A stretch of 64,000 bases of DNA from Bacteroidia bacterium (GTDB lineage: Bacteria > Bacteroidota > Bacteroidia > Cytophagales > Cyclobacteriaceae). The notes below the pieces were generated by a model that did no database searches, was not told the DNA's origin, and worked only from the letters and a program-made list of their open reading frames with translations. Location: positions 62,001 through 126,000 of the forward strand of contig JAUIAO010000003.1 of NCBI GenBank assembly GCA_030425425.1, read 5' to 3'. A program made the translations under genes and the position numbers. This document shows positions 1 through 64,000 of this stretch, one piece after another; position 1 is the stretch's first letter, and each line of letters opens with the position of its first letter.

Positions 1-3000
1 ACACCTTGCCAGGGATTAATATTTCGGAAGGGTCTGTAGTGGTTACAGCGGGGGGAACACCACTTACGGAGGGCCTGGATTATTCAGTCAATTATAACCT
101 TGGAGAAGTGACCATTATCAATGATCAGATTCTGCAATCGGGAAAAACGATCAATATAGCTTACGAAAAAGCAGATCTTTTCAATTTTCAATCACGCTGG
201 CTATATGGTGTGCGGGCAGATTATCAATTTAATGACAATTTCAATATTGGAGCTACTTTGCTGAAGCTCAATGAACGTCCGGGTGGAATTTCCAGATACA
301 CGATCGGCGATGAACCTACCAGCAATTCCAAATATGGATTTGACATCAACTGGCAGGATGAAGTGCCGTTCCTAACTAAAGCGATGGACTTTTTGCCACT
401 GGTGAGTACAAAGGAAACCTCTACGGTATCGTTTCAGGGTGAGTTCGCTCAGATGAAACCAGGTACTTCCAATCTGGTAAATGGTCAGGGAACTTCATAT
501 ATAGACGATTTTGAAAATGCGGTCATTCCGATCAATTTGAGTGGATGGACGGGATGGAAGCTGGCATCCACGCCAGAAACAAATGATCGTAGGTTTGATT
601 TGTCCTCTCAAACAGGTTCTGCCTTGGGAGAAAATTACAGAAGAGCTAAAATTTCGTGGTACTCCGTAGATCAATCTGTTTTTTATCGATCAGGAGGGAA
701 TAACAAGCCATCCAATATTGAAGATGATGATCTGAAAAACCATTACGTTCGTCCAGTATTGCCACAAGAGATTTTCAGACAAAGAACCAGAGATGTGATC
801 ATCGTTCCGGAGAATATATTTGATATCGCATATTATCCGAGTGAGCGCGGGCAGTATAATTATAACCCTAATCTTGACCGACAGGGAAGGTTGAGTGAAC
901 CAGAGCAGAACTATGGAGGTATTACCAGAGCAATCACCAATGAAATTGACTTTTATAAGACCAACGTTCAGTATTTGGAATTTTGGATGATGGATCCTTT
1001 TATTGATGGTGAAAGAGGAAGGTCCAAGGCTTTTGAAGCCGGCGGTTATCCACCACTCAGCAACAATGATGGAGGAGAATTGATTTTTAATCTAGGAAGT
1101 GTATCTGAAGACATAGTCCCTGATGGTGCTCACGCCTTTGAGAGTGGTCTGCCATCGGATGGTGAATTAGCAAAAGCCAGGGATACACAGGCTTGGGGAT
1201 ACGTACCGGATGAGCCTTTCCTCACCAATAACTTTGCCGATAGGGGAGGCGGGTTGGCTAATCAGGATGTAGGTCTTGAAGGTCTTAGTGATGAGAATGA
1301 ATTAACCTATTTTGAAAACTCATTTATCAATCAGCTTAGTGGCGTATCGCCAGATGCATTGGATCAGATTAGAAATGACCCCTCGGCTGATAATTTCAAC
1401 TATTTCTTAGGCCCTGAAATGGACCAGCGGGATATGCAGATCATCGAAAGGTATAAAAACTGGAATGGTCTGGATGGAAACTCCAACCCTAATTTTAATA
1501 ATGGCCAACCGCAATCTTCTACTGTATATCCCGATAATGAAGATGTGAACAATGACCAAACGCTCAGCGATGTAGAGGAATACTACGAATACAAGCTGAG
1601 TTTGCGACCGGGAGAATTAGAAATCGGTAAAAACTATATTGTAGACGCGATCTCGGACCAAACAGGAGAGGCTACCTGGTATTTGTTTAGAATCCCGATT
1701 CGTAACCCCGATGCATACACAGCTTATGGAGGTATAGAAGGATTCCAAAACATCAAATATGTAAGAATGTATGCTACCAATTTTAGTGAACCGGTGATTT
1801 TCCGTATGGCGAAACTGCAATTGGTTGGTGCGCAGTGGTGGAAATATGACCAAAGTTCTCTGCTAGAATCTGGCCTCTATGAGATTCCTGAAGAATACGA
1901 TACAGACCTTACGGTCTCTGTGGTGAGCATAGAGGAGAATAGTGAAGGCACTGATGGTAAAACGCCGTATGTGCTGCCTCCTGGTATAGATCGGGATCAG
2001 GATAATACCACCATTGTCAATAGACAAATAAACGAACAGTCTCTTCAGGTCTGTGTAGATGAGTTGGAGGATCAGAATGCCAAAGCTGTTTGGAAGGAAT
2101 TGAGCCCTTCGATGAGTTTGATCAACTACGGAAGAATGCAGATGTTTTTCCATGGAGAGGCCTATAATGATGATGTGGTAGCAGATGATGAAGTGACTGC
2201 ATTCTTGAGATTTGGAACTGATCCGAGTAGCCAATACTATGAAATCGAAGTTCCTCTGAAAATTACCCCTAAAGGATTAACTGAGACTGGAAACGCACTA
2301 AAAAGAGCGGTTTGGCCTTTGGAAAATGAGCTTGATATTTCCTTAAATGAACTTCTCGGACTCAAGGCGGAAAGAAATAGAAATGATATAGACGTACAAA
2401 TACCTTATACCCAGCCTTCAAATGATGGCAAATATCAATTAACTGTTAAAGGAAATCCTGATATGAGTACGATTATGTATTACATGATTGGTGTGAGGAA
2501 CCCTAAATCTGCCGATGGATCAACCAAGTCTGTCTGTATCTGGGCCAATGAACTTCGGGTGACGGATTTTGATACTAGAAAAGGGTGGGCCGCCAATGCC
2601 CTGATGAGCGTAAAATTAGCTGATGTAGCCAAAATCTCAGCTTCCACCAATTATACATCTATTGGTTTCGGTGGACTTCAGTCTACCATTCAGCAGCGTT
2701 CACAAGAAGAATCCATTTCATATGATGTTTCAGCGCAAGTTAGTATTGATAAGTTCTTACTACCCGAAAAGACGGGGCTGAAAATCCCAATGTATGTGAG
2801 CATGGAGAAGTCCCGCGTCAAACCACAATATGATCCTTTAGATCCAGATACCCCTCTGGAAGCTTCGCTGGAGGCTATGGACTCAGATGAAGAACGGTCT
2901 AAATATCGTAGGTTAGTGGAGGATAGATCAGAAAGGAGAAGTTTGAACTTCACCAACGTTCACAAGCAAAAGGTGAATAAAGAAGCCACACCACACTTCT

Positions 3001-5177
3001 TTGATATTTCTAACTTTAGTTTTTCTTATGCATATAGCGACGTTCACTCATCCAGTGTGAATATGCAGCAGTATATCCAAAAGTCAGTGAATGGGGGAGT
3101 TTCTTACAACTATTCATTTCCCAACTTTAGTATTGAGCCATTCAAAAATGTAGAGTTTTTAAGCAGTCCATATTTTAAACTAATCAAAGACATCAATTTT
3201 GCTCCTTTGCCACAGAGCGTTTCAGCAAGGGGTGACCTCAATCGGAATTTCCGAATGACACAGCTATATAATCAGGATTTAACAATCGACGGTGTAGACC
3301 CATATTTTGAAAAGCTTTTTACATTTAACCGTAATTATTCGCTGAGGTGGAGTCCTTTCAAAAGTCTCAGTCTTGATTTTAACGCAAAGGCCAATGCGGT
3401 CATCGATGAAATAGACAGTATTACGCCGGTCTCCGGAGATATAGATACTCAGGCAGAGCGTGAGTACATCTGGAATGAGATCAAGAATCTTGGAAGGATG
3501 AAAAATTATAATCATGGCGTCTCAGCTACTTATAAAACACCGCTCGATAAGTTCCCGGTTACGGATTGGTTGAGTGCAGATATACGTTTTTCAACAGATT
3601 ATATGTGGACAGCTGGTTCTTTGGTATCTGATCCAGATTTGTTTTTTGGCAATACAATTGAGAATAAGCGAGACCAACAGCTCTCTGGTAGGATTGACAT
3701 GCTCAAACTATACAATAAGGTAAAATTCCTAAAGCAGATCAACAGTCCGCCAAGAAAGAAGAAAGGGGATGAGGATGAGTCATCCTTTAACCCGGCCCAT
3801 GCCTTTTTACGTCTCTTAATGTCACTGAGAAATATCAATGTGACTTATAATATTCGTGAAGCCACTACACTGACTGGGTTTGATAAAAGTGCCTATATGT
3901 TTGGATTAGATAGTGGATTCAATGCACCTGGATGGCAATTTGCATTTCTGGGGAGTCAGGATGCTGGAATTCGTAATCGTGCTGCTGAAAATGGTTGGCT
4001 GATTGAAAACCCGAGTCTTACAGCTCCATTCAGGCAGACCTATTCAGAAGACTTAGGTTTCAAGGCATCATTCGAGCCATTAAAAGATTTTAAAATCCAA
4101 TTAGATGCTAAGAGAACCAATACCTCGAGCTATTCTGAGATATTTCGCTATGACACTTTGGTGAGTGATTTTTCCTCACTTACTCCTACTAGAAAAGGAA
4201 GCTATTCGATATCTTTTATGACGATTCAGACAGCCTTTGAAAAACAAGGTGCAGGGTATTCTTCTGATGCTTTCACTTCTTTTGTACGCAATATTGAGGA
4301 GGTACGTGTGCGTCAAAATACCCTGAATACCGAACCTGGGTTCTATGATTCGTTATCTCAGGATGTATTAGTTCCTGCCTTCATAGCAGCTTACACCGGA
4401 CAGAGTGCTGGTACCATTTCATTATCACCTTTTCCCAAAATCCCTATCCCTTCCTGGCGCATAGATTATAATGGGTTGAGCAAAATTCCGGCTTTGGCAG
4501 AGATTTTTTCTTCTATCAGTATCTCTCACGGATATCGGTCAGTTTTTAATATCAGTGATTATACCAACAACATTACTGATTATTCAGATTTGACTGGACA
4601 GGATTTTGGTGTTACTCTCAATAACAACATCATGAATTATCCAACGGCTACAGATACAACTGAAACGGGCAGATATGCGCCTGTTTATAATCTAAATCAG
4701 GTGATGATCTCTGAGCAGTTTGCCCCTCTGATTGGAATTAATATCCGTACTAAAAACAACCTCACCACCAGAATGGAATATAAAAAGGAAAGAAGCTTGT
4801 CATTGAATATGGCCAATGCGCAGATTCAGGAGACCACCAGTCAAGACTTTACTTTCGATTTTAGTTATGCAAAAGACGAATTCAAAGTTCCATTCAAAAT
4901 AAAAGGAAGGATAGTGACTTTGGAAAATCAGGTAACCATGCGGCTGAGTATGACGCTTCGCGATGCACTCAGTATTCAGCGAAAACTAGAAGGAGAGAGT
5001 AAACCTGTGAATGGTCAGACCAATTTACAGATCAGGCCATCAATGACTTATAAACTGAGTCAAAGCCTTGATTTGACAGCTTATTTCGATAGGAGTGTGA
5101 GTGAGCCTAAAATCAGTGGTTTTAAAACTGCCAACACACAATTCGGTGTGCAGCTAAGATTTGCTCTTGCCCAATAG
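1..5177 (+). CDS. sprA: Type IX secretion outer-membrane translocon SprA (partial, 5' end outside window)
   Basis: The reading frame is open from the first bases, so the true start lies before the window; about 1,725 codons are visible, whereas SprA proteins are usually around 2,300-2,500 residues. The visible part is rich in aromatic and Asn/Asp/Ser beta-strand segments, has SprA-like stretches such as the QGTSYIDDFENA segment near residue 160, and ends in an outer-membrane-type terminus (LRFALAQ). In the family SprA (Sov in Porphyromonas) forms a very large beta-barrel that is the protein-conducting channel of the type IX secretion system, needed for secretion of CTD-bearing proteins and for gliding adhesins. 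Downstream gcvH and a VanZ-like gene match the neighbourhood seen in other Bacteroidota. A secreted type IX substrate is encoded at 19991-24460. Recognition is by sequence memory, not by a search. Confidence 0.95.
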   Translation, partial: TLPGINISEGSVVVTAGGTPLTEGLDYSVNYNLGEVTIINDQILQSGKTINIAYEKADLFNFQSRWLYGVRADYQFNDNFNIGATLLKLNERPGGISRYTIGDEPTSNSKYGFDINWQDEVPFLTKAMDFLPLVSTKETSTVSFQGEFAQMKPGTSNLVNGQGTSYIDDFENAVIPINLSGWTGWKLASTPETNDRRFDLSSQTGSALGENYRRAKISWYSVDQSVFYRSGGNNKPSNIEDDDLKNHYVRPVLPQEIFRQRTRDVIIVPENIFDIAYYPSERGQYNYNPNLDRQGRLSEPEQNYGGITRAITNEIDFYKTNVQYLEFWMMDPFIDGERGRSKAFEAGGYPPLSNNDGGELIFNLGSVSEDIVPDGAHAFESGLPSDGELAKARDTQAWGYVPDEPFLTNNFADRGGGLANQDVGLEGLSDENELTYFENSFINQLSGVSPDALDQIRNDPSADNFNYFLGPEMDQRDMQIIERYKNWNGLDGNSNPNFNNGQPQSSTVYPDNEDVNNDQTLSDVEEYYEYKLSLRPGELEIGKNYIVDAISDQTGEATWYLFRIPIRNPDAYTAYGGIEGFQNIKYVRMYATNFSEPVIFRMAKLQLVGAQWWKYDQSSLLESGLYEIPEEYDTDLTVSVVSIEENSEGTDGKTPYVLPPGIDRDQDNTTIVNRQINEQSLQVCVDELEDQNAKAVWKELSPSMSLINYGRMQMFFHGEAYNDDVVADDEVTAFLRFGTDPSSQYYEIEVPLKITPKGLTETGNALKRAVWPLENELDISLNELLGLKAERNRNDIDVQIPYTQPSNDGKYQLTVKGNPDMSTIMYYMIGVRNPKSADGSTKSVCIWANELRVTDFDTRKGWAANALMSVKLADVAKISASTNYTSIGFGGLQSTIQQRSQEESISYDVSAQVSIDKFLLPEKTGLKIPMYVSMEKSRVKPQYDPLDPDTPLEASLEAMDSDEERSKYRRLVEDRSERRSLNFTNVHKQKVNKEATPHFFDISNFSFSYAYSDVHSSSVNMQQYIQKSVNGGVSYNYSFPNFSIEPFKNVEFLSSPYFKLIKDINFAPLPQSVSARGDLNRNFRMTQLYNQDLTIDGVDPYFEKLFTFNRNYSLRWSPFKSLSLDFNAKANAVIDEIDSITPVSGDIDTQAEREYIWNEIKNLGRMKNYNHGVSATYKTPLDKFPVTDWLSADIRFSTDYMWTAGSLVSDPDLFFGNTIENKRDQQLSGRIDMLKLYNKVKFLKQINSPPRKKKGDEDESSFNPAHAFLRLLMSLRNINVTYNIREATTLTGFDKSAYMFGLDSGFNAPGWQFAFLGSQDAGIRNRAAENGWLIENPSLTAPFRQTYSEDLGFKASFEPLKDFKIQLDAKRTNTSSYSEIFRYDTLVSDFSSLTPTRKGSYSISFMTIQTAFEKQGAGYSSDAFTSFVRNIEEVRVRQNTLNTEPGFYDSLSQDVLVPAFIAAYTGQSAGTISLSPFPKIPIPSWRIDYNGLSKIPALAEIFSSISISHGYRSVFNISDYTNNITDYSDLTGQDFGVTLNNNIMNYPTATDTTETGRYAPVYNLNQVMISEQFAPLIGINIRTKNNLTTRMEYKKERSLSLNMANAQIQETTSQDFTFDFSYAKDEFKVPFKIKGRIVTLENQVTMRLSMTLRDALSIQRKLEGESKPVNGQTNLQIRPSMTYKLSQSLDLTAYFDRSVSEPKISGFKTANTQFGVQLRFALAQ

Positions 5178-5330
5178 CGCGAAGAAAAGGTAATTCTCTA
5201 TTTTTGGCATCCGAAAATAACACCATGAATCAAAATCATTTTAGAATATGATTGTTGTTCTGAAAATGATAATTGCTGGTGTAGCCGACTTAATTGAATA
5301 GAAGAAACAACATTATTAAAAATTATATTC

Positions 5331-5705
5331 ATGAATATTCCTGAAAATCTAATGTACACCGAAGACCATGAGTGGGTCAGAATAGAAGGTGATGAAGCAT
5401 ATGTTGGGATCACAGATTTTGCTCAGGGAGAGCTTGGTGATATCGTATATGTAGAAATCGAAACGGAAGGCGAGACCATAGAATCTGGAGAAGTTTTCGG
5501 CACTGTAGAAGCTGTAAAAACAGTTTCTGATCTTTTCATGCCTGTGTCAGGTGAGGTGCTGGAGGTAAATCCTAAGCTTGCAGATGAGCCAGAATTGATC
5601 AATTCCGATCCTTATGGAGAAGGCTGGATGGTAAAGCTTAAGATTACCGACAAAGGAGATAAGTTACTCACCGTTGATGCTTACACTGAGTTGATTGGAG
5701 GGTAA
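5331..5705 (+). CDS. gcvH: Glycine cleavage system H protein
   Basis: A 124-residue lipoyl-carrier protein of the glycine cleavage complex; it shuttles the aminomethyl group from the P to the T protein and on to the L protein in the cytoplasm. The length fits the family. The lipoylation site is visible as [11 protein letters not shown], with the acceptor lysine at residue 63. The start is ATG, 153 bp after sprA. The stop is followed after 3 bp by the GTG of the VanZ-like gene, so the two are probably co-transcribed. Genes for the P, T and L proteins are not in this window. The placement directly after sprA is conserved in Bacteroidota and has no obvious functional link to secretion. Confidence 0.96.
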
Positions 5706-5708
5706 TTA

Positions 5709-6092
5709 GTGATCTGGCTTTTTAGGATCCTGGCCGGTATTTGGACACTTTTTATGTCCTATCTTTTGTTGATTCCTGGCAATCAATTGAAAAAATACTG
5801 GGTATTCAAAAATCAGGATAAGATCGCTCACTTTTCAGTATTTCTGATTTGGGCCGCATTGGTCACACTTGCTCTGGAATTGGAACAACACACCAAAAAT
5901 ATCTACTGGAAGGTAGTAGCAGGAGCCTTTTTTTTCGGGGGAGCTGTAGAGTTGGCGCAAATGTTCATACCACAGAGAAAAGCGGATCTTTTTGACATGT
6001 TGATGAACGTGAGTGGAGCGTTAGTAGGTTATTTTATTGCTGAATATTTCAAAAAGGAACTATTCGGTACCGAAAAAAAGTTGGATAAGTAA
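5709..6092 (+). CDS. VanZ-like membrane protein
   Basis: A 127-residue membrane protein with about four hydrophobic segments (roughly residues 3-22, 40-57, 68-85, 100-115). The family signature is visible in the segment DKIAHFSVFLIWA and in the later ELAQMFIPQRKADLFDMLMN, with the conserved Gln and the RxxDxxD-like pattern. VanZ-like proteins are named after a teicoplanin-resistance accessory protein, but the function of short stand-alone members is unknown. It begins with GTG three bases after the gcvH stop, which indicates an operon with gcvH. Function is not claimed beyond family membership. Confidence 0.85.
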   Translation: MIWLFRILAGIWTLFMSYLLLIPGNQLKKYWVFKNQDKIAHFSVFLIWAALVTLALELEQHTKNIYWKVVAGAFFFGGAVELAQMFIPQRKADLFDMLMNVSGALVGYFIAEYFKKELFGTEKKLDK

Positions 6093-6100
6093 TATATTTG
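6093..6100 (+). promoter_or_regulatory. Possible -7 promoter element for tonB
   Basis: TATATTTG matches the Bacteroidota sigma-70 -7 consensus TAnnTTTG and lies 30 bp before the tonB start codon, immediately after the stop of the VanZ-like gene. No convincing TTTG -33 element is seen at the expected spacing, so this is only a candidate. Confidence 0.35.
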
Positions 6101-6130
6101 AAATTCTAAGGAGACTAAAACAAAATACAT

Positions 6131-6919
6131 ATGATTAAGATCGTTATTGTGTTTTTTGTGGTATTGGTAGCCCTCGTGATTGGCTTGAAATTTTTGCTAG
6201 ACTCTTATGCAAAGAATAAAGCTAAAACCGCAACTGCTGATAGTTTAACAAAAAAATACGAACATTCAGATTTGGATAAGTTCTCAAGACTTTTTCTCAA
6301 TCTCGGAATGGTATTCACCTTAGCCTTTGTGATTTGGGCATTCAATTACAAAGAATATGATGATACCGGACTTCTTGACCTTGGACAGGTCGAAGATGAC
6401 TTTGAAGACATTATGGAGATTCCTCCTACAGAGCAGCCACCTCCCCCACCACCAAAAATTCAACTTCCTGAGATCATAGAGGTTCCTGATGAAGAGGAAA
6501 TCGAAGAAGAGATCGAAGTGGAACTTGACGTGGAAGTAACTGAAGAAACGGTGATTGAAGATATCGTTTTCGAAGAAGCACCAGAGGAAGAAGTGGTTGA
6601 GGAAGTATTCACTATTGTAGAGGATCAGCCGGAATTTCCAGGTGGTATGCCAGCATTCTACAAATATGTAGCTGACAATATGGACTACCCATCTCAGGCC
6701 AGAAGAATGGGAATTGAAGGTAGAGTATATGTGCAGTTTGTTGTAGACAAAGATGGTACTGTAACTGAAGTAAAAGCAGTAAAAGGTATCGGTGCTGGAT
6801 GTGATGAGGAAGCAGAAAGAGTACTGCGTACATCACCTAAGTTCAAACCAGGTAAGCAACGTGGTAGAGCTGTGAAAGTAAGAATGGTACTTCCTATCAT
6901 CTTCAAACTCAGCAACTAA
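6131..6919 (+). CDS. Energy transducer TonB family protein
   Basis: A 262-residue inner-membrane-anchored protein. Two hydrophobic segments are visible (residues about 2-24 and 57-76), followed by a short proline run (QPPPPPPK near residue 105), a very acidic Glu/Val-rich linker (about 115-165), and a C-terminal TonB domain (about 172-262). The TonB domain starts at the FPGGMPAFYKYV segment and contains MGIEGRVYVQFVVDKDGTV and the closing VRMVLPIIF. TonB proteins couple the proton motive force through ExbBD to outer-membrane TonB-dependent transporters. ExbB/ExbD are not adjacent. The acidic linker and two transmembrane segments are common in Bacteroidota TonB homologues. A hairpin terminator follows. 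Confidence 0.92.
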   Translation: MIKIVIVFFVVLVALVIGLKFLLDSYAKNKAKTATADSLTKKYEHSDLDKFSRLFLNLGMVFTLAFVIWAFNYKEYDDTGLLDLGQVEDDFEDIMEIPPTEQPPPPPPKIQLPEIIEVPDEEEIEEEIEVELDVEVTEETVIEDIVFEEAPEEEVVEEVFTIVEDQPEFPGGMPAFYKYVADNMDYPSQARRMGIEGRVYVQFVVDKDGTVTEVKAVKGIGAGCDEEAERVLRTSPKFKPGKQRGRAVKVRMVLPIIFKLSN

Positions 6920-6951
6920 TAAAGTAGGATTTAAACAATCGACTGATATAC

Positions 6952-6988
6952 AAAAGCCTTTTCTCGATTCGGGAAGAGGCTTTTTCAT
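6952..6988 (+). terminator. Intrinsic terminator after tonB
   Basis: AAAAGCC pairs with GGCTTTT across an imperfect inner stem, followed by a T-rich run (TTTTTCATTTTTG). It lies 32 bp past the tonB stop. Confidence 0.75.
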
Positions 6989-7004
6989 TTTTGTTTGATG
7001 GAAA

Positions 7005-7041
7005 TAAAAAAGAGCATTGGATTGTCCATCCAATGCTCTTA
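7005..7041 (-). terminator. Intrinsic terminator after hutU
   Basis: A perfect 12-bp stem (AGAGCATTGGAT pairing with ATCCAATGCTCT, loop of five) is followed on the minus strand by a run of six T. It lies just beyond the hutU stop codon at 7064. Confidence 0.85.
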
Positions 7042-7063
7042 ATAATTTTAGGGATTGTATAGA

Positions 7064-8734
7064 CTACATTATCAGTCCATGTTTTTCTCCAACCGAGGTT
7101 GCTTCCTCGTAACCCGCATCATGATGACGAAAGATACCCATAGCCGGGTCATTGTGAAGAACTCTCTTTAGACATTTTTCTGCCCGGCTTGATCCATCGG
7201 CGAGTACAACCATTCCTGCATGCTGAGAATACCCCATACCAACACCACCACCGTGATGGAACGAAATCCACGTAGCTCCGCCTGAGGCATTGGACATGAG
7301 GTTGAGTAGTGGCCAATCAGAAACGGCATCACTGCCGTCTTTCATGCCTTCAGTTTCTCTATTTGGGCTGGCAACAGATCCGGTATCCAGATGATCTCTG
7401 CCAATAACGATTGGAGCTTTCACTTTTCCTGTTTTTACCAAATCATTGAAAATCAGTCCTGCTTTTTCTCTTTCTCCCATGCCCAGCCAGCAAATTCTGC
7501 TTGGCAATCCCTGGAAAGCAATTTTTTCCCTGGCTTCCTTGAGCCATTTAATCAAATGTGTATTCTCAGGGAAAGCCTCTATCAAGGCCTGGTCGGTAGT
7601 GTAAATATCTTCTGGGTCTCCTGACAATGCAGCCCATCTAAATGGGCCCTTGCCTTCACAGAAAAGTGGCCTGATGTACTCAGGAACAAAACCATTAAAG
7701 TCAAAAGCGTTCTTCTCGCCACCTTGTACAGCAAACTCTCTAAGGTTATTGCCATAATCAAAAGTGATGGAGCCCTTTTTCTGCATTTCCAGCATAAAGC
7801 CAACATGTCGTGCCATGCTTTTTAGAGAATGCTCTTTATACTCCACTGGGTCGAATGCCCTTAGTTTATCAGCTTCATCGAGTGTATATCCATTAGGAAC
7901 ATATCCATAAACAGGGTCGTGTGCTGAAGTTTGGTCTGTCAGAATTTCCGGAATGATGTCGTCCTGAAGTAAGTTTTCCAACATATCACCAATGTCACTC
8001 ACTAGTCCTATAGAAATATTTTCGCCCTTTTCCTTTGCTTCGAGCGCCCAATCTCTCGCTTCTTCATAGCTATAAGTCATTTTGTCGATGTAGCGAGTTT
8101 GCAAACGTTTTTCGATCCTTTTGGGATCAATATCAGCTCCGAGAAAGGTGGCTCCCGCCATGGTCGCTGCTAGTGGCTGAGCTCCGCCCATACCCCCAAG
8201 TCCTCCAGAAACCAATAGTTTGTGTTTGAGTGAGCCATTGAAGTGCTGTTTGCCGCATTCAGCAAAAGTTTCATATGTTCCCTGAAGAATACCCTGAGAA
8301 CCGATATAGATCCAACTGCCAGCAGTCATTTGCCCGTACATCATTAAGCCGCGAGATTTTAATTCTTCGAAATGCTCCCAGGTAGCCCAAGCCGGTACGA
8401 GGTTGGAATTGGCAATCAATACTCGCGGTGCTTCCGGGTGAGTACGCACTACACCCACTGGTTTTCCAGATTGTACTAATAAACTTTGGTCATTTTCCAG
8501 GTTGAGTAATGTTTCAATGATTTTTTCCAATGATTCCCTGTTTCTTGCTGCCTGACCTGTACCACCGTAGACCACTAAGCCGTCGGGGTTTTCTGCAACT
8601 TCTGCATTCAGATTGTTTAGAAGCATCCGAAGTGGGGCTTCTGTCTGCCAACTTTTAGCGTTGAGATCAGTTCCTGTTGGGGCGAAATAGTTGGGGTGAT
8701 TCGCGTATTTTTCAAGAAATTGAGAATAATTCAT
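7064..8734 (-). CDS. hutU: Urocanate hydratase (urocanase)
   Basis: A 556-residue enzyme of the Hut pathway converting urocanate to 4-imidazolone-5-propionate with tightly bound NAD+. Length matches the family. The glycine-rich NAD-binding segment [11 protein letters not shown] is at about residues 177-187. The conserved cysteine motif [15 protein letters not shown] lies near residue 405-419, and the C-terminal [16 protein letters not shown] stretch is typical. The ATG start lies inside the end of hutH (23-bp overlap), indicating translational coupling within a hutH-hutU operon. The later enzymes HutI and HutG/FtcD are not in this window. Confidence 0.97.
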
Positions 8735-10283
8735 AAAGGGTACCTTTTAAGTTAACGTTGTTTTCGGTTGCAGTTTCGTAAGCTGCATTGATGAGTGATC
8801 TGTTGATGATCAATTCGTGTGCCTTTTTAATGTCATGTGCAAACACTCGATCTTCCTCGGCATGATCTATGTTATTTCGGATGATTTCATGACATGCGTC
8901 TAATATTTTGCTTGATTTAATAGGTTTCCTATAGTCAAAAGCTTGTGCCGCGCAAATCAATTCTACAGCCAGAATGTTTTCCAGATTGTCAATCACCTGG
9001 TTGAGTTTTCGTCCACTTATAGATCCCATACTCACATGATCTTCCTGACCTAATGAAGTAGGGATGCTGTCGGCACTGGCAGGAAAGCACAAAGACTTAT
9101 TTTCACTTACCAGTGCCGCTGAGGTATACTGCGGAATCATGAATCCTGAATTGATTCCGGTGTTTTTCATGAGCAGTTTTGGCAGTCCTTCTATTCCTCC
9201 TTCTAGTAATAAATATGTCCTACGATCAGAAATATTGCCTACTTCAGCTGCTGCAAGGGTGGCGTAATCCAGAGGCAAGGCCAGTGGTTGTCCATGAAAA
9301 TTACCTCCGCTAATAGTATCCGAATTACTGAATATAATGGGATTGTCTGTTACGCTATTGAGCTCAGTGGTGACCATTTCTTTCAAATGGAGCCACGCAT
9401 TACGTGAAGATCCATGCACCTGTGGCATGCATCTGATGGAGTAGGGATCTTGCACTCGTCCGCAGTTGTGATGTGACTCCACCATTTCGGAGTTTTTGAG
9501 CAAGGTTCGCAATCGATAAGCTACATGCTTTGATCCATCATAAGGTCTCAATTCGTGTAATTCTTCCCGAAAAGGGGAGGAAGATCCTAAAATTCCTTCC
9601 AGAGACATAGCACCAATAATATCTGCCAGCTCCAGGCAATTGTGCAATCGCTCCAAGCCTCTGACAGCATAGGATAGGATAAATTGAGTACCGTTAATGA
9701 GCGCCAGTCCTTCTTTTGGGCCAAGATCAATAGGTTGAATGTTGAATTTCTGGAGTACGTCAGAAGATTCAAAAACTTGTCCTTGAAAATAAACCTGTCC
9801 TAGACCAATCAACGGAAGGAACAAATGTGCCAGAGGAGCAAGATCACCTGAAGCACCTACAGACCCTTGATTAGGCACTACTGGAATCACATCGTTTTCC
9901 AGATGCCATAAGATTCTCTGGAGTGTTGTAAAAGCAATTCCAGAATGACCAAAGCTCAAAGCATGAATTTTGGTAACAAGCATCAACTTCGCTACTTCAA
10001 GTGGTACATGATTCCCGACTCCTACGCTGTGACTTCTGAGAATATTCTCCTGAAGTTTTTTAGTCTCTTCCTTAGAGATTATAGTGGTACAAAGTGGGCC
10101 AAATCCTGTGTTGATCCCATATACCACCTGATCGCCTTCTACAATTTCAGCTACATCCTGATGGCTTTTGTTAATTTTTTGAGTGGTCGAATCTGAGAAT
10201 GTACCTGAACGGGTACCTCTTGCCAGCTCCAGAGCGATGCCCGGAGTGAGCTTGTCCTGACCGAAATGAAAGGGGTGCTTCAT
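8712..10283 (-). CDS. hutH: Histidine ammonia-lyase
   Basis: Catalyses deamination of L-histidine to trans-urocanate, the first step of histidine breakdown. About 523 residues from the chosen ATG at 10283; an in-frame TTG 12 bases upstream would give 527. The ATG is preferred because the protein then begins [13 protein letters not shown], like relatives. The residues that cyclise into the MIO cofactor are seen as Ala-Ser-Gly in [12 protein letters not shown] (about residues 144-146), and the YGINTGFG motif near residue 55 supplies the catalytic tyrosine. The 3' end overlaps the start of hutU by 23 bp. Confidence 0.97.
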
Positions 10284-10299
10284 ATTCGTTTTCAAGTTG

Positions 10300-10314
10300 T
10301 TGACACATGGTCAA
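10300..10314. promoter_or_regulatory. Short inverted repeat upstream of hutH
   Basis: TTGAC-ACATG-GTCAA is a perfect 5-bp inverted repeat placed in the 45-bp gap between the hutH start and the stop of the upstream minus-strand TPR gene. It could be an operator for the hut operon or chance; there is no T-run that would make it a terminator. Confidence 0.25.
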
Positions 10315-10328
10315 TTCAAAAAGAGTGA

Positions 10329-13190
10329 TTACCAACTTGATCCTGCCTCAATTTTGGATTTTTGTTCCAGATATTTTTGGTAGAAATCCTGGTAATCTGT
10401 TTGGGTTGTTATTGTTGCTAATTTTTGCAGTCCATCCTTGGCGTAAGATTGTAAACCTATTTCAAGTGCCGTAAGTATGAACTGCTTGTGCAAAGCTACA
10501 CTTTTGTTGTTGATGTTGATGCTGCTCACGAGTACATCGTATGCTGCTGTATGGTCAATCTGAGAAATGATCTTGCAGGCAGTTAAAACCACTGGTTCGT
10601 TAAGGGCATTTTTACCAGCAAATTTGGATAGCTTCTGGATTCTTGCGGCCGTATCCAATTCATTCATTGCTTCAGCAAGTGGGTGGTCTCCCGCAATCTG
10701 TCCATCATGTTGAATTGCCATCAAAAAGTCAGTTTCTTCAAAAGCCTTCTTTGGTAAAAAAGAATTAAAAACCGCTCTCATTTCTTGCAACCGTTCGAAG
10801 GACTCAGATTTTATCAGTTCGTTCGAGACTTTTTGCCAAAGCGATTCGATATACCCTGTATCATTGGTTTGTGCTAAAAGAGCATGGATTTCACTGGATT
10901 GATATTCTGTGTATTTATAATATAGTCTAAAGAGTTGTTTGTCTATGGATAGCCCTTCGCGCTGATCGAGTAGATAAATATCTTCTTTCAACCGGGAGAA
11001 ACCTGAATCAAGGGATACCAAATAATTCGCCCAGCTTTTCGCGGCATCAAATTGTCCCAGTTCCAGCAAACTGGCAAGCAAGTTGGTAAAAGAATCTTGA
11101 TGTCCCCGATCTGCTGCTTTCTGAAAAAAATCCCTAGCCAGGTCAGGAGCATGCTGAGACAAGGCAATGAGCCCCATTTGGTTATAATACTCACCGGTCT
11201 TGAAACGGGGAGCTTCTGACGTCAGATAGTCGAGCTCCATCAATGCATCATTGATATTTCCTGTCTTATAATCATTCAAAATCAGCGCATTTTTACCTGA
11301 GTAGTACATACTCTGATCAATGGCACTGCCAAAAGTTTGATTAATAAAATCAGATATTGACGGTTCATCAAAATACCAAGTGGAGTTGATCAAGTATGCC
11401 AGTCGATGCATCGGGTAAGATGGATTCAAGGCACTGGTGTCAAATTGTATATCGGCAGAAGCCTGAAAATTGATTAGGTTAGAAAGGACATTTGCCTTAA
11501 CTGCCAGATTTCCCTTTTGATAATCTTCTTTGGCAACAGCCGAATCCGGCTGAACTACCTTCCAAAGGTTGACAAGAGAAGCATCTGACCATTCGGTATC
11601 TGGTTCAGTAATGGCCAGGGTATTTACTGCATCATCTAGTTTTCCTATTTCAGCATATGCCAGACCCAGATTGTTATTTAGTTTGTTATTGCCCGGAAAA
11701 TCTACCAAACCCTCTTCCAGAGCTATTCTAGTCATGGTAGACTCACCCTGTAGTGCATAAGTACCACTATAGTTGATAAAGGACTGTGCAGAAGGGTATC
11801 TCCGAGAAGCTCTCTTGAATCGGTAGTTGGCTTCTTTAATGTTACCATCCTGCAAAGCTTTATACCCTATTTTGTAATTGGCATAATGGTTGTCATAGCC
11901 ATAGATCAAGGCCTCCGTGTAGTATTTTTCTGCCAAAGGGAATTGTTCCAATTGTTCATATTGATCACCTTGGTAATTGTAATGTCCTGCTTTGAAAAGT
12001 TTGAAGGCTTCCTTATCTGCCAAAAAGAAAAAAGCCGCTATTGCCACCAATCCTCCTATCCGAGCGGTTACATAAGGAAATGGTCCTGACCGATAGACAA
12101 TTTTATACACCTGCAGGCCTTCACCCAGTGGTGCAATGAAATTCCAGAAAACATATAGGAAAAACATCGTTCCGAATCCCACATGTGCATACATGATAAA
12201 GTAATGCAGCCCTTCATACACCGAATCATTTCCTCTTTCTACAGCCTCGGACAAGAAAGAGAAAACAATTATTCCAAGGGCGGATAAAAGCAGTCTGGCC
12301 TGGGTTACAGTCAGTAGGTTTTCATATAGTTCTTTTTTAAATTTAATAGACCAAACAGCGATGGCACTACTCAAAATCAGAAGCCCATATGGGTCAAAAT
12401 AGGGCACTTCAATTCTCCAAAAACTTCCTTTCACCCCATAATGGGCTATGATTACAGCTAGATAGATCAGAGATAATGCCGAAAAGTGAATATGGTTGTT
12501 GCGGCCGCCTTTAGATTTTGTGACCAGGTACAGAATTGCAAAAATCACTTCCTCAGCAACGATGAATAGGTAAATCAGACTTATCGCTACAAATCCAAAA
12601 AAGCTTCCACTGACAAATTGATCATGTAATAGGACCTTGTCTACACCTGAAAATAGAATGACAAGCGCAGAGATAATCGAGAAAATGAGGGTTCTCCATA
12701 CCAGCTTAAGCTCTGTAGCAAATGCATGAAAAAGATATCCCGGGATCACGAAAGCGACCATCAATAGGATAATGGAAGTGTTTCCTGACATTCTGAAAAG
12801 CCCTATTTCTAGAAGGTGAATATTCATCAGGAAAAAGATGAATAGCCCCATGACTCCTATGAACCAAAATCGCGGAAGATAGCTCACTACTGCTAGCAGT
12901 AATGAAAAACCAAGAATGCTGAAAAGTGTGAAGGTGATGTTTGTTGATAGGTTTCTCTGAATGGGGCCGGCTGAAAAAGTTTCGGCAAGCTCATATCGGT
13001 CGGCTTTGAAGGCAAAATCAAAGGGACCTTTTTTGAATGGCAATGTGTAGAAGCTATCAGACTCTGCGGTGGTGGTGACATGCCAGTCGATGCTGGTGTC
13101 ATATCCTTTTATATAAAAAATAATGAATACAAGTAGCAATGCGCCAAATAGACCAGTGGCTACTTTCTGAATAATTGATTGATGATCCAT
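10329..13190 (-). CDS. Large membrane protein with C-terminal TPR region
   Basis: A 953-residue protein of unknown function. The N-terminal part (about residues 10-400) has many hydrophobic segments, with a first membrane segment at residues 10-30 and several more from about 85 on. The rest (about 400-950) is helical and TPR-like, with motifs such as YNYQGDQYEQLEQFPLAEKY, YANYKIGYKALQDGNIKEA and LNNNLGLAYAEIGKLDDAV. The architecture resembles a polytopic membrane module carrying a soluble helical-repeat scaffold. It begins 6 bp after the gatC stop, so it is probably co-transcribed with gatC; no functional link is evident. No enzymatic motif was recognised. Confidence 0.85.
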   Translation of the reverse strand: MDHQSIIQKVATGLFGALLLVFIIFYIKGYDTSIDWHVTTTAESDSFYTLPFKKGPFDFAFKADRYELAETFSAGPIQRNLSTNITFTLFSILGFSLLLAVVSYLPRFWFIGVMGLFIFFLMNIHLLEIGLFRMSGNTSIILLMVAFVIPGYLFHAFATELKLVWRTLIFSIISALVILFSGVDKVLLHDQFVSGSFFGFVAISLIYLFIVAEEVIFAILYLVTKSKGGRNNHIHFSALSLIYLAVIIAHYGVKGSFWRIEVPYFDPYGLLILSSAIAVWSIKFKKELYENLLTVTQARLLLSALGIIVFSFLSEAVERGNDSVYEGLHYFIMYAHVGFGTMFFLYVFWNFIAPLGEGLQVYKIVYRSGPFPYVTARIGGLVAIAAFFFLADKEAFKLFKAGHYNYQGDQYEQLEQFPLAEKYYTEALIYGYDNHYANYKIGYKALQDGNIKEANYRFKRASRRYPSAQSFINYSGTYALQGESTMTRIALEEGLVDFPGNNKLNNNLGLAYAEIGKLDDAVNTLAITEPDTEWSDASLVNLWKVVQPDSAVAKEDYQKGNLAVKANVLSNLINFQASADIQFDTSALNPSYPMHRLAYLINSTWYFDEPSISDFINQTFGSAIDQSMYYSGKNALILNDYKTGNINDALMELDYLTSEAPRFKTGEYYNQMGLIALSQHAPDLARDFFQKAADRGHQDSFTNLLASLLELGQFDAAKSWANYLVSLDSGFSRLKEDIYLLDQREGLSIDKQLFRLYYKYTEYQSSEIHALLAQTNDTGYIESLWQKVSNELIKSESFERLQEMRAVFNSFLPKKAFEETDFLMAIQHDGQIAGDHPLAEAMNELDTAARIQKLSKFAGKNALNEPVVLTACKIISQIDHTAAYDVLVSSININNKSVALHKQFILTALEIGLQSYAKDGLQKLATITTQTDYQDFYQKYLEQKSKIEAGSSW

Positions 13191-13196
13191 TGAGGG

Positions 13197-13484
13197 TTAT
13201 TCGATCACTTTTGGTACGCGAAAATAGTCTTCGTTTTTCTTAGGTGCAGATTGTAAAGCACGCTGGTGATCCAGATGCTCACCCACTTCATCAGCTCTGA
13301 AAGCATTGATTTCGAAAGACATGTTGGTCAATGGCTCCACACCTTCCGTGTCCAGTTCGTCTAGTTTGGCAACCCAGGTCAGTACTTCTTCCAGGTCTTT
13401 GATATATCCGTCTGCTTTTGACGGGTCAATTTCCAGACGAGCAAGATGAGCAATCTTTTGAAGAGTTTGATGGTCTATTTTCAC
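13197..13484 (-). CDS. gatC: Asp/Glu-tRNA amidotransferase subunit C
   Basis: A 95-residue small subunit of the GatCAB amidotransferase, which converts Glu-tRNA(Gln) and/or Asp-tRNA(Asn) to the correctly amidated forms. The family pattern is clear: HLARLEIDPSKADGYIKDLE near the N-terminus, LDELDTEGVEPLTN in the middle, and the C-terminal SAPKKNEDYFRVPKVIE. The start is GTG. GatA and GatB are not in this window, which is common outside operonic arrangements. It sits between a plsC-type gene upstream and a large TPR membrane protein downstream. Confidence 0.93.
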   Translation of the reverse strand: MKIDHQTLQKIAHLARLEIDPSKADGYIKDLEEVLTWVAKLDELDTEGVEPLTNMSFEINAFRADEVGEHLDHQRALQSAPKKNEDYFRVPKVIE

Positions 13485-13516
13485 TGTAATTTAGGATTCA
13501 ATAGTGTACAGCAATA

Positions 13517-14254
13517 TTAATCAACTGCCTTCACTTTGTCAGGATGGTAACGGAGAAGTTCGGATTGTATCGCTTCGTAAGTGTCCACTTTCAAGCGCTG
13601 AGTTTCAGATTCTTCCGCTGATCTGGGCCAGATTGGCTCCAAAACTTTGATGATCAAATCATGTCTGTGAATTCTGATTGGACTCCTGTCTGGAATGATC
13701 AGAAAATTATTTGGATAAACTACAGGTACGATAGGGATCTGAAATTCTATAGCCAGCTTAAATGCTCCATCTTTAAAATTGACCATATAGGGCAAGTCTT
13801 CTTCTTTTACGAGCATTCCTCCTTCCGGGTAAATCGAAAGATTAAATCCTTTTAGAAGCTCTTCTTTGGCGAGTCTCAGGCTATCTCCTCTACTTCTGGC
13901 ACTTGCTCTATTCACAGAAATGTGCATTTTCCTAAAGAAATATCCGAAAATGGGAATCTTACCTACAGAGCTCTTTCCAATGAACTTACCATGATGGAGC
14001 AGGTAAAACGCAGCGATATCTATGTAAGAAAAATGATTGGCACAGAATATATACTGCTGATTTTTCTCGAGATATTCATTTCCTTCGATCTGTACCTTGA
14101 ACAAGGCAAGTTTGAAGTATGTCCTGGCCCATGCCATGTGCACTTTGAGTGCTGCCTTGTGCCATTTTGGGTTGGTACTGAGTAGGTTAATGACAGGAAC
14201 AAAGACTATAGAAATCAAGAAAAAAATAAATGATGCATAAATGGTATAGGCCAT
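13517..14254 (-). CDS. 1-acyl-sn-glycerol-3-phosphate acyltransferase (PlsC family)
   Basis: Membrane-bound lysophosphatidate acyltransferase family; it probably makes phosphatidic acid for phospholipids. About 245 residues from the ATG at 14254; an in-frame TTG 66 bases upstream is less likely because the ATG directly precedes the hydrophobic anchor (residues 5-25). The HX4D catalytic motif is seen as NHFSYID (His74, Asp79), and the glycerol-phosphate-binding motif as YPEGG (Glu144-Gly146; the usual EGT/EGG). The gene precedes gatC on the same strand with a 32-bp gap. The exact acyl substrate cannot be told from sequence. Confidence 0.9.
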   Translation of the reverse strand: MAYTIYASFIFFLISIVFVPVINLLSTNPKWHKAALKVHMAWARTYFKLALFKVQIEGNEYLEKNQQYIFCANHFSYIDIAAFYLLHHGKFIGKSSVGKIPIFGYFFRKMHISVNRASARSRGDSLRLAKEELLKGFNLSIYPEGGMLVKEEDLPYMVNFKDGAFKLAIEFQIPIVPVVYPNNFLIIPDRSPIRIHRHDLIIKVLEPIWPRSAEESETQRLKVDTYEAIQSELLRYHPDKVKAVD

Positions 14255-14362
14255 CGAATTGAAATTGAGTTTATTTACCGGTGGTTTGAAAATATTTTGA
14301 TGAAACTGTAATAAATTCAAAAATAATCAGACTAAAAGATCGAAAACTAAAACACTGCAAAA

Positions 14363-15277
14363 TTGGAATTACTTCGCGTAGAAAACATTAGTAAAAATTA
14401 CAGTGGACATCAAGCTCTCAACGATGTGAGCTTGTCGATTCCGAAAGGTAGCATTTTTGGGTTGCTGGGCCCTAATGGTGCTGGTAAAACTACTTTGATC
14501 CGAATTATCACTAAAATCATTGAACAGGATTCGGGAAAGGCATTTCTTAATGATTCTGAAATCACTCCTGAATTAGTGCGTAAAATTGGCTACTTGCCAG
14601 AAGAACGTGGGCTTTACAAAAAAATGAAAGTAGGCGAGCAGCTACTTTATATTGCAAGATTAAAGGGGCTATCTCGTGCCGATGCTGTATCAAAAATCAA
14701 GGAATGGCTCAAGCGACTCGAGCTTACACCGTGGCACAGCAAAAATATTGAAGACTTGTCGAAGGGTATGGCGCAGAAGGTGCAATTCATCGCCACAGTT
14801 TTGCATAAGCCTGATTTGATCATATTGGATGAGCCATTTTCTGGTTTTGATCCTGTAAATGCCAATCTCATCAAAGATGAAATCCTTCGACTCAGAGATC
14901 AGGGTGCGACGGTGATTTTCTCTACACATAGAATGGAATCTGTAGAAGAACTTTGCGATCATATCGCATTGATCAATAAATCAGAGAAAATACTGGATGG
15001 CAAGAAAATAGATATCAAGAATGAATTCAAGGATAGTACATTCATCATTACTCATGAAGGAAGCCTGCCACCATCTACAGATTTTGAGTTTATCAGCTCG
15101 TCTATCACCGAAACAGGATTGACCGAATCGATAGTGAAAGATAGGACCGAAGGAGGTCCAAATAATCTTGTGAAATCATTGATCGAAAAGGTGGAGATTC
15201 ATTCGTTTGTGGAGAAAATCCCGTCTGTCAATGAGATTTTCATCCGTCAGGTGCAGGGCGAAACTGTGGTACTATAG
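14363..15277 (+). CDS. ABC transporter ATP-binding protein (NatA-like)
   Basis: A 304-residue ATPase of an ABC-2 type exporter. Walker A GPNGAGKTT (about residues 36-44), signature LSKGMAQK (about 133-140), Walker B LIILDEP with the catalytic Glu, and the switch histidine in STHRMES are all visible. The C-terminal 80 residues match the extra domain (DUF4162-like) of NatA-type proteins. The start is TTG. The ABC-2 permease partner follows 114 bp downstream on the same strand. In relatives NatAB exports sodium, but many Bacteroidota pairs of this type have unknown cargo, so the substrate is left open. Confidence 0.92.
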   Translation: MELLRVENISKNYSGHQALNDVSLSIPKGSIFGLLGPNGAGKTTLIRIITKIIEQDSGKAFLNDSEITPELVRKIGYLPEERGLYKKMKVGEQLLYIARLKGLSRADAVSKIKEWLKRLELTPWHSKNIEDLSKGMAQKVQFIATVLHKPDLIILDEPFSGFDPVNANLIKDEILRLRDQGATVIFSTHRMESVEELCDHIALINKSEKILDGKKIDIKNEFKDSTFIITHEGSLPPSTDFEFISSSITETGLTESIVKDRTEGGPNNLVKSLIEKVEIHSFVEKIPSVNEIFIRQVQGETVVL

Positions 15278-15391
15278 GCAGTTTACCATTTTCAAAATAC
15301 ACAGCTCCACAGAATGCACATTCTGAAAATGACGAAGGAGTACGACCAAAAACTTGATCAACCAGCAACAACTAACTAAAAATCTAACAAA

Positions 15392-16726
15392 ATGAACAAT
15401 ATAGGTTTAATCATCGCCCGAGAGTACTTGACAAGAGTCAAGAAAAGGTCATTCATCATCATGACACTTCTTACTCCACTTTTAATAGGTGCGATGTTCT
15501 TTTTTATTGGTTGGTCTGCGACCAGAGAAGCAGATACTCAGACGATTCTTGTGATAGACGAAAGTGAGTTTTTCGTTGATGTTTTCGAGAGTGACAATGA
15601 GGCAATTTTCATCTTTGCAGATACCAACCTTGATGATGCCAAAACGAATGTACAGAATGGTGATTTTGATGGATTACTTTATATCCCATCTTTGGATATA
15701 AACACTCCGGAAGGTGTCACTTACTATGCACCCAATAATCCAAGTATCAGTATGGTGCGCAAACTTGCTAAGAAGATCGAGCGAGAAATTGAAAACATTA
15801 AGCTTACCAAATCAGGAATTGAAAAAGAGGTACTTGATAACTTAAAGGCCGATGTGAGCATCGCTACTATAAATCTGACAGAAGGAGGTGGCGAAAAGGA
15901 AACTAACTCGTTTGGAGCGACAGGTATTGGCTGGGCTTCAGGGTTCATTATTTATATGTTCATCTTCGTATATGGAGCCATGTGTATGAGGGGTGTAGTA
16001 GAAGAGAAAACAAGTCGGATTATTGAGGTAATTATCGCATCGGTCAAGCCATTCCAGTTGATGCTGGGAAAAGTGTTGGGTATTGCAAGTGTAGGCTTGA
16101 CCCAATTTGTTTTGTGGATCATACTGGGGATAGGCATCAGTACTGCAGTGGGTACCTTCATGGGAGGAGACGCAAAGTCCATGGCTGAAGTCCAACAGCA
16201 GCAGATGGAGCAAATGGATATACCTGTGAGTGAAGAAGAGGTTGCCAAGCAGGAAGCACAGAATGCCGTTTTTTCTGACATCACCAATGCGCTATCCTCA
16301 GTCAATATACCTTTAGTGATCGTGAGTTTTTTGTTTTACTTTCTGGCAGGTTATCTGCTTTATGGAGCTTTATTTGCAGCGATAGGCTCGGCTGTGGATA
16401 GCGATGCAGATGCGCAGCAGTTCATGTTTCCAGTCACTATTCCGCTCATTTTGGCAATGGTTTCCCTCAATGGAGTAATCAATGACCCGAACGGCTCACT
16501 GGCATTTTGGATGAGCATGATTCCATTTACTTCTCCGGTGATCATGATGATGCGTGTACCTTTTGGTGTGCCGATCTGGGAGCTGGTGTTGTCTATGGTA
16601 TTGATGATCGGCGGGTTTGTGTTTACCATCTGGGTGGCCAGCAGGATTTATAGAATCGGTATCCTGATGCACGGCACTAAAGTAAACTACAAGGTGCTTG
16701 CCAAATGGTTTATGCAGAAGAATTAG
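15392..16726 (+). CDS. ABC-2 type permease (NatB-like)
   Basis: A 444-residue membrane protein that forms the transport channel for the ATPase encoded just upstream. It has one N-terminal membrane segment (about residues 20-43), a large extracytoplasmic loop (about 45-185), then about five C-terminal segments (about 186-207, 233-255, 307-330, 345-365, 405-430). The motif MRGVVEEKTSRIIEVIIASVKPFQLMLGK is the conserved ABC-2 coupling region with the EEK-S-R pattern. Gly/Pro-rich membrane turns fit the NatB family. Cargo unknown; sodium export is only a family-level suggestion. Confidence 0.9.
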   Translation: MNNIGLIIAREYLTRVKKRSFIIMTLLTPLLIGAMFFFIGWSATREADTQTILVIDESEFFVDVFESDNEAIFIFADTNLDDAKTNVQNGDFDGLLYIPSLDINTPEGVTYYAPNNPSISMVRKLAKKIEREIENIKLTKSGIEKEVLDNLKADVSIATINLTEGGGEKETNSFGATGIGWASGFIIYMFIFVYGAMCMRGVVEEKTSRIIEVIIASVKPFQLMLGKVLGIASVGLTQFVLWIILGIGISTAVGTFMGGDAKSMAEVQQQQMEQMDIPVSEEEVAKQEAQNAVFSDITNALSSVNIPLVIVSFLFYFLAGYLLYGALFAAIGSAVDSDADAQQFMFPVTIPLILAMVSLNGVINDPNGSLAFWMSMIPFTSPVIMMMRVPFGVPIWELVLSMVLMIGGFVFTIWVASRIYRIGILMHGTKVNYKVLAKWFMQKN

Positions 16727-16818
16727 TGTCTAATTGTTTATAGTCTGTCGGAAATAACTCCGGCAATGGCAGAGCTACTATCAATTACATCAATGTGTAA
16801 AAAATCACAAATAAAGTA

Positions 16819-17442
16819 ATGGGTCAAGTTGTTGTAGACTGGCTGGGGCAACTTGATAGTTTAAAGCGATATAATGGAGGACAGAAATTATTGAAGAAAG
16901 TGGGTTTTGTAGTGTTTGGTCTGGAACTAGAGAAGTATTTATCCGACACTTATAGACCGAGAATAGTTCTTTATAGCCTGCTGGATAGTTCCAATAATAC
17001 ATTGATACCAGTTGTTGATCAAACTCTTAAAAATCATAAAGGTCTTGATGTTACAATAAGGTACTCGCAACATTCTGATTTATATTTAGGTGCTTGCAAG
17101 GGTTTACATCAGCAATCGAATTTAAGCTTTAGCGAGACACAAAGTACGCAGGAAATTATTGAGGCAATACTGATATATATTGATCTGAATTTGTTGGGGA
17201 GTCCTTATTTTTCTTGTTTGGCTGTTATGCAATTATCTAGAACATTGGATGATCAAAGTTTAAAAGAGAAATATTTTAATCAAGCGCTGGAAAAGTTAAA
17301 ACGCGTGCCTGAAGATATAATCGAAATTCAAACTAATGGATTAAACCATTTTATAGAAAGAATTAGAAACCAGAGTAAAGATGAATTGGTAGCAGAAGTA
17401 ACTAAGTGTGTTGAAAAGTATAAGTTGACAAGCATCTTATAG
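16819..17442 (+). CDS. Hypothetical protein
   Basis: A 207-residue soluble protein that was not recognised. It has no signal peptide or membrane segment. The middle contains an Asp/Ser-rich strand-helix region (residues about 45-90) and the last 90 residues look mainly helical with Lys/Glu-rich amphipathic stretches. The base composition is clearly more AT-rich than the neighbouring ABC transporter genes, and the gene shares an accessory patch with the toxin-antitoxin pair that follows 220 bp downstream. It may be a horizontally acquired gene. The ATG start is preceded by an AT-rich leader. Confidence 0.7.
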   Translation: MGQVVVDWLGQLDSLKRYNGGQKLLKKVGFVVFGLELEKYLSDTYRPRIVLYSLLDSSNNTLIPVVDQTLKNHKGLDVTIRYSQHSDLYLGACKGLHQQSNLSFSETQSTQEIIEAILIYIDLNLLGSPYFSCLAVMQLSRTLDDQSLKEKYFNQALEKLKRVPEDIIEIQTNGLNHFIERIRNQSKDELVAEVTKCVEKYKLTSIL

Positions 17443-17504
17443 GGAAGTTAAGTCCAGTCGTTAGGTCACTGTATTCTTCGTGAATGAAAAAATGAAGAGC
17501 TGGT

Positions 17505-17523
17505 GCACGTGTTTCACGTGTGC
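17505..17523. repeat. Inverted repeat upstream of the toxin-antitoxin pair
   Basis: GCACGTG-TTT-CACGTGTGC forms a strong hairpin around two copies of CACGTG. There is no T-run after it. It lies about 140 bp before the antitoxin start, so it could be an operator for the pair or a structured 3' end for the preceding gene. Confidence 0.4.
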
Positions 17524-17661
17524 TGGGTAAAAACATAATCAGATATGGGTATGTTACTAGAGAAACCTTGTTTGCCCATGATTATGAAGGTAAAGCTGAG
17601 GATTGATATGGTTCTAAAATGGAAAGAATTGATTACTTTGAGTAAAAAGTGAAATAGGCTT

Positions 17662-17886
17662 ATGAATATAGAAGCTAGAAAACTGCGAATAATTAAAGCA
17701 TTTAGTTCTTTGGATGATATTGTTAAAATCAACCAAATAGAGTCACTTTTACTTCCAAAAAGTACCTTACAGGAGCGGAATTCTATGCTGGAAACTCTAA
17801 GTGGTTCTTGGACAGTCGAAGAGGCAGATGAGATCAAAAAAGAGATAGAAGAAGGCTGTGAAAAAATTGATGAAGGTGAGTGGTAG
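17662..17886 (+). CDS. Putative antitoxin of a VapBC-type pair
   Basis: A 74-residue, mostly helical and charged protein (many Glu, Lys, Ile) immediately upstream of a PIN-domain toxin, whose reading frame it overlaps. The length and position are those of an antitoxin. The C-terminal part (SWTVEEADEIKKEIEEGCE) resembles the toxin-wrapping helices of Bacteroidota VapB/DUF-type antitoxins. No clear ribbon-helix-helix or AbrB motif is visible, so the DNA-binding class is undecided. Antitoxins usually repress their own operon; the CACGTG inverted repeat upstream is a possible site. Confidence 0.75.
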   Translation: MNIEARKLRIIKAFSSLDDIVKINQIESLLLPKSTLQERNSMLETLSGSWTVEEADEIKKEIEEGCEKIDEGEW

Positions 17887-18271
17887 GTATTTATTGGACA
17901 CCAATGTAATAGTTGATTTTTTCAAAGGAGATCAGGCAATTAGACTAAATTTAGGACAGGGGGAATTCTTTATTCCTTCTATCGTAATTGGAGAATTGTA
18001 CTATGGGGCATATGCTTCGGGATTAGTTACCAAAAGAGAAAAACGCTTAAATGAGCTATCAAGTTTTCTAAGTATTTTTCCAGTACTAGAAGTAGGTGAA
18101 AAGACAGCTAATCATTACGGGTTTATAAAATCACAACTCAAATCAATGGGTAAGCCAATTCCCGAAAATGATATTTGGATAGCTGCTATGGCTATAGAAA
18201 ATGGGCTCCCCTTGGTCACCAGAGACCATCATTTTACCAACTTACCTGAATTGATTATTGAAAAATGGTAG
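17870..18271 (+). CDS. PIN-domain ribonuclease toxin (VapC-like)
   Basis: A PIN-domain protein of 133 residues from the ATG at 17870 (an in-frame GTG at 17858 would add four). The four acidic metal-binding residues of the PIN fold are visible: Asp10 in LLDTNVIVDFF, Glu42 in IGELYYGAY, Asp101 in PENDIWIAA and Asp119 in LVTRDHHF. VapC toxins cleave tRNA or rRNA to arrest growth when their antitoxin is lost. The start lies within the end of the antitoxin gene (17-bp overlap), the usual coupled layout. All catalytic residues are present, so the toxin is predicted to be active. Confidence 0.9.
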   Translation: MKVSGRYLLDTNVIVDFFKGDQAIRLNLGQGEFFIPSIVIGELYYGAYASGLVTKREKRLNELSSFLSIFPVLEVGEKTANHYGFIKSQLKSMGKPIPENDIWIAAMAIENGLPLVTRDHHFTNLPELIIEKW

Positions 18272-18501
18272 CCATGTGAAGCATCGCTGGCTATTGGATA
18301 TGATAAATTGAGAAGTTAACGTGGTGGGACCAGTAGTAATGAAGGGGAATGTGGTCTGCTGACAGAAAAATTCAATTCTGATATCCAATAAAATCTGATT
18401 TGTTCCTGCTAAAACACAATTTTGTCTACTCTCACCCTTTTCTCCAATTAATCCCCAGAATATTAGTATAATTAAGGCCTTTAATTGGATAAAACCAGAA
18501 G

Positions 18502-19776
18502 ATGTCCACATCTAACCGATTTCAAAAACTCATTTTAGGCGATAATAATGCGATCTCTGAGATTGATCGTTCACGGATCATGTTTTTGGCTCGGACAATC
18601 GTTGTGATCGTATTGATCTCGCTCTTCTTTCTGGCTTATGACATCTATCTTGGCTATCCGGGAAGTTTATTTGTCTACATTCCTTTTATCCTTGTTTTCG
18701 GCTATGCCTTGTTTTTATTAAAGAAGTTTCAATACGACACAGGCAGACTTGTCTTTCTGTTCTCACTGAATTTCTTTGTTTACATTGTCATGTCCAGTAT
18801 CCCCGAAGATCCTATGTCAGCGATCTTTTATGTTGCTATCATGGTAGTGGAATACGTAGTGCTCGGTCATGAGAAAAAGTACTGGCTATTTACGTTGCTC
18901 GGGCTCACCTTTATCTTGTATCTGCTTGATGCTTTCAGTGGGTTTTCGCTGTTGCCGATCCGTAGTTATGACGAAACTACGCTCCAGGTCAATAAGGTAG
19001 TTGATTTTGTGATAGCAGTATTGGGTATATTATTGAGCATCAAGTTGTTAATTGATTACATGCAGTATATCATAGCCGAGCGAAGTAAGGACAATGAAGA
19101 GTTGAAGCAGGTCAATATCGAGTTGGACAAATACTCCTATACGATCACTCATGATCTGAAAGGATCGATTTTTTCTATGCTGCGATTAGTAGAACTACCA
19201 GCGCTAAACCATGAAAATTATCATGAGCATGTGAGTATCATGAAAGAAAGTCTCCAAAGCCTTTTGGATTTGATTGAGGAAGTAACCGAGCAGGCACGAA
19301 ATCGGAATCTGGAAATTGAGAAGGAAAATTTTAACATTCATCAATTAGTAAAGCAAAACTGGGAACTGGTGAAATATGCCCCGGAATCACATAAGGTTGA
19401 TTTGATTCTTGACATCCCACGAGATTTGGAAATAAAATCAGATAAAAGAAGAATGGGCGGTATTCTCAATAATCTGATAACCAATGCTATCCGCTATCAC
19501 GATCCGTCCAAGGATCACCAATTCGTTCGATTGTCAGGTAGTCGGAATAATGACGCATTTAGTCTGACTGTAGAAGACAATGGACATGGGATAGAGAAGG
19601 AACACCAACATAGGGTTTTTGATATGTTTTACCGGGCTTCTAATATTTTAGGGGGTTCTGGTTTAGGTCTTTTCATCGTGAAGGAATCTGTCGAGAAGCT
19701 TTCTGGTAGCATTGAGTTGGAATCTAAGCTCGGTAAAGGGACCATTTTTAAAATCGAAATTCCAGTAGAAAACTGA
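18502..19776 (+). CDS. Membrane sensor histidine kinase
   Basis: A 424-residue two-component sensor. The N-terminal half has about six hydrophobic segments (from residue 30 to about 192), then a short coiled coil and the kinase core. The H-box is TITHDLKG with the phospho-accepting His217. The N-box is NNLITNAIRYH, G1 is VEDNGHGIE and G2 is GGSGLGLFIVKE. No periplasmic sensor domain is seen, so sensing is probably through the membrane segments. No response regulator is adjacent, so it is an orphan within the window. The ATG start is clear. Related 5-6 TM kinases are common in Cytophagales. Confidence 0.92.
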   Translation: MSTSNRFQKLILGDNNAISEIDRSRIMFLARTIVVIVLISLFFLAYDIYLGYPGSLFVYIPFILVFGYALFLLKKFQYDTGRLVFLFSLNFFVYIVMSSIPEDPMSAIFYVAIMVVEYVVLGHEKKYWLFTLLGLTFILYLLDAFSGFSLLPIRSYDETTLQVNKVVDFVIAVLGILLSIKLLIDYMQYIIAERSKDNEELKQVNIELDKYSYTITHDLKGSIFSMLRLVELPALNHENYHEHVSIMKESLQSLLDLIEEVTEQARNRNLEIEKENFNIHQLVKQNWELVKYAPESHKVDLILDIPRDLEIKSDKRRMGGILNNLITNAIRYHDPSKDHQFVRLSGSRNNDAFSLTVEDNGHGIEKEHQHRVFDMFYRASNILGGSGLGLFIVKESVEKLSGSIELESKLGKGTIFKIEIPVEN

Positions 19777-19990
19777 TTATTGCAGGAGAGTATTGGTGAT
19801 TACATTCCAATATATTTTTTATTAATTCCGAATCTTTTGTTTTTCTAAGTCAACCCTCACATAATCTGCAATCTAGATGTTTTTAGAGCAGCCAATGAAA
19901 ATTTCGTAAAACCCTACCAACCATTGACTTTATATTATCGAATTGTAAATAAGTGTTATTTTTACGTTTATTTATAATTAAAGCCTAAAG

Positions 19991-22900
19991 TTGGAAGTTC
20001 TTCGTTTTTTCTTACTGATCTATTTGGTCATCTATTCATCTATTGCCTCAGGCCAGTTGTACATCAATGAATTTGTTGCCAGTAATTCCTCAGAATATGT
20101 GGATCCAGATTTTGGAGACGATTCTGATTGGGTAGAAATCTACAATTCCGGTTCGTCATCCATCAATCTGAAAGGATATTACTTGACTGATAATCTGGGT
20201 AAACCAGATAAATGGCAAATCAGCAGTGATCTGGAGATTGGGCCGGGAAATTATGCTGTGATTTGGGCAGATGACAGGGATCAGGGTATTCACACAAGTT
20301 TTAAGCTGTCATTGGAAGGTGAGGAGATTGGGTTGTTTGATCCTGATCTTAACCAATTGGACTCAATAGTCTATCCCCACCAAAGAGCAAACGTATCAAT
20401 GGGGCGGAGTGTTGATCTTACAGAGTGGCTGTATTTTGAATCACCAACACCAGAAGCAGCGAATACAACACAGGGTTACCCGGATTTCACCAAAAATAAG
20501 CCTCATTTTAGTGTATTGGGGAAAATGTTTGCTGACCCTTTCACTTTAGTCATTACCGCTGATACAGGTAAAGAAATCAGATATACACTTGACGGATCAG
20601 AGCCGAGTTCGGAATCCGCGGTGTATTTAGATCCCATGCAAATCACGAATACTTCTATAGTCAGAGCTCGTGTATTTAATGATGGCATGTTGCCAGGACC
20701 AGTGGTGACACATTCCTATTTTTATGATGATCACTTTACAGATCGTCAGCTTCCTATTATATCTATTGCTGCCAATCCGGATGATTTCTGGGATGCAGAT
20801 CAGGGGATTTATGTGCAGGATTTTAAGCCAGATTGGGAAATAGCAGTCAATGTGGAGCTTTTTGAAAACAATGGTAGTGATCGAGCAGGATTCAACGAAG
20901 GAGCAGGGATCAAGGTAAATGGTCTGTATTCCTGGCAGCTGCCACAGAAAATGCTGGGTGTATACTTCCGTGGCAGATATGGATCGGGCAGCTTGGATTA
21001 CCCGCTGTTCTATGATCGCAATAGGAGCAGTTTTGAGTCATTTGCACTTAGAGCTTCTGGAAGTGATTGGAGCTATACATTGTTCAGAGATATCCTTGGG
21101 CAGGCTATTACGGAAGGGAACATGAATATTGAGCATCAGGGAGAGCGACCAAGCATTGTTTATGTAAATGGACAATATATGGGTATCCATAATATCCGGT
21201 CCAAAGTGGATGGAGACTTTATAATCGGAAATTTTGGGCTGGAATCTGGAACCTTCGATATGGTGGAGAATGAGGATTATGCAGAGGCTGGTGATCTGGA
21301 GGCGTATCAGCAGCTTGTGGCACTTTACTCAAAAGATTTGTCTGTTCAGGCAAATTATGATGCAGTGGCTCAAGTGATGGATATTGAGAATTTCACAGAT
21401 TATGTGATCGCTGAACTCTATGTGAGAAATACCTCTATAGGTCACAATGTGATGGCTTGGAAGCCCAAAGATGGTGGAAAATGGAGGTGGATTCTGATGG
21501 ATTTGGATCGCGGTTTTTTCAGCCCTCACAGTAATCTGATCGAATATTTCGAGGGGCAGTCAATATGGCCTTTCGAGCAACTTCTGGATAATGATGGTTA
21601 TCGTCAATATTTTATTGATCGTGTGGTCTATCACATGAACACCACATTTAATGCACAGCGTGTCCATAAGCTCATAGATTTTTATGCAGACAGGATACGT
21701 CAGGAATTACCTTACCATATCGATAGATGGCAAGGCACCACATCTGATTATGGAGATGCTTTGCCATCTCTTGAGTATTGGGAAAATGAAGTCAATGAAT
21801 TAAAAATTTTTGCCAGCCAAAGACCAGGATATATTTTGAATGATCTGATGAATTATGGTGTGGACGATCTTGTGCAGCTTGCTATCAGCAAAGAAGGTGA
21901 TGTGGGAAACAGACTGTTGGTCAATGATCTACTTCTTGAGGAGGAGTTGAATTCCACATTTCCGGTTAATAGTACTGTTTCACTGACCGCTCTACCTGGT
22001 CCAGGGGAAAGATTCGTTGGCTGGAAGAGCCTACAAAATACCTCAATGATTTCAAAAGATTCTGAATGGAAATACCTGGACAATGGTTCTGATCAGGGCA
22101 CTGCATGGAGATCATTGTCGTACGATGATAGTGACTGGAATAGTGGGCTCGCGGAACTTGGCTATGGAGACAATGACGAAGCGACTGAAGTAGGATTTGG
22201 GCCGAATAGTGGTAGTAAATACATCACAACTTATTTCCGGAAAACAATAAACTTAGATGCTGCTGAGGCTAAAGGTGTATCATATACTCTGTCACTATTA
22301 TACGATGATGGGGCAGTTGCTTATGTTAATGGTATGGAGGTAGCCAGAGTAAACATGCCAAGTGATGCAATCAATTTCGAAACGGAAGCTCTCTCTGCCA
22401 AAGGTGGAGATTCTGAAGAAGCATATGTGGCCCTTGATATTGATCCTAATGTATTTGCAGAGGGTGAAAACGTCATTGCTGTTGAGATTCATCAGGCAAG
22501 TTCCTCCAGTAGTGATATTAGCTTTAACCTGGAGCTGAGTGGATTGCTGTCAAATAGTGATGCTTATCTCTCCACGGATGAACAGGTAGATGTAGAAATG
22601 ACAGAGCAGAAAGGGGTCATTGCAGTATTCGAATCTGTGGAGGAGTGTATTTTAGAAGCAGAAATCGGTGCGGACCTGTTGCTGTCTAAAGACTGTAGTC
22701 CGTATTTTGTGCCGGAAAATGTAGTAGTTTCAGAAAATGCTGTTTTAACCATTGAGCCAGGGGTGGAGCTAGCTATAGCTGATGGGGTTTCCATCACTGT
22801 ACATGGACAGATGATTGCCGAGGGAACGGAAAGCGAACCTATTGTTTTAGCTTCAGGAGAGAATGAATTCAATCAGGAATGGGGAGCACTTATTTTTCAA

Positions 22901-24460
22901 AATTCTGATCAAACATCCTCTTTGAAGTGGGTAGAAATCCGTGATGCTACCAATGGCTATGAAAGGAACATTTTGCCGGCAGCAATTTCAGCCTTCAATG
23001 CTGATCTGAATATGGATCATATGACAATCACCGATGTGAATGGTAATCCAATTGCTGCACGATACTCTGCTGTGCAGCTGTCCAATAGCCTTTTGCATTC
23101 CAAAATCACTGGTGATCTTATCAATGTGAAGTATGGAGAAGCCACCATCACCAATTGTGAATTCATAGGAAACGAGCAGCCAGATACGGATGCGATCGAT
23201 CTGGATGATGTAGAAAATGGAGTGGTTCGAAACTGTAAAATTTCTAATCTGCTTGGCAGCAATAGTGACGGAATCGATATCGGAGAAGAAGCCCAAAACA
23301 TCCATATCGACAGTGTAATTGTTTATAGGATTACTGACAAAGGTCTGTCTGTTGGGCAGCGTTCTTCTGTGCTTTTGACGAACAGTATTTTTCTGAATTG
23401 CAACATGGGAGTCGGGATCAAGGATTCTAGTTACATCACCATAGATAAATGTACATTCTATGGTAATTATTACTCGGTTGCCAGCTATGAAAAGAACCTT
23501 GGAGATGCTGGAGGCAATGTTTTGATCACCAATAGTATTCTGTCCAATTCGGTTGAGACATCTGTGCTTTCAGACATTCATTCAAAGTCCACAGCCAATT
23601 ATTCTTTGTCTGATACGGACGAATTGCCAGCAGGTAACTCAAACCTTTTGACTTCCCCGTCATTTAATGACCCAACACATTTTGATTTCACATTGAAAGC
23701 TGAATCTTCTGCAAAAAGTGCTGGACAATCCAACGGAAACTCCATTGATCTCGGCGCGCCGTACACATTGGATCATCAGCCACAAGCGATGATAGCCGGG
23801 ATATTCGTAAATGATGATAATTTGCAATTGCCAGAGTTTCTGAAAATCTATAATCCGGGTAATGAGACTCTTGATCTGAGCGGATATGAGATCACCAGAG
23901 GAATTACCAATGTTTTTAGTTCAGGGTTAATGCTTGCGGCCAATGACACCCTTTACCTCACTGAAAATGCGAATGATGAATATTGGGATAATACAGAAAA
24001 GAATGTCATACAGTGGGAAAGTGGTAAACTGTCTAATGACGGGGAATCCATCCAGCTAGAAGATGCCAGTGGTATTATTATTGACCATATACGTTATGAT
24101 CAGGAAACCTGGCCATCAATCGCAGGAAATACCAATATCAAATGGGAGCTGAAAAATGAAAGTCTGGATAACCATCTTCCTGAAAGCTGGGAAGTGATCC
24201 CAATGGTTGACGCAGAATTGATCATCACTGGTGTCCAGCTAAAGGTAAATTTATATCCTAATCCTACTACCAATCATTTGGTGATCGATACAAATCAGGA
24301 TGAACCAGCTGTCATTCTTGATTTAAATGGAAGGGAGATTATGCGTTTCACCCTTCAGGCCAATCAGGTTACCCGCTTAGACGTTTCTGGATTGAATTCG
24401 GGAATTTATGTCATAAGGCTACTAGATACCAATCAGGTGTTTCGTTTTATTAAAAAGTAA
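19991..24460 (+). CDS. Secreted CotH / lamin-tail / beta-helix protein with type IX sorting domain
   Basis: A 1,489-residue multidomain secreted protein. In order: signal peptide (1-22); lamin-tail domain (about 23-135, with SDWVEIYNSGSSSINLKGYY); a chitobiase/FN3-associated domain (about 158-250, IRYTLDGSEPS); a CotH-kinase-like domain (about 250-640) with WRWILMDLDRGFF; a short repeat region ending FVGWK (about 640-680); a jelly-roll-like carbohydrate-binding segment (about 698-855); a right-handed beta-helix (about 905-1240); a second lamin-tail domain (about 1255-1370); and a type A C-terminal sorting domain (about 1415-1489, YPNPTTN and LNSGIYVIRL). CotH domains are atypical kinases first known in spore coats. 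The CTD predicts export through SprA. The start is TTG; substrate and role are unknown. Confidence 0.9.
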   Translation: MEVLRFFLLIYLVIYSSIASGQLYINEFVASNSSEYVDPDFGDDSDWVEIYNSGSSSINLKGYYLTDNLGKPDKWQISSDLEIGPGNYAVIWADDRDQGIHTSFKLSLEGEEIGLFDPDLNQLDSIVYPHQRANVSMGRSVDLTEWLYFESPTPEAANTTQGYPDFTKNKPHFSVLGKMFADPFTLVITADTGKEIRYTLDGSEPSSESAVYLDPMQITNTSIVRARVFNDGMLPGPVVTHSYFYDDHFTDRQLPIISIAANPDDFWDADQGIYVQDFKPDWEIAVNVELFENNGSDRAGFNEGAGIKVNGLYSWQLPQKMLGVYFRGRYGSGSLDYPLFYDRNRSSFESFALRASGSDWSYTLFRDILGQAITEGNMNIEHQGERPSIVYVNGQYMGIHNIRSKVDGDFIIGNFGLESGTFDMVENEDYAEAGDLEAYQQLVALYSKDLSVQANYDAVAQVMDIENFTDYVIAELYVRNTSIGHNVMAWKPKDGGKWRWILMDLDRGFFSPHSNLIEYFEGQSIWPFEQLLDNDGYRQYFIDRVVYHMNTTFNAQRVHKLIDFYADRIRQELPYHIDRWQGTTSDYGDALPSLEYWENEVNELKIFASQRPGYILNDLMNYGVDDLVQLAISKEGDVGNRLLVNDLLLEEELNSTFPVNSTVSLTALPGPGERFVGWKSLQNTSMISKDSEWKYLDNGSDQGTAWRSLSYDDSDWNSGLAELGYGDNDEATEVGFGPNSGSKYITTYFRKTINLDAAEAKGVSYTLSLLYDDGAVAYVNGMEVARVNMPSDAINFETEALSAKGGDSEEAYVALDIDPNVFAEGENVIAVEIHQASSSSSDISFNLELSGLLSNSDAYLSTDEQVDVEMTEQKGVIAVFESVEECILEAEIGADLLLSKDCSPYFVPENVVVSENAVLTIEPGVELAIADGVSITVHGQMIAEGTESEPIVLASGENEFNQEWGALIFQNSDQTSSLKWVEIRDATNGYERNILPAAISAFNADLNMDHMTITDVNGNPIAARYSAVQLSNSLLHSKITGDLINVKYGEATITNCEFIGNEQPDTDAIDLDDVENGVVRNCKISNLLGSNSDGIDIGEEAQNIHIDSVIVYRITDKGLSVGQRSSVLLTNSIFLNCNMGVGIKDSSYITIDKCTFYGNYYSVASYEKNLGDAGGNVLITNSILSNSVETSVLSDIHSKSTANYSLSDTDELPAGNSNLLTSPSFNDPTHFDFTLKAESSAKSAGQSNGNSIDLGAPYTLDHQPQAMIAGIFVNDDNLQLPEFLKIYNPGNETLDLSGYEITRGITNVFSSGLMLAANDTLYLTENANDEYWDNTEKNVIQWESGKLSNDGESIQLEDASGIIIDHIRYDQETWPSIAGNTNIKWELKNESLDNHLPESWEVIPMVDAELIITGVQLKVNLYPNPTTNHLVIDTNQDEPAVILDLNGREIMRFTLQANQVTRLDVSGLNSGIYVIRLLDTNQVFRFIKK

Positions 24461-24550
24461 TTCAAAATCGATATTTGTTGGTCTATATTTAGCGTAATGC
24501 CATTTAACATGAGTTATTCAAATTAAATTGCTGCGTTTTATTAAGTCATT

Positions 24551-25771
24551 GTGGCCACACCAAAAGAAAAACCGACCATCAGTCTTTACTCCAATCGATC
24601 CAGTTTGAAATGGGTGGTGTTGGTGATTTCTGTGATCATTAGTGCGGGTTCGATCATTTATACAGATCAGCTAGTCAGTGAAATTCGCGAGCGGGAAAAA
24701 AAGCAAATAGACCTTTACGCGAGCACATTGGAATACCTGACCAATGAAAGTGAAGCACCCAATACCAATGTGATTTTTATCTTGGAAGAAATCATTGATG
24801 CCAATACCACTATACCGGTCATCCTGACCAATGAATATGGGCAACCGGAATATTACAGGAACATCCCAAAAGCAGATAAAATTACGGATGAAAAACACAG
24901 GAAAAGGTATCTGCTCAACGAGATCAAAAGCATGAAGGAGGAGCGCGAACCCATCATGGTCACTCTGACGGATAGCAACAATCAGATATATGGATATAAA
25001 AATATCTACTATCGCAATTCCTATCTTCTGGTTCAGCTGAAGTACTATCCATACGTACAGCTCTCGATTATTGCTATTTTCGGGGTGATCATCTTTGCAG
25101 TATTTAACTATTCTCGTACTGCCGAACAAAACCGGGTTTGGGTGGGGCTGGCAAAGGAAACCGCACATCAGCTGGGCACGCCATTGTCGTCACTGATGGC
25201 ATGGGTGGAGTATTTCAAAGATACCTTTCCTGACTATGAAGAGATCTTCATGGAGCTGCAAAAAGATGTGGATCGGCTCGACATGATCACTCAGCGCTTT
25301 TCCAATATTGGTAGTGTGCCGCAGCTGCTAGAGGGAAATGTCTATGAGATCGTAGATGAGGTGGTGCAGTATCTGAAAGTGAGGATTTCTAAGAAAATTG
25401 AAATGTCAGTAGAGTCCTTTCCCAATAAAGAGATACTCGCCAACCTCAATAAATCACTCTTTGCATGGGTGATCGAAAACCTCATTAAAAATGCTGCTGA
25501 TGCCATGTCTGGCAAAGGTTCTATCCGCATCAAAGTGATGAAAGTAAACGAAGGCCAGGTAGCCGTAGATGTGACCGATACAGGAAAAGGAATTGCTAAA
25601 AACAGGATCAAAGATGTTTTCAAGCCGGGGTTTACTACAAAAAAGCGCGGCTGGGGATTGGGACTTACCCTGACCAAAAGAATCATCGAAAACTATCATG
25701 GGGGCAAGATTTTCGTGAAGCGCTCCGAACCCAATGTGGGGACTACCTTCAGGATTTTGCTGAAGTTATAA
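24551..25771 (+). CDS. Membrane sensor histidine kinase
   Basis: A 406-residue sensor kinase with two membrane segments (about residues 20-38 and 170-188) enclosing a roughly 130-residue extracytoplasmic sensor region. The H-box is unusual: AKETAHQLGTPLSSLMAW with His206, where most kinases have HELRTPL; this HQLGTPL form is common in a Bacteroidota kinase family. The N-box NLIKNAADAM, G1 VDVTDTGKGIAKN and G2 KKRGWGLGLTLTKRI are intact. The start is GTG. No response regulator gene is adjacent. It follows the giant CotH gene after 90 bp and precedes the atpD promoter region. Confidence 0.92.
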   Translation: MATPKEKPTISLYSNRSSLKWVVLVISVIISAGSIIYTDQLVSEIREREKKQIDLYASTLEYLTNESEAPNTNVIFILEEIIDANTTIPVILTNEYGQPEYYRNIPKADKITDEKHRKRYLLNEIKSMKEEREPIMVTLTDSNNQIYGYKNIYYRNSYLLVQLKYYPYVQLSIIAIFGVIIFAVFNYSRTAEQNRVWVGLAKETAHQLGTPLSSLMAWVEYFKDTFPDYEEIFMELQKDVDRLDMITQRFSNIGSVPQLLEGNVYEIVDEVVQYLKVRISKKIEMSVESFPNKEILANLNKSLFAWVIENLIKNAADAMSGKGSIRIKVMKVNEGQVAVDVTDTGKGIAKNRIKDVFKPGFTTKKRGWGLGLTLTKRIIENYHGGKIFVKRSEPNVGTTFRILLKL

Positions 25772-27589
<1,818 letters not shown>

Positions 27590-27623
27590 TAGCCAAGGCG
27601 TTTTAGATCTTAACGATTAAAAG

Positions 27624-27887
27624 ATGTTTTTAGAAATAGTAACTCCTGACGAAAAAGTATATGAAGGTGAAGTAGTAAGCGCTACTTTCCCGGGTAGTGA
27701 TGGTTCATTTCAGGTATTGAATAGCCACGCTGCTATGATCTCTACTATCGGCAAAGGAGACGTAAAGCTGATCACTGAGCACGATAAAAAGCGAGAAGAG
27801 CTGCACATGGAAGTGAGCGGCGGAGTAGTGGAAGTGCTTAACAATAAAGTGACTTTGCTCGCTGAAAAAGTCCTCAAAGAAGACTAA
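27624..27887 (+). CDS. atpC: ATP synthase F1 subunit epsilon (short form)
   Basis: An 87-residue epsilon subunit, forming the central stalk foot. It corresponds to the N-terminal beta-sandwich domain only (FLEIVTPDEKVYEGEV, FPGSDGSFQVLNSHAAMI). The C-terminal helical hairpin that inhibits ATP hydrolysis in many bacteria is absent, which is typical of Bacteroidota epsilon. It is co-transcribed with atpD and followed by a strong terminator. Confidence 0.95.
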   Translation: MFLEIVTPDEKVYEGEVVSATFPGSDGSFQVLNSHAAMISTIGKGDVKLITEHDKKREELHMEVSGGVVEVLNNKVTLLAEKVLKED

Positions 27888-27922
27888 CAAAGATTCTAGT
27901 GACTTAGTCACAAAAGTAATTC

Positions 27923-27955
27923 AAAACCCACTTCGGTAACGGAGTGGGTTTTTTG
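27923..27955 (+). terminator. Intrinsic terminator of atpDC
   Basis: A 13-bp stem (AAAACCCACTTCG pairing with CGGAGTGGGTTTT, one G-T pair, GTAA loop) followed by T-rich sequence, 35 bp beyond the atpC stop. Confidence 0.9.
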
Positions 27956-28078
27956 TTGTGGTTAGGTGATAGCTAGAATGGGTTTATACAACTTAGCATA
28001 TTCATACTGCTTCGTAATTATTGAATAGGGGAAATGGGGAATTAGTCAAAACACAATTTAAGATTCTATTCTATGGAA

Positions 28079-28816
28079 TTACAATAACACTAGTTCAGGT
28101 TCACCATTCCATTCCTTTCCTAAAAGTAAGCGGCCATTAGCCTTTTTACTTCTTTTCACTCCATCCTCACCCCAAGTGCCCCATTGCTTAAAGAAAAATT
28201 CTGCTCCTTGTTGATCACATTGTTCTTGAATAGATACTGCCCACGATTTTTTCATTGGTCTGGCTTTGTGACCACTTTCACCTCCAACTATTACCCAATG
28301 TATATGATTAAGGTTCAATTCACCTAAATCTTCTAAAAGAGGTTCTAAAGAAAGAAATCTGATTTTCGCATCAATTTGTCTAAGTATATCGATTCTATCT
28401 TTAGTTTTTTGATTCTCCACACTCACACCCAGCCAGACATTATCTGGAACTTTTGAATTTTTGAAATACTCTTTCAATCTGTCTTCCCTTTTGGTTAAAA
28501 TTTGGTAAGTATGTTGTGGTGTTCTTCTAATTATTTCAAAAATTTTATCTAAAAATTCAAAGGGCATTTCTTCATGGAACAAATCACTCATAGAATTCAC
28601 AAAATACTTCGTTGGCCTTTTTGTTTTGAGAGGAGTTTCAAGTCTTTCAGGCATAATAGTGAAAGAAAATCCATTTTCATACCCAGGGGTACTCATCGCT
28701 TTCAATCTTTTAGCCATAGTCTCTGCATAGCAATTTTTACATCCAGCTGACACTTTATTGCATCCTGTGGATGGATTCCACGTAGCCTCGGTCCATTCTA
28801 TTTTAGTTTTTTTCAT
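28079..28816 (-). CDS. DUF5131 (phage Gp37/Gp68-like) three-cysteine protein
   Basis: About 245 residues from the ATG at 28816 (a GTG sits directly before it). The N-terminal signature IEWTEATWNPSTGCNKVSAG is followed by a three-cysteine cluster CX6CX2C (Cys19, Cys26, Cys29) and YAETMA. Other conserved parts are FVNSMSDLFHEEMP, QILTKR, NVWLGVSVENQ and IVGGESG. The family is found in phages and bacteria. Its cysteine cluster and barrel-like motifs resemble radical-SAM enzymes, but the activity is unknown. It follows tcmP on the minus strand with only 8 bp between, so the two form one transcription unit. Composition is AT-richer than atpDC next door. Confidence 0.9.
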   Translation of the reverse strand: MKKTKIEWTEATWNPSTGCNKVSAGCKNCYAETMAKRLKAMSTPGYENGFSFTIMPERLETPLKTKRPTKYFVNSMSDLFHEEMPFEFLDKIFEIIRRTPQHTYQILTKREDRLKEYFKNSKVPDNVWLGVSVENQKTKDRIDILRQIDAKIRFLSLEPLLEDLGELNLNHIHWVIVGGESGHKARPMKKSWAVSIQEQCDQQGAEFFFKQWGTWGEDGVKRSKKANGRLLLGKEWNGEPELVLL

Positions 28817-28824
28817 CACCTTAG

Positions 28825-29940
28825 TTATTCTACTCTATAAGAGATAATTCTTTTCTTCTTATAAACATTATCATAGTTAACAAATGGTGATTTATGATCA
28901 AAAGATACCTTTCCTGCTTTTTTTAAAGCTATTAGGCAGTCTTTTGCGTGTTGTGATATATGTCCCTCAGAATATGTAAAGTCTAGCAATTCCTTATTTG
29001 TTGTAATTTCTTTATTTAAAATTCTATTTTCAACCTCTTTCTTAAAAGAATCTACCTTAGATAATCTTGGAGGATCAAACAACGAGCGCTGATTAATTTG
29101 TGCTTCATCATCGATATCAAAATTAGCATCTCCATTTTCACCATTCCTTTTCCAGCCTATACCTAAAAATATATCCACTGCCTTGGGGTGAGATGCTCCG
29201 AATATGATCCCGTGAATATTAACTCCTTTTCTTAAGGAGAAGGGAAAAAGTTTTAGTTTAGAATTAATAGGTAGCTTATGACGTATATGTTCGGTAATTG
29301 TTCTATGTATTTTCTTGTATCCTTGGGCTTTTGCTTTCTTCATGTCAATATCTAAGTGGAGTTGAAACTCTTCACCTTCACCAAATCTCCAGAAGTAAGA
29401 CGATGAAACAAAATATAAGAAATCAGTTTGTTTAATTTTTTCCAACTGCAAAAAGTACTTTTCTGATAAAAATTTGATTCCATTTTGGTCAAGGTAAACC
29501 AATGCAGGATACTTTTTAATGTCAGGCAATAACTTGGGGAATAGGTTCTCAAAATCTTCGTTAAAGTATCTGATTGATACTTTAGTTTTGAGACTTTTAT
29601 CTGAATTGAGAAATTTATCGCAAGATGCCTTCAAAAGTTGAAATTTCACTTGATCCTTTTTATTTGGCTCATATTCGTTGAGATAAAGCACAACTTGAAC
29701 ATTTTGCTGAAATAAATTACCCTTATGTTCTTGAATCTTCTTAAGTAGTCTTATCGGGCTACCTTCTACACCTGCCTTGTCGTAACCAGTTCCTGAAAAG
29801 AAATCAAAGATATGAATCTCAGATATATAAGGCTGCATGACAAAAGTAGGTATCCAAGCTTGAGCATAATCTTCAAAAATTTCAAGTTTGAAAATAGTAG
29901 TTTCATCAAATGGTTCGCTATGTAAGTCTTTATAAGGCAT
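28825..29940 (-). CDS. tcmP: Three-Cys-motif partner protein TcmP
   Basis: A 371-residue protein of the TcmP family, named for regular occurrence beside a three-cysteine protein, exactly as here. A Rossmann/methyltransferase-like motif FDFFSGTG (residues 45-52) resembles the SAM-binding DxFxGxG motif, and LVYLDQNG (about 147-154) resembles a motif IV position with D-x-x-G. The C-terminal 80 residues look like a small winged-helix-type domain (ITTNKELLDFTYSEGHISQH). Function is not established. The tcmP/DUF5131 pair is AT-rich and inserted between atpDC and a repeat-rich kilobase, consistent with acquisition by transfer. A role in nucleic-acid modification or defence is a hypothesis only. Confidence 0.85.
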   Translation of the reverse strand: MPYKDLHSEPFDETTIFKLEIFEDYAQAWIPTFVMQPYISEIHIFDFFSGTGYDKAGVEGSPIRLLKKIQEHKGNLFQQNVQVVLYLNEYEPNKKDQVKFQLLKASCDKFLNSDKSLKTKVSIRYFNEDFENLFPKLLPDIKKYPALVYLDQNGIKFLSEKYFLQLEKIKQTDFLYFVSSSYFWRFGEGEEFQLHLDIDMKKAKAQGYKKIHRTITEHIRHKLPINSKLKLFPFSLRKGVNIHGIIFGASHPKAVDIFLGIGWKRNGENGDANFDIDDEAQINQRSLFDPPRLSKVDSFKKEVENRILNKEITTNKELLDFTYSEGHISQHAKDCLIALKKAGKVSFDHKSPFVNYDNVYKKKRIISYRVE

Positions 29941-30209
29941 AGGCTTGAATTTTTTTATATAGCTATTTTGTCTTCAGTTATAGGATTAAAAAGTAGCGAT
30001 GAGTTGTAAACAGTCTTAATCTTTTTCTTAAATATTAACCTTAGGAGGATAGATGAAATATTCATATTTGACTTTGTACGAAGGTTATGTAGTTAATTCA
30101 ACACCGGTATATTTTATTCTTAGGAAGTTAGTGATCCTTAGTCATATCTACAAACAACGCATTGAGTATTTGCATAGAAAAGTGATTTGTACCTCATGCA
30201 GTTATCACC

Positions 30210-30299
30210 GTCGTGCTGAGCCTATGGTGAAGCACTTCGCGAAAGTTGGTTTCTTGTGGTTCGATAGATTCTTCGCTTGTTTCACAAGCTCTGAATGAC
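30210..30299. repeat. Degenerate inverted pair of GTCA-type palindromes
   Basis: A plus-orientation unit (GTCGTGCTGAGC...GAAGCACT, 30210-30236) faces a minus-orientation unit (AGATTCTTCGC...GAATGAC, 30266-30299). Heads resemble the GTCA/TGAC ends of the sharper palindromes at 45.5 and 50.1-50.8 kb. Confidence 0.5.
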
Positions 30300-30602
30300 G
30301 GTTTGGAGGGTTTGCCAAATGAATGCGCAGCATTCAAAATGATAACAGCTTTCAAATAAGTCGCCTTAAATCATCTTCGGGTCAGTGGGGGAAGAGGGGG
30401 ATGATTTACAGCGATGCTTTGAAAACGCAGCCCGCCGGCTGTGGAGGCAGTAAGGCAATCTGATAATCTAGTGAAGGTTTGTGAGGACACAACCCTTGGC
30501 TAAAGATTCACCGGTATTTTCATCGTACTTCGAAAATCCGTGGAATGACGAAAGGAAGAGTGTTCTTCTTTCTTAAGTGAATCTACACTTGAAATACGGG
30601 TT

Positions 30603-30687
30603 GAGAAAAAGACGGCCATCTTTTCGGAAAAGACGGTTATGTTTTTGAAAAAGATGGCCATGTTTTTAAAAAAGACGGCCATCTTTT
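30603..30687. repeat. Four-unit 21-bp self-complementary tandem repeat
   Basis: Four imperfect units of about 21 bp, each near AAAAAGACGGCCATCTTTTT, start at about 30603, 30625, 30647 and 30668. Each unit is almost its own reverse complement around GGCC. Because 21 is a multiple of three, both strands encode heptad-like peptide repeats, but the context argues against a protein. Confidence 0.85.
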
Positions 30688-30943
30688 TGAGGTCTGATAA
30701 AGTTGCTGCTGATGGATATGGAATCCGTTGAAGCCGAGAGACTAATAATCCGGTAATAAGGATCATGTGTGAGGTTGCTTTACTGTATGCAAGGCATTGA
30801 AATTGATAAAAGCTTGACTGAGGAGCACAACCCCTGACTCAAAAGCACATCGAAAGCCCATGTTGATAGCTCAATTTTTAGTATGATTTCGAATTTGAGC
30901 CTTTGTGATCTTCTTGAGTTAAACTGTCAATGCTATCCTCACA

Positions 30944-33133
30944 TTACTGTCCATCAGCGGGACGAATAAACTCGCAGTTCTCTTTGATGGCAGATTCTGC
31001 TTTGTCATTTCCCAGATCACGTGCTTTTACAAAGTCTTTGCAGGCATCAAACCTGTTGTTGATATTGAGGTTCATCAAGCCTCTCTGATAAAAGATTTCT
31101 GAGTCCTTGGAATATAAAGTGATGGATTCTGTAAAATCATCAATTGCCCCGGTGTAATTCATCATTCCAGATTTGGCATATGCCCTATTGTCAAAAAACA
31201 CGGCATTTCCCGGGCTAACTTCAATTGCTTTGGTGAAGTAACTGATTGCTGTTTGGAAATCATTTTCCTTAAAATAGCAAAGGCCATAGATGTTCAGTGC
31301 ATCATCATTTTTCGGGTTGATTTCCAGGAAATTGGAAATATATACTTTGGCACTATCAAACTGACCATCGTAATAGTACGACTTACCCAGGTTCAAAGTG
31401 TACATTGGAATCTCACCGTTCAAACCTATCGCTTTACTAAAGTTCTCTATAGCATCATGGTACTGATTGGTTCGATATTGGGCAATTCCCAGCATATTAT
31501 ATGCTTCGGCTCCATTATAGCCGTTTTTTATGGCATTAGAAAAAGAGATTGCCGCTAAGGAATCTTCTCCCATTTGGTGAAGTGAATAAGCATGGTTGTA
31601 ATGATAGAGCCCTTTTTGGGGGTTTAAAAGCATTAATTTCTGGAAGGTATTGGCAGCACTGTCGTAGTTTTCTGTCAGATAGTGAGCAACTCCAATATTC
31701 AACTGAGCCTCTTCAAAAGTAGAGTCTAATTTGTATGCTTGCTGATAGTCATTTAATGCATTTTTATAGTCTCCAAGTTTTGATTTGGCTTCCCCTCTCT
31801 TATTCCATGACTTGGGGTATTGGTCGTTGATTTCTATTGACCTACTCAGGTCTGTAATGGCCTCATAGTATTTTCCAAGATTGAGGTAAGCAAAGCCTCG
31901 GTTGAAAAAATATACGTAGTTCATTTGGGTCTGAGCAATGGCCTGATTGTAATATCCGATGGCTTGTTCGTAATCTCCCTGTTCAAAATACTGATTGCCA
32001 GTTTCATTGAGTTCGCTATGATTTTCTGTGTAGCTGATTTTAGCTATCATTTCTTCGGACATTTCGAACAAGGAGTCGCTTACTTCAGGGTTTAATTCTG
32101 CATGATCAATCTTTATGGTTACTTCCTCTGTGAATGACACCTTCTTGATATACATCGGAAATTCAATTTCATCAATGATTTGGTATTGTCCCATGTCCAT
32201 GATGTCTTCCTTTTTTTCTATTCTGACTATTTGGTCATCTACCACAAAGGCCACCAGAATGGTATCATAGTTTAGTACTAATCGGTATCCGGATTTGCCA
32301 TTTATGTTCACGGTGTGACACTTCTTTACTTTCATATCACCCGTCAGATCGTTTTCAAGAAAGGATTCGTTTTTTGCGTCGTTATCATTGTCAAGCACTT
32401 TTACAGTTACAGCATCTTCTAAGGGATTATACGACCATTCGATCGAGTCATTTCTACCATTGATAAACTTTGATCCCTGAAAACTCAGTTCTATGAATTG
32501 CTTTTTCTTTTTGGTGGTGATTTTGGCAGGCATTTCGAATCCTTTCATATTGAAAGTCCCCTTTATAATCATGCTTTCAATCGTAGGCATTTGATTGGAC
32601 TGCATTACCCGGTCATAAATCTGTTGGCCTTCCATCGTGGATTTTTCTTCCAGAATGATCGCTTCTCCAAATTTTTCCAGTTGATTACTTTTTAATGTTT
32701 CCCAATTATTAGCCTCTTTTTCATCCAGATCAGAAAGTTTGTATAATATGAAGGAGGCGAATTGATCACCCGATGTATTATAGACTTGACCTTCCAGCCG
32801 GCTGTCAATCAACTCCATGGAATAGTCTGCAGAAATATCCATTTCAATTCCCTGCATGATGCCGATTTCGTTGAATTTCAATTGACTTTTCTTCATGCTA
32901 CCGCTAATGTAGGAGCCGCTATTGAAGTACTCCGGCCAGATAACTGTGCCCTCAAAAGCCTTTTTATCAGCCTTATCGATCGTGAGTCCCATTTGGAATT
33001 TTGTGCCGGAGTTAAACGTATAGGTGCCAACCCATTCTCCCAGATACGAGTCTGGTTTCTGGGCGATAGAAGTAGTGGTGAAGAATGTTAAAAATAGAAT
33101 TGATATGGAAATTCTGCTGATAGACTTGATCAT
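30944..33133 (-). CDS. Exported TPR-repeat protein
   Basis: About 729 residues from the ATG at 33133, chosen because it is directly followed by a signal peptide (MIKSISRISISILFLTFF ending TSIAQ). Upstream in-frame codons would add an unlikely 22 residues. The region after the signal (about 20-370) is beta-rich, with a lipocalin-like opening (YLGEWVGTYTFNSG) and an outer-membrane lipoprotein-sorting-like segment about residues 170-360. The last 350 residues hold about nine TPR units (for example YFEQGDYEQAIGYYNQAI, AITDLSRSIEIND, AIENFSKAIGLNG). A periplasmic scaffold role is likely; no enzyme motif is seen. The gene stands alone on the minus strand. Confidence 0.85.
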   Translation of the reverse strand: MIKSISRISISILFLTFFTTTSIAQKPDSYLGEWVGTYTFNSGTKFQMGLTIDKADKKAFEGTVIWPEYFNSGSYISGSMKKSQLKFNEIGIMQGIEMDISADYSMELIDSRLEGQVYNTSGDQFASFILYKLSDLDEKEANNWETLKSNQLEKFGEAIILEEKSTMEGQQIYDRVMQSNQMPTIESMIIKGTFNMKGFEMPAKITTKKKKQFIELSFQGSKFINGRNDSIEWSYNPLEDAVTVKVLDNDNDAKNESFLENDLTGDMKVKKCHTVNINGKSGYRLVLNYDTILVAFVVDDQIVRIEKKEDIMDMGQYQIIDEIEFPMYIKKVSFTEEVTIKIDHAELNPEVSDSLFEMSEEMIAKISYTENHSELNETGNQYFEQGDYEQAIGYYNQAIAQTQMNYVYFFNRGFAYLNLGKYYEAITDLSRSIEINDQYPKSWNKRGEAKSKLGDYKNALNDYQQAYKLDSTFEEAQLNIGVAHYLTENYDSAANTFQKLMLLNPQKGLYHYNHAYSLHQMGEDSLAAISFSNAIKNGYNGAEAYNMLGIAQYRTNQYHDAIENFSKAIGLNGEIPMYTLNLGKSYYYDGQFDSAKVYISNFLEINPKNDDALNIYGLCYFKENDFQTAISYFTKAIEVSPGNAVFFDNRAYAKSGMMNYTGAIDDFTESITLYSKDSEIFYQRGLMNLNINNRFDACKDFVKARDLGNDKAESAIKENCEFIRPADGQ

Positions 33134-33489
33134 AGAGATGTAATGAAAAATGTAATCTAATAGTTGAAAAAGGTTGTGTGAAATTATTGCAAATCGCACA
33201 CTAATCCTACTTTGTCACCCTCAACTTTTTTACCCTCAATCTGGGTGCCTTTCATTCCCTGAATGAAGATTAAAAATTCACACTAGGCATTCATCCTTGC
33301 TTGCCTCCGTGACATGTTGTTATGACGAAATTCAACTGATAGCCTTATTGTTTTCAAGGTATGTGAGTGTATGAGAGTTGGTAGCGTAGGTGTTTGAAGA
33401 GATGATGTGCGTTGTTGGTGAAAATAGTAGAAAGAGGTAGATTCGTACAGTATTATTTCTCAAGGGACTAAACCCGAAACCCTGAATCG
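33134..33489. other. Intergenic region between divergent TPR genes
   Basis: 356 bases holding the promoters of two divergently transcribed TPR genes. No gene or strong hairpin is visible. A T/G-rich stretch precedes the plus-strand gene. Confidence 0.5.
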
Positions 33490-34656
33490 ATGAAAACTTT
33501 TTTTCTACTGCTCTTCATATCTTTTTCTGCTCAGGCACAATTCGAAAAAGTAGATGAACTTATACAGCAACGTCAATACAGTGATGCGTTTAATATGCTT
33601 TTGAAGCTCGATCCTAAAAATGAGGATCCGGAGGCATTAAGAAGAAAAATTGATATCTGTATAGATAATTATATCATGTCTATAGGACATCAGATGTTTG
33701 CGCTGAAAAACCTCAAACATGGCGAGGAAGTTGATAAACTCAGAGGACGAGAGGGAAGTTATGACATGTTTTCACTCGATGTGCCTGAATTGTCAGCTCC
33801 TTTAATGGATAAATTTCCTAAGAATTATCAACTGAAGTTTGCGGTAGGTAGATATTATCACAGCATGCACCTCAACTGTGGTGATTGTACTATGTCACGG
33901 GCAGATTGTATTTCCGAATTTCAAAGACTTTTTGAAGAATGTTATAAGCACGGAGTATATGATTATTTCAGTGCATATGGTATTGCTTATGCTAAAGTGA
34001 ATAATCAGCAATTCAAAGAAAGTATTCCCTATTTTCTAAAATCCATCGAATTGAATGATGAATACCCGTCGAGTCATTATAATCTGGCGTATGCCTATTT
34101 ATATATAGATGATCGAGAAAACTGTATTAAATATGCTCAAAATGCATTTGATCGATATGACTATCCTTCCTACAAAGCAGACGCGGCTAAAATGATAGCA
34201 ACAGCTTACAGTGAGTTGGAGGATCATGATGGTGCATATAAGTATTATTCGATTGCCAATGAAGTCAATCCGGGCGATTACTATGTACTTGCCCCATTGA
34301 TGAGTTTGAATCTATTTCTGAAAAAAGGAAATATTGAGGAATTGCGAGATGCATTTTTTGAGATAGATCCGGATAACCCGACGATCTATCAGGATCTGAT
34401 CTATGCATATTATGATTACGGCGATATCAATGATCTTTTAAAATATTTTGAGTCATTGAAGTCAAAATATAAACAGGATCATGCTGTACTTGGAAATCTC
34501 TATTTCTTTACTGGCAAGATCAACTCAGAAGAAGGGAACCTACAAAAAGGGAAAGAGTATCTTCAAACCGCGAAAGACGAATTCCTTAAAGTTTATTCAA
34601 AAGACCATCAGGTTTTTGGTGTGATTGATCAGCTTTTGGAGCAATTAGATAAATAG
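33490..34656 (+). CDS. Exported TPR-repeat protein
   Basis: A 388-residue protein with a clear signal peptide (MKTFFLLLFISFSAQA, cleavage near residue 17). The mature protein is almost entirely helical repeat: TPR-like units from about residue 20 (VDELIQQRQYSDAFNMLLKL), about 165-230 (ESIPYFLKSIELNDEYPSSH, YNLAYAYLYIDDRENCI) and on to the C-terminus. Five cysteines occur in a CGDCTMSRADC patch near residue 130-141, which could form disulfides in the periplasm. It is divergent from the other exported TPR protein at 30944-33133. Function unknown. Confidence 0.85.
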   Translation: MKTFFLLLFISFSAQAQFEKVDELIQQRQYSDAFNMLLKLDPKNEDPEALRRKIDICIDNYIMSIGHQMFALKNLKHGEEVDKLRGREGSYDMFSLDVPELSAPLMDKFPKNYQLKFAVGRYYHSMHLNCGDCTMSRADCISEFQRLFEECYKHGVYDYFSAYGIAYAKVNNQQFKESIPYFLKSIELNDEYPSSHYNLAYAYLYIDDRENCIKYAQNAFDRYDYPSYKADAAKMIATAYSELEDHDGAYKYYSIANEVNPGDYYVLAPLMSLNLFLKKGNIEELRDAFFEIDPDNPTIYQDLIYAYYDYGDINDLLKYFESLKSKYKQDHAVLGNLYFFTGKINSEEGNLQKGKEYLQTAKDEFLKVYSKDHQVFGVIDQLLEQLDK

Positions 34657-34734
34657 TAATTCTCGAGAAATAAATTCAGTTGATAATTATTTTAGTGTCC
34701 CTTCAATTGTATCATTATGATAGCAACTGACTAA

Positions 34735-37191
34735 CTACTCATCCTTCAGATACTTCACTGGCTGGATCTGTGCAGCACCGATCGTCTGAAAACTGGTAGT
34801 AACGATAGAGATGAGTAGCATGATCAAACCCGCTCCGGCGATGGTGGCTAGGGATACAGTGGTTCTGAGTTCAAAATTCTCCAACCATCGGCTCATCAGA
34901 TACCACGAGACCGGAGCTGCTATTCCAAATCCAATGAGCATCAGCTTCCCAAAACTCCCTGAAAGTATGAGCCAGATATTGCTGGCTGTGGCGCCCAGTA
35001 CTTTCCTGATCCCGATTTCTTTGTTTCGCTGTTCTACTATAAACGCCACCAGGCCAATTAGCCCAAGGCAGGCAATGATAATAGCAAGGCCAGCGATACC
35101 ACGCAGTAAAACGCTAAACCGGATCGTGCTTCGGAAGAGCTCCAGATAATCCTGTGCAACAAACGAGTACTCAAATGGAGCTTTGGCCGATTGCTGGTGC
35201 CAGAGGTCTTCAATTTCCGCTAGCAAAGCAGATGTCTGTCCCGCGTTTAGGTTTGTTTTGAGATTGATAGTTAGCTCGGTGGTAGGGTCATGATAGACCG
35301 CAGCTTTGTGATCAAAAATCGCAAATGGGTACGACTGACTGCTCATGCTGGTATTGAAATCTTCTATTACTCCGACAATTCTGAATTTGTTGTTCCCATA
35401 GATCAGCTCCTCGTTCAATGCAGATTCTGCTGAGCCCAAGCCGAAACTTTTCACCAGGTGTTCATTCACAACCACATTGGAAGAGTCATGGAAGTCTCTC
35501 GAAAGTCCTCTTCCTGCTATAACATCGAGATCATAAATATCAATGAAATGCTCATCAGCCATCAGGAAATTCACGGCTAGTTGCTGCTCTTCAGCTCCGG
35601 CCATTGAGAAATTGTCAAAGTCGAAAACAATAGGAGGGATATCAGAGCTGGCAGTGACAGCATCAACTTCAGGCAGTTGCAAGAGCTCATTTTTAAATGC
35701 CTCCACTGATAGGGAGAGGCGTTCCGTGTTCTCAATTACAATCTTATTGTCTTTATCAAACCCCAAATCAATATTCTTCCAGTGATTCACCTGATCCTTG
35801 ACCACTAGCGTGCAAGCAATCATGGCTATGGATATGGCAAATTGTGCAGTGACCAGTGTATTCCTTACCTGACTGTTTTTCATGCCATGAGCGATCTTTC
35901 CTTTGAGCGTTTTGATAGGCTGAAAAGAAGAAAGGTAAAATGCAGGATAGAGTCCACTAACAACTCCAACAACCAAAGTGATGATAAATAGTACTGCAAT
36001 GGTCAGAGGAGAAATAAGTAGTGAGATGTTTAGTGCTTTGTCTGTGATTTGGTTGATAACAGGTAAAGCTTGCTGCACCATGAAAATGGCTAGCAGAGCC
36101 GAAACGGCTACAAAAAATATGGACTCTGTAAGAAATTGGAAGATGAGCAGTTTTCTTCCAGACCCAATCACTTTACGAATGCCTACTTCTCTGGCTCGTG
36201 TAGAAGAGCGAGCGGTAGAAAGGTTGACGAAATTGATGATGGACAAAGCTAGAATCAGTATTCCTGAGAGGAATAAGATGTAGATCGTCTGAATACTGCC
36301 TGTTTCGTTTAGACGGCTATATACATTGGTAGATTTCAGGTGAATATCCAATAATGGCTGTATATACAAATCCCATTTTTCACCGGATTCCTTAAACTCT
36401 TCATAGCTGATCCCACGATACTTTTGAAGGAAGGATTCGAGATATTTACCGGGTACGGCAGCTACTTTATTTGCTACTACTGCAGGGTCAGCATCTGGTC
36501 TCAGTACCCCGAATGTTACAAAAGTGGTCCACATCCAGGAGTCACTCTGACGCTTTACTCTGGGAAAAGAACTCATAGAGAGCAACATGTCATATTGGAT
36601 GTGAGAATTGGAAGGAACCGCATCTGTCACCCCGGTGATGACGTAGCTTTTTTGCTGACCTACTTCTCCAAGTTGTAATTGTCTGCCCAGTACCTGATCT
36701 GTACCGAAATATTTTTCAGCCATGGCTGTTGTTATCACAACACTATTGGGATTGGTCAAAGCAGATTCTGGATTGCCAAATAATAGTGGGAAGGTGAATA
36801 CCTCCAGAAAATTAGGATCCACAGCCAGAATATCGTCTTGCTCAAAAACTACCAGACGATTTTGGCTCTCTGCTGTTACCAGATAATTGCCGGGTGTATG
36901 AACACGTGTCAATGCTTCAAATTCAGGAACTTCACTATTGATCGCATGCATCACAGCAGGTCCGGTGGAGCCAAAAAGTGCATCATCATCTCCCCAGATA
37001 AATGTTTGATTGATGCGATAAATACGATCCGCCTTTTGATGGAATGTATCAAAACTCATTTCATCCATCGAATAAATCCAGATCATCAGGCATGTGGCAA
37101 AGCCTATCGACAATCCGAGGATATTGAGAATAGCAAAAAACTTCTGCTTCTTGATGTGACGAATGGTGATGGTCAGGAGGTTCTTAAACAT
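34735..37191 (-). CDS. MacB/FtsX-type ABC transporter permease
   Basis: An 818-residue permease with the Bacteroidota type VII ABC architecture: first membrane segment (about residues 20-42, FAILNILGLSIGFATCLMIW), a MacB periplasmic domain (about 45-265), an FtsX block of three membrane segments (about 300-420), a second first-segment plus periplasmic domain (about 440-670), and a second FtsX block (about 690-800) with RNKEIGIRKVLGATASNIW. The coupling motif R-E-V-G-I-R-K-V-I-G-S is also present in the first block. No ATPase gene is adjacent. Such orphan permeases are numerous in Bacteroidota and are linked to lipoprotein or peptide/antibiotic efflux; substrate unknown. Confidence 0.92.
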   Translation of the reverse strand: MFKNLLTITIRHIKKQKFFAILNILGLSIGFATCLMIWIYSMDEMSFDTFHQKADRIYRINQTFIWGDDDALFGSTGPAVMHAINSEVPEFEALTRVHTPGNYLVTAESQNRLVVFEQDDILAVDPNFLEVFTFPLLFGNPESALTNPNSVVITTAMAEKYFGTDQVLGRQLQLGEVGQQKSYVITGVTDAVPSNSHIQYDMLLSMSSFPRVKRQSDSWMWTTFVTFGVLRPDADPAVVANKVAAVPGKYLESFLQKYRGISYEEFKESGEKWDLYIQPLLDIHLKSTNVYSRLNETGSIQTIYILFLSGILILALSIINFVNLSTARSSTRAREVGIRKVIGSGRKLLIFQFLTESIFFVAVSALLAIFMVQQALPVINQITDKALNISLLISPLTIAVLFIITLVVGVVSGLYPAFYLSSFQPIKTLKGKIAHGMKNSQVRNTLVTAQFAISIAMIACTLVVKDQVNHWKNIDLGFDKDNKIVIENTERLSLSVEAFKNELLQLPEVDAVTASSDIPPIVFDFDNFSMAGAEEQQLAVNFLMADEHFIDIYDLDVIAGRGLSRDFHDSSNVVVNEHLVKSFGLGSAESALNEELIYGNNKFRIVGVIEDFNTSMSSQSYPFAIFDHKAAVYHDPTTELTINLKTNLNAGQTSALLAEIEDLWHQQSAKAPFEYSFVAQDYLELFRSTIRFSVLLRGIAGLAIIIACLGLIGLVAFIVEQRNKEIGIRKVLGATASNIWLILSGSFGKLMLIGFGIAAPVSWYLMSRWLENFELRTTVSLATIAGAGLIMLLISIVTTSFQTIGAAQIQPVKYLKDE

Positions 37192-37317
37192 GAAATCGGT
37201 ATTTGTAGTCTGTTGAGCGAATTGCTTGCCAAAATACCTAAATCATTGATATTCAATGGGTAGTGTTATTTCCATATCCTATTTTTGTACGAATGTGAAC
37301 GATTGGTGTTCGGGATG

Positions 37318-37905
37318 TTAGTGGATGTTATTTGTTGCAATCTCGACTTCCCCTAGCTCCAACATTGCATTGATCAGGCAGACTTTTTCATAGTTTTTGA
37401 TGTCTTCTATCATGATAGGTCTTTCGATGATTGCTCCAGTAGAAATCAGGTACTGTCTTCTGACACCATTCAATAAATAAGTAGTAGGAGTGAACCATTC
37501 GAGCCCATCCCAAAAAGCTACATTTGAATAGGAACTATCCGTGATATGTCCATTCTGAGTGATTAGGATATCATCAGCTGATCCTTTTTCCTTAAATAGC
37601 CCCACAAGCTTAGACCGGTCTTCATACTTGAAAGAGTAATCAAGTACCGGTGCTTCTACGATCTTGAGTGATTTTACAATTTTGGGTTGGTATGGATGAT
37701 GTTCTATCTCAAATTCATGCTGATCATAAACAAATCGGACTTTGTGTCTTCCTGTCTCTGAGATCTGAGGTAACTGATCTGAAAGTCGGTGGGGTTGATT
37801 GGTTGGGAAATGGTTTTTGAAGACATGCTCCAATCTTCGCTGATGCCAATCAAGTAGCGGATATTCGCCATCTATACAACATATGGACTCAATGAATCGG
37901 GACAT
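37318..37905 (-). CDS. pabC: Aminotransferase class IV, probable 4-amino-4-deoxychorismate lyase
   Basis: About 195 residues from the ATG at 37905 (an in-frame TTG lies 12 bp upstream). Fold-type IV PLP enzyme; the likely PLP lysine is in YSFKYEDRSKL and the conserved segment ITDSSYSNVAFWDG is the usual E-x-x-x-x-N region, here with Asp replacing Glu. In folate synthesis PabC releases pyruvate from aminodeoxychorismate to give p-aminobenzoate. The start overlaps the end of pabB by 17 bp, which strongly supports this role. It is shorter than many PabC proteins (about 270), as is common for this Bacteroidota subgroup. The pathway assignment rests on gene context. Confidence 0.85.
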   Translation of the reverse strand: MSRFIESICCIDGEYPLLDWHQRRLEHVFKNHFPTNQPHRLSDQLPQISETGRHKVRFVYDQHEFEIEHHPYQPKIVKSLKIVEAPVLDYSFKYEDRSKLVGLFKEKGSADDILITQNGHITDSSYSNVAFWDGLEWFTPTTYLLNGVRRQYLISTGAIIERPIMIEDIKNYEKVCLINAMLELGEVEIATNNIH

Positions 37906-38851
37906 ATACTTTGTCAATTGTTTCCTGGTATTCCTTATCTAAATCGCTAAATGAAGTGATGCCACCCCCGCTTTTGAAGTAAAGCTGATCACCTTCTTTT
38001 TCAATAAACCGAATCATCACTCCGGTATCCAGTGTTTCTCCATCAAAATGCCCACAAATCCCTGTATAAAAACCCCTTTCATAGGTTTCCGCTTTCTGTA
38101 TAATACGGACGGTTTCCGGCTTTGGTGCTCCTGAAATGGATCCTGCGGGTAATAGCTTGTATATGATCGATCCCAGTTTGGAAGGGTAATCATTGGGTAG
38201 TTTCCCTACAATTTCTGAACTTACCTGCAGCAGTTTCTTCTCGTGTGTTTTGATTTCAGAAATAAATCGAAACTTGGTCACATTGACTCTCTCTGCTACC
38301 TGGCTTAGGTCATTTCTAATGAGATCCACAATGGTCACATGCTCAGCCGTTTCTTTTGGATCATTTAGAATGACATTTTCAGCATCAGGAACTGATGCAT
38401 CAATGGTACCTTTCATTGGATAACTAAAAATCTGACCATTTTTAATTTTGACGAATGTCTCAGGAGAAAACACAACGAATCGATCTTTAAAGTAAACTTT
38501 GTATTTCGCATTACTGAGGTGAAAAATATCTTCAAGGCTGAGGTTGGATTCGATAGGTGTTTTGAAGGTGAGGTTAACCAGATAGGAGTTGCCATAATTG
38601 ATCTGATCAACGACATATTGATACGAACTTTCAAATTCATCTCGCGATAGAGGGCGTTTTTCAAGTGTAAATGGTTCATTGAGCTGTTGATTATTAGCTC
38701 CGATGAAGTCAAATTCTATTTCATTGGGTTGGATTTCAGAAATGGGTTTGATCCATGTTTTTGTGCCCAGAAAATCTGTAAAAAAGAAAAAGGGAACTCT
38801 GTCATTCCCCATTTGATTCATCGCGGATATAGCTTGCTTCTTGTCTATCAC
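37889..38851 (-). CDS. pabB: Aminodeoxychorismate synthase component I
   Basis: A 320-residue chorismate-binding enzyme making 4-amino-4-deoxychorismate from chorismate and ammonia. Signature segments are visible: LVNLTFKTPIESNLSLEDIF, MKGTIDAS, DLIRNDLSQVAERV, LLPAGSISGAPK and ERGFYTGICGHFDGE, the last two lining the active site. Compared with typical PabB/TrpE (about 450-500 residues) the N-terminal subdomain is shortened, as in other Bacteroidota PabB. The start is GTG. A glutaminase subunit (PabA) is not in the window. pabC overlaps downstream; a DUF6787 gene ends only one base upstream of the pabB start, so these form one operon. Confidence 0.93.
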   Translation of the reverse strand: MIDKKQAISAMNQMGNDRVPFFFFTDFLGTKTWIKPISEIQPNEIEFDFIGANNQQLNEPFTLEKRPLSRDEFESSYQYVVDQINYGNSYLVNLTFKTPIESNLSLEDIFHLSNAKYKVYFKDRFVVFSPETFVKIKNGQIFSYPMKGTIDASVPDAENVILNDPKETAEHVTIVDLIRNDLSQVAERVNVTKFRFISEIKTHEKKLLQVSSEIVGKLPNDYPSKLGSIIYKLLPAGSISGAPKPETVRIIQKAETYERGFYTGICGHFDGETLDTGVMIRFIEKEGDQLYFKSGGGITSFSDLDKEYQETIDKVYVPIH

Positions 38852-39154
38852 TTAATCCTTCTTTTTACCCGACATTCTGCCGAAAGTCTTTTTCACAAAC
38901 CCCCAGAAAAAATCAAACTGTCCAAACAAGAACCCATAAATCAATAAAAACACGAAATATACTGGCAAAATCAATATGTAATAAATGATTGTAAACCAGA
39001 TGTTTGTTTCTCCATCTTCAGTAAAAAAAGCGACGATTGGCTGCTTGAGGAATAGAACAGTAAACCCAGTACAGGCAAAAACTACCAGGATGATGATCAC
39101 CTGCCAGCCGCTTTTTAAGTCCCAACGTGTTTTAAGTTTATCGATCCATGCCAT
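38852..39154 (-). CDS. DUF6787-like small membrane protein
   Basis: A 100-residue protein with two clear hydrophobic segments (about residues 17-38 and 52-78), a charged N-terminus (MAWIDKLKTRWDLKSGWQ) and a basic C-terminus ending KKTFGRMSGKKKD. It resembles the small DUF6787 family of Bacteroidota; function unknown. It sits between the RluA-family gene (16-bp overlap upstream) and pabB, whose GTG start directly abuts its stop codon, so all four genes are probably co-transcribed. Confidence 0.75.
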   Translation of the reverse strand: MAWIDKLKTRWDLKSGWQVIIILVVFACTGFTVLFLKQPIVAFFTEDGETNIWFTIIYYILILPVYFVFLLIYGFLFGQFDFFWGFVKKTFGRMSGKKKD

Positions 39155-39833
39155 TGATTAGGGGGTTAAAATCGTCCCACTTTGGCTTGCAAGATATGGA
39201 CATTGGCTCTTTCTTCACAGGGTGAACAAAAGCTATTTTGTAGGCATGAAGTGAAATATTTTTATCAGAATTTGGGGTAGGGTAACCGTACTTCAGGTCT
39301 CCTTTGATCGGACACTTAATTTTCGCCAGCTGAACCCTGATCTGATGTGGACGCCCGGTTTTCGGTTTTACTTCCAGCAAGGCGTGCCCGCTAATGCTTC
39401 CTTGTAATTTGTAAGACAATTCGGCGTACTTGGCATTCCCTTTTTGTTTCGTATGTGCCTTGGCGATGTTTTTTTCAGAATCTTTTGTTAGCCAATGTGT
39501 CAGCCGGTCTTCATCCTTTTCAGGCGCACCTTTTACTATTGCCACATAGGTTTTATTAATCTTATCATCATGAAAAAGCTTATTCATCCGCTCCAGAGCT
39601 TTGGATGTGCGGGCAAATACACAAACCCCACTCACAGGTCTATCCAGCCGATGGACAGGGTGCAAAAAAGCTTCGCCTGGCTTGTTGTATTTTTTTCTGA
39701 TGTAAGCCCGTCCCCAGTCTGTCAAGGTGTTGTCCCCGGTTTTATCTCCCTGCACTAGCCATCCTGCTGGTTTATTCAGTACCAGTAGATGATTGTCTTC
39801 ATATAATACCTGGGGATTGATTTTTTGAGCCAT
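39138..39833 (-). CDS. RluA-family pseudouridine synthase
   Basis: About 231 residues from the ATG at 39833; a TTG 27 bases upstream is less likely. Pseudouridine synthase that isomerises a uridine in rRNA or tRNA. The catalytic motif HRLDRPVSG carries Asp64, and the substrate-binding segment HLLVLNKPAG and the C-terminal GRPHQIRVQLA are typical of RluA/RluD relatives. No S4 domain is present, so it is closer to RluA/TruC-type than RluD. The target base cannot be told from sequence. It is the first gene of the pabBC-containing minus-strand run. Confidence 0.93.
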   Translation of the reverse strand: MAQKINPQVLYEDNHLLVLNKPAGWLVQGDKTGDNTLTDWGRAYIRKKYNKPGEAFLHPVHRLDRPVSGVCVFARTSKALERMNKLFHDDKINKTYVAIVKGAPEKDEDRLTHWLTKDSEKNIAKAHTKQKGNAKYAELSYKLQGSISGHALLEVKPKTGRPHQIRVQLAKIKCPIKGDLKYGYPTPNSDKNISLHAYKIAFVHPVKKEPMSISCKPKWDDFNPLINGMDR

Positions 39834-39922
39834 GTTTGATTTGATCCTAATTTGTTGCAAAGTTATAATGGTGAAGTGAATCTTTTTTATTGGTTAACTT
39901 TATAATAGTAAATGTTGATTTT

Positions 39923-40465
39923 ATGCAGACAGCAACAATAGATCGATCAAAGGAGTGGACAGTGGAGGATTACCTTCAATTGGAAGAGGGGTTGCTTGCT
40001 CAATTAATTGATGGAGAACTCATTATGTCACCAGCACCCACTACACAGCATCAAAGAGTGTTAAGAAGTCTTTTCAGAGCTTTTGATCAATTTGGAAATG
40101 TAGGTGAAGCATTCTTTTCACCAATTGATCTTTATCTGAATGATAAGAACGTTCTTCAACCAGACCTCATTTTTATTTCGGACGAAAATAAATCTATAGT
40201 CTCCGATAAAGGTATTGTTGGTCCCCCTGAAATCGTTGTAGAAGTCATCTCACCGTCAAACAGTTTTGTGGATCGAAATACCAAAAAGCGTAAATATTTG
40301 GAGTTTGGAGTGAAAGAATATTGGGTTGTAGATCCAGGAAACAAAACTCTTGAAATCTACACGGACGACCTAGATAAACCCCACTTGTATCTCTCTGGAG
40401 AAGGTCAGGTAAGCTCAACCGTTCTTCAGGAATTGAGTTTTGATTTAAACACGGTATTTGTTTAA
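39923..40465 (+). CDS. Uma2 family (DUF820) PD-(D/E)XK nuclease-like protein
   Basis: About 180 residues from the ATG at 39923 (an upstream in-frame alternative start at 39890 adds 11). Members share the PD-(D/E)XK nuclease fold: Asp81 in LQPDLIFIS, Glu107 in PPEIVVEVISPSN, followed by basic NTKKRKYLEFGVKEYWVVDP. The motif LIDGELIMSPAPTTQHQ is the family's N-terminal signature. Uma2 genes are extremely abundant in Cyanobacteria and common in Cytophagales; their role is unclear and may be linked to mobile DNA. The gene is isolated and no partner is evident. Confidence 0.88.
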   Translation: MQTATIDRSKEWTVEDYLQLEEGLLAQLIDGELIMSPAPTTQHQRVLRSLFRAFDQFGNVGEAFFSPIDLYLNDKNVLQPDLIFISDENKSIVSDKGIVGPPEIVVEVISPSNSFVDRNTKKRKYLEFGVKEYWVVDPGNKTLEIYTDDLDKPHLYLSGEGQVSSTVLQELSFDLNTVFV

Positions 40466-40516
40466 ATACACATAGAGCCTAACTCTCCAACAACCTAAGT
40501 AATCCCTAATCTGCAC

Positions 40517-42097
40517 CTAGAATTCACTGATAAAGTGAAATTCGATATCAGGGAAATTGTCCTGAACCATCTGTAGCCACGCTTTACTCTCTGCCATAAA
40601 AACCAACTTTCCTTCTTTGTCCTTAGCAATGTGACGATACTTGTCTTTCACAAAAGCATCGAGTTTTGACGGGTCTTTGGCACTGATCCAGCAGGCTTTG
40701 TAAATGCTGACACCATCAAATCGCGCTTTGGCATTGTATTCATTGAGCAAGCGGTGCTGTAATACTTCAAACTGAAGAGCACCCACAGTTCCCACCACTT
40801 TTCTAGAGCCCATTTCGAAAGTGAAAAGCTGCGCTACTCCTTCATCCATGAGCTGGTTGAGTCCTTTGTCCAACTGCTTGGACTTCATAGCATCCAGATT
40901 AATTACCTCGCGGAACAGTTCTGGTGAGAATGCTGGTATCCCTTTATACAAGGCTTTTTCTCCTTCGTTAAGTGAATCACCAATTTTCAGGTTTCCGGTA
41001 TCATAGAGACCTACGATATCACCTGGAAAAGCCTCATCCACGGTTTCCTTTTGCTGAGCCATAAATGCCGTGGCATTTGAGAATCGAAATTGCTTGTCTT
41101 GTCTTACATGGTAATAGTTGCTGCCTCTCTGGAATGTGCCCGAACACACACGAAGGAAGGCAATTCTATTTCGGTGTTTCGGATCCATATTAGCATGGAT
41201 TTTAAAGATGAAACCACTAAATTTTTTTTCATCAGGCTTCACCAATCTTTCTTCTGTTTCTCTAGGTTTAGGCGTAGGAGCAATGTCAATAAAGCAGTCC
41301 AATAGTTCTCTGACTCCAAAATTGTTCACTGCACTACCAAAAAACACTGGAGCCACTTCTCCATTCAAATAGGCGTTCACATCTAGCTCATCATATACTC
41401 CATTCACCAACTCAATCTCTTCGCGGAGGGTTTCCACCATAGAGGAAGGAAGTTTCTCATCCAGTTTTGGATCGTCCACACCATTGATCTCCACCACGTC
41501 TGTTACTTTCTTGGTTTTGTTAGGTTCATAGAGATTGAGGTTGTTTTCATAGATGTTATATACGCCTCGCAGTGATTTACCCATACCAATAGGCCAGCTC
41601 ATCGGGCGAACCTGTATGCCCAGTTTTTCTTCTATTTCGTCCAGCAGATCGAATGCATCCCGACCTTCACGGTCTAGTTTGTTGATAAAGCAAAGCACTG
41701 GAGTGTTTCTCATTCGGCAGACTTCCATGAGCTTTTCTGTCTGCTGCTCCACACCTTTTACACAGTCTATTACCATGATCACACTATCTACGGCCGTCAG
41801 CGTACGATACGTGTCTTCTGCGAAATCTTCGTGACCAGGAGTATCCAGGATATTGATTTTCAGGTCTTTGTATTCAAAAGCCATCACGGAAGTAGCCACA
41901 GATATACCCCTCTGTTTTTCTATTTCCATCCAGTCGGAGCGAGTGCTCATGTCGATTTTATTCGATTTTACAGCTCCGGCAGACTGAATCGCTCCTCCAA
42001 ATAGGAGCAGTTTTTCTGTCAGGGTAGTTTTACCGGCATCCGGGTGGGCAATGATTCCAAATGTCCGTCGCTTTTGAATCTCCTGTGCTAATGTCAT
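40517..42097 (-). CDS. prfC: Peptide chain release factor 3
   Basis: About 526 residues from the ATG at 42097; a TTG nine bases upstream is the alternative. GTPase that recycles RF1/RF2 from ribosomes after termination. The G1 loop AHPDAGKTTLTE, switch region RGISVATSVMAF, G3 DTPGHEDF and G4 FINKLDRE are visible, along with the RF3-specific QQTEKLMEVCRMRNTPV stretch and C-terminal domain. The gene is separate from its neighbours and ends close to the convergent Uma2 gene (51 bp apart). Confidence 0.97.
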   Translation of the reverse strand: MTLAQEIQKRRTFGIIAHPDAGKTTLTEKLLLFGGAIQSAGAVKSNKIDMSTRSDWMEIEKQRGISVATSVMAFEYKDLKINILDTPGHEDFAEDTYRTLTAVDSVIMVIDCVKGVEQQTEKLMEVCRMRNTPVLCFINKLDREGRDAFDLLDEIEEKLGIQVRPMSWPIGMGKSLRGVYNIYENNLNLYEPNKTKKVTDVVEINGVDDPKLDEKLPSSMVETLREEIELVNGVYDELDVNAYLNGEVAPVFFGSAVNNFGVRELLDCFIDIAPTPKPRETEERLVKPDEKKFSGFIFKIHANMDPKHRNRIAFLRVCSGTFQRGSNYYHVRQDKQFRFSNATAFMAQQKETVDEAFPGDIVGLYDTGNLKIGDSLNEGEKALYKGIPAFSPELFREVINLDAMKSKQLDKGLNQLMDEGVAQLFTFEMGSRKVVGTVGALQFEVLQHRLLNEYNAKARFDGVSIYKACWISAKDPSKLDAFVKDKYRHIAKDKEGKLVFMAESKAWLQMVQDNFPDIEFHFISEF

Positions 42098-42168
42098 TCC
42101 TTCCAATTATTTTCAGGGCGCAAAGTTATAGTTTCTATTGTATTTGAAATGAATATGGAATTCACACA

Positions 42169-42384
42169 ATGACTAACTTTGGCCACATGAGTAAATACTT
42201 CAGGTACTTATTGTATATGCTTATTGGAGTGATGATCTATTACTTCTTAGGTGCAGAGGAAAACCCCGAAGTTTTGGATGGATTTCGAAAAAGCGCTCCA
42301 ATGATCATCGTTGTGTTAGTCATTGCATTGATGATTGTCAAATACATCAGGAGTAAAAAAGAAGGAGATTCAGAAAATGAGTAA
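42169..42384 (+). CDS. Small membrane protein
   Basis: A 71-residue protein (65 if the second Met is used) with two hydrophobic segments (about residues 11-26 and 43-60) and a highly charged C-terminus (RSKKEGDSENE). Not recognised. It is divergent from prfC and followed immediately by a hairpin terminator, which supports its being a real transcription unit. Confidence 0.6.
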   Translation: MTNFGHMSKYFRYLLYMLIGVMIYYFLGAEENPEVLDGFRKSAPMIIVVLVIALMIVKYIRSKKEGDSENE

Positions 42385-42388
42385 TAAA

Positions 42389-42420
42389 AAATGCCGGCCT
42401 TTTGAGCCGACATTTATTTA
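42389..42420 (+). terminator. Hairpin terminator after the small membrane protein
   Basis: AAATGCCGGC pairs with GCCGACATTT (one mismatch, loop CTTTTGA) and is followed by a T/A-rich run. It lies 5 bp after the stop codon at 42384 and may also serve the convergent gene ending at 42445. Confidence 0.75.
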
Positions 42421-42444
42421 TGTTGTTAATAATGAATCTGGTAA

Positions 42445-43182
42445 TTAGCGTGCTTGTGCAGCTTCTTCGTTCCATGAAGCAATTTTGAGCTCCTTGGTTT
42501 TTCTGTGTCCACAGTAGGTACACTTGTATTCTTTGTGCATGATTCCTTGCTCGGTGGCTGTAGGCTCCTTGACGATTTCTTCTTTTACATCTTTCAATGT
42601 TCTGAAGTTACAATTGTCACAAACCAAAGCGTGGAAATGCATGTCATATTTTTCAACTACTTTTTCGCCTGATTGCTCATCTACCCAAATATCATAATCT
42701 GCTATGCCAGCATCTTCCTCTTCTATCATGGCTTCTGTCATGTACTTATCTTCTTCTTCCTCGTTCATCAGCCTCATTGAATTACCCGTTTTTGATTTCA
42801 TCGGGCTGAATCGAATGCTGTTGAGACGTTTTTCAAGAATAAAAGGATAATAATACTTCCAAACGGCCCAAAGTGCATAACCTGCAGCAAATCCTATGAT
42901 CACTGAAAAGAAACCAGCACCGAACATGATGTATATCTCAGCTCGTCCGATCCAATTGATGATACCAGTAAACATTAAGAAAACCACTCCCACAGAAAGG
43001 ATGTTGGATGCATTGTTCAGGTTAGAAATTTCATTGGCAGTAGCAAAGGCATGTTTCTTGGTTCTTTTGCCAATTGCAGCTAACCTGATAAAATAAAGTA
43101 CAACAATAAGCACTGACAAGGCCAGGCACGCCCACCATATATATTGGACTGTGTCTAACCATTCTGGAATAGAGTTTTTCAT
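42445..43182 (-). CDS. Membrane protein with C-terminal zinc ribbon
   Basis: A 245-residue protein. Three hydrophobic segments are visible (about residues 12-33, 58-77, 83-110), followed by an acidic linker (NEEEEDKYMTEAMIEEED near residue 140) and a four-cysteine zinc ribbon: CDNC near residue 189 and CTYCGHRKTKE near residue 223. The ribbon may bind metal on the cytoplasmic side. The family was not recognised. It is divergent from dnaK, which starts 274 bp away, so the promoters lie in that shared AT-rich gap. Confidence 0.75.
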   Translation of the reverse strand: MKNSIPEWLDTVQYIWWACLALSVLIVVLYFIRLAAIGKRTKKHAFATANEISNLNNASNILSVGVVFLMFTGIINWIGRAEIYIMFGAGFFSVIIGFAAGYALWAVWKYYYPFILEKRLNSIRFSPMKSKTGNSMRLMNEEEEDKYMTEAMIEEEDAGIADYDIWVDEQSGEKVVEKYDMHFHALVCDNCNFRTLKDVKEEIVKEPTATEQGIMHKEYKCTYCGHRKTKELKIASWNEEAAQAR

Positions 43183-43456
43183 GATAATTAAGTTAGGAAC
43201 TTGAAGTTACAGAATTTTTGTTTTATCCAACCTCCAGTTAGAAGATAGTTGTATTCAATTACGCAAAATTTGTTGACAAATAAAACGATGAAAGTCAGAA
43301 GATAAAAATGATTGACATCATCTGTCAATGAATTCAGCGTGAAAATAAGATTATTCTGACATTCTGTCACATTTGATCTGACATCACCACCTTGGCACAA
43401 CCATTGATAATTGGGTTTATGTAAATCGAATTTTCAAAAACTTAAAATAAAATACA

Positions 43457-45388
43457 ATGGGAAAAATTATCGGCATAGACTTAGGTACAACTAACTCCTG
43501 CGTGGCGGTAATGGAAGGTAATGAGCCTGTGGTGATCCAAAATAGTGAAGGTCGCAGGACTACACCGTCTATCGTCGCATTTTTGGACAATGGTAATGGA
43601 GAGCGCAAGGTTGGTGATCCTGCAAAACGTCAGGCAATCACAAACCCTCACAATACGATTAGTTCAGTAAAACGATTCATGGGGAAGAAATATTCTGAAG
43701 TTTCTGAAGAAAGAAAGAATGTTTCTTATGGATTGGAGTCTGGTACTAATGATACCGTAAGAGTAAAAATTGGAGATAGAAATTATACTCCACAGGAGAT
43801 TTCAGCTATGATTCTTCAGAAAATGAAGTCCACAGCTGAGGATTTTCTGGGTCAGGAAGTGACTGAGGCCGTAGTGACTGTGCCTGCATACTTTAATGAT
43901 GCTGAGCGTCACGCTACCAAAGAGGCTGGTCAGATTGCTGGTCTTGAAGTAAAAAGAATTATCAACGAACCTACTGCAGCAGCGCTTGCTTATGGTCTTG
44001 ATAAGAAAAATGCAGACATGAAAATCGCTGTGTATGACCTGGGTGGTGGTACATTCGATATTTCAATACTCGAGCTAGGTGATGGCGTGTTCGAAGTGAA
44101 ATCTACTAATGGTGATGTACACTTAGGTGGTGACGATTTTGATGCGGTAATCATCAACTGGTTGGCAGAAGAATTCAAAGGAGAGCACAACATCGATCTT
44201 AGAAAAGATCCAATGGCACTTCAGCGTTTGAAAGAAGCTGCAGAGAAAGCGAAAATTGAGCTTTCGTCATCTTCTTCTACTGAGATCAACTTGCCATACA
44301 TCATGCCAATTGATGGTATACCACAGCACTTGGTGAGAACGCTTTCAAGAAGCAAATTCGAGCAACTGAGCGAGGACTTGGTGAGAAGATCAATGGATCC
44401 ATGTAAGAAGGCTTTGAGCGATGCGGGACTATCTGCTTCAGAAATTGATGAAGTAATTCTTGTAGGTGGATCTACTCGTATTCCGAAGATTCAGGAAGAA
44501 GTAGAGAAATTCTTTGGTAAGAAGCCATCTAAAGGTGTGAACCCGGATGAAGTAGTAGCGATTGGTGCTGCAATTCAGGGTGGTGTATTGACAGGTGAAG
44601 TAAAAGATGTATTGCTTCTTGATGTTACTCCGCTTTCATTGGGTATCGAAACAATGGGTGGTGTGATGACTAAATTGATAGAGTCAAACACAACTATCCC
44701 TACTAAAAAGTCTGAGACATTCTCTACTGCTGCAGACAATCAGCCATCTGTGGAAATCCACGTGCTTCAGGGTGAGCGCCCTATGGCGAAGGACAATAGA
44801 ACCATCGGTAGATTCCACCTGGATGGTATTCCACCGGCACCAAGAGGTGTTCCGCAGATTGAAGTAACATTTGATTTGGATGCGAATGGTATCATTCATG
44901 TGTCTGCAAAAGATAAAGGCACTAACAAAGAGCAGAAAATCAGAATCGAGGCATCTTCTGGATTGACAGATGAGGAAATCGAAAAAATGAAGCAGGAAGC
45001 TCAGGCCAATGCTGATGCCGATAAGGCTGCCAAAGAGAAAGTAGAAAAAATCAACCAAGCCGATTCACTGATTTTCCAAACAGAAAAGCAGATGAAGGAT
45101 TATGGTGATAAGCTTTCTGATGGTAACAAAACTGCTATCGAAGGTGCTTTGGCTAAGCTGAAAGAAGCTCATGGTTCTCAGGATATCCCTGCAATTGACT
45201 CAGCAATGGAAGCATTGAATGCGGCATGGCAGGCTGCTTCTCAGGAGATGTATGCTGCTGAGCAAGCTGCTGGTGGTGCTGAGCAAGCTCAGGGTGCAGA
45301 TCCAAATGGCGGAGCAGGTGCAGAAGCAGGTTCAGATTCTGATGTTTCTGATGTAGAATTCGAAGAGGTAAACGACGAGAAGAAGTAA
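43457..45388 (+). CDS. dnaK: Chaperone protein DnaK (Hsp70)
   Basis: A 643-residue ATP-dependent chaperone. N-terminal [21 protein letters not shown], phosphate-binding [13 protein letters not shown], and [13 protein letters not shown] are present, with the substrate-binding domain from about residue 390 ([17 protein letters not shown]) and a lid ending in the acidic [11 protein letters not shown]. Codon use is that of a highly expressed gene. DnaJ and GrpE are not adjacent, so heat-shock control would act on dnaK alone here; no CIRCE element was found in the 274-bp upstream gap. A strong terminator follows. Confidence 0.98.
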
Positions 45389-45438
45389 TCCCAACGGGAT
45401 TCGAAAAATTCTCTGATTACCCAGTAATATAGATTTAG

Positions 45439-45471
45439 AAACCCTTGTCATGGTGATGGCAAGGGTTTTTG
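45439..45471 (+). terminator. Intrinsic terminator of dnaK
   Basis: AAACCCTTG pairs with CAAGGGTTT with a 12-base loop, followed by a T-rich run, about 50 bp past the dnaK stop. Confidence 0.88.
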
Positions 45472-45548
45472 TTGTTTTAACCTTCCAGGTCCTGAAACAA
45501 GTTCAAGATGACTTGAAGGATTAAATTGTGATGATCATGTGCCATCCG

Positions 45549-45574
45549 GTCATGCTGAATTCATTTCAGCATCT
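45549..45574 (+). repeat. GTCA-type palindrome, 3' side of broken GIY-YIG gene
   Basis: A 26-bp unit: GTCATGCTGAA at the head and TTTCAGCATCT at the tail pair as a hairpin. It lies 17 bp beyond the far stop of the broken GIY-YIG gene and is the inverted partner of the unit at 45893-45918. Confidence 0.7.
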
Positions 45575-45591
45575 GGGGTGGCTATTTTAAA

Positions 45592-45873
45592 CTAGATTTC
45601 ATCAAAGAGATCTCTCAAATCTGGATTGTGTTCTTTGATGAGGTTCCATTTCTATTCTCTATGCCAGCGTTTAAGTTGTTTTTCTCTGTCAATGGCATCT
45701 GTAATGCGATCGAAGTGTTCCCAATGAAGGAGGTCGTAGCATTTATAACGAGAGGTGAATTTTCCCTGATTGTTTCTGTGTTGAAGAACTCTGGTGTAGA
45801 GGTCATTGGTTACACCGATGTACAGGACTGTTCTGTTTTTGTTGGATAGGATGTAGGTGTAGCCGGAGTTCAT
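45592..45873 (-). pseudogene. GIY-YIG nuclease gene broken by one amber codon
   Basis: Small GIY-YIG endonuclease family gene. From the ATG at 45873 the frame gives YTYILSNKNRTVLYIGVTND, with the GIY/YIG pair as YIL...YIG, then the Arg (RVLQH), the YDLLHWEHF region and the catalytic Glu in DREKQLKRWHRE. It then meets TAG at 45652-45654. Reading through that one codon continues in the same frame with KWNLIKEHNPDLRDLFDEI to a second stop at 45592, giving the full family length of about 93 codons. Relatives usually have Trp here, one base from TAG. The visible 73-residue product keeps the core but lacks the last helix. An intact relative lies at 50346-50672. Confidence 0.8.
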
Positions 45874-45883
45874 AATTAAAGAA

Positions 45884-45927
45884 GCCCCTTTCAGATACCG
45901 AAACAAGTTCGGCATGACGAAAGGGGC
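45884..45927 (-). terminator. Terminator of the M3 peptidase gene with a GTCA palindrome as its loop
   Basis: On the minus strand GCCCCTTTC (45919-45927) pairs perfectly with GAAAGGGGC (45884-45892), followed by TTCTTT. The whole interior (45893-45918) is a GTCA-type palindrome, GTCATGCCGAA to TTTCGGTATCT, giving a long composite hairpin 23 bp past the stop codon at 45950. Confidence 0.8.
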
Positions 45928-45949
45928 CTAATTTCAAATTTTATTTATC

Positions 45950-48067
45950 TTATTTAAATCCTCTTCTTTCCAATAGAGGCTCAAATTCTGGCTCTCTACC
46001 TCGGAAGCCAACATACATATCCATAGCATCTCTGGTGCCACCTTTGGATAAAATATTGTCTCTGTAAGCCTGTGCAGTAGCCTGATCAAATAGTCCATTT
46101 TCTTTGAACGCTTCGAAAGCATCAGCATCCATCACTTCAGAGTTCATGTAACTATAGTATCCTGAGGAATAACCTTCCGAATCGCTGAATGCATGCTGGA
46201 AATAACCTGTTCTATATCTCGGCGCGATAGCATCGATTAGACCGATTTTGTCCATCGCCGCTTTTTCAAACTCATTGATATCTCCTGTCAAAGGTTCGGT
46301 GATCGTGTGATAAGCCATGTCCAGGTAAGCTGCAGCCATGTATTCCACAGTCCCGAATCCCTGATTGAATGTGCCAGCTTTTTTGATCTTCTCTACGAGC
46401 TCCGTTGGCATTACCTCACCGTTTTCATAATGGAAGGCATAAAGCTCGAGCATTTCTGGAGTGAACACCCAGTTTTCCATGACCTGAGAAGGAAACTCTA
46501 CAAAATCACGAGGGGTAGAAGTGCCGGAAATGGATGGATATGTACATTCGGAAAGTAGTCCATGCAGTGCATGACCAAATTCGTGGAACATCGTAGAAGC
46601 TTCATCCTGAGAAAGTAAAGAAGGAGTTTCAGCAGTTGGTTTAGTGAAGTTTCCTACATTCACTATGATTGGAATGATATTATTACCATTGATATTGCTC
46701 TGATCACGGTAGTTATTCATCCACGCGCCACCGCGTTTGCTTCCACGGTAAAACCAGTCAGAAAGGTAGATTCCGATCAATTTTCCATTCTCATCTTTCA
46801 CGGTGTAGGTTCTCACATCGGGGTGGTATTTTGGAATATCATTCTGCTCTTCGAAGGTCAGTCCGAAAAGTTTATTAGCCAGGGTGAATGTACCTTTTAT
46901 GACATTGTCAACCTTTAGATATGGTCTGATTTCGTTTTCGTCCAGGTTGTATTCTGCCATTTTGATTTTCTCAGCATAATACCACCAGTCCCAAGGCATG
47001 ATCTCATGGTTTTGACCATCAGCTTCAGCCATGGCTTTCATTTTGTCTCGTTCTTTTTTGGCGGCTTCAATGGCTGCTGGCCATACTTTGTCCAGAAGGT
47101 TGTAGACTTTTTCTGGTTTGTTGAGCATTCTCTCCTGAAGCATGTAGTCTGCCCAGGTGTCAAAACCCAAAAGATTGGCTTTTTCTAGTCGCACATTGAC
47201 AATCTGCTTCACCAATTCTTTATTATCATTTTCGTCGTTGTTGTCGCCTCTATTGATGTAGCCTTTCTTAAGTTCCTCTCTCAATTCACGATTATTAGAA
47301 TAGGTGATGAAAGGGTAAAGGCTTGGCCGATGTGTGGTAAATACATATTTGCCTTCCTGGCCTCTTTCTTTGGCTGCTTCTGCACCTGCAGTTTTCACAC
47401 TTTCTGGTAGACCATCCAGCTGATCTTCTGTAAGTACCATTTCGAAACTATTGGTTTCGTTGAGTACGTTTTCACCGAATTCTACAGTTAGAGAGGTCAA
47501 CTTTTGATTAAGTGCCCTCATTTTGGCTTTTTCGTCTTCACTCAGTGCAGCACCTGAGCGCACAAACCCTGTGTGATAGTTTTCTAAGAGTTTTTTCTGC
47601 TCACCGGTGAGGTCAAGTTCGTCTTTTTGGTCAAACAACGTTTTGACTCTCTTATAAAAATCACTGTTCAAGTAGATGTTGTCACTATGAGCAGAGAGCT
47701 CCGGGCTGATTACTCGGGCTATTCCTTTCAGTGAATCATTGGTGTGAGCAGAAGTGAGGTTGAAAAATACGCCACTGACCTTCTTCAATAGATCACCTGA
47801 CTGCTCATATGCCGTGATGGTATTTTCGAACGTCGGTGCTTCTTCATTGCTCACTATGGCATCTACTTCTTCTAGTTGGCGCGACATGCCATCTCTAAAT
47901 GCCTGCATGTAATGCTCATCTTTGATTTGCTCAAAAGGAGGCACACCATAAGGAGTATTCCATTCCTGGAAAAATGGGTTTTCTGAAGATTCCATCGTTT
48001 CTTTTTCAGTTGTTGGTTGACAGCCTATAAAAATGACAGCTGCAAACAGGTAAAGTAATTTTTTCAT
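45950..48067 (-). CDS. M3 family metallopeptidase (peptidyl-dipeptidase Dcp-like), lipoprotein
   Basis: A 705-residue zinc peptidase. The N-terminus MKKLLYLFAAVIFIGCQPTTEKE is a lipoprotein signal with the lipidated Cys at residue 16, so the enzyme is probably anchored in an envelope membrane. The zinc motif HEFGH is seen in TMFHEFGHALHGLL (about residues 494-498), with a downstream glutamate ligand in the FPSQVMENW segment. Length matches Dcp/oligopeptidase A relatives (about 680-710). It likely removes dipeptides or degrades short peptides in the periplasm. The terminator contains a GTCA palindrome, described separately. Confidence 0.93.
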   Translation of the reverse strand: MKKLLYLFAAVIFIGCQPTTEKETMESSENPFFQEWNTPYGVPPFEQIKDEHYMQAFRDGMSRQLEEVDAIVSNEEAPTFENTITAYEQSGDLLKKVSGVFFNLTSAHTNDSLKGIARVISPELSAHSDNIYLNSDFYKRVKTLFDQKDELDLTGEQKKLLENYHTGFVRSGAALSEDEKAKMRALNQKLTSLTVEFGENVLNETNSFEMVLTEDQLDGLPESVKTAGAEAAKERGQEGKYVFTTHRPSLYPFITYSNNRELREELKKGYINRGDNNDENDNKELVKQIVNVRLEKANLLGFDTWADYMLQERMLNKPEKVYNLLDKVWPAAIEAAKKERDKMKAMAEADGQNHEIMPWDWWYYAEKIKMAEYNLDENEIRPYLKVDNVIKGTFTLANKLFGLTFEEQNDIPKYHPDVRTYTVKDENGKLIGIYLSDWFYRGSKRGGAWMNNYRDQSNINGNNIIPIIVNVGNFTKPTAETPSLLSQDEASTMFHEFGHALHGLLSECTYPSISGTSTPRDFVEFPSQVMENWVFTPEMLELYAFHYENGEVMPTELVEKIKKAGTFNQGFGTVEYMAAAYLDMAYHTITEPLTGDINEFEKAAMDKIGLIDAIAPRYRTGYFQHAFSDSEGYSSGYYSYMNSEVMDADAFEAFKENGLFDQATAQAYRDNILSKGGTRDAMDMYVGFRGREPEFEPLLERRGFK

Positions 48068-48188
48068 GTGTGAATGTTGGTTTGTTTTGATCTGTTTTCG
48101 GCACAGGGCCGCTGGAAAGTGGTAGGTGTCTTCATCATAAAAGATGAAAAAGCACCGTTTCTATTTTGATTTAGGTTGCTCTAAATAA

Positions 48189-48314
48189 CTAAAAAGCTAC
48201 TGTTCGGCCTAAGATTATTTGATCAATGGTCATAGTTTTCAATGAATTTTTCAAATACGCTAAATTATCTCGTCCTGTAAGATAGATCTGAGGTCCAAAC
48301 GCAGCAGGGCTGTA
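48189..48314 (-). pseudogene. Possible remnant of an outer-membrane barrel protein C-terminus
   Basis: A 41-codon open stretch on the minus strand (YSPAAFGPQIYLTG, ending LGRTVAF and TAG) has alternating polar/aromatic residues and a terminal Phe, as at the C-terminus of outer-membrane barrels. It is preceded at once by an in-frame TAA, and nothing upstream continues the frame. It could be a decayed gene end or chance. Confidence 0.22.
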
Positions 48315-48364
48315 TTAGCCATAAGAATGGAAATAGTGATGAAGCATTCATTTCTGGTCAGAAA

Positions 48365-48529
48365 TCAATTTTCTGACTTGTTGTGGGCGCAAGATTCACA
48401 ATATATCAATCCTTCTTCTTTGTCCACATAAGCTGTTTCTCCTACGGTGATTTCTCTTTCACAACCGTCACATAATACATCAATAGGCATTGCCTCCTCT
48501 TCGAACTTTACTTGATCAATTGCTTCCAT
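48365..48529 (-). CDS. 54-residue zinc-ribbon protein
   Basis: A small gene easily missed by length cut-offs: ATG at 48529, TGA at 48365-48367, 54 residues. It has two cysteine pairs, CDGC (near residue 20-23) and CESC (near residue 45-48), separated by TVGETAYVDKEEGLIY, the typical treble-clef or zinc-ribbon spacing. The N-terminus is acidic (MEAIDQVKFEEEAMPIDV). Two CxxC pairs and coding-like codon use support it. It is probably a small metal-binding regulator or ribosome-associated protein; function unknown. It lies in the 676-bp gap between the M3 peptidase and the aminotransferase gene. Confidence 0.75.
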   Translation of the reverse strand: MEAIDQVKFEEEAMPIDVLCDGCEREITVGETAYVDKEEGLIYCESCAHNKSEN

Positions 48530-48743
48530 CTTTTAATTTTTAAAAACAGAGGATTAAGTAATCATTAATTCTTTACTAAAAGGCTGATTTTGGTTGGCAG
48601 TAGTGCTGACAATGATCATATCACGGAACTGACTAGTTATTTGGATAATTTTGAACATCCGAGTATGAGATTATTAATCTTTCGTCCTTTTTCAATAAAC
48701 CTTGATTTTCTTCTAACTTCGTGCTTTCATTTTTGAAAAATTC

Positions 48744-50051
48744 ATGAGACAAAAGTTACTTAGGGACGGAGCGAGTGAGCTATCATATGAGATCAGGGGC
48801 ATTGTAAGGAAAGCAGAGCAGCTGGAGGATTTGGGGTATGAAATACTTTGGGAAAATATCGGAGATCCTATCCAGAAGAATCATCGGCTTCCTCAATGGA
48901 TGAAAGATATCATTGCTGGTTTGCTCTATGAGGATCATACTTATGGTTATAGCCACTCTAAGGGTGTGTTATCTACCAGAGAGTTTCTGTCTGAACTTAA
49001 TAATCGCCGAAATGGCGCTCAGGTAAGTGCGCAGGACATTACCTTTTTCAACGGACTGGGAGATGCTATTCAGAAAATCTATCAATACCTGCTGCCCACA
49101 TCTCGGGTGATAGGGCCTTCTCCAGCTTATTCTACTCATAGTTCTGCGGAAGCAGCTCATGCCAATAGTAACCCGATTACTTACAAGCTGGATCCGGAAA
49201 ATAATTGGTATCCGGATATGGATGATCTGTATAATAAGGTAAAGTACAATGCCAGTATAGTGGCGATATTGATCATCAATCCTGATAATCCGACGGGGAT
49301 GGTTTACCCAAAATCCATTCTACAGCGGATGGTAGAAATAGCCAAAGAGTTTAATCTCTTCCTGATCTGTGATGAGATCTATATGAATATCATCTACAAT
49401 GGAGCTGAGACATGTACATTGGCAGAAGTGATAGGTGATGTGCCAGCGATTTCGCTAAAAGGAATCAGCAAGGAATTTCCATGGCCTGGTGCGAGGTGTG
49501 GCTGGGCGGAGTATTATAACAGGACAAATGATCCGGATTTTTCTAAACTCTGTGATACAATTGATAATGCTAAGATGATCGAGGTGAGCTCCACCAAGCT
49601 TCCTCAGCTGGCAATACCGAGGATCATGAGTGATCCGAAATATCCCGCGTTTTTAGAAGAGACCAAAAATAAAATTGGCAAGCGAAGTGCTTATCTAAAC
49701 GAAATTTTTGCTGACGTTCCTTATGTGACTTTCAATCAGACAAATGGAGCCTTCTACAATACGATGATTTTCAAACCTGGAGTGCTCAATGAAAATCAGA
49801 AACTTCAGATTGACGATCCGAAAGTGCAGGACTTATTGGATGGCTGGTTTGCTGCAAATAGTATGACTCTGGATAAAAGATTCGTTTATTATTTGTTGGC
49901 TGCCAAGCAGGTCTGCATCGTGCCGATTTCTTCTTTTGCTTCAGACTTGCTTGGTTTCAGAATCACACTGCTAGAGGAGGATGAGGTCCTCATTACTGAG
50001 ACTTTCAGAAGGATAAAAGAAGGGGTGATAGAGTATTGTGAGTCGGTTTGA
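48744..50051 (+). CDS. PLP-dependent aminotransferase class I/II
   Basis: A 435-residue fold-type I aminotransferase of the aspartate/alanine-aminotransferase group. Key segments: WENIGDPIQ (substrate loop), INPDNPTGMVYP, the PLP-binding Asp/Tyr in ICDEIYMNIIY, and the Schiff-base lysine in SLKGISKEFPWPGARCGWA. The LKGISK pattern with GxRxGW supplies the phosphate-binding Arg. Length is slightly above typical (about 400). The true substrate is not defined by sequence; alanine or aspartate are possible. It is a single-gene unit followed by REP-like repeats. Confidence 0.92.
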   Translation: MRQKLLRDGASELSYEIRGIVRKAEQLEDLGYEILWENIGDPIQKNHRLPQWMKDIIAGLLYEDHTYGYSHSKGVLSTREFLSELNNRRNGAQVSAQDITFFNGLGDAIQKIYQYLLPTSRVIGPSPAYSTHSSAEAAHANSNPITYKLDPENNWYPDMDDLYNKVKYNASIVAILIINPDNPTGMVYPKSILQRMVEIAKEFNLFLICDEIYMNIIYNGAETCTLAEVIGDVPAISLKGISKEFPWPGARCGWAEYYNRTNDPDFSKLCDTIDNAKMIEVSSTKLPQLAIPRIMSDPKYPAFLEETKNKIGKRSAYLNEIFADVPYVTFNQTNGAFYNTMIFKPGVLNENQKLQIDDPKVQDLLDGWFAANSMTLDKRFVYYLLAAKQVCIVPISSFASDLLGFRITLLEEDEVLITETFRRIKEGVIEYCESV

Positions 50052-50083
50052 TGGTCACAAACGTGATATTTCTGGGACGGTAA

Positions 50084-50170
50084 AGACTTCTTCGGAGTGA
50101 CTTCTAAAATTGAGAGAAGCCATGTTAAAAGTAACGAAACTACCTTCATAATGTCATGCCGTAGGCATCT
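50084..50170. repeat. Inverted pair of GTCA palindromes, copy 1
   Basis: A minus-oriented unit AGACTTCTTCGGAGTGAC (50084-50101) and a plus-oriented unit GTCATGCCGTAGGCATCT (50153-50170), separated by about 51 bp. The whole 87-bp block is nearly identical to 50704-50789 on the other side of the GIY-YIG gene. Confidence 0.88.
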
Positions 50171-50231
50171 AATTAAGTTTATGATTCCTGTTTCAAGATT
50201 AACTATTCAGTAATTACTAGCAGGTCGGAAT

Positions 50232-50282
50232 AGACTCCTTCGGAGTGACTTTAAACTCAAAAGGTCATGCCGGTTGGCATCT
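50232..50282. repeat. Inverted pair of GTCA palindromes, short spacer
   Basis: AGACTCCTTCGGAGTGAC (50232-50249) and GTCATGCCGGTTGGCATCT (50264-50282) with only 14 bp between. The second unit ends 63 bp before the GIY-YIG start codon. Confidence 0.85.
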
Positions 50283-50345
50283 TTTTTTTAATCCTATACC
50301 TGTTGGTTTTCCGTTTATTATGATGTTCTCTATATTGAGAATGTT

Positions 50346-50672
50346 ATGGGGAATTATTTCGTATATATTCTTACAAACCCTAAAAAGACAGTTCTTTATA
50401 TCGGAGTGACAAATGACCTTGAACAAAGAGTCATTGAGCATTATCTAAATCGAGGGAAGCCTAAAACCTTTGCTGGTAGATACTATTGTTATAATCTGGT
50501 CTATTTTGAACGGTTTCCATACCCCATGCAAGCAATTGACAGAGAGAAGGAGCTAAAATCCTGGAGGAGATCTTTGAAGGAGGATTTAATCAATCAGGAG
50601 AATCCCGAATGGAAGTTTTTAAATTCCGAAATCATGGACTGGCCTCCAGATCAGAATGCTGCTGCGAGATGA
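50346..50672 (+). CDS. GIY-YIG nuclease family protein
   Basis: A 108-residue single-domain GIY-YIG endonuclease (UPF0213-like). The hallmark is seen as YFVYILTNPKKTVLYIGVTND, followed by Arg in QRVIEHYL, and the catalytic Glu in DREKELKSW. The C-terminal extension (about residues 85-108) is longer than in the broken relative at 45592-45873. It shares the segments TVLYIGVTNDL and AIDREK with that relative, so the two are paralogues. Such proteins are structure-specific or DNA-nicking nucleases by family; their biological role is unknown. The gene is bracketed by GTCA-type palindromes whose heads face outward, and the downstream unit starts on the last base of the stop codon. Confidence 0.93.
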   Translation: MGNYFVYILTNPKKTVLYIGVTNDLEQRVIEHYLNRGKPKTFAGRYYCYNLVYFERFPYPMQAIDREKELKSWRRSLKEDLINQENPEWKFLNSEIMDWPPDQNAAAR

Positions 50673-50689
50673 GATCCCTTCGGGATGAC
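50672..50689 (-). repeat. GTCA palindrome at the GIY-YIG stop codon
   Basis: AGATCCCTTCGGGATGAC, minus-oriented; the hairpin ATCCC-TTC-GGGAT directly follows the gene and could also act in RNA 3'-end formation. Confidence 0.8.
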
Positions 50690-50703
50690 TGGAGGGTTGG
50701 TAA

Positions 50704-50789
50704 AGACTCCTTCGGAGTGACTTTTAAATAGAGAGAAGCCATGTTAAAAGCAACGCAGCTACCTTCATAATGTCATGCCGTAGGCATCT
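50704..50789. repeat. Inverted pair of GTCA palindromes, copy 2
   Basis: AGACTCCTTCGGAGTGAC (50704-50721) and GTCATGCCGTAGGCATCT (50772-50789) with a spacer almost identical to that of 50084-50170 (shared stretches AGAGAAGCCATGTTAAAAG and CTACCTTCATAAT). It ends one base before the purU stop codon. Confidence 0.88.
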
Positions 50790-50790
50790 A

Positions 50791-51648
50791 TCAATCAAAA
50801 ATCACCGTACGGTTTCTATGGACAAGCGCCTTACGCTGAAGGTGCGTGTAGATGGCTCTTGAAAGTACGATTTTCTCCAGATCTTTTCCTTTTCTCACCA
50901 AGTCTTCTACAGAATCCTTATGAGATATTTTTACTACATCTTGTTCCAGAATTGGCCCGGCATCCAAGTCGGCAGTTACATAGTGGCTGGTAGCACCAAT
51001 GATCTTCACACCTCTCTCATAAGCGCGGTGATATGGCTTAGCTCCCGCAAAAGCAGGAAGGAACGAGTGATGTATGTTGATGATTTTGTTTGGATATGAA
51101 TTAATGAAATTATCGCTCAGAATCTGCATATATCGAGCAAGAATCAGGAAATCTATTTGTAGATCTGCCAATAATTTCATTTGTTGAGCTTCAATTTCGG
51201 CTTTATTGTCTTTGTTGATTTCGAAATAATAAAACGGAATATCATATCGCTTTGCCAACTCCTCATGCATCCGGTGATTGGAGATAATCGCTGGGATTTC
51301 AATATTCCATTCACCCGAATAATGACGAGAGAGGATGTCATACAAACAATGTGAGGATTTGGATACGAAAAGCGCCATACGGGGTACTTTATCTGTAAAG
51401 TGAAGTTCCCATTTCATTTCGTATTGGCTACCAATTCGTTCCTCGAATACCTCTGCAATTTTGTCTTTTGCAATTTTGAAATTGTCCAGTTCCCATTCCA
51501 CACGCATAAAAAAGATCCCTTCTTTCTTCTCCACGTGCTCGTCCAGTTCTACGATGTTTCCATCGTTTTCGAATAAGAAATTTGTAATGGTGCTGATCAG
51601 ACCTTTACGGTCGTTACAGTGCATTAATAGTATTGCGTGATTCTTCAA
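50791..51648 (-). CDS. purU: Formyltetrahydrofolate deformylase
   Basis: A 285-residue enzyme hydrolysing 10-formyl-THF to formate and THF, supplying formate and balancing one-carbon pools. The N-terminal ACT domain is visible (AILLMHCNDRKGLISTITNFL, about residues 5-85), then the formyltransferase-fold catalytic domain with NIHHSFLPAFAG, the catalytic His, and TSHYVTADLDAGPI with the Asp. Length fits the family. The start is TTG (an ATG eight codons in would cut the ACT domain). Its 3' end abuts a palindromic repeat pair. Confidence 0.94.
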   Translation of the reverse strand: MKNHAILLMHCNDRKGLISTITNFLFENDGNIVELDEHVEKKEGIFFMRVEWELDNFKIAKDKIAEVFEERIGSQYEMKWELHFTDKVPRMALFVSKSSHCLYDILSRHYSGEWNIEIPAIISNHRMHEELAKRYDIPFYYFEINKDNKAEIEAQQMKLLADLQIDFLILARYMQILSDNFINSYPNKIINIHHSFLPAFAGAKPYHRAYERGVKIIGATSHYVTADLDAGPILEQDVVKISHKDSVEDLVRKGKDLEKIVLSRAIYTHLQRKALVHRNRTVIFD

Positions 51649-51754
51649 AATCTTACTTTTTAAAAATTAGATAAGGGCTAGTCATCTTTGGGGAGGGCAA
51701 AAATATGCCAAAATTGAAATTCAGCCTTATTTTTCACATCAATTCACTAAATCC

Positions 51755-52354
51755 TCAAAAATTGGGAAGTTTCCAGTGATACTTTACAGCCAAAATTCGA
51801 ACTGTGAAAATGAAGCTAACCGTACTAATGATGATATACTCTGTTGAAGATGTAAACAGTCCAAAAGAAACATAGACCACACCGCCGGCAATACATACCA
51901 ATGCGTAAACTTCTTCCCTGAAAATCAGTGGGATTTCATTACAGACGATATCTCTTGTCACACCTCCAAAAACTGCCGAGACCATTCCCATCATAATGGC
52001 AATCACAGGGTGAATCCCAATATCCAGAGCTTTTTGAAGACCGAGGACTGTGAAAACGGCGATTCCAATGGTATCGAAAAGGAAAAGTGTATGTCGCAAT
52101 CGGAGAATGGTAGGTCTAAAAAGAACAGTCAAAATGATCCCAATCGCGATCATGGTCAGATACGTTAGGTCATTCATCCAGGCCACAGGTGTGCTACCTA
52201 TTAGTAGGTCGCGCAGAGTGCCTCCTCCAAGAGCTGTGATGAAAGCCACCGCAGATACTCCGAAAATATCGAGCTTTTTATCAAAGGCAGTAATAGCACC
52301 ACTGATGGCAAAGACCATCGTTCCAACAATGTCTATGAGATAGAGGATGTTCAT
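51755..52354 (-). CDS. TRIC-type cation channel family membrane protein (UPF0126)
   Basis: A 199-residue protein with about six or seven hydrophobic segments arranged as two copies of a three-helix unit, each with a glycine-rich motif: FAISGAITAFDKKLDIFGV with ALGGGTLRDLLIG in the first half, and FTVLGLQKALD with VFGGVTRDIVCNEIP in the second. Prokaryotic TRIC proteins form trimeric potassium or cation channels. The pattern GGGTxRD is characteristic. The gene starts 22 bp after the pbpC stop and may be co-transcribed with it. Confidence 0.92.
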   Translation of the reverse strand: MNILYLIDIVGTMVFAISGAITAFDKKLDIFGVSAVAFITALGGGTLRDLLIGSTPVAWMNDLTYLTMIAIGIILTVLFRPTILRLRHTLFLFDTIGIAVFTVLGLQKALDIGIHPVIAIMMGMVSAVFGGVTRDIVCNEIPLIFREEVYALVCIAGGVVYVSFGLFTSSTEYIIISTVSFIFTVRILAVKYHWKLPNF

Positions 52355-52376
52355 TTGAGTTCAAAACTGCGCATAA

Positions 52377-54698
52377 TTAATAATTTTCTCCCGATACCAC
52401 TTCAAATCTCCTGCTTGCAGCATTACCCACTTCATCCATGACAGTCACCAGATAATCTCCCTTTGGAAGTGTTAGGGCTTGTCGGTGATCTGTTGTGGTC
52501 TCTCCCAGGTATTCATCATTCAGGTGCCAATATAGTTTTGTATCTGTGTTTTGATGTGAAGCTTCAATGATTACTTTACCCAATTGACCATCCAACTCAC
52601 GCGGGATGAACACCTTGGTGTCGGGAGTAGGATAGGTGATGGCAAGAGGATTTTCCAAACTTGACGGACACCCTGGATATGGCGCAGGTCTTCCCTCATA
52701 ATTTGAGTGGTTTTTTCGGTAATAATTACCTTGATGGGGAGGAAGAATGAAGAGCGTTTTTTGCTGTGCTATGCTGAAATCATAACAGGATTGATTTACT
52801 GTGTAATTACCACTTTGATCTACCCAAAATGTTTTATGATAGGAGCACAGTCCACTCTTTTCGGCATTACGCCCAAGCGTCATGATCTTTGTTTCCGTGC
52901 AGTACTCATTTGCCAGCATACCTGAAGCTTCACAAACGGGTAGTTCATTTCCCATCGGCATCAGATCTTCCAACCATCCAGATTGATATTCTGAAGCTCT
53001 GATGAGTTCGTTGAGGATAGGGCCGGCAGTAGAAGATCCGATCAAGCCGGCGCGTCCTTCACCATCAGCATTGCCCACCCAGACTGCTACCAAAATTTCT
53101 CCATTCAGTCCTACTGCCCATGCGTCTCGGAAACCGAAACTTGTCCCGGTTTTCCAAGCGATTTTCTGGCTTGAGGTGAAATTCTTCCAGTTGGCATCCT
53201 GACCTGATCTGCTAAGCTCAGTCATGGCCTGAAATGTGTGCCAGATGTTGATTTCTTCCATCAAAATATCAGGAATTGTGTCTGGTAAAGAATTCGTTGT
53301 TATTTTCAAATTGGGTTCATTCGAGAGCTTCCGGTACATCGAAAAATAGACCTGGGCCAGATCCCAAAGCTTTACTTCAGCTCCGCCCAGGATCAGTGAT
53401 AACCCAAACCTTCCAGGGGCATTTCCCAATGTGGTCAATCCATAATTCTTTAAATCCTGATGGAATTGCTCGTAAGTGTAATCTCTGAGCAGATGAGAAA
53501 ACGGAATGTTGAGTGACATAGACAATGCTTGATTGGCTTTGATGACTCCTTCATATCCAAGATTGAAATTTTTGGGTGAGTAACCTCCAAAAAAGCTCGG
53601 CACATCGGTAAGTAGCGTCTCTGGTAAAATTAATCCTCTATCTAGTGAGGCAGCGTAAAGCATCGGTTTCAGGATAGAACCCGAACTTCGTGGGCTTTGG
53701 ATGACATCTACCAGGTATCCGTCTGCTCTCGAATCATTGGTGTTGCCAACGTAGGCCAAAACTTCACCATCTTTGAGATTTATGACCATTGCGGCGAGGT
53801 TATCAATTCCATTTGTTTTGAGAACATGATGGTGCCTGGAGGTCACGTTGATTGCTTTTGTTTGCCAAAATGGACTTAGTGAGGAATGAATTTGGCGACC
53901 ATCCTGACTTGGCAGCAGCGTGGTGAGAAGATGTGTGGCTCGTTGAGGAATTCTAAAAGGTTTTTCTGGTAAAGGTTCTGCCAGGCAGAGGTTATAAGTT
54001 AGACTGTCGATTATTCTTCGGTTCAATAATTTTTGAAGAACAAAGTTTCTTTTCTGTCTCAGTTTTTCGATACCTCTTCCGGGGTAGATAGATCCGGGAT
54101 CATTTGGGAGCACAGCCAGAGTAGCGCTTTCTGCCCAGCTGAGCAAATGCGCCGGCCTGCCATAGTACCTCCATGCAGCAGCATCGATTCCTACCACGTT
54201 TCCTCCAAAAGGTGCCAATGAAGCATAGTGCCTCAGTATATCTCTCTTGCTGTAATGCGTTTCTATCCGAAGAGCCAGCCACATTTCCACCATTTTCTGA
54301 TAGTAAGTTCGGTCCTGATGTCTCAGCATTCTTGCCAGCTGCATAGTAAGTGTGCTTGCACCGCTGATCACTTTTCCTGCTTTAATGTTTTGCACAATTG
54401 CTCTGGAAAATGAAATAGGGTTGATACCCGGATGTCGGTAGAAATATTCGTCTTCAAAAAGTAGCAGGCAGGTTTCGAACTTCTGCGGTACAGAATCTGT
54501 CAAAGGAAAGCGCCATTGTCCGTCTTGTGCTATTATAGCACTCAGCAGCTTGCCATCACGGTCATTGAGGACTGTGGAGGTAGGGTATGCGGGGATCGAG
54601 AAAGGAATGCTCAAAAGTATAATTGGCAAACAGCCAAGCAGGATGATCCACCATTTTTTCTTGATGAAAGACCGCCAACTGACCAATTCGATTCTCAT
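52377..54698 (-). CDS. pbpC: Penicillin-binding protein 1C
   Basis: A 773-residue bifunctional peptidoglycan synthase. One N-terminal membrane anchor (about residues 15-35), a glycosyltransferase domain with EDEYFYRHPG (catalytic Glu82) and GASTLTMQLARML, a transpeptidase domain with SxxK in RSSGSILKPM (about residue 335), SMSLNIP and KTGTSFGFRDAW, and a C-terminal BiPBP_C domain (about 680-765). These are the standard PBP1C domains. In many bacteria pbpC is next to an alpha-2-macroglobulin gene (yfhM); such a gene occurs at 58647 onward, separated by a few genes. The ATG start is clear. Confidence 0.95.
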   Translation of the reverse strand: MRIELVSWRSFIKKKWWIILLGCLPIILLSIPFSIPAYPTSTVLNDRDGKLLSAIIAQDGQWRFPLTDSVPQKFETCLLLFEDEYFYRHPGINPISFSRAIVQNIKAGKVISGASTLTMQLARMLRHQDRTYYQKMVEMWLALRIETHYSKRDILRHYASLAPFGGNVVGIDAAAWRYYGRPAHLLSWAESATLAVLPNDPGSIYPGRGIEKLRQKRNFVLQKLLNRRIIDSLTYNLCLAEPLPEKPFRIPQRATHLLTTLLPSQDGRQIHSSLSPFWQTKAINVTSRHHHVLKTNGIDNLAAMVINLKDGEVLAYVGNTNDSRADGYLVDVIQSPRSSGSILKPMLYAASLDRGLILPETLLTDVPSFFGGYSPKNFNLGYEGVIKANQALSMSLNIPFSHLLRDYTYEQFHQDLKNYGLTTLGNAPGRFGLSLILGGAEVKLWDLAQVYFSMYRKLSNEPNLKITTNSLPDTIPDILMEEINIWHTFQAMTELSRSGQDANWKNFTSSQKIAWKTGTSFGFRDAWAVGLNGEILVAVWVGNADGEGRAGLIGSSTAGPILNELIRASEYQSGWLEDLMPMGNELPVCEASGMLANEYCTETKIMTLGRNAEKSGLCSYHKTFWVDQSGNYTVNQSCYDFSIAQQKTLFILPPHQGNYYRKNHSNYEGRPAPYPGCPSSLENPLAITYPTPDTKVFIPRELDGQLGKVIIEASHQNTDTKLYWHLNDEYLGETTTDHRQALTLPKGDYLVTVMDEVGNAASRRFEVVSGENY

Positions 54699-54833
54699 AG
54701 CCGCAATTTACTCGATTGATACAAAGCATCAAGCCTGAGATACATCTAGAAAAGGAACAATCATTAACTGTTGCGGTTAAAATATATGAAGGAGCCCAAT
54801 TCAATCTTCTCCCATTGACTAAAATTGAAGACC

Positions 54834-55562
54834 ATGCAAGAGTTATTTCCATGCCCAAAAGACACTTCTCAGCCTCCCATTCAACAGCCGTCTATTGAGG
54901 TTTTAGGAATTAGAGTAGATGAACCGGTGATGGTAGCTACGGATCTTTTGGTGGCTGCTGTCTGTTTTTATGCATGGTTTAGAATTTCCAAACTGCCAGT
55001 AAAAAACGAAATTAGAACCCTAACCATGATTTATTTCGCTAGTATGGGGGCGGCCACCGCCATTGGAGGAATAATCGGGCATGGACTCATTCATTATTTT
55101 AATTTTTACTATAAACTGCCAGCATGGATTACCAGTATGATTTCTATTGCCATGTTAGAGCGAGTTTGCATTAAGCTTGCTCGGCCGTATATTCAAAAGT
55201 CAGTCGGCGTATTTTTCGGATGGGTAAATATGATCGAGCTGCTGACGTTCATGTTTATAAGTTTTTACAGCCTGTGCTTTTTCTATGTGGAAGCACATGC
55301 GGCATACGGACTGGTGGTGGTGGTTTTTAGCTTCTCGGTATTTGTGTATTGGAAAACGAGAAATGAGGCGATGATAGAGTTTTTCGTTGGTGTGGCCCTG
55401 GCAACTATCTCCGCTATTATTTTCACATTCGATTTGTATATCAATGAATGGATAACTCACGTGGATCTGGGTCATTTGTTTATGGCGTTGGCAGCTTGGT
55501 TTTTTTATCGCGGTTCTGCGAAAATCCTACATGAAATCGAAGCTGGAAGGTTGCGTTTATAA
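54834..55562 (+). CDS. DUF6962-like membrane protein
   Basis: About 242 residues from the ATG at 54834 (a TTG nine bases upstream is the alternative). Seven hydrophobic segments are visible from about residue 32 (VATDLLVAAVCFYAWF) to about 230, and conserved-looking His residues occur in IIGHGLIHYF and VDLGHLFMAL. It resembles the DUF6962 family of Bacteroidota; function unknown. It overlaps the convergent ATPase gene by six bases at its 3' end. Confidence 0.7.
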   Translation: MQELFPCPKDTSQPPIQQPSIEVLGIRVDEPVMVATDLLVAAVCFYAWFRISKLPVKNEIRTLTMIYFASMGAATAIGGIIGHGLIHYFNFYYKLPAWITSMISIAMLERVCIKLARPYIQKSVGVFFGWVNMIELLTFMFISFYSLCFFYVEAHAAYGLVVVVFSFSVFVYWKTRNEAMIEFFVGVALATISAIIFTFDLYINEWITHVDLGHLFMALAAWFFYRGSAKILHEIEAGRLRL

Positions 55563-56696
55563 AACGAACTCCATGAAGTTTTCTGGTGTGATGGCTTTGA
55601 ATGAAGCATTCGGATAATTGTCTGTCCAAGCTTTCGGTGCTTTGGGTTTTTTGCGGGTTCCCCATTTGAATTCATAGCCCCATAGCTGATCGTCTTTTTC
55701 TTCCACCAGATCCAATTCCTGACGGTCATAGGTTCGCCAGAAATAATTGTTGACATGGAGTTCATGATATGATTGTTTTTTGAGCCTTTCGGCAAAACAA
55801 AAATTCTCCCATAGCATCCCCATGTCCATTCGTGTATTTACGTCATTGAAACTGTTGATGATGGCATTACGCACTCCATTATCGAGAAAATAGTAACGAG
55901 CTGTTTTTACAATCTCTTTTCTCAGGTTTCTTGAAAATCCACTCACTTTTTTGATCACAAAGGATTTTTCCAATAGGTCTAGATATCGCTCTACGGTCTG
56001 TTTGGCAATGCCCAAATTGTTACTCAATTCATTGAGTGAAACTTCCTGACCGATCTGAAAGGCTATGAGTTTGAGCAGGTCGGTGAGTTTGGAAGCGTTT
56101 TTGATGTTTTCCAATTCCAGTATATCTCTGAACAGGTAATCGTTTCTTAGCTCTATTAGATATGCTCTTTTTTCTTCAAATGTAGTAGCCGTCACTACTT
56201 CGGGATATGTACCATACACCAGGTACTCATGTAGTTTTTGCTGAATGGTCATGTTACCCAGAGTTTGGCCAATTTCCATCATAGCCAGCGGATACATCAT
56301 CATGGTTTTCTTTCTGCCAGTGAGTGGCTCGCCTATTTGCCCGGGTAGCTCAAATGATGAAGACCCGGTTACAATGATGACGGTGTTGGGTAGATGATCT
56401 ATCATGAGTTTCAGCCCCCATCCCACTTCAGGGATTCTTTGGGCTTCATCGATGAAAATGATGTCATAATTGCTGAAGGAGGTATTGATTAGGCTCAGGT
56501 TTTGACTGGCTATATGGTCTCTAACCTGTATATCATCACCAGTTCCCTGAAAAATCCTGCTTGTCTGTGTCTCCAAAATCTTTTTTATATAGGAGGTTTT
56601 TCCTGTCCTTCTAGGGCCATAAAGCGCCAGGACTTTGCCTTTTTTCAGAAGTTTTTCTGGGTTGCTAGTAGGTATTCTATCGATCCACATGTCCAA
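55557..56696 (-). CDS. AAA ATPase with DUF4143 domain
   Basis: A 379-residue protein of the AAA_14/DUF4143 family. Walker A is GPRRTGKTS (about residues 30-38), Walker B IIFIDEAQRIPEVG, and the sensor-like TGSSSFEL. The middle has a winged-helix-like region (LNELSNNLGIAKQTVERYLDLL), and the C-terminal DUF4143 region contains YYFLDNGVRNAI and the FAERLKKQ...ELDLVEE stretch. The D-x-x-L-V-E-E/F-K pattern (ELDLVEEKDDQLWGYEFKWG) resembles a PD-(D/E)XK nuclease core. Such genes are widespread and mobile-looking in Bacteroidota, with unclear function. Twin palindromes lie just upstream. Confidence 0.9.
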   Translation of the reverse strand: MDMWIDRIPTSNPEKLLKKGKVLALYGPRRTGKTSYIKKILETQTSRIFQGTGDDIQVRDHIASQNLSLINTSFSNYDIIFIDEAQRIPEVGWGLKLMIDHLPNTVIIVTGSSSFELPGQIGEPLTGRKKTMMMYPLAMMEIGQTLGNMTIQQKLHEYLVYGTYPEVVTATTFEEKRAYLIELRNDYLFRDILELENIKNASKLTDLLKLIAFQIGQEVSLNELSNNLGIAKQTVERYLDLLEKSFVIKKVSGFSRNLRKEIVKTARYYFLDNGVRNAIINSFNDVNTRMDMGMLWENFCFAERLKKQSYHELHVNNYFWRTYDRQELDLVEEKDDQLWGYEFKWGTRKKPKAPKAWTDNYPNASFKAITPENFMEFVL

Positions 56697-56723
56697 ATTT
56701 ACGTTAATATGGCAAGTAGAGTT

Positions 56724-56767
56724 GCTAAATTTAGCTAAAAATAGAAAGATGAGTTGCTAAATTTAGC
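56724..56767. promoter_or_regulatory. Twin GCTAAATTTAGC palindromes before the DUF4143 ATPase gene
   Basis: Two perfect 12-bp palindromes (56724-56735 and 56756-56767) lie exactly 32 bp apart, about three helical turns, each preceded by GAGTT. They start 28 bp upstream of the ATPase start codon, a typical operator or promoter position. Confidence 0.6.
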
Positions 56768-56911
56768 TAAATATGGAAATTAGGTGTATTCCAATTACAA
56801 TTTGAACCTTCTCATGTTGACGAAAGTCAATAAATAGAGATCAAATAATAATTTGATAGTAAACCTAAATCCACTAGGTTCGAACTTCGTAAAAATTGAC
56901 CTCATTTTTTG

Positions 56912-58501
56912 ATGAATACAATAATGAAATCTCTAGTAATTTCTTTCTTTTTAGTGCTAGAATTTAGCCTTCTTTTCGGACAAGTGGCATCTGTGGAAGA
57001 ACTTGATCAGAAGTATCTGAACTGGTATAACAAGGATAAAGAATCTTCACATATAATGGGTTCGAGTGTTGACAAAGCCTACGAGTATTTACAATCGAAA
57101 GGTAAAAAAACCAAAACCGTGATAGTGGCAGTAATGGATAGTGGAGTGGATATTGATCATGAGGATTTGCAAGGTAAAATCTGGGTAAATGAAGATGAAA
57201 TCGCTGGAAATGGGATAGATGACGACAATAACGGATATGTAGATGACATTCACGGATGGAATTTTATCGGGTCCAGCACGGGTGAAAATATCAGCTACGA
57301 AAATCTGGAATATGCCCGTATCGTGAAAAAGGCAGAGATGATCGATCCATTATACACCTCCGCCAAAAAACTCTATGATGAGGAGTTACAAAAACGGTCA
57401 AAAGACAAAGAACAAATAGAAAAATTCAAGGAAGTCTATGAAAAAGCGAAGATGATCATCAAGTATGGGACCGGCATTGATGTGAAAAATGCGGAAGACC
57501 TGGTTGACGTTCAGTCTAATGAGCAAAGTGTAATAGCTGCGAAAAGTTTTCTTCAGAAGCGTTATGAAATGGGTTTTACCGAGGAGGGGCTTCAAAGCAT
57601 GATTGAGCGAAACAAGGAATTTCTTGATTATCATTTGAATCTGGATTTTGAGCCAAGGGAAATGGTAGGAGATGATCCTGAGGATATTTCTGATCGGAAT
57701 TATGGAAACCCTGATGTGGAAGGGCAACGGGCAGATCATGGTACTTCCGTAGCTGGCCTTATCGCTGCTCAGAGAGACAATGGGATAGGTATCGATGGCA
57801 TTGCCACAGATGTCAGGATCATGTGCATACGTTCCACTCCTAGAGGTGATGAAAGAGATAAAGATGTTGCTTTGGGAATTTACTATGCGGTTGACAATGG
57901 AGCTGATATCATCAATATGAGCTTTGGTAAGGAATTTTCGCCACAAAAGCACTTTGTGGATGAGGCTGTAAAATATGCAGAAGAACACGGTGTGTTGATC
58001 GTGCACGGATCGGGAAACTCCGGATTGAATATCGATGAGGATGAAAGGTATCCCAGTGACAGATTGCTGGACGGTTCAGAGCCTACCAACTGGATCAATG
58101 TAGGTGCATCGGCAATGAACCTTGATAAGCAGATTGCAGCCAGTTTTTCCAACTATGGAAAGCAACATGTGGATGTATTTGCTCCGGGTGTTGATATCAT
58201 TTCCACAGATTCGTCGGGCACCTATGGCCAACATGATGGTACTAGTTTGGCTGCACCTGTAGTTTCAGGAATCGCCGCAATGTTGTTATCCTATTATCCA
58301 GACCTCCAGCCTCAGGAAATCATTGATATTATCGTGGCAAGTTCGTTTCAGTTTAAAAAACCGAGAAAGGTCTTCCGTCCAGGCGACCAAAAGAAAGTGA
58401 AGTTCAAGGACTTATCAAAAAGCGGGGGAATTATCAATGCTTACAATGCTGTGGTGGAGGCGGAGAAAAGATTATCAAATACACTTTCCCTTGGTCTGTG
58501 A
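56912..58501 (+). CDS. Secreted S8 family serine protease (subtilase)
   Basis: About 529 residues from the ATG at 56912. A signal peptide is visible (SLVISFFLVLEFSLLFGQ). The catalytic triad is Asp76 (VMDSGVDIDHEDL), His276 (DHGTSVAGL) and Ser445 (DGTSLAAPVVSG). Asp and His are about 200 residues apart, far more than in classical subtilisins (about 30-40), because of a Lys/Glu-rich helical insertion. The oxyanion Asn is probably in HGSGNSG. No C-terminal sorting domain is present, so it is likely periplasmic or lipid-free secreted by another route. A convergent terminator follows. Confidence 0.93.
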   Translation: MNTIMKSLVISFFLVLEFSLLFGQVASVEELDQKYLNWYNKDKESSHIMGSSVDKAYEYLQSKGKKTKTVIVAVMDSGVDIDHEDLQGKIWVNEDEIAGNGIDDDNNGYVDDIHGWNFIGSSTGENISYENLEYARIVKKAEMIDPLYTSAKKLYDEELQKRSKDKEQIEKFKEVYEKAKMIIKYGTGIDVKNAEDLVDVQSNEQSVIAAKSFLQKRYEMGFTEEGLQSMIERNKEFLDYHLNLDFEPREMVGDDPEDISDRNYGNPDVEGQRADHGTSVAGLIAAQRDNGIGIDGIATDVRIMCIRSTPRGDERDKDVALGIYYAVDNGADIINMSFGKEFSPQKHFVDEAVKYAEEHGVLIVHGSGNSGLNIDEDERYPSDRLLDGSEPTNWINVGASAMNLDKQIAASFSNYGKQHVDVFAPGVDIISTDSSGTYGQHDGTSLAAPVVSGIAAMLLSYYPDLQPQEIIDIIVASSFQFKKPRKVFRPGDQKKVKFKDLSKSGGIINAYNAVVEAEKRLSNTLSLGL

Positions 58502-58567
58502 CTCACAGACCAAGTGAAAAGGTCAAAAGTTTGATTCGGAACTTGGGTTAAACCATTGAAATTAAAA

Positions 58568-58601
58568 AACCCTCCGGAGGAATAGAATTCCACGGAGGGT
58601 T
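58568..58601. terminator. Bidirectional terminator between subtilase and alpha-2-macroglobulin gene
   Basis: AACCCTCCG pairs perfectly with CGGAGGGTT (loop 16) with A-rich sequence on the left and T-rich on the right, so it can serve both convergent genes. Confidence 0.8.
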
Positions 58602-58646
58602 CTTGATTTTTCATCCTACATCAGGTGTCAAATACCTGACATTCCA

Positions 58647-61600
58647 TCACTTCACCACATATACCCATTTGCCTTTTTCTTTGGAGCTGATCTCGGCATT
58701 GTACATCGCTTCTGCTTGAACTCCCGGTAGGTAATATTTACCCGGATATGCAGCCGTTACGGTTAGTTTGAAAGTCTTGGAGCTATTACTTGCCAGATCG
58801 AAATAGGTGTAAACCCTATCGTCTCGTATATCCTGATGTGAGAATCGGCTATAATCACTCGACTGATTATCGTTGAGTCGGTCATTCTGAATTTCCCAGC
58901 CTGATGGCAGTATCTGAGTGAGTGCAATATCCTTCACGCCACCATACATGTAATCATTGGCGACAGTCACCATGATGTCAAAGCTTTCACCCATTTTCAA
59001 GCTATCAGGTGATAGGCGTCTGCCGTTTTTAGTCAGGTATTTGATGGTGGTTTTTAGGTTTTCCTGCTGAGCGGGTTCTTTGCCCGGAGGAGGGGTGCCA
59101 GTGACTGTAAGTGTTGCGAATAAAGTCGCCTGACCTTCATTTTTCACACTCAAACTTCCCGACGCGTTCGAAGGAATGTCACCTCTGTAAACAGATTTAT
59201 CAGAAGTCCACTGGGTGGAATTGTTGCCGTATTTTATCGTAGCAGAGAGCCCCTTGTCGGCTTCTGTAAGGTCGATGTATTTACTCACGGCCAGCAAGCT
59301 GTAAGCCGTGGTTTGTGTACTCATCCATCTGCCATCCGACATTCTTTCAGAAAGTTCTTTCAGGATTTTGAAAGCCTCCGTTTGGTTGCCCATGTACGCA
59401 TATGCTTCCAGCAGCATCGCTAAATCGCGGGTAAACGAGCCATAGTTGTAATAATAATACCTGTATGGTTGCTGCTTGAGAGCTGATCGGCCTCTTCCTT
59501 TCATCAGTTCACGAGCGGCATCCTTTTGCCCTATGATGGCATAGGCTGCTGCCAATTTGTAGATGGAATGTGCATTGATATTTGTGCTATTTCTCAGGCG
59601 GTTCATAGCTCCTACTTCTGCATTGCCGCTTATCGCCAAAGTGAACAATCGGTAAGCCTGTACCAAATCAGAATTGTAATAATCTACGGACATGGTCCAG
59701 TTGCGAGCTTTGTTTGCCTGGAACATTTTCAGTTTGTTCATCATGTCTGTTGGCACCAGATACCCTTGTTTTTGTGCTTCGATCAGGAAGTGAAAAGCAT
59801 AGGTAGTTCCCCAGGTGTTGTAATTATCATATCCCGGCCAGTAGCTGAGGCCCCCTCCAGAAGTTTGGAATTTGGTCAGCTTTCTGATGGCTTCATTTAT
59901 ATTGTTCTGAACTTTCACTTGCTGTTCCACACTGAGCTCTGTGATGTCTTTCAGGAATAATTGTGGAAACACAGAGGAGACTGTCTGCTCAATACATCCA
60001 TGTGGATATCTGATCAGATATTGGATGCGCTGCTCCAGGTTGATTGGAGGAATGGTTGCCAATTCCAAAGTCACTTCATTGGTGCCTTCCATGCCGAAAA
60101 GAGCTTCTTTTGGGTTGGCTGATTGTCCCGGTTCAATAGTAATCAATTTCACCTTTGTCTGTGGGGCATTCGGTGAGCGAGACTCCATATTGATCTCATG
60201 AATGGCTTTTTCGCTGCCCGAGGTAGCTGTAATGACTACTTTTCCCTTTCCGATTTTGTCCGCTACTTCAATATCAAAATACAATGTGCCGCTTTCATCT
60301 TTCAGGTCGATGGTTTGTTTTTTGGCTCCAGCCAATGTCAAAACACCAGTGGTCTCCACGGTTATATCCGCTGACTGGATGTTGTCCTTGTATCGGAATA
60401 CGTTCACAGGCATGGTGATCTTTTCCGCTGGCCCAACCACACGAGGCATAGTGCCCAAAACCATTAAAGGCTTCACTACCGGAGTGGCTTTTTCGGCATT
60501 TCCATAGGCGCCATCCAGACCAGCTACTACCATCGTTTTCACAGAGCCGATGTATTGAGGGATTTGCAATGTGTGCTTTTTGGTTTCCCCAGCTTGTAGA
60601 TAGAATGGTCCGGCAAATTGCACTACCGGCTTGAACCGATTATCATCTTTTTTCTTATCCCCGTCCAGGCTGCCGTCACCTCCACCGATTGATAGCAGTC
60701 GCTCTAATCGACCACCATACGCACCAATCACATCATCGTACATGTCCCAGGTTTTTACACCTATTGCCTCTCTGGCATAGAAATGATTCCACGGGTTAGG
60801 AGTTTTGTAATTAGTGAGATCGAGGAGGCCTTCATCTACCATAGCGATGGTGTAGGACATTGGCTTTCCATTGGTCTCAGCTATTGAAATATCTACTGAG
60901 GACTCAGGCTCCAATTCGTCTTTCATCGTCAGAATTGGCTCTAATTTAGTGGCCGGGTCATAGACATTGATCGGGGTTAGTCCATAGAGCCTAATCGGCA
61001 AATCATTGGTGGTTTGTCCATGTGGTTGTAGCAACGTGACATGCAAATAGACATTTGGAGCCATCTCAGGAGTAGCTTCCAATTCAAAAGTTGTCCATTC
61101 TTTTTCGGTTTTGATCCAGAAGTTGTCCAATACTTCACTACCATTTTCTACACTGATGAGTGCCTGTCCCTGGTAGCTTCCGCGAATGGTCACTTGTATT
61201 TTTTCACCGGCTGCAAATTCATCTTTATTGGTACTCACTTGTAAAGAAGAAGCCCCAATCTTGCTGCCTTCATCACCGTACCATGAGGTGTAGAAGACGT
61301 GTGATGTGCTGTGACCTGAGGCAGGATCTTTCACTACAGCAATGAAACGCCCCCAGTTCGGGCTTTTGATTTCGAATTTGACTGTTCCTTTTCCATCAAC
61401 AGTCTTTATATTTTTTGTATCGATGAGAGTGGAATGTCTGCTTGAAGTGTAGTTCGCGGTGTTTCCTGATTGATCCCACCACCAGCGCCAGTCCAATTTA
61501 TACAGTTTGAATTCTAGGTTATCTCTATTGATTGGTTGCCCATTGGCATCTAGTGAAATCACTGCCAATTCTTGTGGTTCGTTTCTTTCTATTCGATTAT

Positions 61601-64000
61601 ACCTCCCAGCGGTCAAAAGGTTCATTCCCACGAATGACGTGTAAGGCATATAATTGATCGCCTTAGTATTGATGCTGAAACCACCTCCCGGTTCGAATAC
61701 TTTGGTATTGAAAACCGCTCTCAAAGCACCTGGCGAACGAGGTGTGGCAGGTAGTTTTAGGTTGACCTGTGCATTTCCTTCAGCATCCAACTGACCTTTG
61801 AAAACCTGATCAGGATCTTCATAAAAGCTCTTGCTATCATCATCAAAATCGTATTGAGCATATCCTTTGAAAGTGGTTTTGGTTTCTCTTAGATTCATCT
61901 CTACCTCGGCCTTCAGGTTGCCGGCTTTCAGTCCGGTAAGCCATTTGGAGGATAGTGAACCGCTGGCATTGCGCTCTTTTGGCGTGAGCACATCTCCTCC
62001 AAAATCCAGGTCAATCTTCAATCGATTGGGTTTGACAGTTTCGATTTTTACTGTTTTAGAAAAACTGTTGTTACCTACTTTTATTTTGGCTAGCCAATTC
62101 CCTGTTTCGTCTTCTTTGGCTGTTTTGGTTCGGAATGCGTAGAGTCCTTCCACACCTTCAGTGATGACTTGCTTGTCTTTAATGTTTCCTCGTGGATCAG
62201 AAAGCTCCAGAATCACCGGGTGATCAGCTGGGAGCTGGTCAGCTCCGTCTTCGAGCATGAAACTGAGGAAGATATCATCTCCGGGACGCCATACACCACG
62301 TTCTCCATAGATGAATCCTTTGATATTTCCCCGAACCCGAGTACCTGAAACGTCGAAATTGCTCAGTGACAGAGACTCATTATCTGCTAGTTTCAGATAG
62401 GATTTTTGTCCTTCTGCCTCTGCCACTACAAGGAATGGTCTTCGCTCAGGGGAGAAAGTTGCCATACCATTTTCGTCTGTGCTGCTGATTCCCAATTCTT
62501 GAAGTTGGAAATCGAGAATGGTGATTTTTGCTGAGACAGGCTGTGCGGTTACCATGTTGGTGGTGAAGACTTTCATGGTGTTGTTTCCGCCAATTTTAGC
62601 GATCAAACCAAGGTCAGTCGCCAGCAAGGTAGTGCTCACATATTTGTCGGTTCGATAATAGGAGACATGGCAAGGATTGTTTCGCTGCTGCCACTCATAC
62701 CCCGGAGGGTAGCGATAGCTAAATCCGCCACCCCAGGTGTTGAATCCGTCATTGTCATAAATGCTCCAGGAAGCTCCAGGTCCGTAGTTGATTTCTTCTA
62801 AAGCTTCGTCGCAAGGATAATTGGAGTCCTGAGGATCAAAACCCAGTCTGATTTTATAAAGAGCACCTCTTTCAGATTCGAAGAGCGTTGACAGATCGAG
62901 GGTAAACCTGTTCCAGTTACTGAGGTTTTCTGCTTTATCGGACAAATCAATTTTTTTGGTCAAAACCTGTCGTCCCACTCTGGTCAGCTCATCACTTTCA
63001 TTCAAATCATTGATTTGATAAAACTGCGGCATGTTTTCTTCAAATACTTTGATGACTTCTACGTTTACGGCGTTCAGATTGACCGCTTCAAAAGGTAAGA
63101 CGAGTCCGTTTGTGGAAGGAAGAATAGTGCCACTATTGGATAGTCGGAGTTGTGGTTTTTCCGGATCGAACGCTACATATGAGGCGTAATTCTGACCAAG
63201 AGTTTTACCCGCAGCATTTTTAACTCCTTCAAAGATTTCGAGCTTTTTACTACCGCTGACCTTTTCTCGGACATATAGTTTGATTTCATTTCCATCAATC
63301 ACTGTGCGTGTTTTCTTCACACCTTCTAACTGTATCATGCCACTCAGATCCTGCCGAGCATCAAGTGGATCAGAAAAATGAATTGAAATATAACTGTCAT
63401 TGGTTAAATCTACACGAGTAGAGATGACCGAGAAAACTTCGGCAGAGGGTACTTCCAGTTTCAAATCCTGTGATTTCTTCACTTGGATTGGAGAGCCAGA
63501 TGCCGTCAACGTGATTGTTTGGGCTTGCTGTGCTCTTTTGAGTCCCGAAACGGCAAACTTGTGCATGGTGGAGCTCGGATGTTGCCAAACTACTGTCAGA
63601 CTTTCCGGGAAATTGATCATTTTCTCTACATCCTCGTTTTTGGCAAAATCTGCCGTGGTGATGCTTCCGTCAAACTCCAGCTGGTCTGGCTTAGCTGGGT
63701 CTGGCACTTGCACTATTCCCAAATCCACCTGAAAGTCTTGCTCTATTACAGAGAAATCGAACGCATAAGATTCGAGCCCTTTTGGCATTTCCATCAAGCT
63801 GGTCATTTTTACAGCGACCGAATATTTAGTGCCTGATTTTAGATTTTCCGGAGAAAATGTAAAAGCTCGCGGACCAGTTTTGACCAATGAACCCGTAAGT
63901 GAAGGAGAAAAATTAAACAAATCACCAGCTGAGATTTCATCTGGAACGACCACACGTTCTCTGAATTCTATTTGGATATTGTCTTGAGAAGAAATGACAC
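58647..64000 (-). CDS. Alpha-2-macroglobulin family protein (partial, start outside window)
   Basis: A bacterial alpha-2-macroglobulin (YfhM/ECAM-like). The frame is open to the right window edge, so the N-terminus and signal are missing; about 1,784 codons are seen. MG-type beta domains occupy the first 1,000 residues, with the domain MG-like segment FIYGERGVWRPGDDIFLSFM (about 555) and a bait/ANA-type region (about 1,030-1,160). The thioester motif is present as PHGCIEQT (about residue 1,320), so the Cys-Gln thioester can form and covalently trap proteases. A terpenoid-cyclase-like helical domain follows (GGGLSYWPGYDNYNTW). In many bacteria the gene pairs with pbpC for envelope defence and repair; pbpC lies at 52377-54698. 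Confidence 0.93.
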   Translation of the reverse strand, partial: VISSQDNIQIEFRERVVVPDEISAGDLFNFSPSLTGSLVKTGPRAFTFSPENLKSGTKYSVAVKMTSLMEMPKGLESYAFDFSVIEQDFQVDLGIVQVPDPAKPDQLEFDGSITTADFAKNEDVEKMINFPESLTVVWQHPSSTMHKFAVSGLKRAQQAQTITLTASGSPIQVKKSQDLKLEVPSAEVFSVISTRVDLTNDSYISIHFSDPLDARQDLSGMIQLEGVKKTRTVIDGNEIKLYVREKVSGSKKLEIFEGVKNAAGKTLGQNYASYVAFDPEKPQLRLSNSGTILPSTNGLVLPFEAVNLNAVNVEVIKVFEENMPQFYQINDLNESDELTRVGRQVLTKKIDLSDKAENLSNWNRFTLDLSTLFESERGALYKIRLGFDPQDSNYPCDEALEEINYGPGASWSIYDNDGFNTWGGGFSYRYPPGYEWQQRNNPCHVSYYRTDKYVSTTLLATDLGLIAKIGGNNTMKVFTTNMVTAQPVSAKITILDFQLQELGISSTDENGMATFSPERRPFLVVAEAEGQKSYLKLADNESLSLSNFDVSGTRVRGNIKGFIYGERGVWRPGDDIFLSFMLEDGADQLPADHPVILELSDPRGNIKDKQVITEGVEGLYAFRTKTAKEDETGNWLAKIKVGNNSFSKTVKIETVKPNRLKIDLDFGGDVLTPKERNASGSLSSKWLTGLKAGNLKAEVEMNLRETKTTFKGYAQYDFDDDSKSFYEDPDQVFKGQLDAEGNAQVNLKLPATPRSPGALRAVFNTKVFEPGGGFSINTKAINYMPYTSFVGMNLLTAGRYNRIERNEPQELAVISLDANGQPINRDNLEFKLYKLDWRWWWDQSGNTANYTSSRHSTLIDTKNIKTVDGKGTVKFEIKSPNWGRFIAVVKDPASGHSTSHVFYTSWYGDEGSKIGASSLQVSTNKDEFAAGEKIQVTIRGSYQGQALISVENGSEVLDNFWIKTEKEWTTFELEATPEMAPNVYLHVTLLQPHGQTTNDLPIRLYGLTPINVYDPATKLEPILTMKDELEPESSVDISIAETNGKPMSYTIAMVDEGLLDLTNYKTPNPWNHFYAREAIGVKTWDMYDDVIGAYGGRLERLLSIGGGDGSLDGDKKKDDNRFKPVVQFAGPFYLQAGETKKHTLQIPQYIGSVKTMVVAGLDGAYGNAEKATPVVKPLMVLGTMPRVVGPAEKITMPVNVFRYKDNIQSADITVETTGVLTLAGAKKQTIDLKDESGTLYFDIEVADKIGKGKVVITATSGSEKAIHEINMESRSPNAPQTKVKLITIEPGQSANPKEALFGMEGTNEVTLELATIPPINLEQRIQYLIRYPHGCIEQTVSSVFPQLFLKDITELSVEQQVKVQNNINEAIRKLTKFQTSGGGLSYWPGYDNYNTWGTTYAFHFLIEAQKQGYLVPTDMMNKLKMFQANKARNWTMSVDYYNSDLVQAYRLFTLAISGNAEVGAMNRLRNSTNINAHSIYKLAAAYAIIGQKDAARELMKGRGRSALKQQPYRYYYYNYGSFTRDLAMLLEAYAYMGNQTEAFKILKELSERMSDGRWMSTQTTAYSLLAVSKYIDLTEADKGLSATIKYGNNSTQWTSDKSVYRGDIPSNASGSLSVKNEGQATLFATLTVTGTPPPGKEPAQQENLKTTIKYLTKNGRRLSPDSLKMGESFDIMVTVANDYMYGGVKDIALTQILPSGWEIQNDRLNDNQSSDYSRFSHQDIRDDRVYTYFDLASNSSKTFKLTVTAAYPGKYYLPGVQAEAMYNAEISSKEKGKWVYVVK

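Follow-up and report, generated by a model that had tools for sequence, protein, structure and literature searches.

Two small genes in the window, the whole 64-kb stretch of DNA analysed here, encode members of the GIY-YIG superfamily with predicted nuclease activity, and each lies between short palindromes whose GTC tags point outward. GTC-tagged hairpins regularly frame genes of this family across many phyla, and the GIY-YIG gene is therefore a good candidate for the enzyme that spreads these repeats. We consider it likely that the window cassettes are REPtron-like mobile units, in which a GIY-YIG nuclease acts on the palindromes and probably mobilises solitary REPs.

Results

Gene 2 (50346-50672, plus strand) is intact and encodes 108 amino acids; it matches PF01541 with 58.1 bits and its AlphaFold2 model has a pLDDT of 90.8. 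Gene 1 (45652-45915, minus strand) reaches 61.1 bits, so that both genes exceed the curated PF01541 cut-off of 22.6 bits; the family match at gene 1 spans one TAG. The first-pass annotation had gene 2 right, as an intact frame, but its frame for gene 1 (45592-45873) reads through the in-frame TAG at 45652-45654, which ends the gene and cuts off the C-terminal part present in relatives; gene 1 is therefore an interrupted copy. The full catalytic residue set claimed for the intact copy is there: Y7, Y18, G20, R28, H32 and E67 are all found in gene 2, and in A1 and A3 the residues Y7, Y18, R28, H32 and E67 vary little or not at all. Among the conserved GIY-YIG residues, we take the two Tyr, the Arg and the Glu to be catalytic.

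Upstream of gene 1 lies the CGTC-tagged palindrome GTCATGCCGAACTTGTTTCGGTATCT (45893-45918, minus strand; stem of 8 including one G-T pair, loop of 5), and downstream a GTC-tagged palindrome (45549-45574, plus strand; stem 8, loop 5) that ends in TGAC in the direction of the gene. Both were detected by the scanners, and both tags point outward. A second, diverged GTC-tagged copy downstream of gene 1 (45487-45512, minus strand) was missed by the scanners and found by eye; it belongs to direct repeat D4, whose copies at 45481-45512 and 45887-45918 are 78% alike. Gene 2 is framed by the GTC-tagged palindromes GTCATGCCGGTTGGCATCT upstream (50264-50282, plus strand; stem 5, loop 4) and AGATCCCTTCGGGATGAC downstream (50672-50689, minus strand; stem 5, loop 3), the latter abutting the stop codon, again with tags outward. 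Beyond this pair the scanner detected four more units of stem 5 and loop 3, two of them TGTC-tagged (50153-50170 and 50772-50789, plus strand) and two GTC-tagged (50232-50249 and 50704-50721, minus strand), and a diverged GTC-tagged palindrome (50084-50101, minus strand) was seen by eye inside a member of direct-repeat family D1. A 65-bp direct repeat (D2, 94%) surrounds the gene 2 cassette, with its left copy at 50107-50171 and its right copy at 50726-50790, both on the plus strand. PF01541, the scanners and the positions of the flanking units thus bear out the initial reading, namely two GIY-YIG genes between outward-tagged palindromes with the same relative architecture despite opposite gene directions. 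In the 64-kb window the strict scanner finds 11 units, 8 of them in about 1 kb around the two genes, as compared to a mean of 1.5 in 20 base shuffles.

Across relatives the gene and the palindromes show a dedicated linkage, with mostly outward orientation and a conserved palindrome form. We named 80 loci, the best 80 of 579 from many phyla, using a query built from seven plasmid proteins with flanks already inspected (the plasmid sample comprised 10 of 32 records, plus stretches of three more); many of the loci stem from metagenome bins, which may carry wrong taxon labels. By the union of two scanners, a palindrome lies within 300 bp of the gene at 72 of these best 80 of 579 loci and on both sides at 58, against both sides in 16 of 956 other genes at the same loci. 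One of these 16 is another gene of the GIY-YIG family, several are apparently spurious frames through palindrome arrays, and others lie immediately beside the GIY-YIG gene. Measured with the relaxed one of these scanners alone, palindrome density at the best 80 of 579 loci falls from 6.4/kb at 0-150 bp from the gene to 0.08-0.09/kb past 2 kb. The nearest upstream unit is on plus in 43 cases and on minus in 20, the nearest downstream unit on minus in 45 and on plus in 20 (same best 80 of 579).

The first, strict scanner was positive at 49 of the 80 loci; the 31 negatives were then read by eye, and most showed either a longer loop or an A-T/A-C mismatch at the end. The relaxed scanner was tuned after this inspection, and control tags were run through the identical scanner. 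Used alone, it finds palindromes near the gene at 71 and on both sides at 57 of the best 80 of 579 loci, with 0-3 near and 0-1 on both sides for 14 control tags. It is negative at nine loci (L044, L046, L054, L074, L084, L085, L091, L095, L101), of which L095 and L101 carry a CCTC tag, and L046 and L054 have hairpins that lack the GTC tag.

Of 30 GIY-YIG loci fetched from Sphingomonadales, 26 have palindromes near and 17 have them on both sides, and GTC palindromes were absent from 20 Y1-transposase loci of this order and from 8 of the window's own genome; since contig ends truncate some of these loci, gene positions in this sample are approximate. A third, looser scanner form, applied to the Cytophagales and own-genome counts with control tags likewise scanned, gives 19 of 29 near and 12 of 29 on both sides for the family in Cytophagales. 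Other GIY-YIG subfamilies have palindromes near in 2 of 20 cases and on both sides in none of 20. Enrichment beside family genes over other genes accordingly agrees with the expectation of the first-pass annotation; other GIY-YIG subfamilies show hardly any of it and Y1 transposases none. Seven more genomes yielded 21 family matches, 11 of which have no palindrome by either scanner. Palindrome distance rises with protein distance (rho 0.39, 0 of 2000 permutations, n = 49), a relation confounded by shared ancestry. A Neisseria gene of the family is located in an array of 16 such units.

The palindromes at the best 80 of 579 loci fit the published CGTC-tagged REPs, which the survey by Di Nocera et al. 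(2013, PMC3733652) describes from five phyla, including Neisseria dRS3 and Rickettsia RPE-4/RPE-6, as repeats that "apparently lack a dedicated transposase", with a CGTC/TGTC foot, an A-T first stem pair, a stem of 8-9, a loop of 4-5 and a CCA tail. Our strict scan required GTC, an A-T first pair, a stem of 5-14, a loop of 3-8 and a tail starting with CT or CC, and left free the base before GTC, the third tail base and the lengths inside the allowed ranges. Among 137 strict units at these loci (best 80 of 579), C/T precedes GTC in 131, the tail is CCA in 114, the stem is 8-9 in 134 and the loop 4-5 in 129. The window's own units have diverged from this form: their foot is GTC followed by A[TC] (GTC-A in 8/8, a scanner requirement), C/T precedes GTC in 3/8, the stem is 8 in 2/8 and 5 in 6/8, and the tail is CT, not CC, in 8/8, with CCA in 0/8. 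The part of PMC3733652 available to us reports no GIY-YIG link for CGTC REPs, and our literature search returned no paper tying a GIY-YIG gene to such palindromes.

In counts uncorrected for kinship, gene presence correlates with palindrome number, with many exceptions. Across 99 Sphingomonadales genomes these counts give a median of 20 palindromes with the gene versus 4 without, in the direction expected at the outset; at least 10 palindromes occur in 9 of 42 genomes with no or a weak match and in 3 of 12 mid-scoring ones, and fewer than 10 in 12 of 45 strong ones. Eight of 30 Cytophagales with the gene reach at least 10 palindromes, as compared to 1 of 68 without, and a genome in which no gene was detected has 7 palindromes where six gene-bearing congeners have 46-212. 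Three genomes without a detected gene are palindrome-rich (G030, 73; G041, 53; G079, 40).

In the sampled part of the window's own genome the palindromes are confined to the cassettes; of the two in the window, that of gene 1 is interrupted. Within 400 kb (7%) of this genome we counted 22 palindromes (0.055/kb), which is chance level (12-32 for six control tags), and no dispersed palindrome population was seen there. By hand count, 11 distinct palindromes lie within 300 bp of the genome's five REP-type GIY-YIG genes (Poisson p 5e-17 against the 0.055/kb background, clustered units being treated as independent). A scan of the whole genome with one Bacteroidota-type pattern, which covers one palindrome type only, gave 5 matches; by these two counts the window units fall short of the high copy number expected of CGTC-tagged REPs.

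The cassette is framed by its palindromes, as in REP/RAYT systems, and genome comparison indicates that it is mobile like them. Among five multi-copy groups compared, G111 alone has dispersed units: three copies of the gene with both palindromes, which all have a tag-to-tag length of exactly 371 bp and are 85-96% alike, with identical stems and one loop base differing in one copy. Similarity stops 25-38 bp beyond the left tag and 6-97 bp beyond the right tag. Several copies in G212/G162 are alike along the entire fetched stretch, the G076 and G091 copies align over little beyond the gene or not at all, and no alignment was obtained between the G145 pair or for the fourth G111 copy. The gene is present or absent between relatives in Azospirillum and Sphingobium, cassette 2 is absent from a same-genus genome, and up to 8 family matches occur per genome, some copies with in-frame stops. 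No target-site duplication was found, the gene-less Azospirillum, Sphingobium and Sinorhizobium sites being too diverged to read one, and in an M3-peptidase search across the family no match beyond the own genome exceeded 53% identity. Searches for closer gene-less sites in Rhizobium and Shinella returned candidate matches. In L110, a Sphingobium relative that lacks the gene, there is one palindrome with a tag at each end, possibly a precursor or the product of a deletion.

Discussion

We picture the cassette as a unit of about 370-430 bp, made of the gene and outward-facing GTC-tagged palindromes, in which a GIY-YIG nuclease would replace the Y1 transposase. We infer that the tagged palindrome is most likely what this single-domain nuclease recognises, probably in hairpin or cruciform form, and that the enzyme would cut at or near the GTC foot. 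To our knowledge, GIY-YIG enzymes of known mechanism hydrolyse DNA without rejoining the ends; a host pathway would therefore be required, and the bracketed DNA would be copied to a new site by host repair or replication. Acting in trans, the enzyme of an active gene could also move palindromes that lack a gene, as well as head-to-head dimers, which would give rise to CGTC-type REP populations. Linkage and genome counts support the RAYT-like role on hairpins first suggested for the nuclease, whose enzymatic action would be as outlined.

REP/REPIN and RAYT (TnpA-REP) REPtrons are alike in that a gene between short palindromes with a one-sided tetranucleotide foot forms one cassette, and other parts of the genome carry solitary units and head-to-head dimers. 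They differ in the enzyme, which here is GIY-YIG and not Y1/HUH (GTC palindromes at 0/28 Y1 loci), and in the foot, GTAG there and here GTC then A[TC], usually with a pyrimidine before. The predicted structure has as closest folds, in this order, UPF0213, the branched-DNA nuclease Slx1 and UvrC. UPF0213/YhbQ-type small GIY-YIG proteins include the closest relative of solved structure, both by profile (1zg2, E 3e-7) and by fold (E 4.5e-4), whereas the family described here carries a conserved NPxWxDL part at the C terminus and shows the palindrome linkage (UPF0213 being compared on protein alone).

Free-standing GIY-YIG homing endonucleases, such as I-TevI and the phage Seg proteins, share the catalytic domain and self-spreading by DNA cutting, and offer a precedent for an unlikely alternative, in which older palindromes spread otherwise and such an enzyme cuts them and takes the space between them as a safe site. 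At several loci, e.g. L017, L041 and L045, the gene indeed lies between two complete palindrome dimers and not inside one, and Rhizobium rhizogenes G014 has an orphan family of 11 fixed-length dimers (110-112 bp) with stems unlike those at its sole detected gene. I-TevI is a weak fold match only (E 2.7), and we know of no palindrome framing of GIY-YIG homing endonucleases. Against the alternative, 400 kb of the own genome contain palindromes at chance level, so that no older population to invade is seen there; the palindromes move together with the gene in G111 and are more numerous where the gene is present. Sites without the gene, relevant to homing into an empty allele, are seen in relatives in diverged form.

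It is quite improbable that the protein is a domesticated, structure-specific housekeeping nuclease which resolves repeat cruciforms and adjoins repeats through regulation or co-selection. Slx1 among the closest folds and the SOS box of a Caulobacter COG2827 gene (PMC1839093) would suit it; the family, however, is patchy and multi-copy (up to 8 per genome), with presence/absence between relatives and in-frame stop copies, and is therefore distributed like a mobile gene. Still less probable are RAYT or other Y1 transposases as the spreading agents, with the GIY-YIG gene as a passenger. RAYTs are held to spread GTAG REPs, according to PMC3733652, and the own genome has 9 Y1_Tnp matches, some of them fragments; yet GTC palindromes occur at 0/20 Sphingomonadales and 0/8 own-genome Y1 loci, Y1 is found in only 21 of 99 Sphingomonadales genomes and is unrelated to palindrome number (p 0.27), and the 2013 survey likewise could not link CGTC repeats to transposases. 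Ordinary transcription terminators or chance, suggested by short hairpins in intergenic DNA, have a negligible claim in view of the one-sided GTC tag, the upstream copy in mirror orientation, the control tags (14 tags, 0-3/80 at the best 80 of 579 loci), the other genes (16/956) and the distance decay.

With the GIY-YIG nuclease as the proposed mobilising enzyme, the family supplies a concrete enzyme candidate for CGTC-type REPs, described in PMC3733652 as apparently without a dedicated transposase, and a single small protein and a single oligonucleotide now suffice to test the question. If true, REP-like systems have at least two origins, each with an unrelated enzyme at its centre, and many annotations as "GIY-YIG nuclease", "UvrC-like" or "excinuclease subunit C" denote mobile elements, not repair genes. 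The wider proposal, which we judge evenly balanced, is a class of transposable elements in many bacterial phyla whose tagged hairpins are spread by a hydrolytic GIY-YIG nuclease of a single domain together with host repair, the element itself having neither a transposase nor a recombinase; such a class would explain alpha-proteobacterial CGTC-type REPs, Neisseria dRS3 and possibly the RIME of rhizobia and the RPE of rickettsiae. RIME of rhizobia are fixed-length double palindromes of about 110 bp for which we know of no nuclease, and the G014 dimers resemble them in length and form.

Results

GIY-YIG genes and palindromes of the window

The window lies at positions 62001-126000 of contig C10 in a draft genome (G000) of 5.85 Mb and 121 contigs. 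It contains two small GIY-YIG genes, both of which match PF01541 above cut-off. Gene 2 (50346-50672, plus strand) is intact and encodes 108 aa. Gene 1 has an open frame at 45652-45915 on the minus strand, which is closed by an in-frame TAG (45652-45654) ahead of a C-terminal part present in relatives. Each gene is bracketed by short palindromes, i.e. hairpin-forming repeat units, with GTC at the outer end; the surroundings of gene 2 hold four additional units and a 65-bp direct repeat, one copy per side. A strict scanner detected 11 units in the 64 kb, 8 of them around the two genes, as compared to a mean of 1.5 in 20 shuffles. This bears out the first-pass annotation, which had described both genes as bracketed by outward-facing GTCA palindromes.

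PF01541 has eight matches in this genome: the two window genes, a tandem pair (L005 and L007), L001, two genes of another subfamily (L002 and L004) and L008, a 602-aa frame that by its length is UvrC. GTC-type hairpins also surround L001, L005 and L007 by eye, and the scanner supports palindromes at four of the five REP-type genes, the exception being L001. No palindrome was detected within 300 bp of L002, L004 or L008. In the intergenic DNA on both sides of L001 (contig C13), some hairpins seen by eye start with TGTCA and finish with TGACA, a double-ended tag that contrasts with the one-sided tag elsewhere. Sampling 400 kb from three contigs gave 22 GTC palindromes versus 12-32 for six control tags, which is chance level; the palindromes there therefore belong to cassettes and form no dispersed repeat family.

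Linkage of palindromes to one GIY-YIG subfamily

A genome scan yielded 80 named loci of the family, the best of 579, many of them metagenome bins. Taxa, taken from record titles, comprise Alpha-, Beta- and Gammaproteobacteria, and further Bacteroidota, Ignavibacteriales, Armatimonadota, Planctomycetota (Sedimentisphaerales), Nitrospirae, Omnitrophota, several candidate Patescibacteria and others. The strict scanner found palindromes within 300 bp of the gene at 49/80 loci and on both sides at 40/80, versus 1-5 and 0-1 for ten control tags at the same loci. With a relaxed scanner these numbers were 71 and 57, versus 0-3 and 0-1 for 14 control tags, and palindrome density fell from 6.4/kb at 0-150 bp to 0.08-0.09/kb past 2 kb. 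The expected enrichment beside this family was thus confirmed: the union of both scanners places palindromes near 72/80 family genes and on both sides of 58/80, as compared to 175/956 and 16/956 for the other genes in these loci and 66/721 and 4/721 for genes more than 1.5 kb off. Outward facing is the prevailing tag direction, and the 37 loci with a close upstream plus unit and downstream minus unit have a median span of 374 bp.

Independent samples, drawn by profile, were taken from two orders. Palindromes were near 26 of 30 fetched Sphingomonadales GIY-YIG loci (both sides, 17) and near 19 of 29 fetched from Cytophagales (both sides, 12); at Y1 transposase loci of the same Sphingomonadales genomes they were found at 0/20 fetched. 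Twenty loci of weaker, other GIY-YIG subfamilies gave 2 near and 0 on both sides. In seven further genomes the scanner detected a palindrome at 10 of 21 matches and none at 11, of which four are weak matches and one (L289, the same as L091) has a palindrome that is visible by eye. The linkage is strong, not universal, and special to one GIY-YIG subfamily, with the consensus AIxREKxLKxWxRxWKxxLIExxNPxWxDL. That the pairing of gene and palindromes is real, widespread and dedicated is practically certain. Four genomes (G151, G178, G191, G197) carry a different GIY-YIG subfamily in two or three near-adjacent copies, mostly without palindromes where checked.

Relation to known REP systems

CGTC-tagged REPs have been described across five phyla (Di Nocera et al. 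2013, PMC3733652). According to the accessible text of that paper, their foot is CGTC, often TGTC or CCTC, with stems of 8-9, loops of 4-5 and mostly a CCA tail; they mostly form head-to-head dimers and 'apparently lack a dedicated transposase'. The 80 loci contain 137 strict units that match this description: C or T precedes GTC in 131, the tail is CCA in 114, the stem is 8-9 in 134 and the loop 4-5 in 129. In contrast, the window's own units are diverged, with a CT tail and a mixed base ahead of GTC, and judged by these features we would not class them as CGTC REPs proper.

By tblastn, gene 2 matched 32 plasmid records, including Azospirillum lipoferum 4B, Sinorhizobium meliloti, Novosphingobium aromaticivorans, Sphingobium and Neisseria, all named at species or genus level in the same paper (PMC3733652, accessible text). 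Among the ten records fetched first, the scanner found units within 300 bp at six (L017, L019, L020, L023, L024, L025); by eye, L021 and L022 also have units and L018 a GTC-G variant, and at L026 the sole unit is CCTC-tagged and lies roughly 180 bp beyond the gene end. In a Neisseria gonorrhoeae record (L259) the family gene lies within a 2.67-kb array of 16 dRS3-type palindromes, and Neisseria CGTC-1 has been equated with dRS3 (PMC3733652, accessible text). Caulobacter crescentus, listed there among CGTC-REP species, carries three COG2827 genes described as 'UvrC-like', of which one bears an SOS box (PMC1839093, accessible text).

The cassette would work in the same way as REP/RAYT, but it differs from RAYT systems in both enzyme and foot. 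Its organization suggests an element resembling REPtrons, built around an unrelated nuclease. Among the matches listed, which covered few subscription papers and no preprints, no paper connects GIY-YIG genes with REPs, whether CGTC-tagged or not; an earlier report may exist elsewhere. In the accessible main text of a 2025 REP survey the words transposase, nuclease and RAYT are absent (PMC12306157).

Probable mobility of the cassette

Gene and palindromes very probably form a mobile cassette. Genome G111 has three copies more than 1 Mb apart on the same 3.3-Mb contig, each with a tag-to-tag length of exactly 371 bp. They are 85-96% alike, with identical palindrome stems and one deviating loop base in one copy, and similarity ends, by pair, 25-38 bp beyond the left and 6-97 bp beyond the right palindrome. 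A fourth gene match (L268) does not align with them. Four other multi-copy groups showed no such clean units: several copies in G212/G162 are alike across the entire fetched stretch, and in the remaining groups little beyond the gene, or nothing, aligns. Tandem copies exist (L005/L007 and L279).

Occupied and empty sites were also found. In A. lipoferum 4B a cassette lies between sufB and sufC, inside the suf operon (L017 2880-3386), and is missing from three relatives. In Sphingobium a cassette between fnrL and a response regulator is present in two strains and missing from three others. Sphingobium TomTYG64 (L110) lacks the gene and has, at the L020 cassette site, one palindrome with a tag at each end, which may be a precursor target or a deletion product. 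In a genome from the genus to which the window belongs, the genes flanking cassette 2 (gene 2 with its palindromes) are still adjacent; the frame between them is a different one, and the scanner detected no palindrome there. Several strong family members (e.g. in genomes G034, G040, G111, G129, G199) contain one in-frame stop each, like gene 1, likely reflecting decay.

Enzyme fold and proposed mechanism

An AlphaFold2 model of gene 2, built with 45 relatives, reached pLDDT 90.8 and pTM 0.84. Among solved structures, Foldseek places the UPF0213 protein BH0048 nearest (E 4.5e-4); Slx1, a nuclease of branched DNA, comes second (best E 0.011) and the nuclease domain of UvrC third (E 0.19). Profile searches ranked UPF0213 (E 3e-7), UvrC (0.03) and an SLX1 homologue (0.19). 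The modelled Slx1-like fold would suit an enzyme acting on hairpins or junctions. Across the 49 loci that have a strict unit, palindrome distances are correlated with protein distances (rho 0.39, 0/2000 permutations); specific recognition would produce this, and so would common descent. We predict that the nuclease probably acts on its own palindromes: it would bind them and nick or cut at the GTC foot, and the framed DNA would then be copied elsewhere by host repair or replication. GIY-YIG enzymes hydrolyse DNA, so joining would have to be a host task.

Palindrome number and solitary palindromes

The proposal that genomes with the gene hold more palindromes stood as a tendency and not as a rule. 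Among 99 Sphingomonadales the median was 20 palindromes with a strong match (n=45), 4 with none or a weak one (n=42) and 2 with a mid-scoring one (n=12); strong versus none/weak gave a Mann-Whitney p of 2e-7 (kinship ignored), and the reversed pattern no difference (p 0.11). However, 9/42 none/weak genomes reach at least 10 palindromes (e.g. G030 73, G041 53, G079 40), and 12/45 strong-match genomes have under 10. Y1 was found in 21/99, without association between its presence and palindrome number (p 0.27). Among 98 Cytophagales, searched with a pattern that fits one palindrome type only, at least 10 palindromes were found in 8/30 strong-match genomes versus 1/68 others (p 3e-4, kinship ignored). 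One genus has 46-212 palindromes in six gene carriers versus 7 in one genome without a detected gene.

With less confidence than for the cassette's own palindromes, we predict that solitary palindromes are rather likely to be mobilised in trans. The two stem types found at the gene of Kordia (G006) account for 34 of the 37 units in that genome; in Rhizobium rhizogenes (G014), the stems of genomic units mismatch those at its gene. In the latter genome, eleven head-to-head dimers (L301-L311) of a fixed 110-112 bp, with stems unlike those at the only detected REP-type gene, make up an orphan palindrome family, perhaps RIME.
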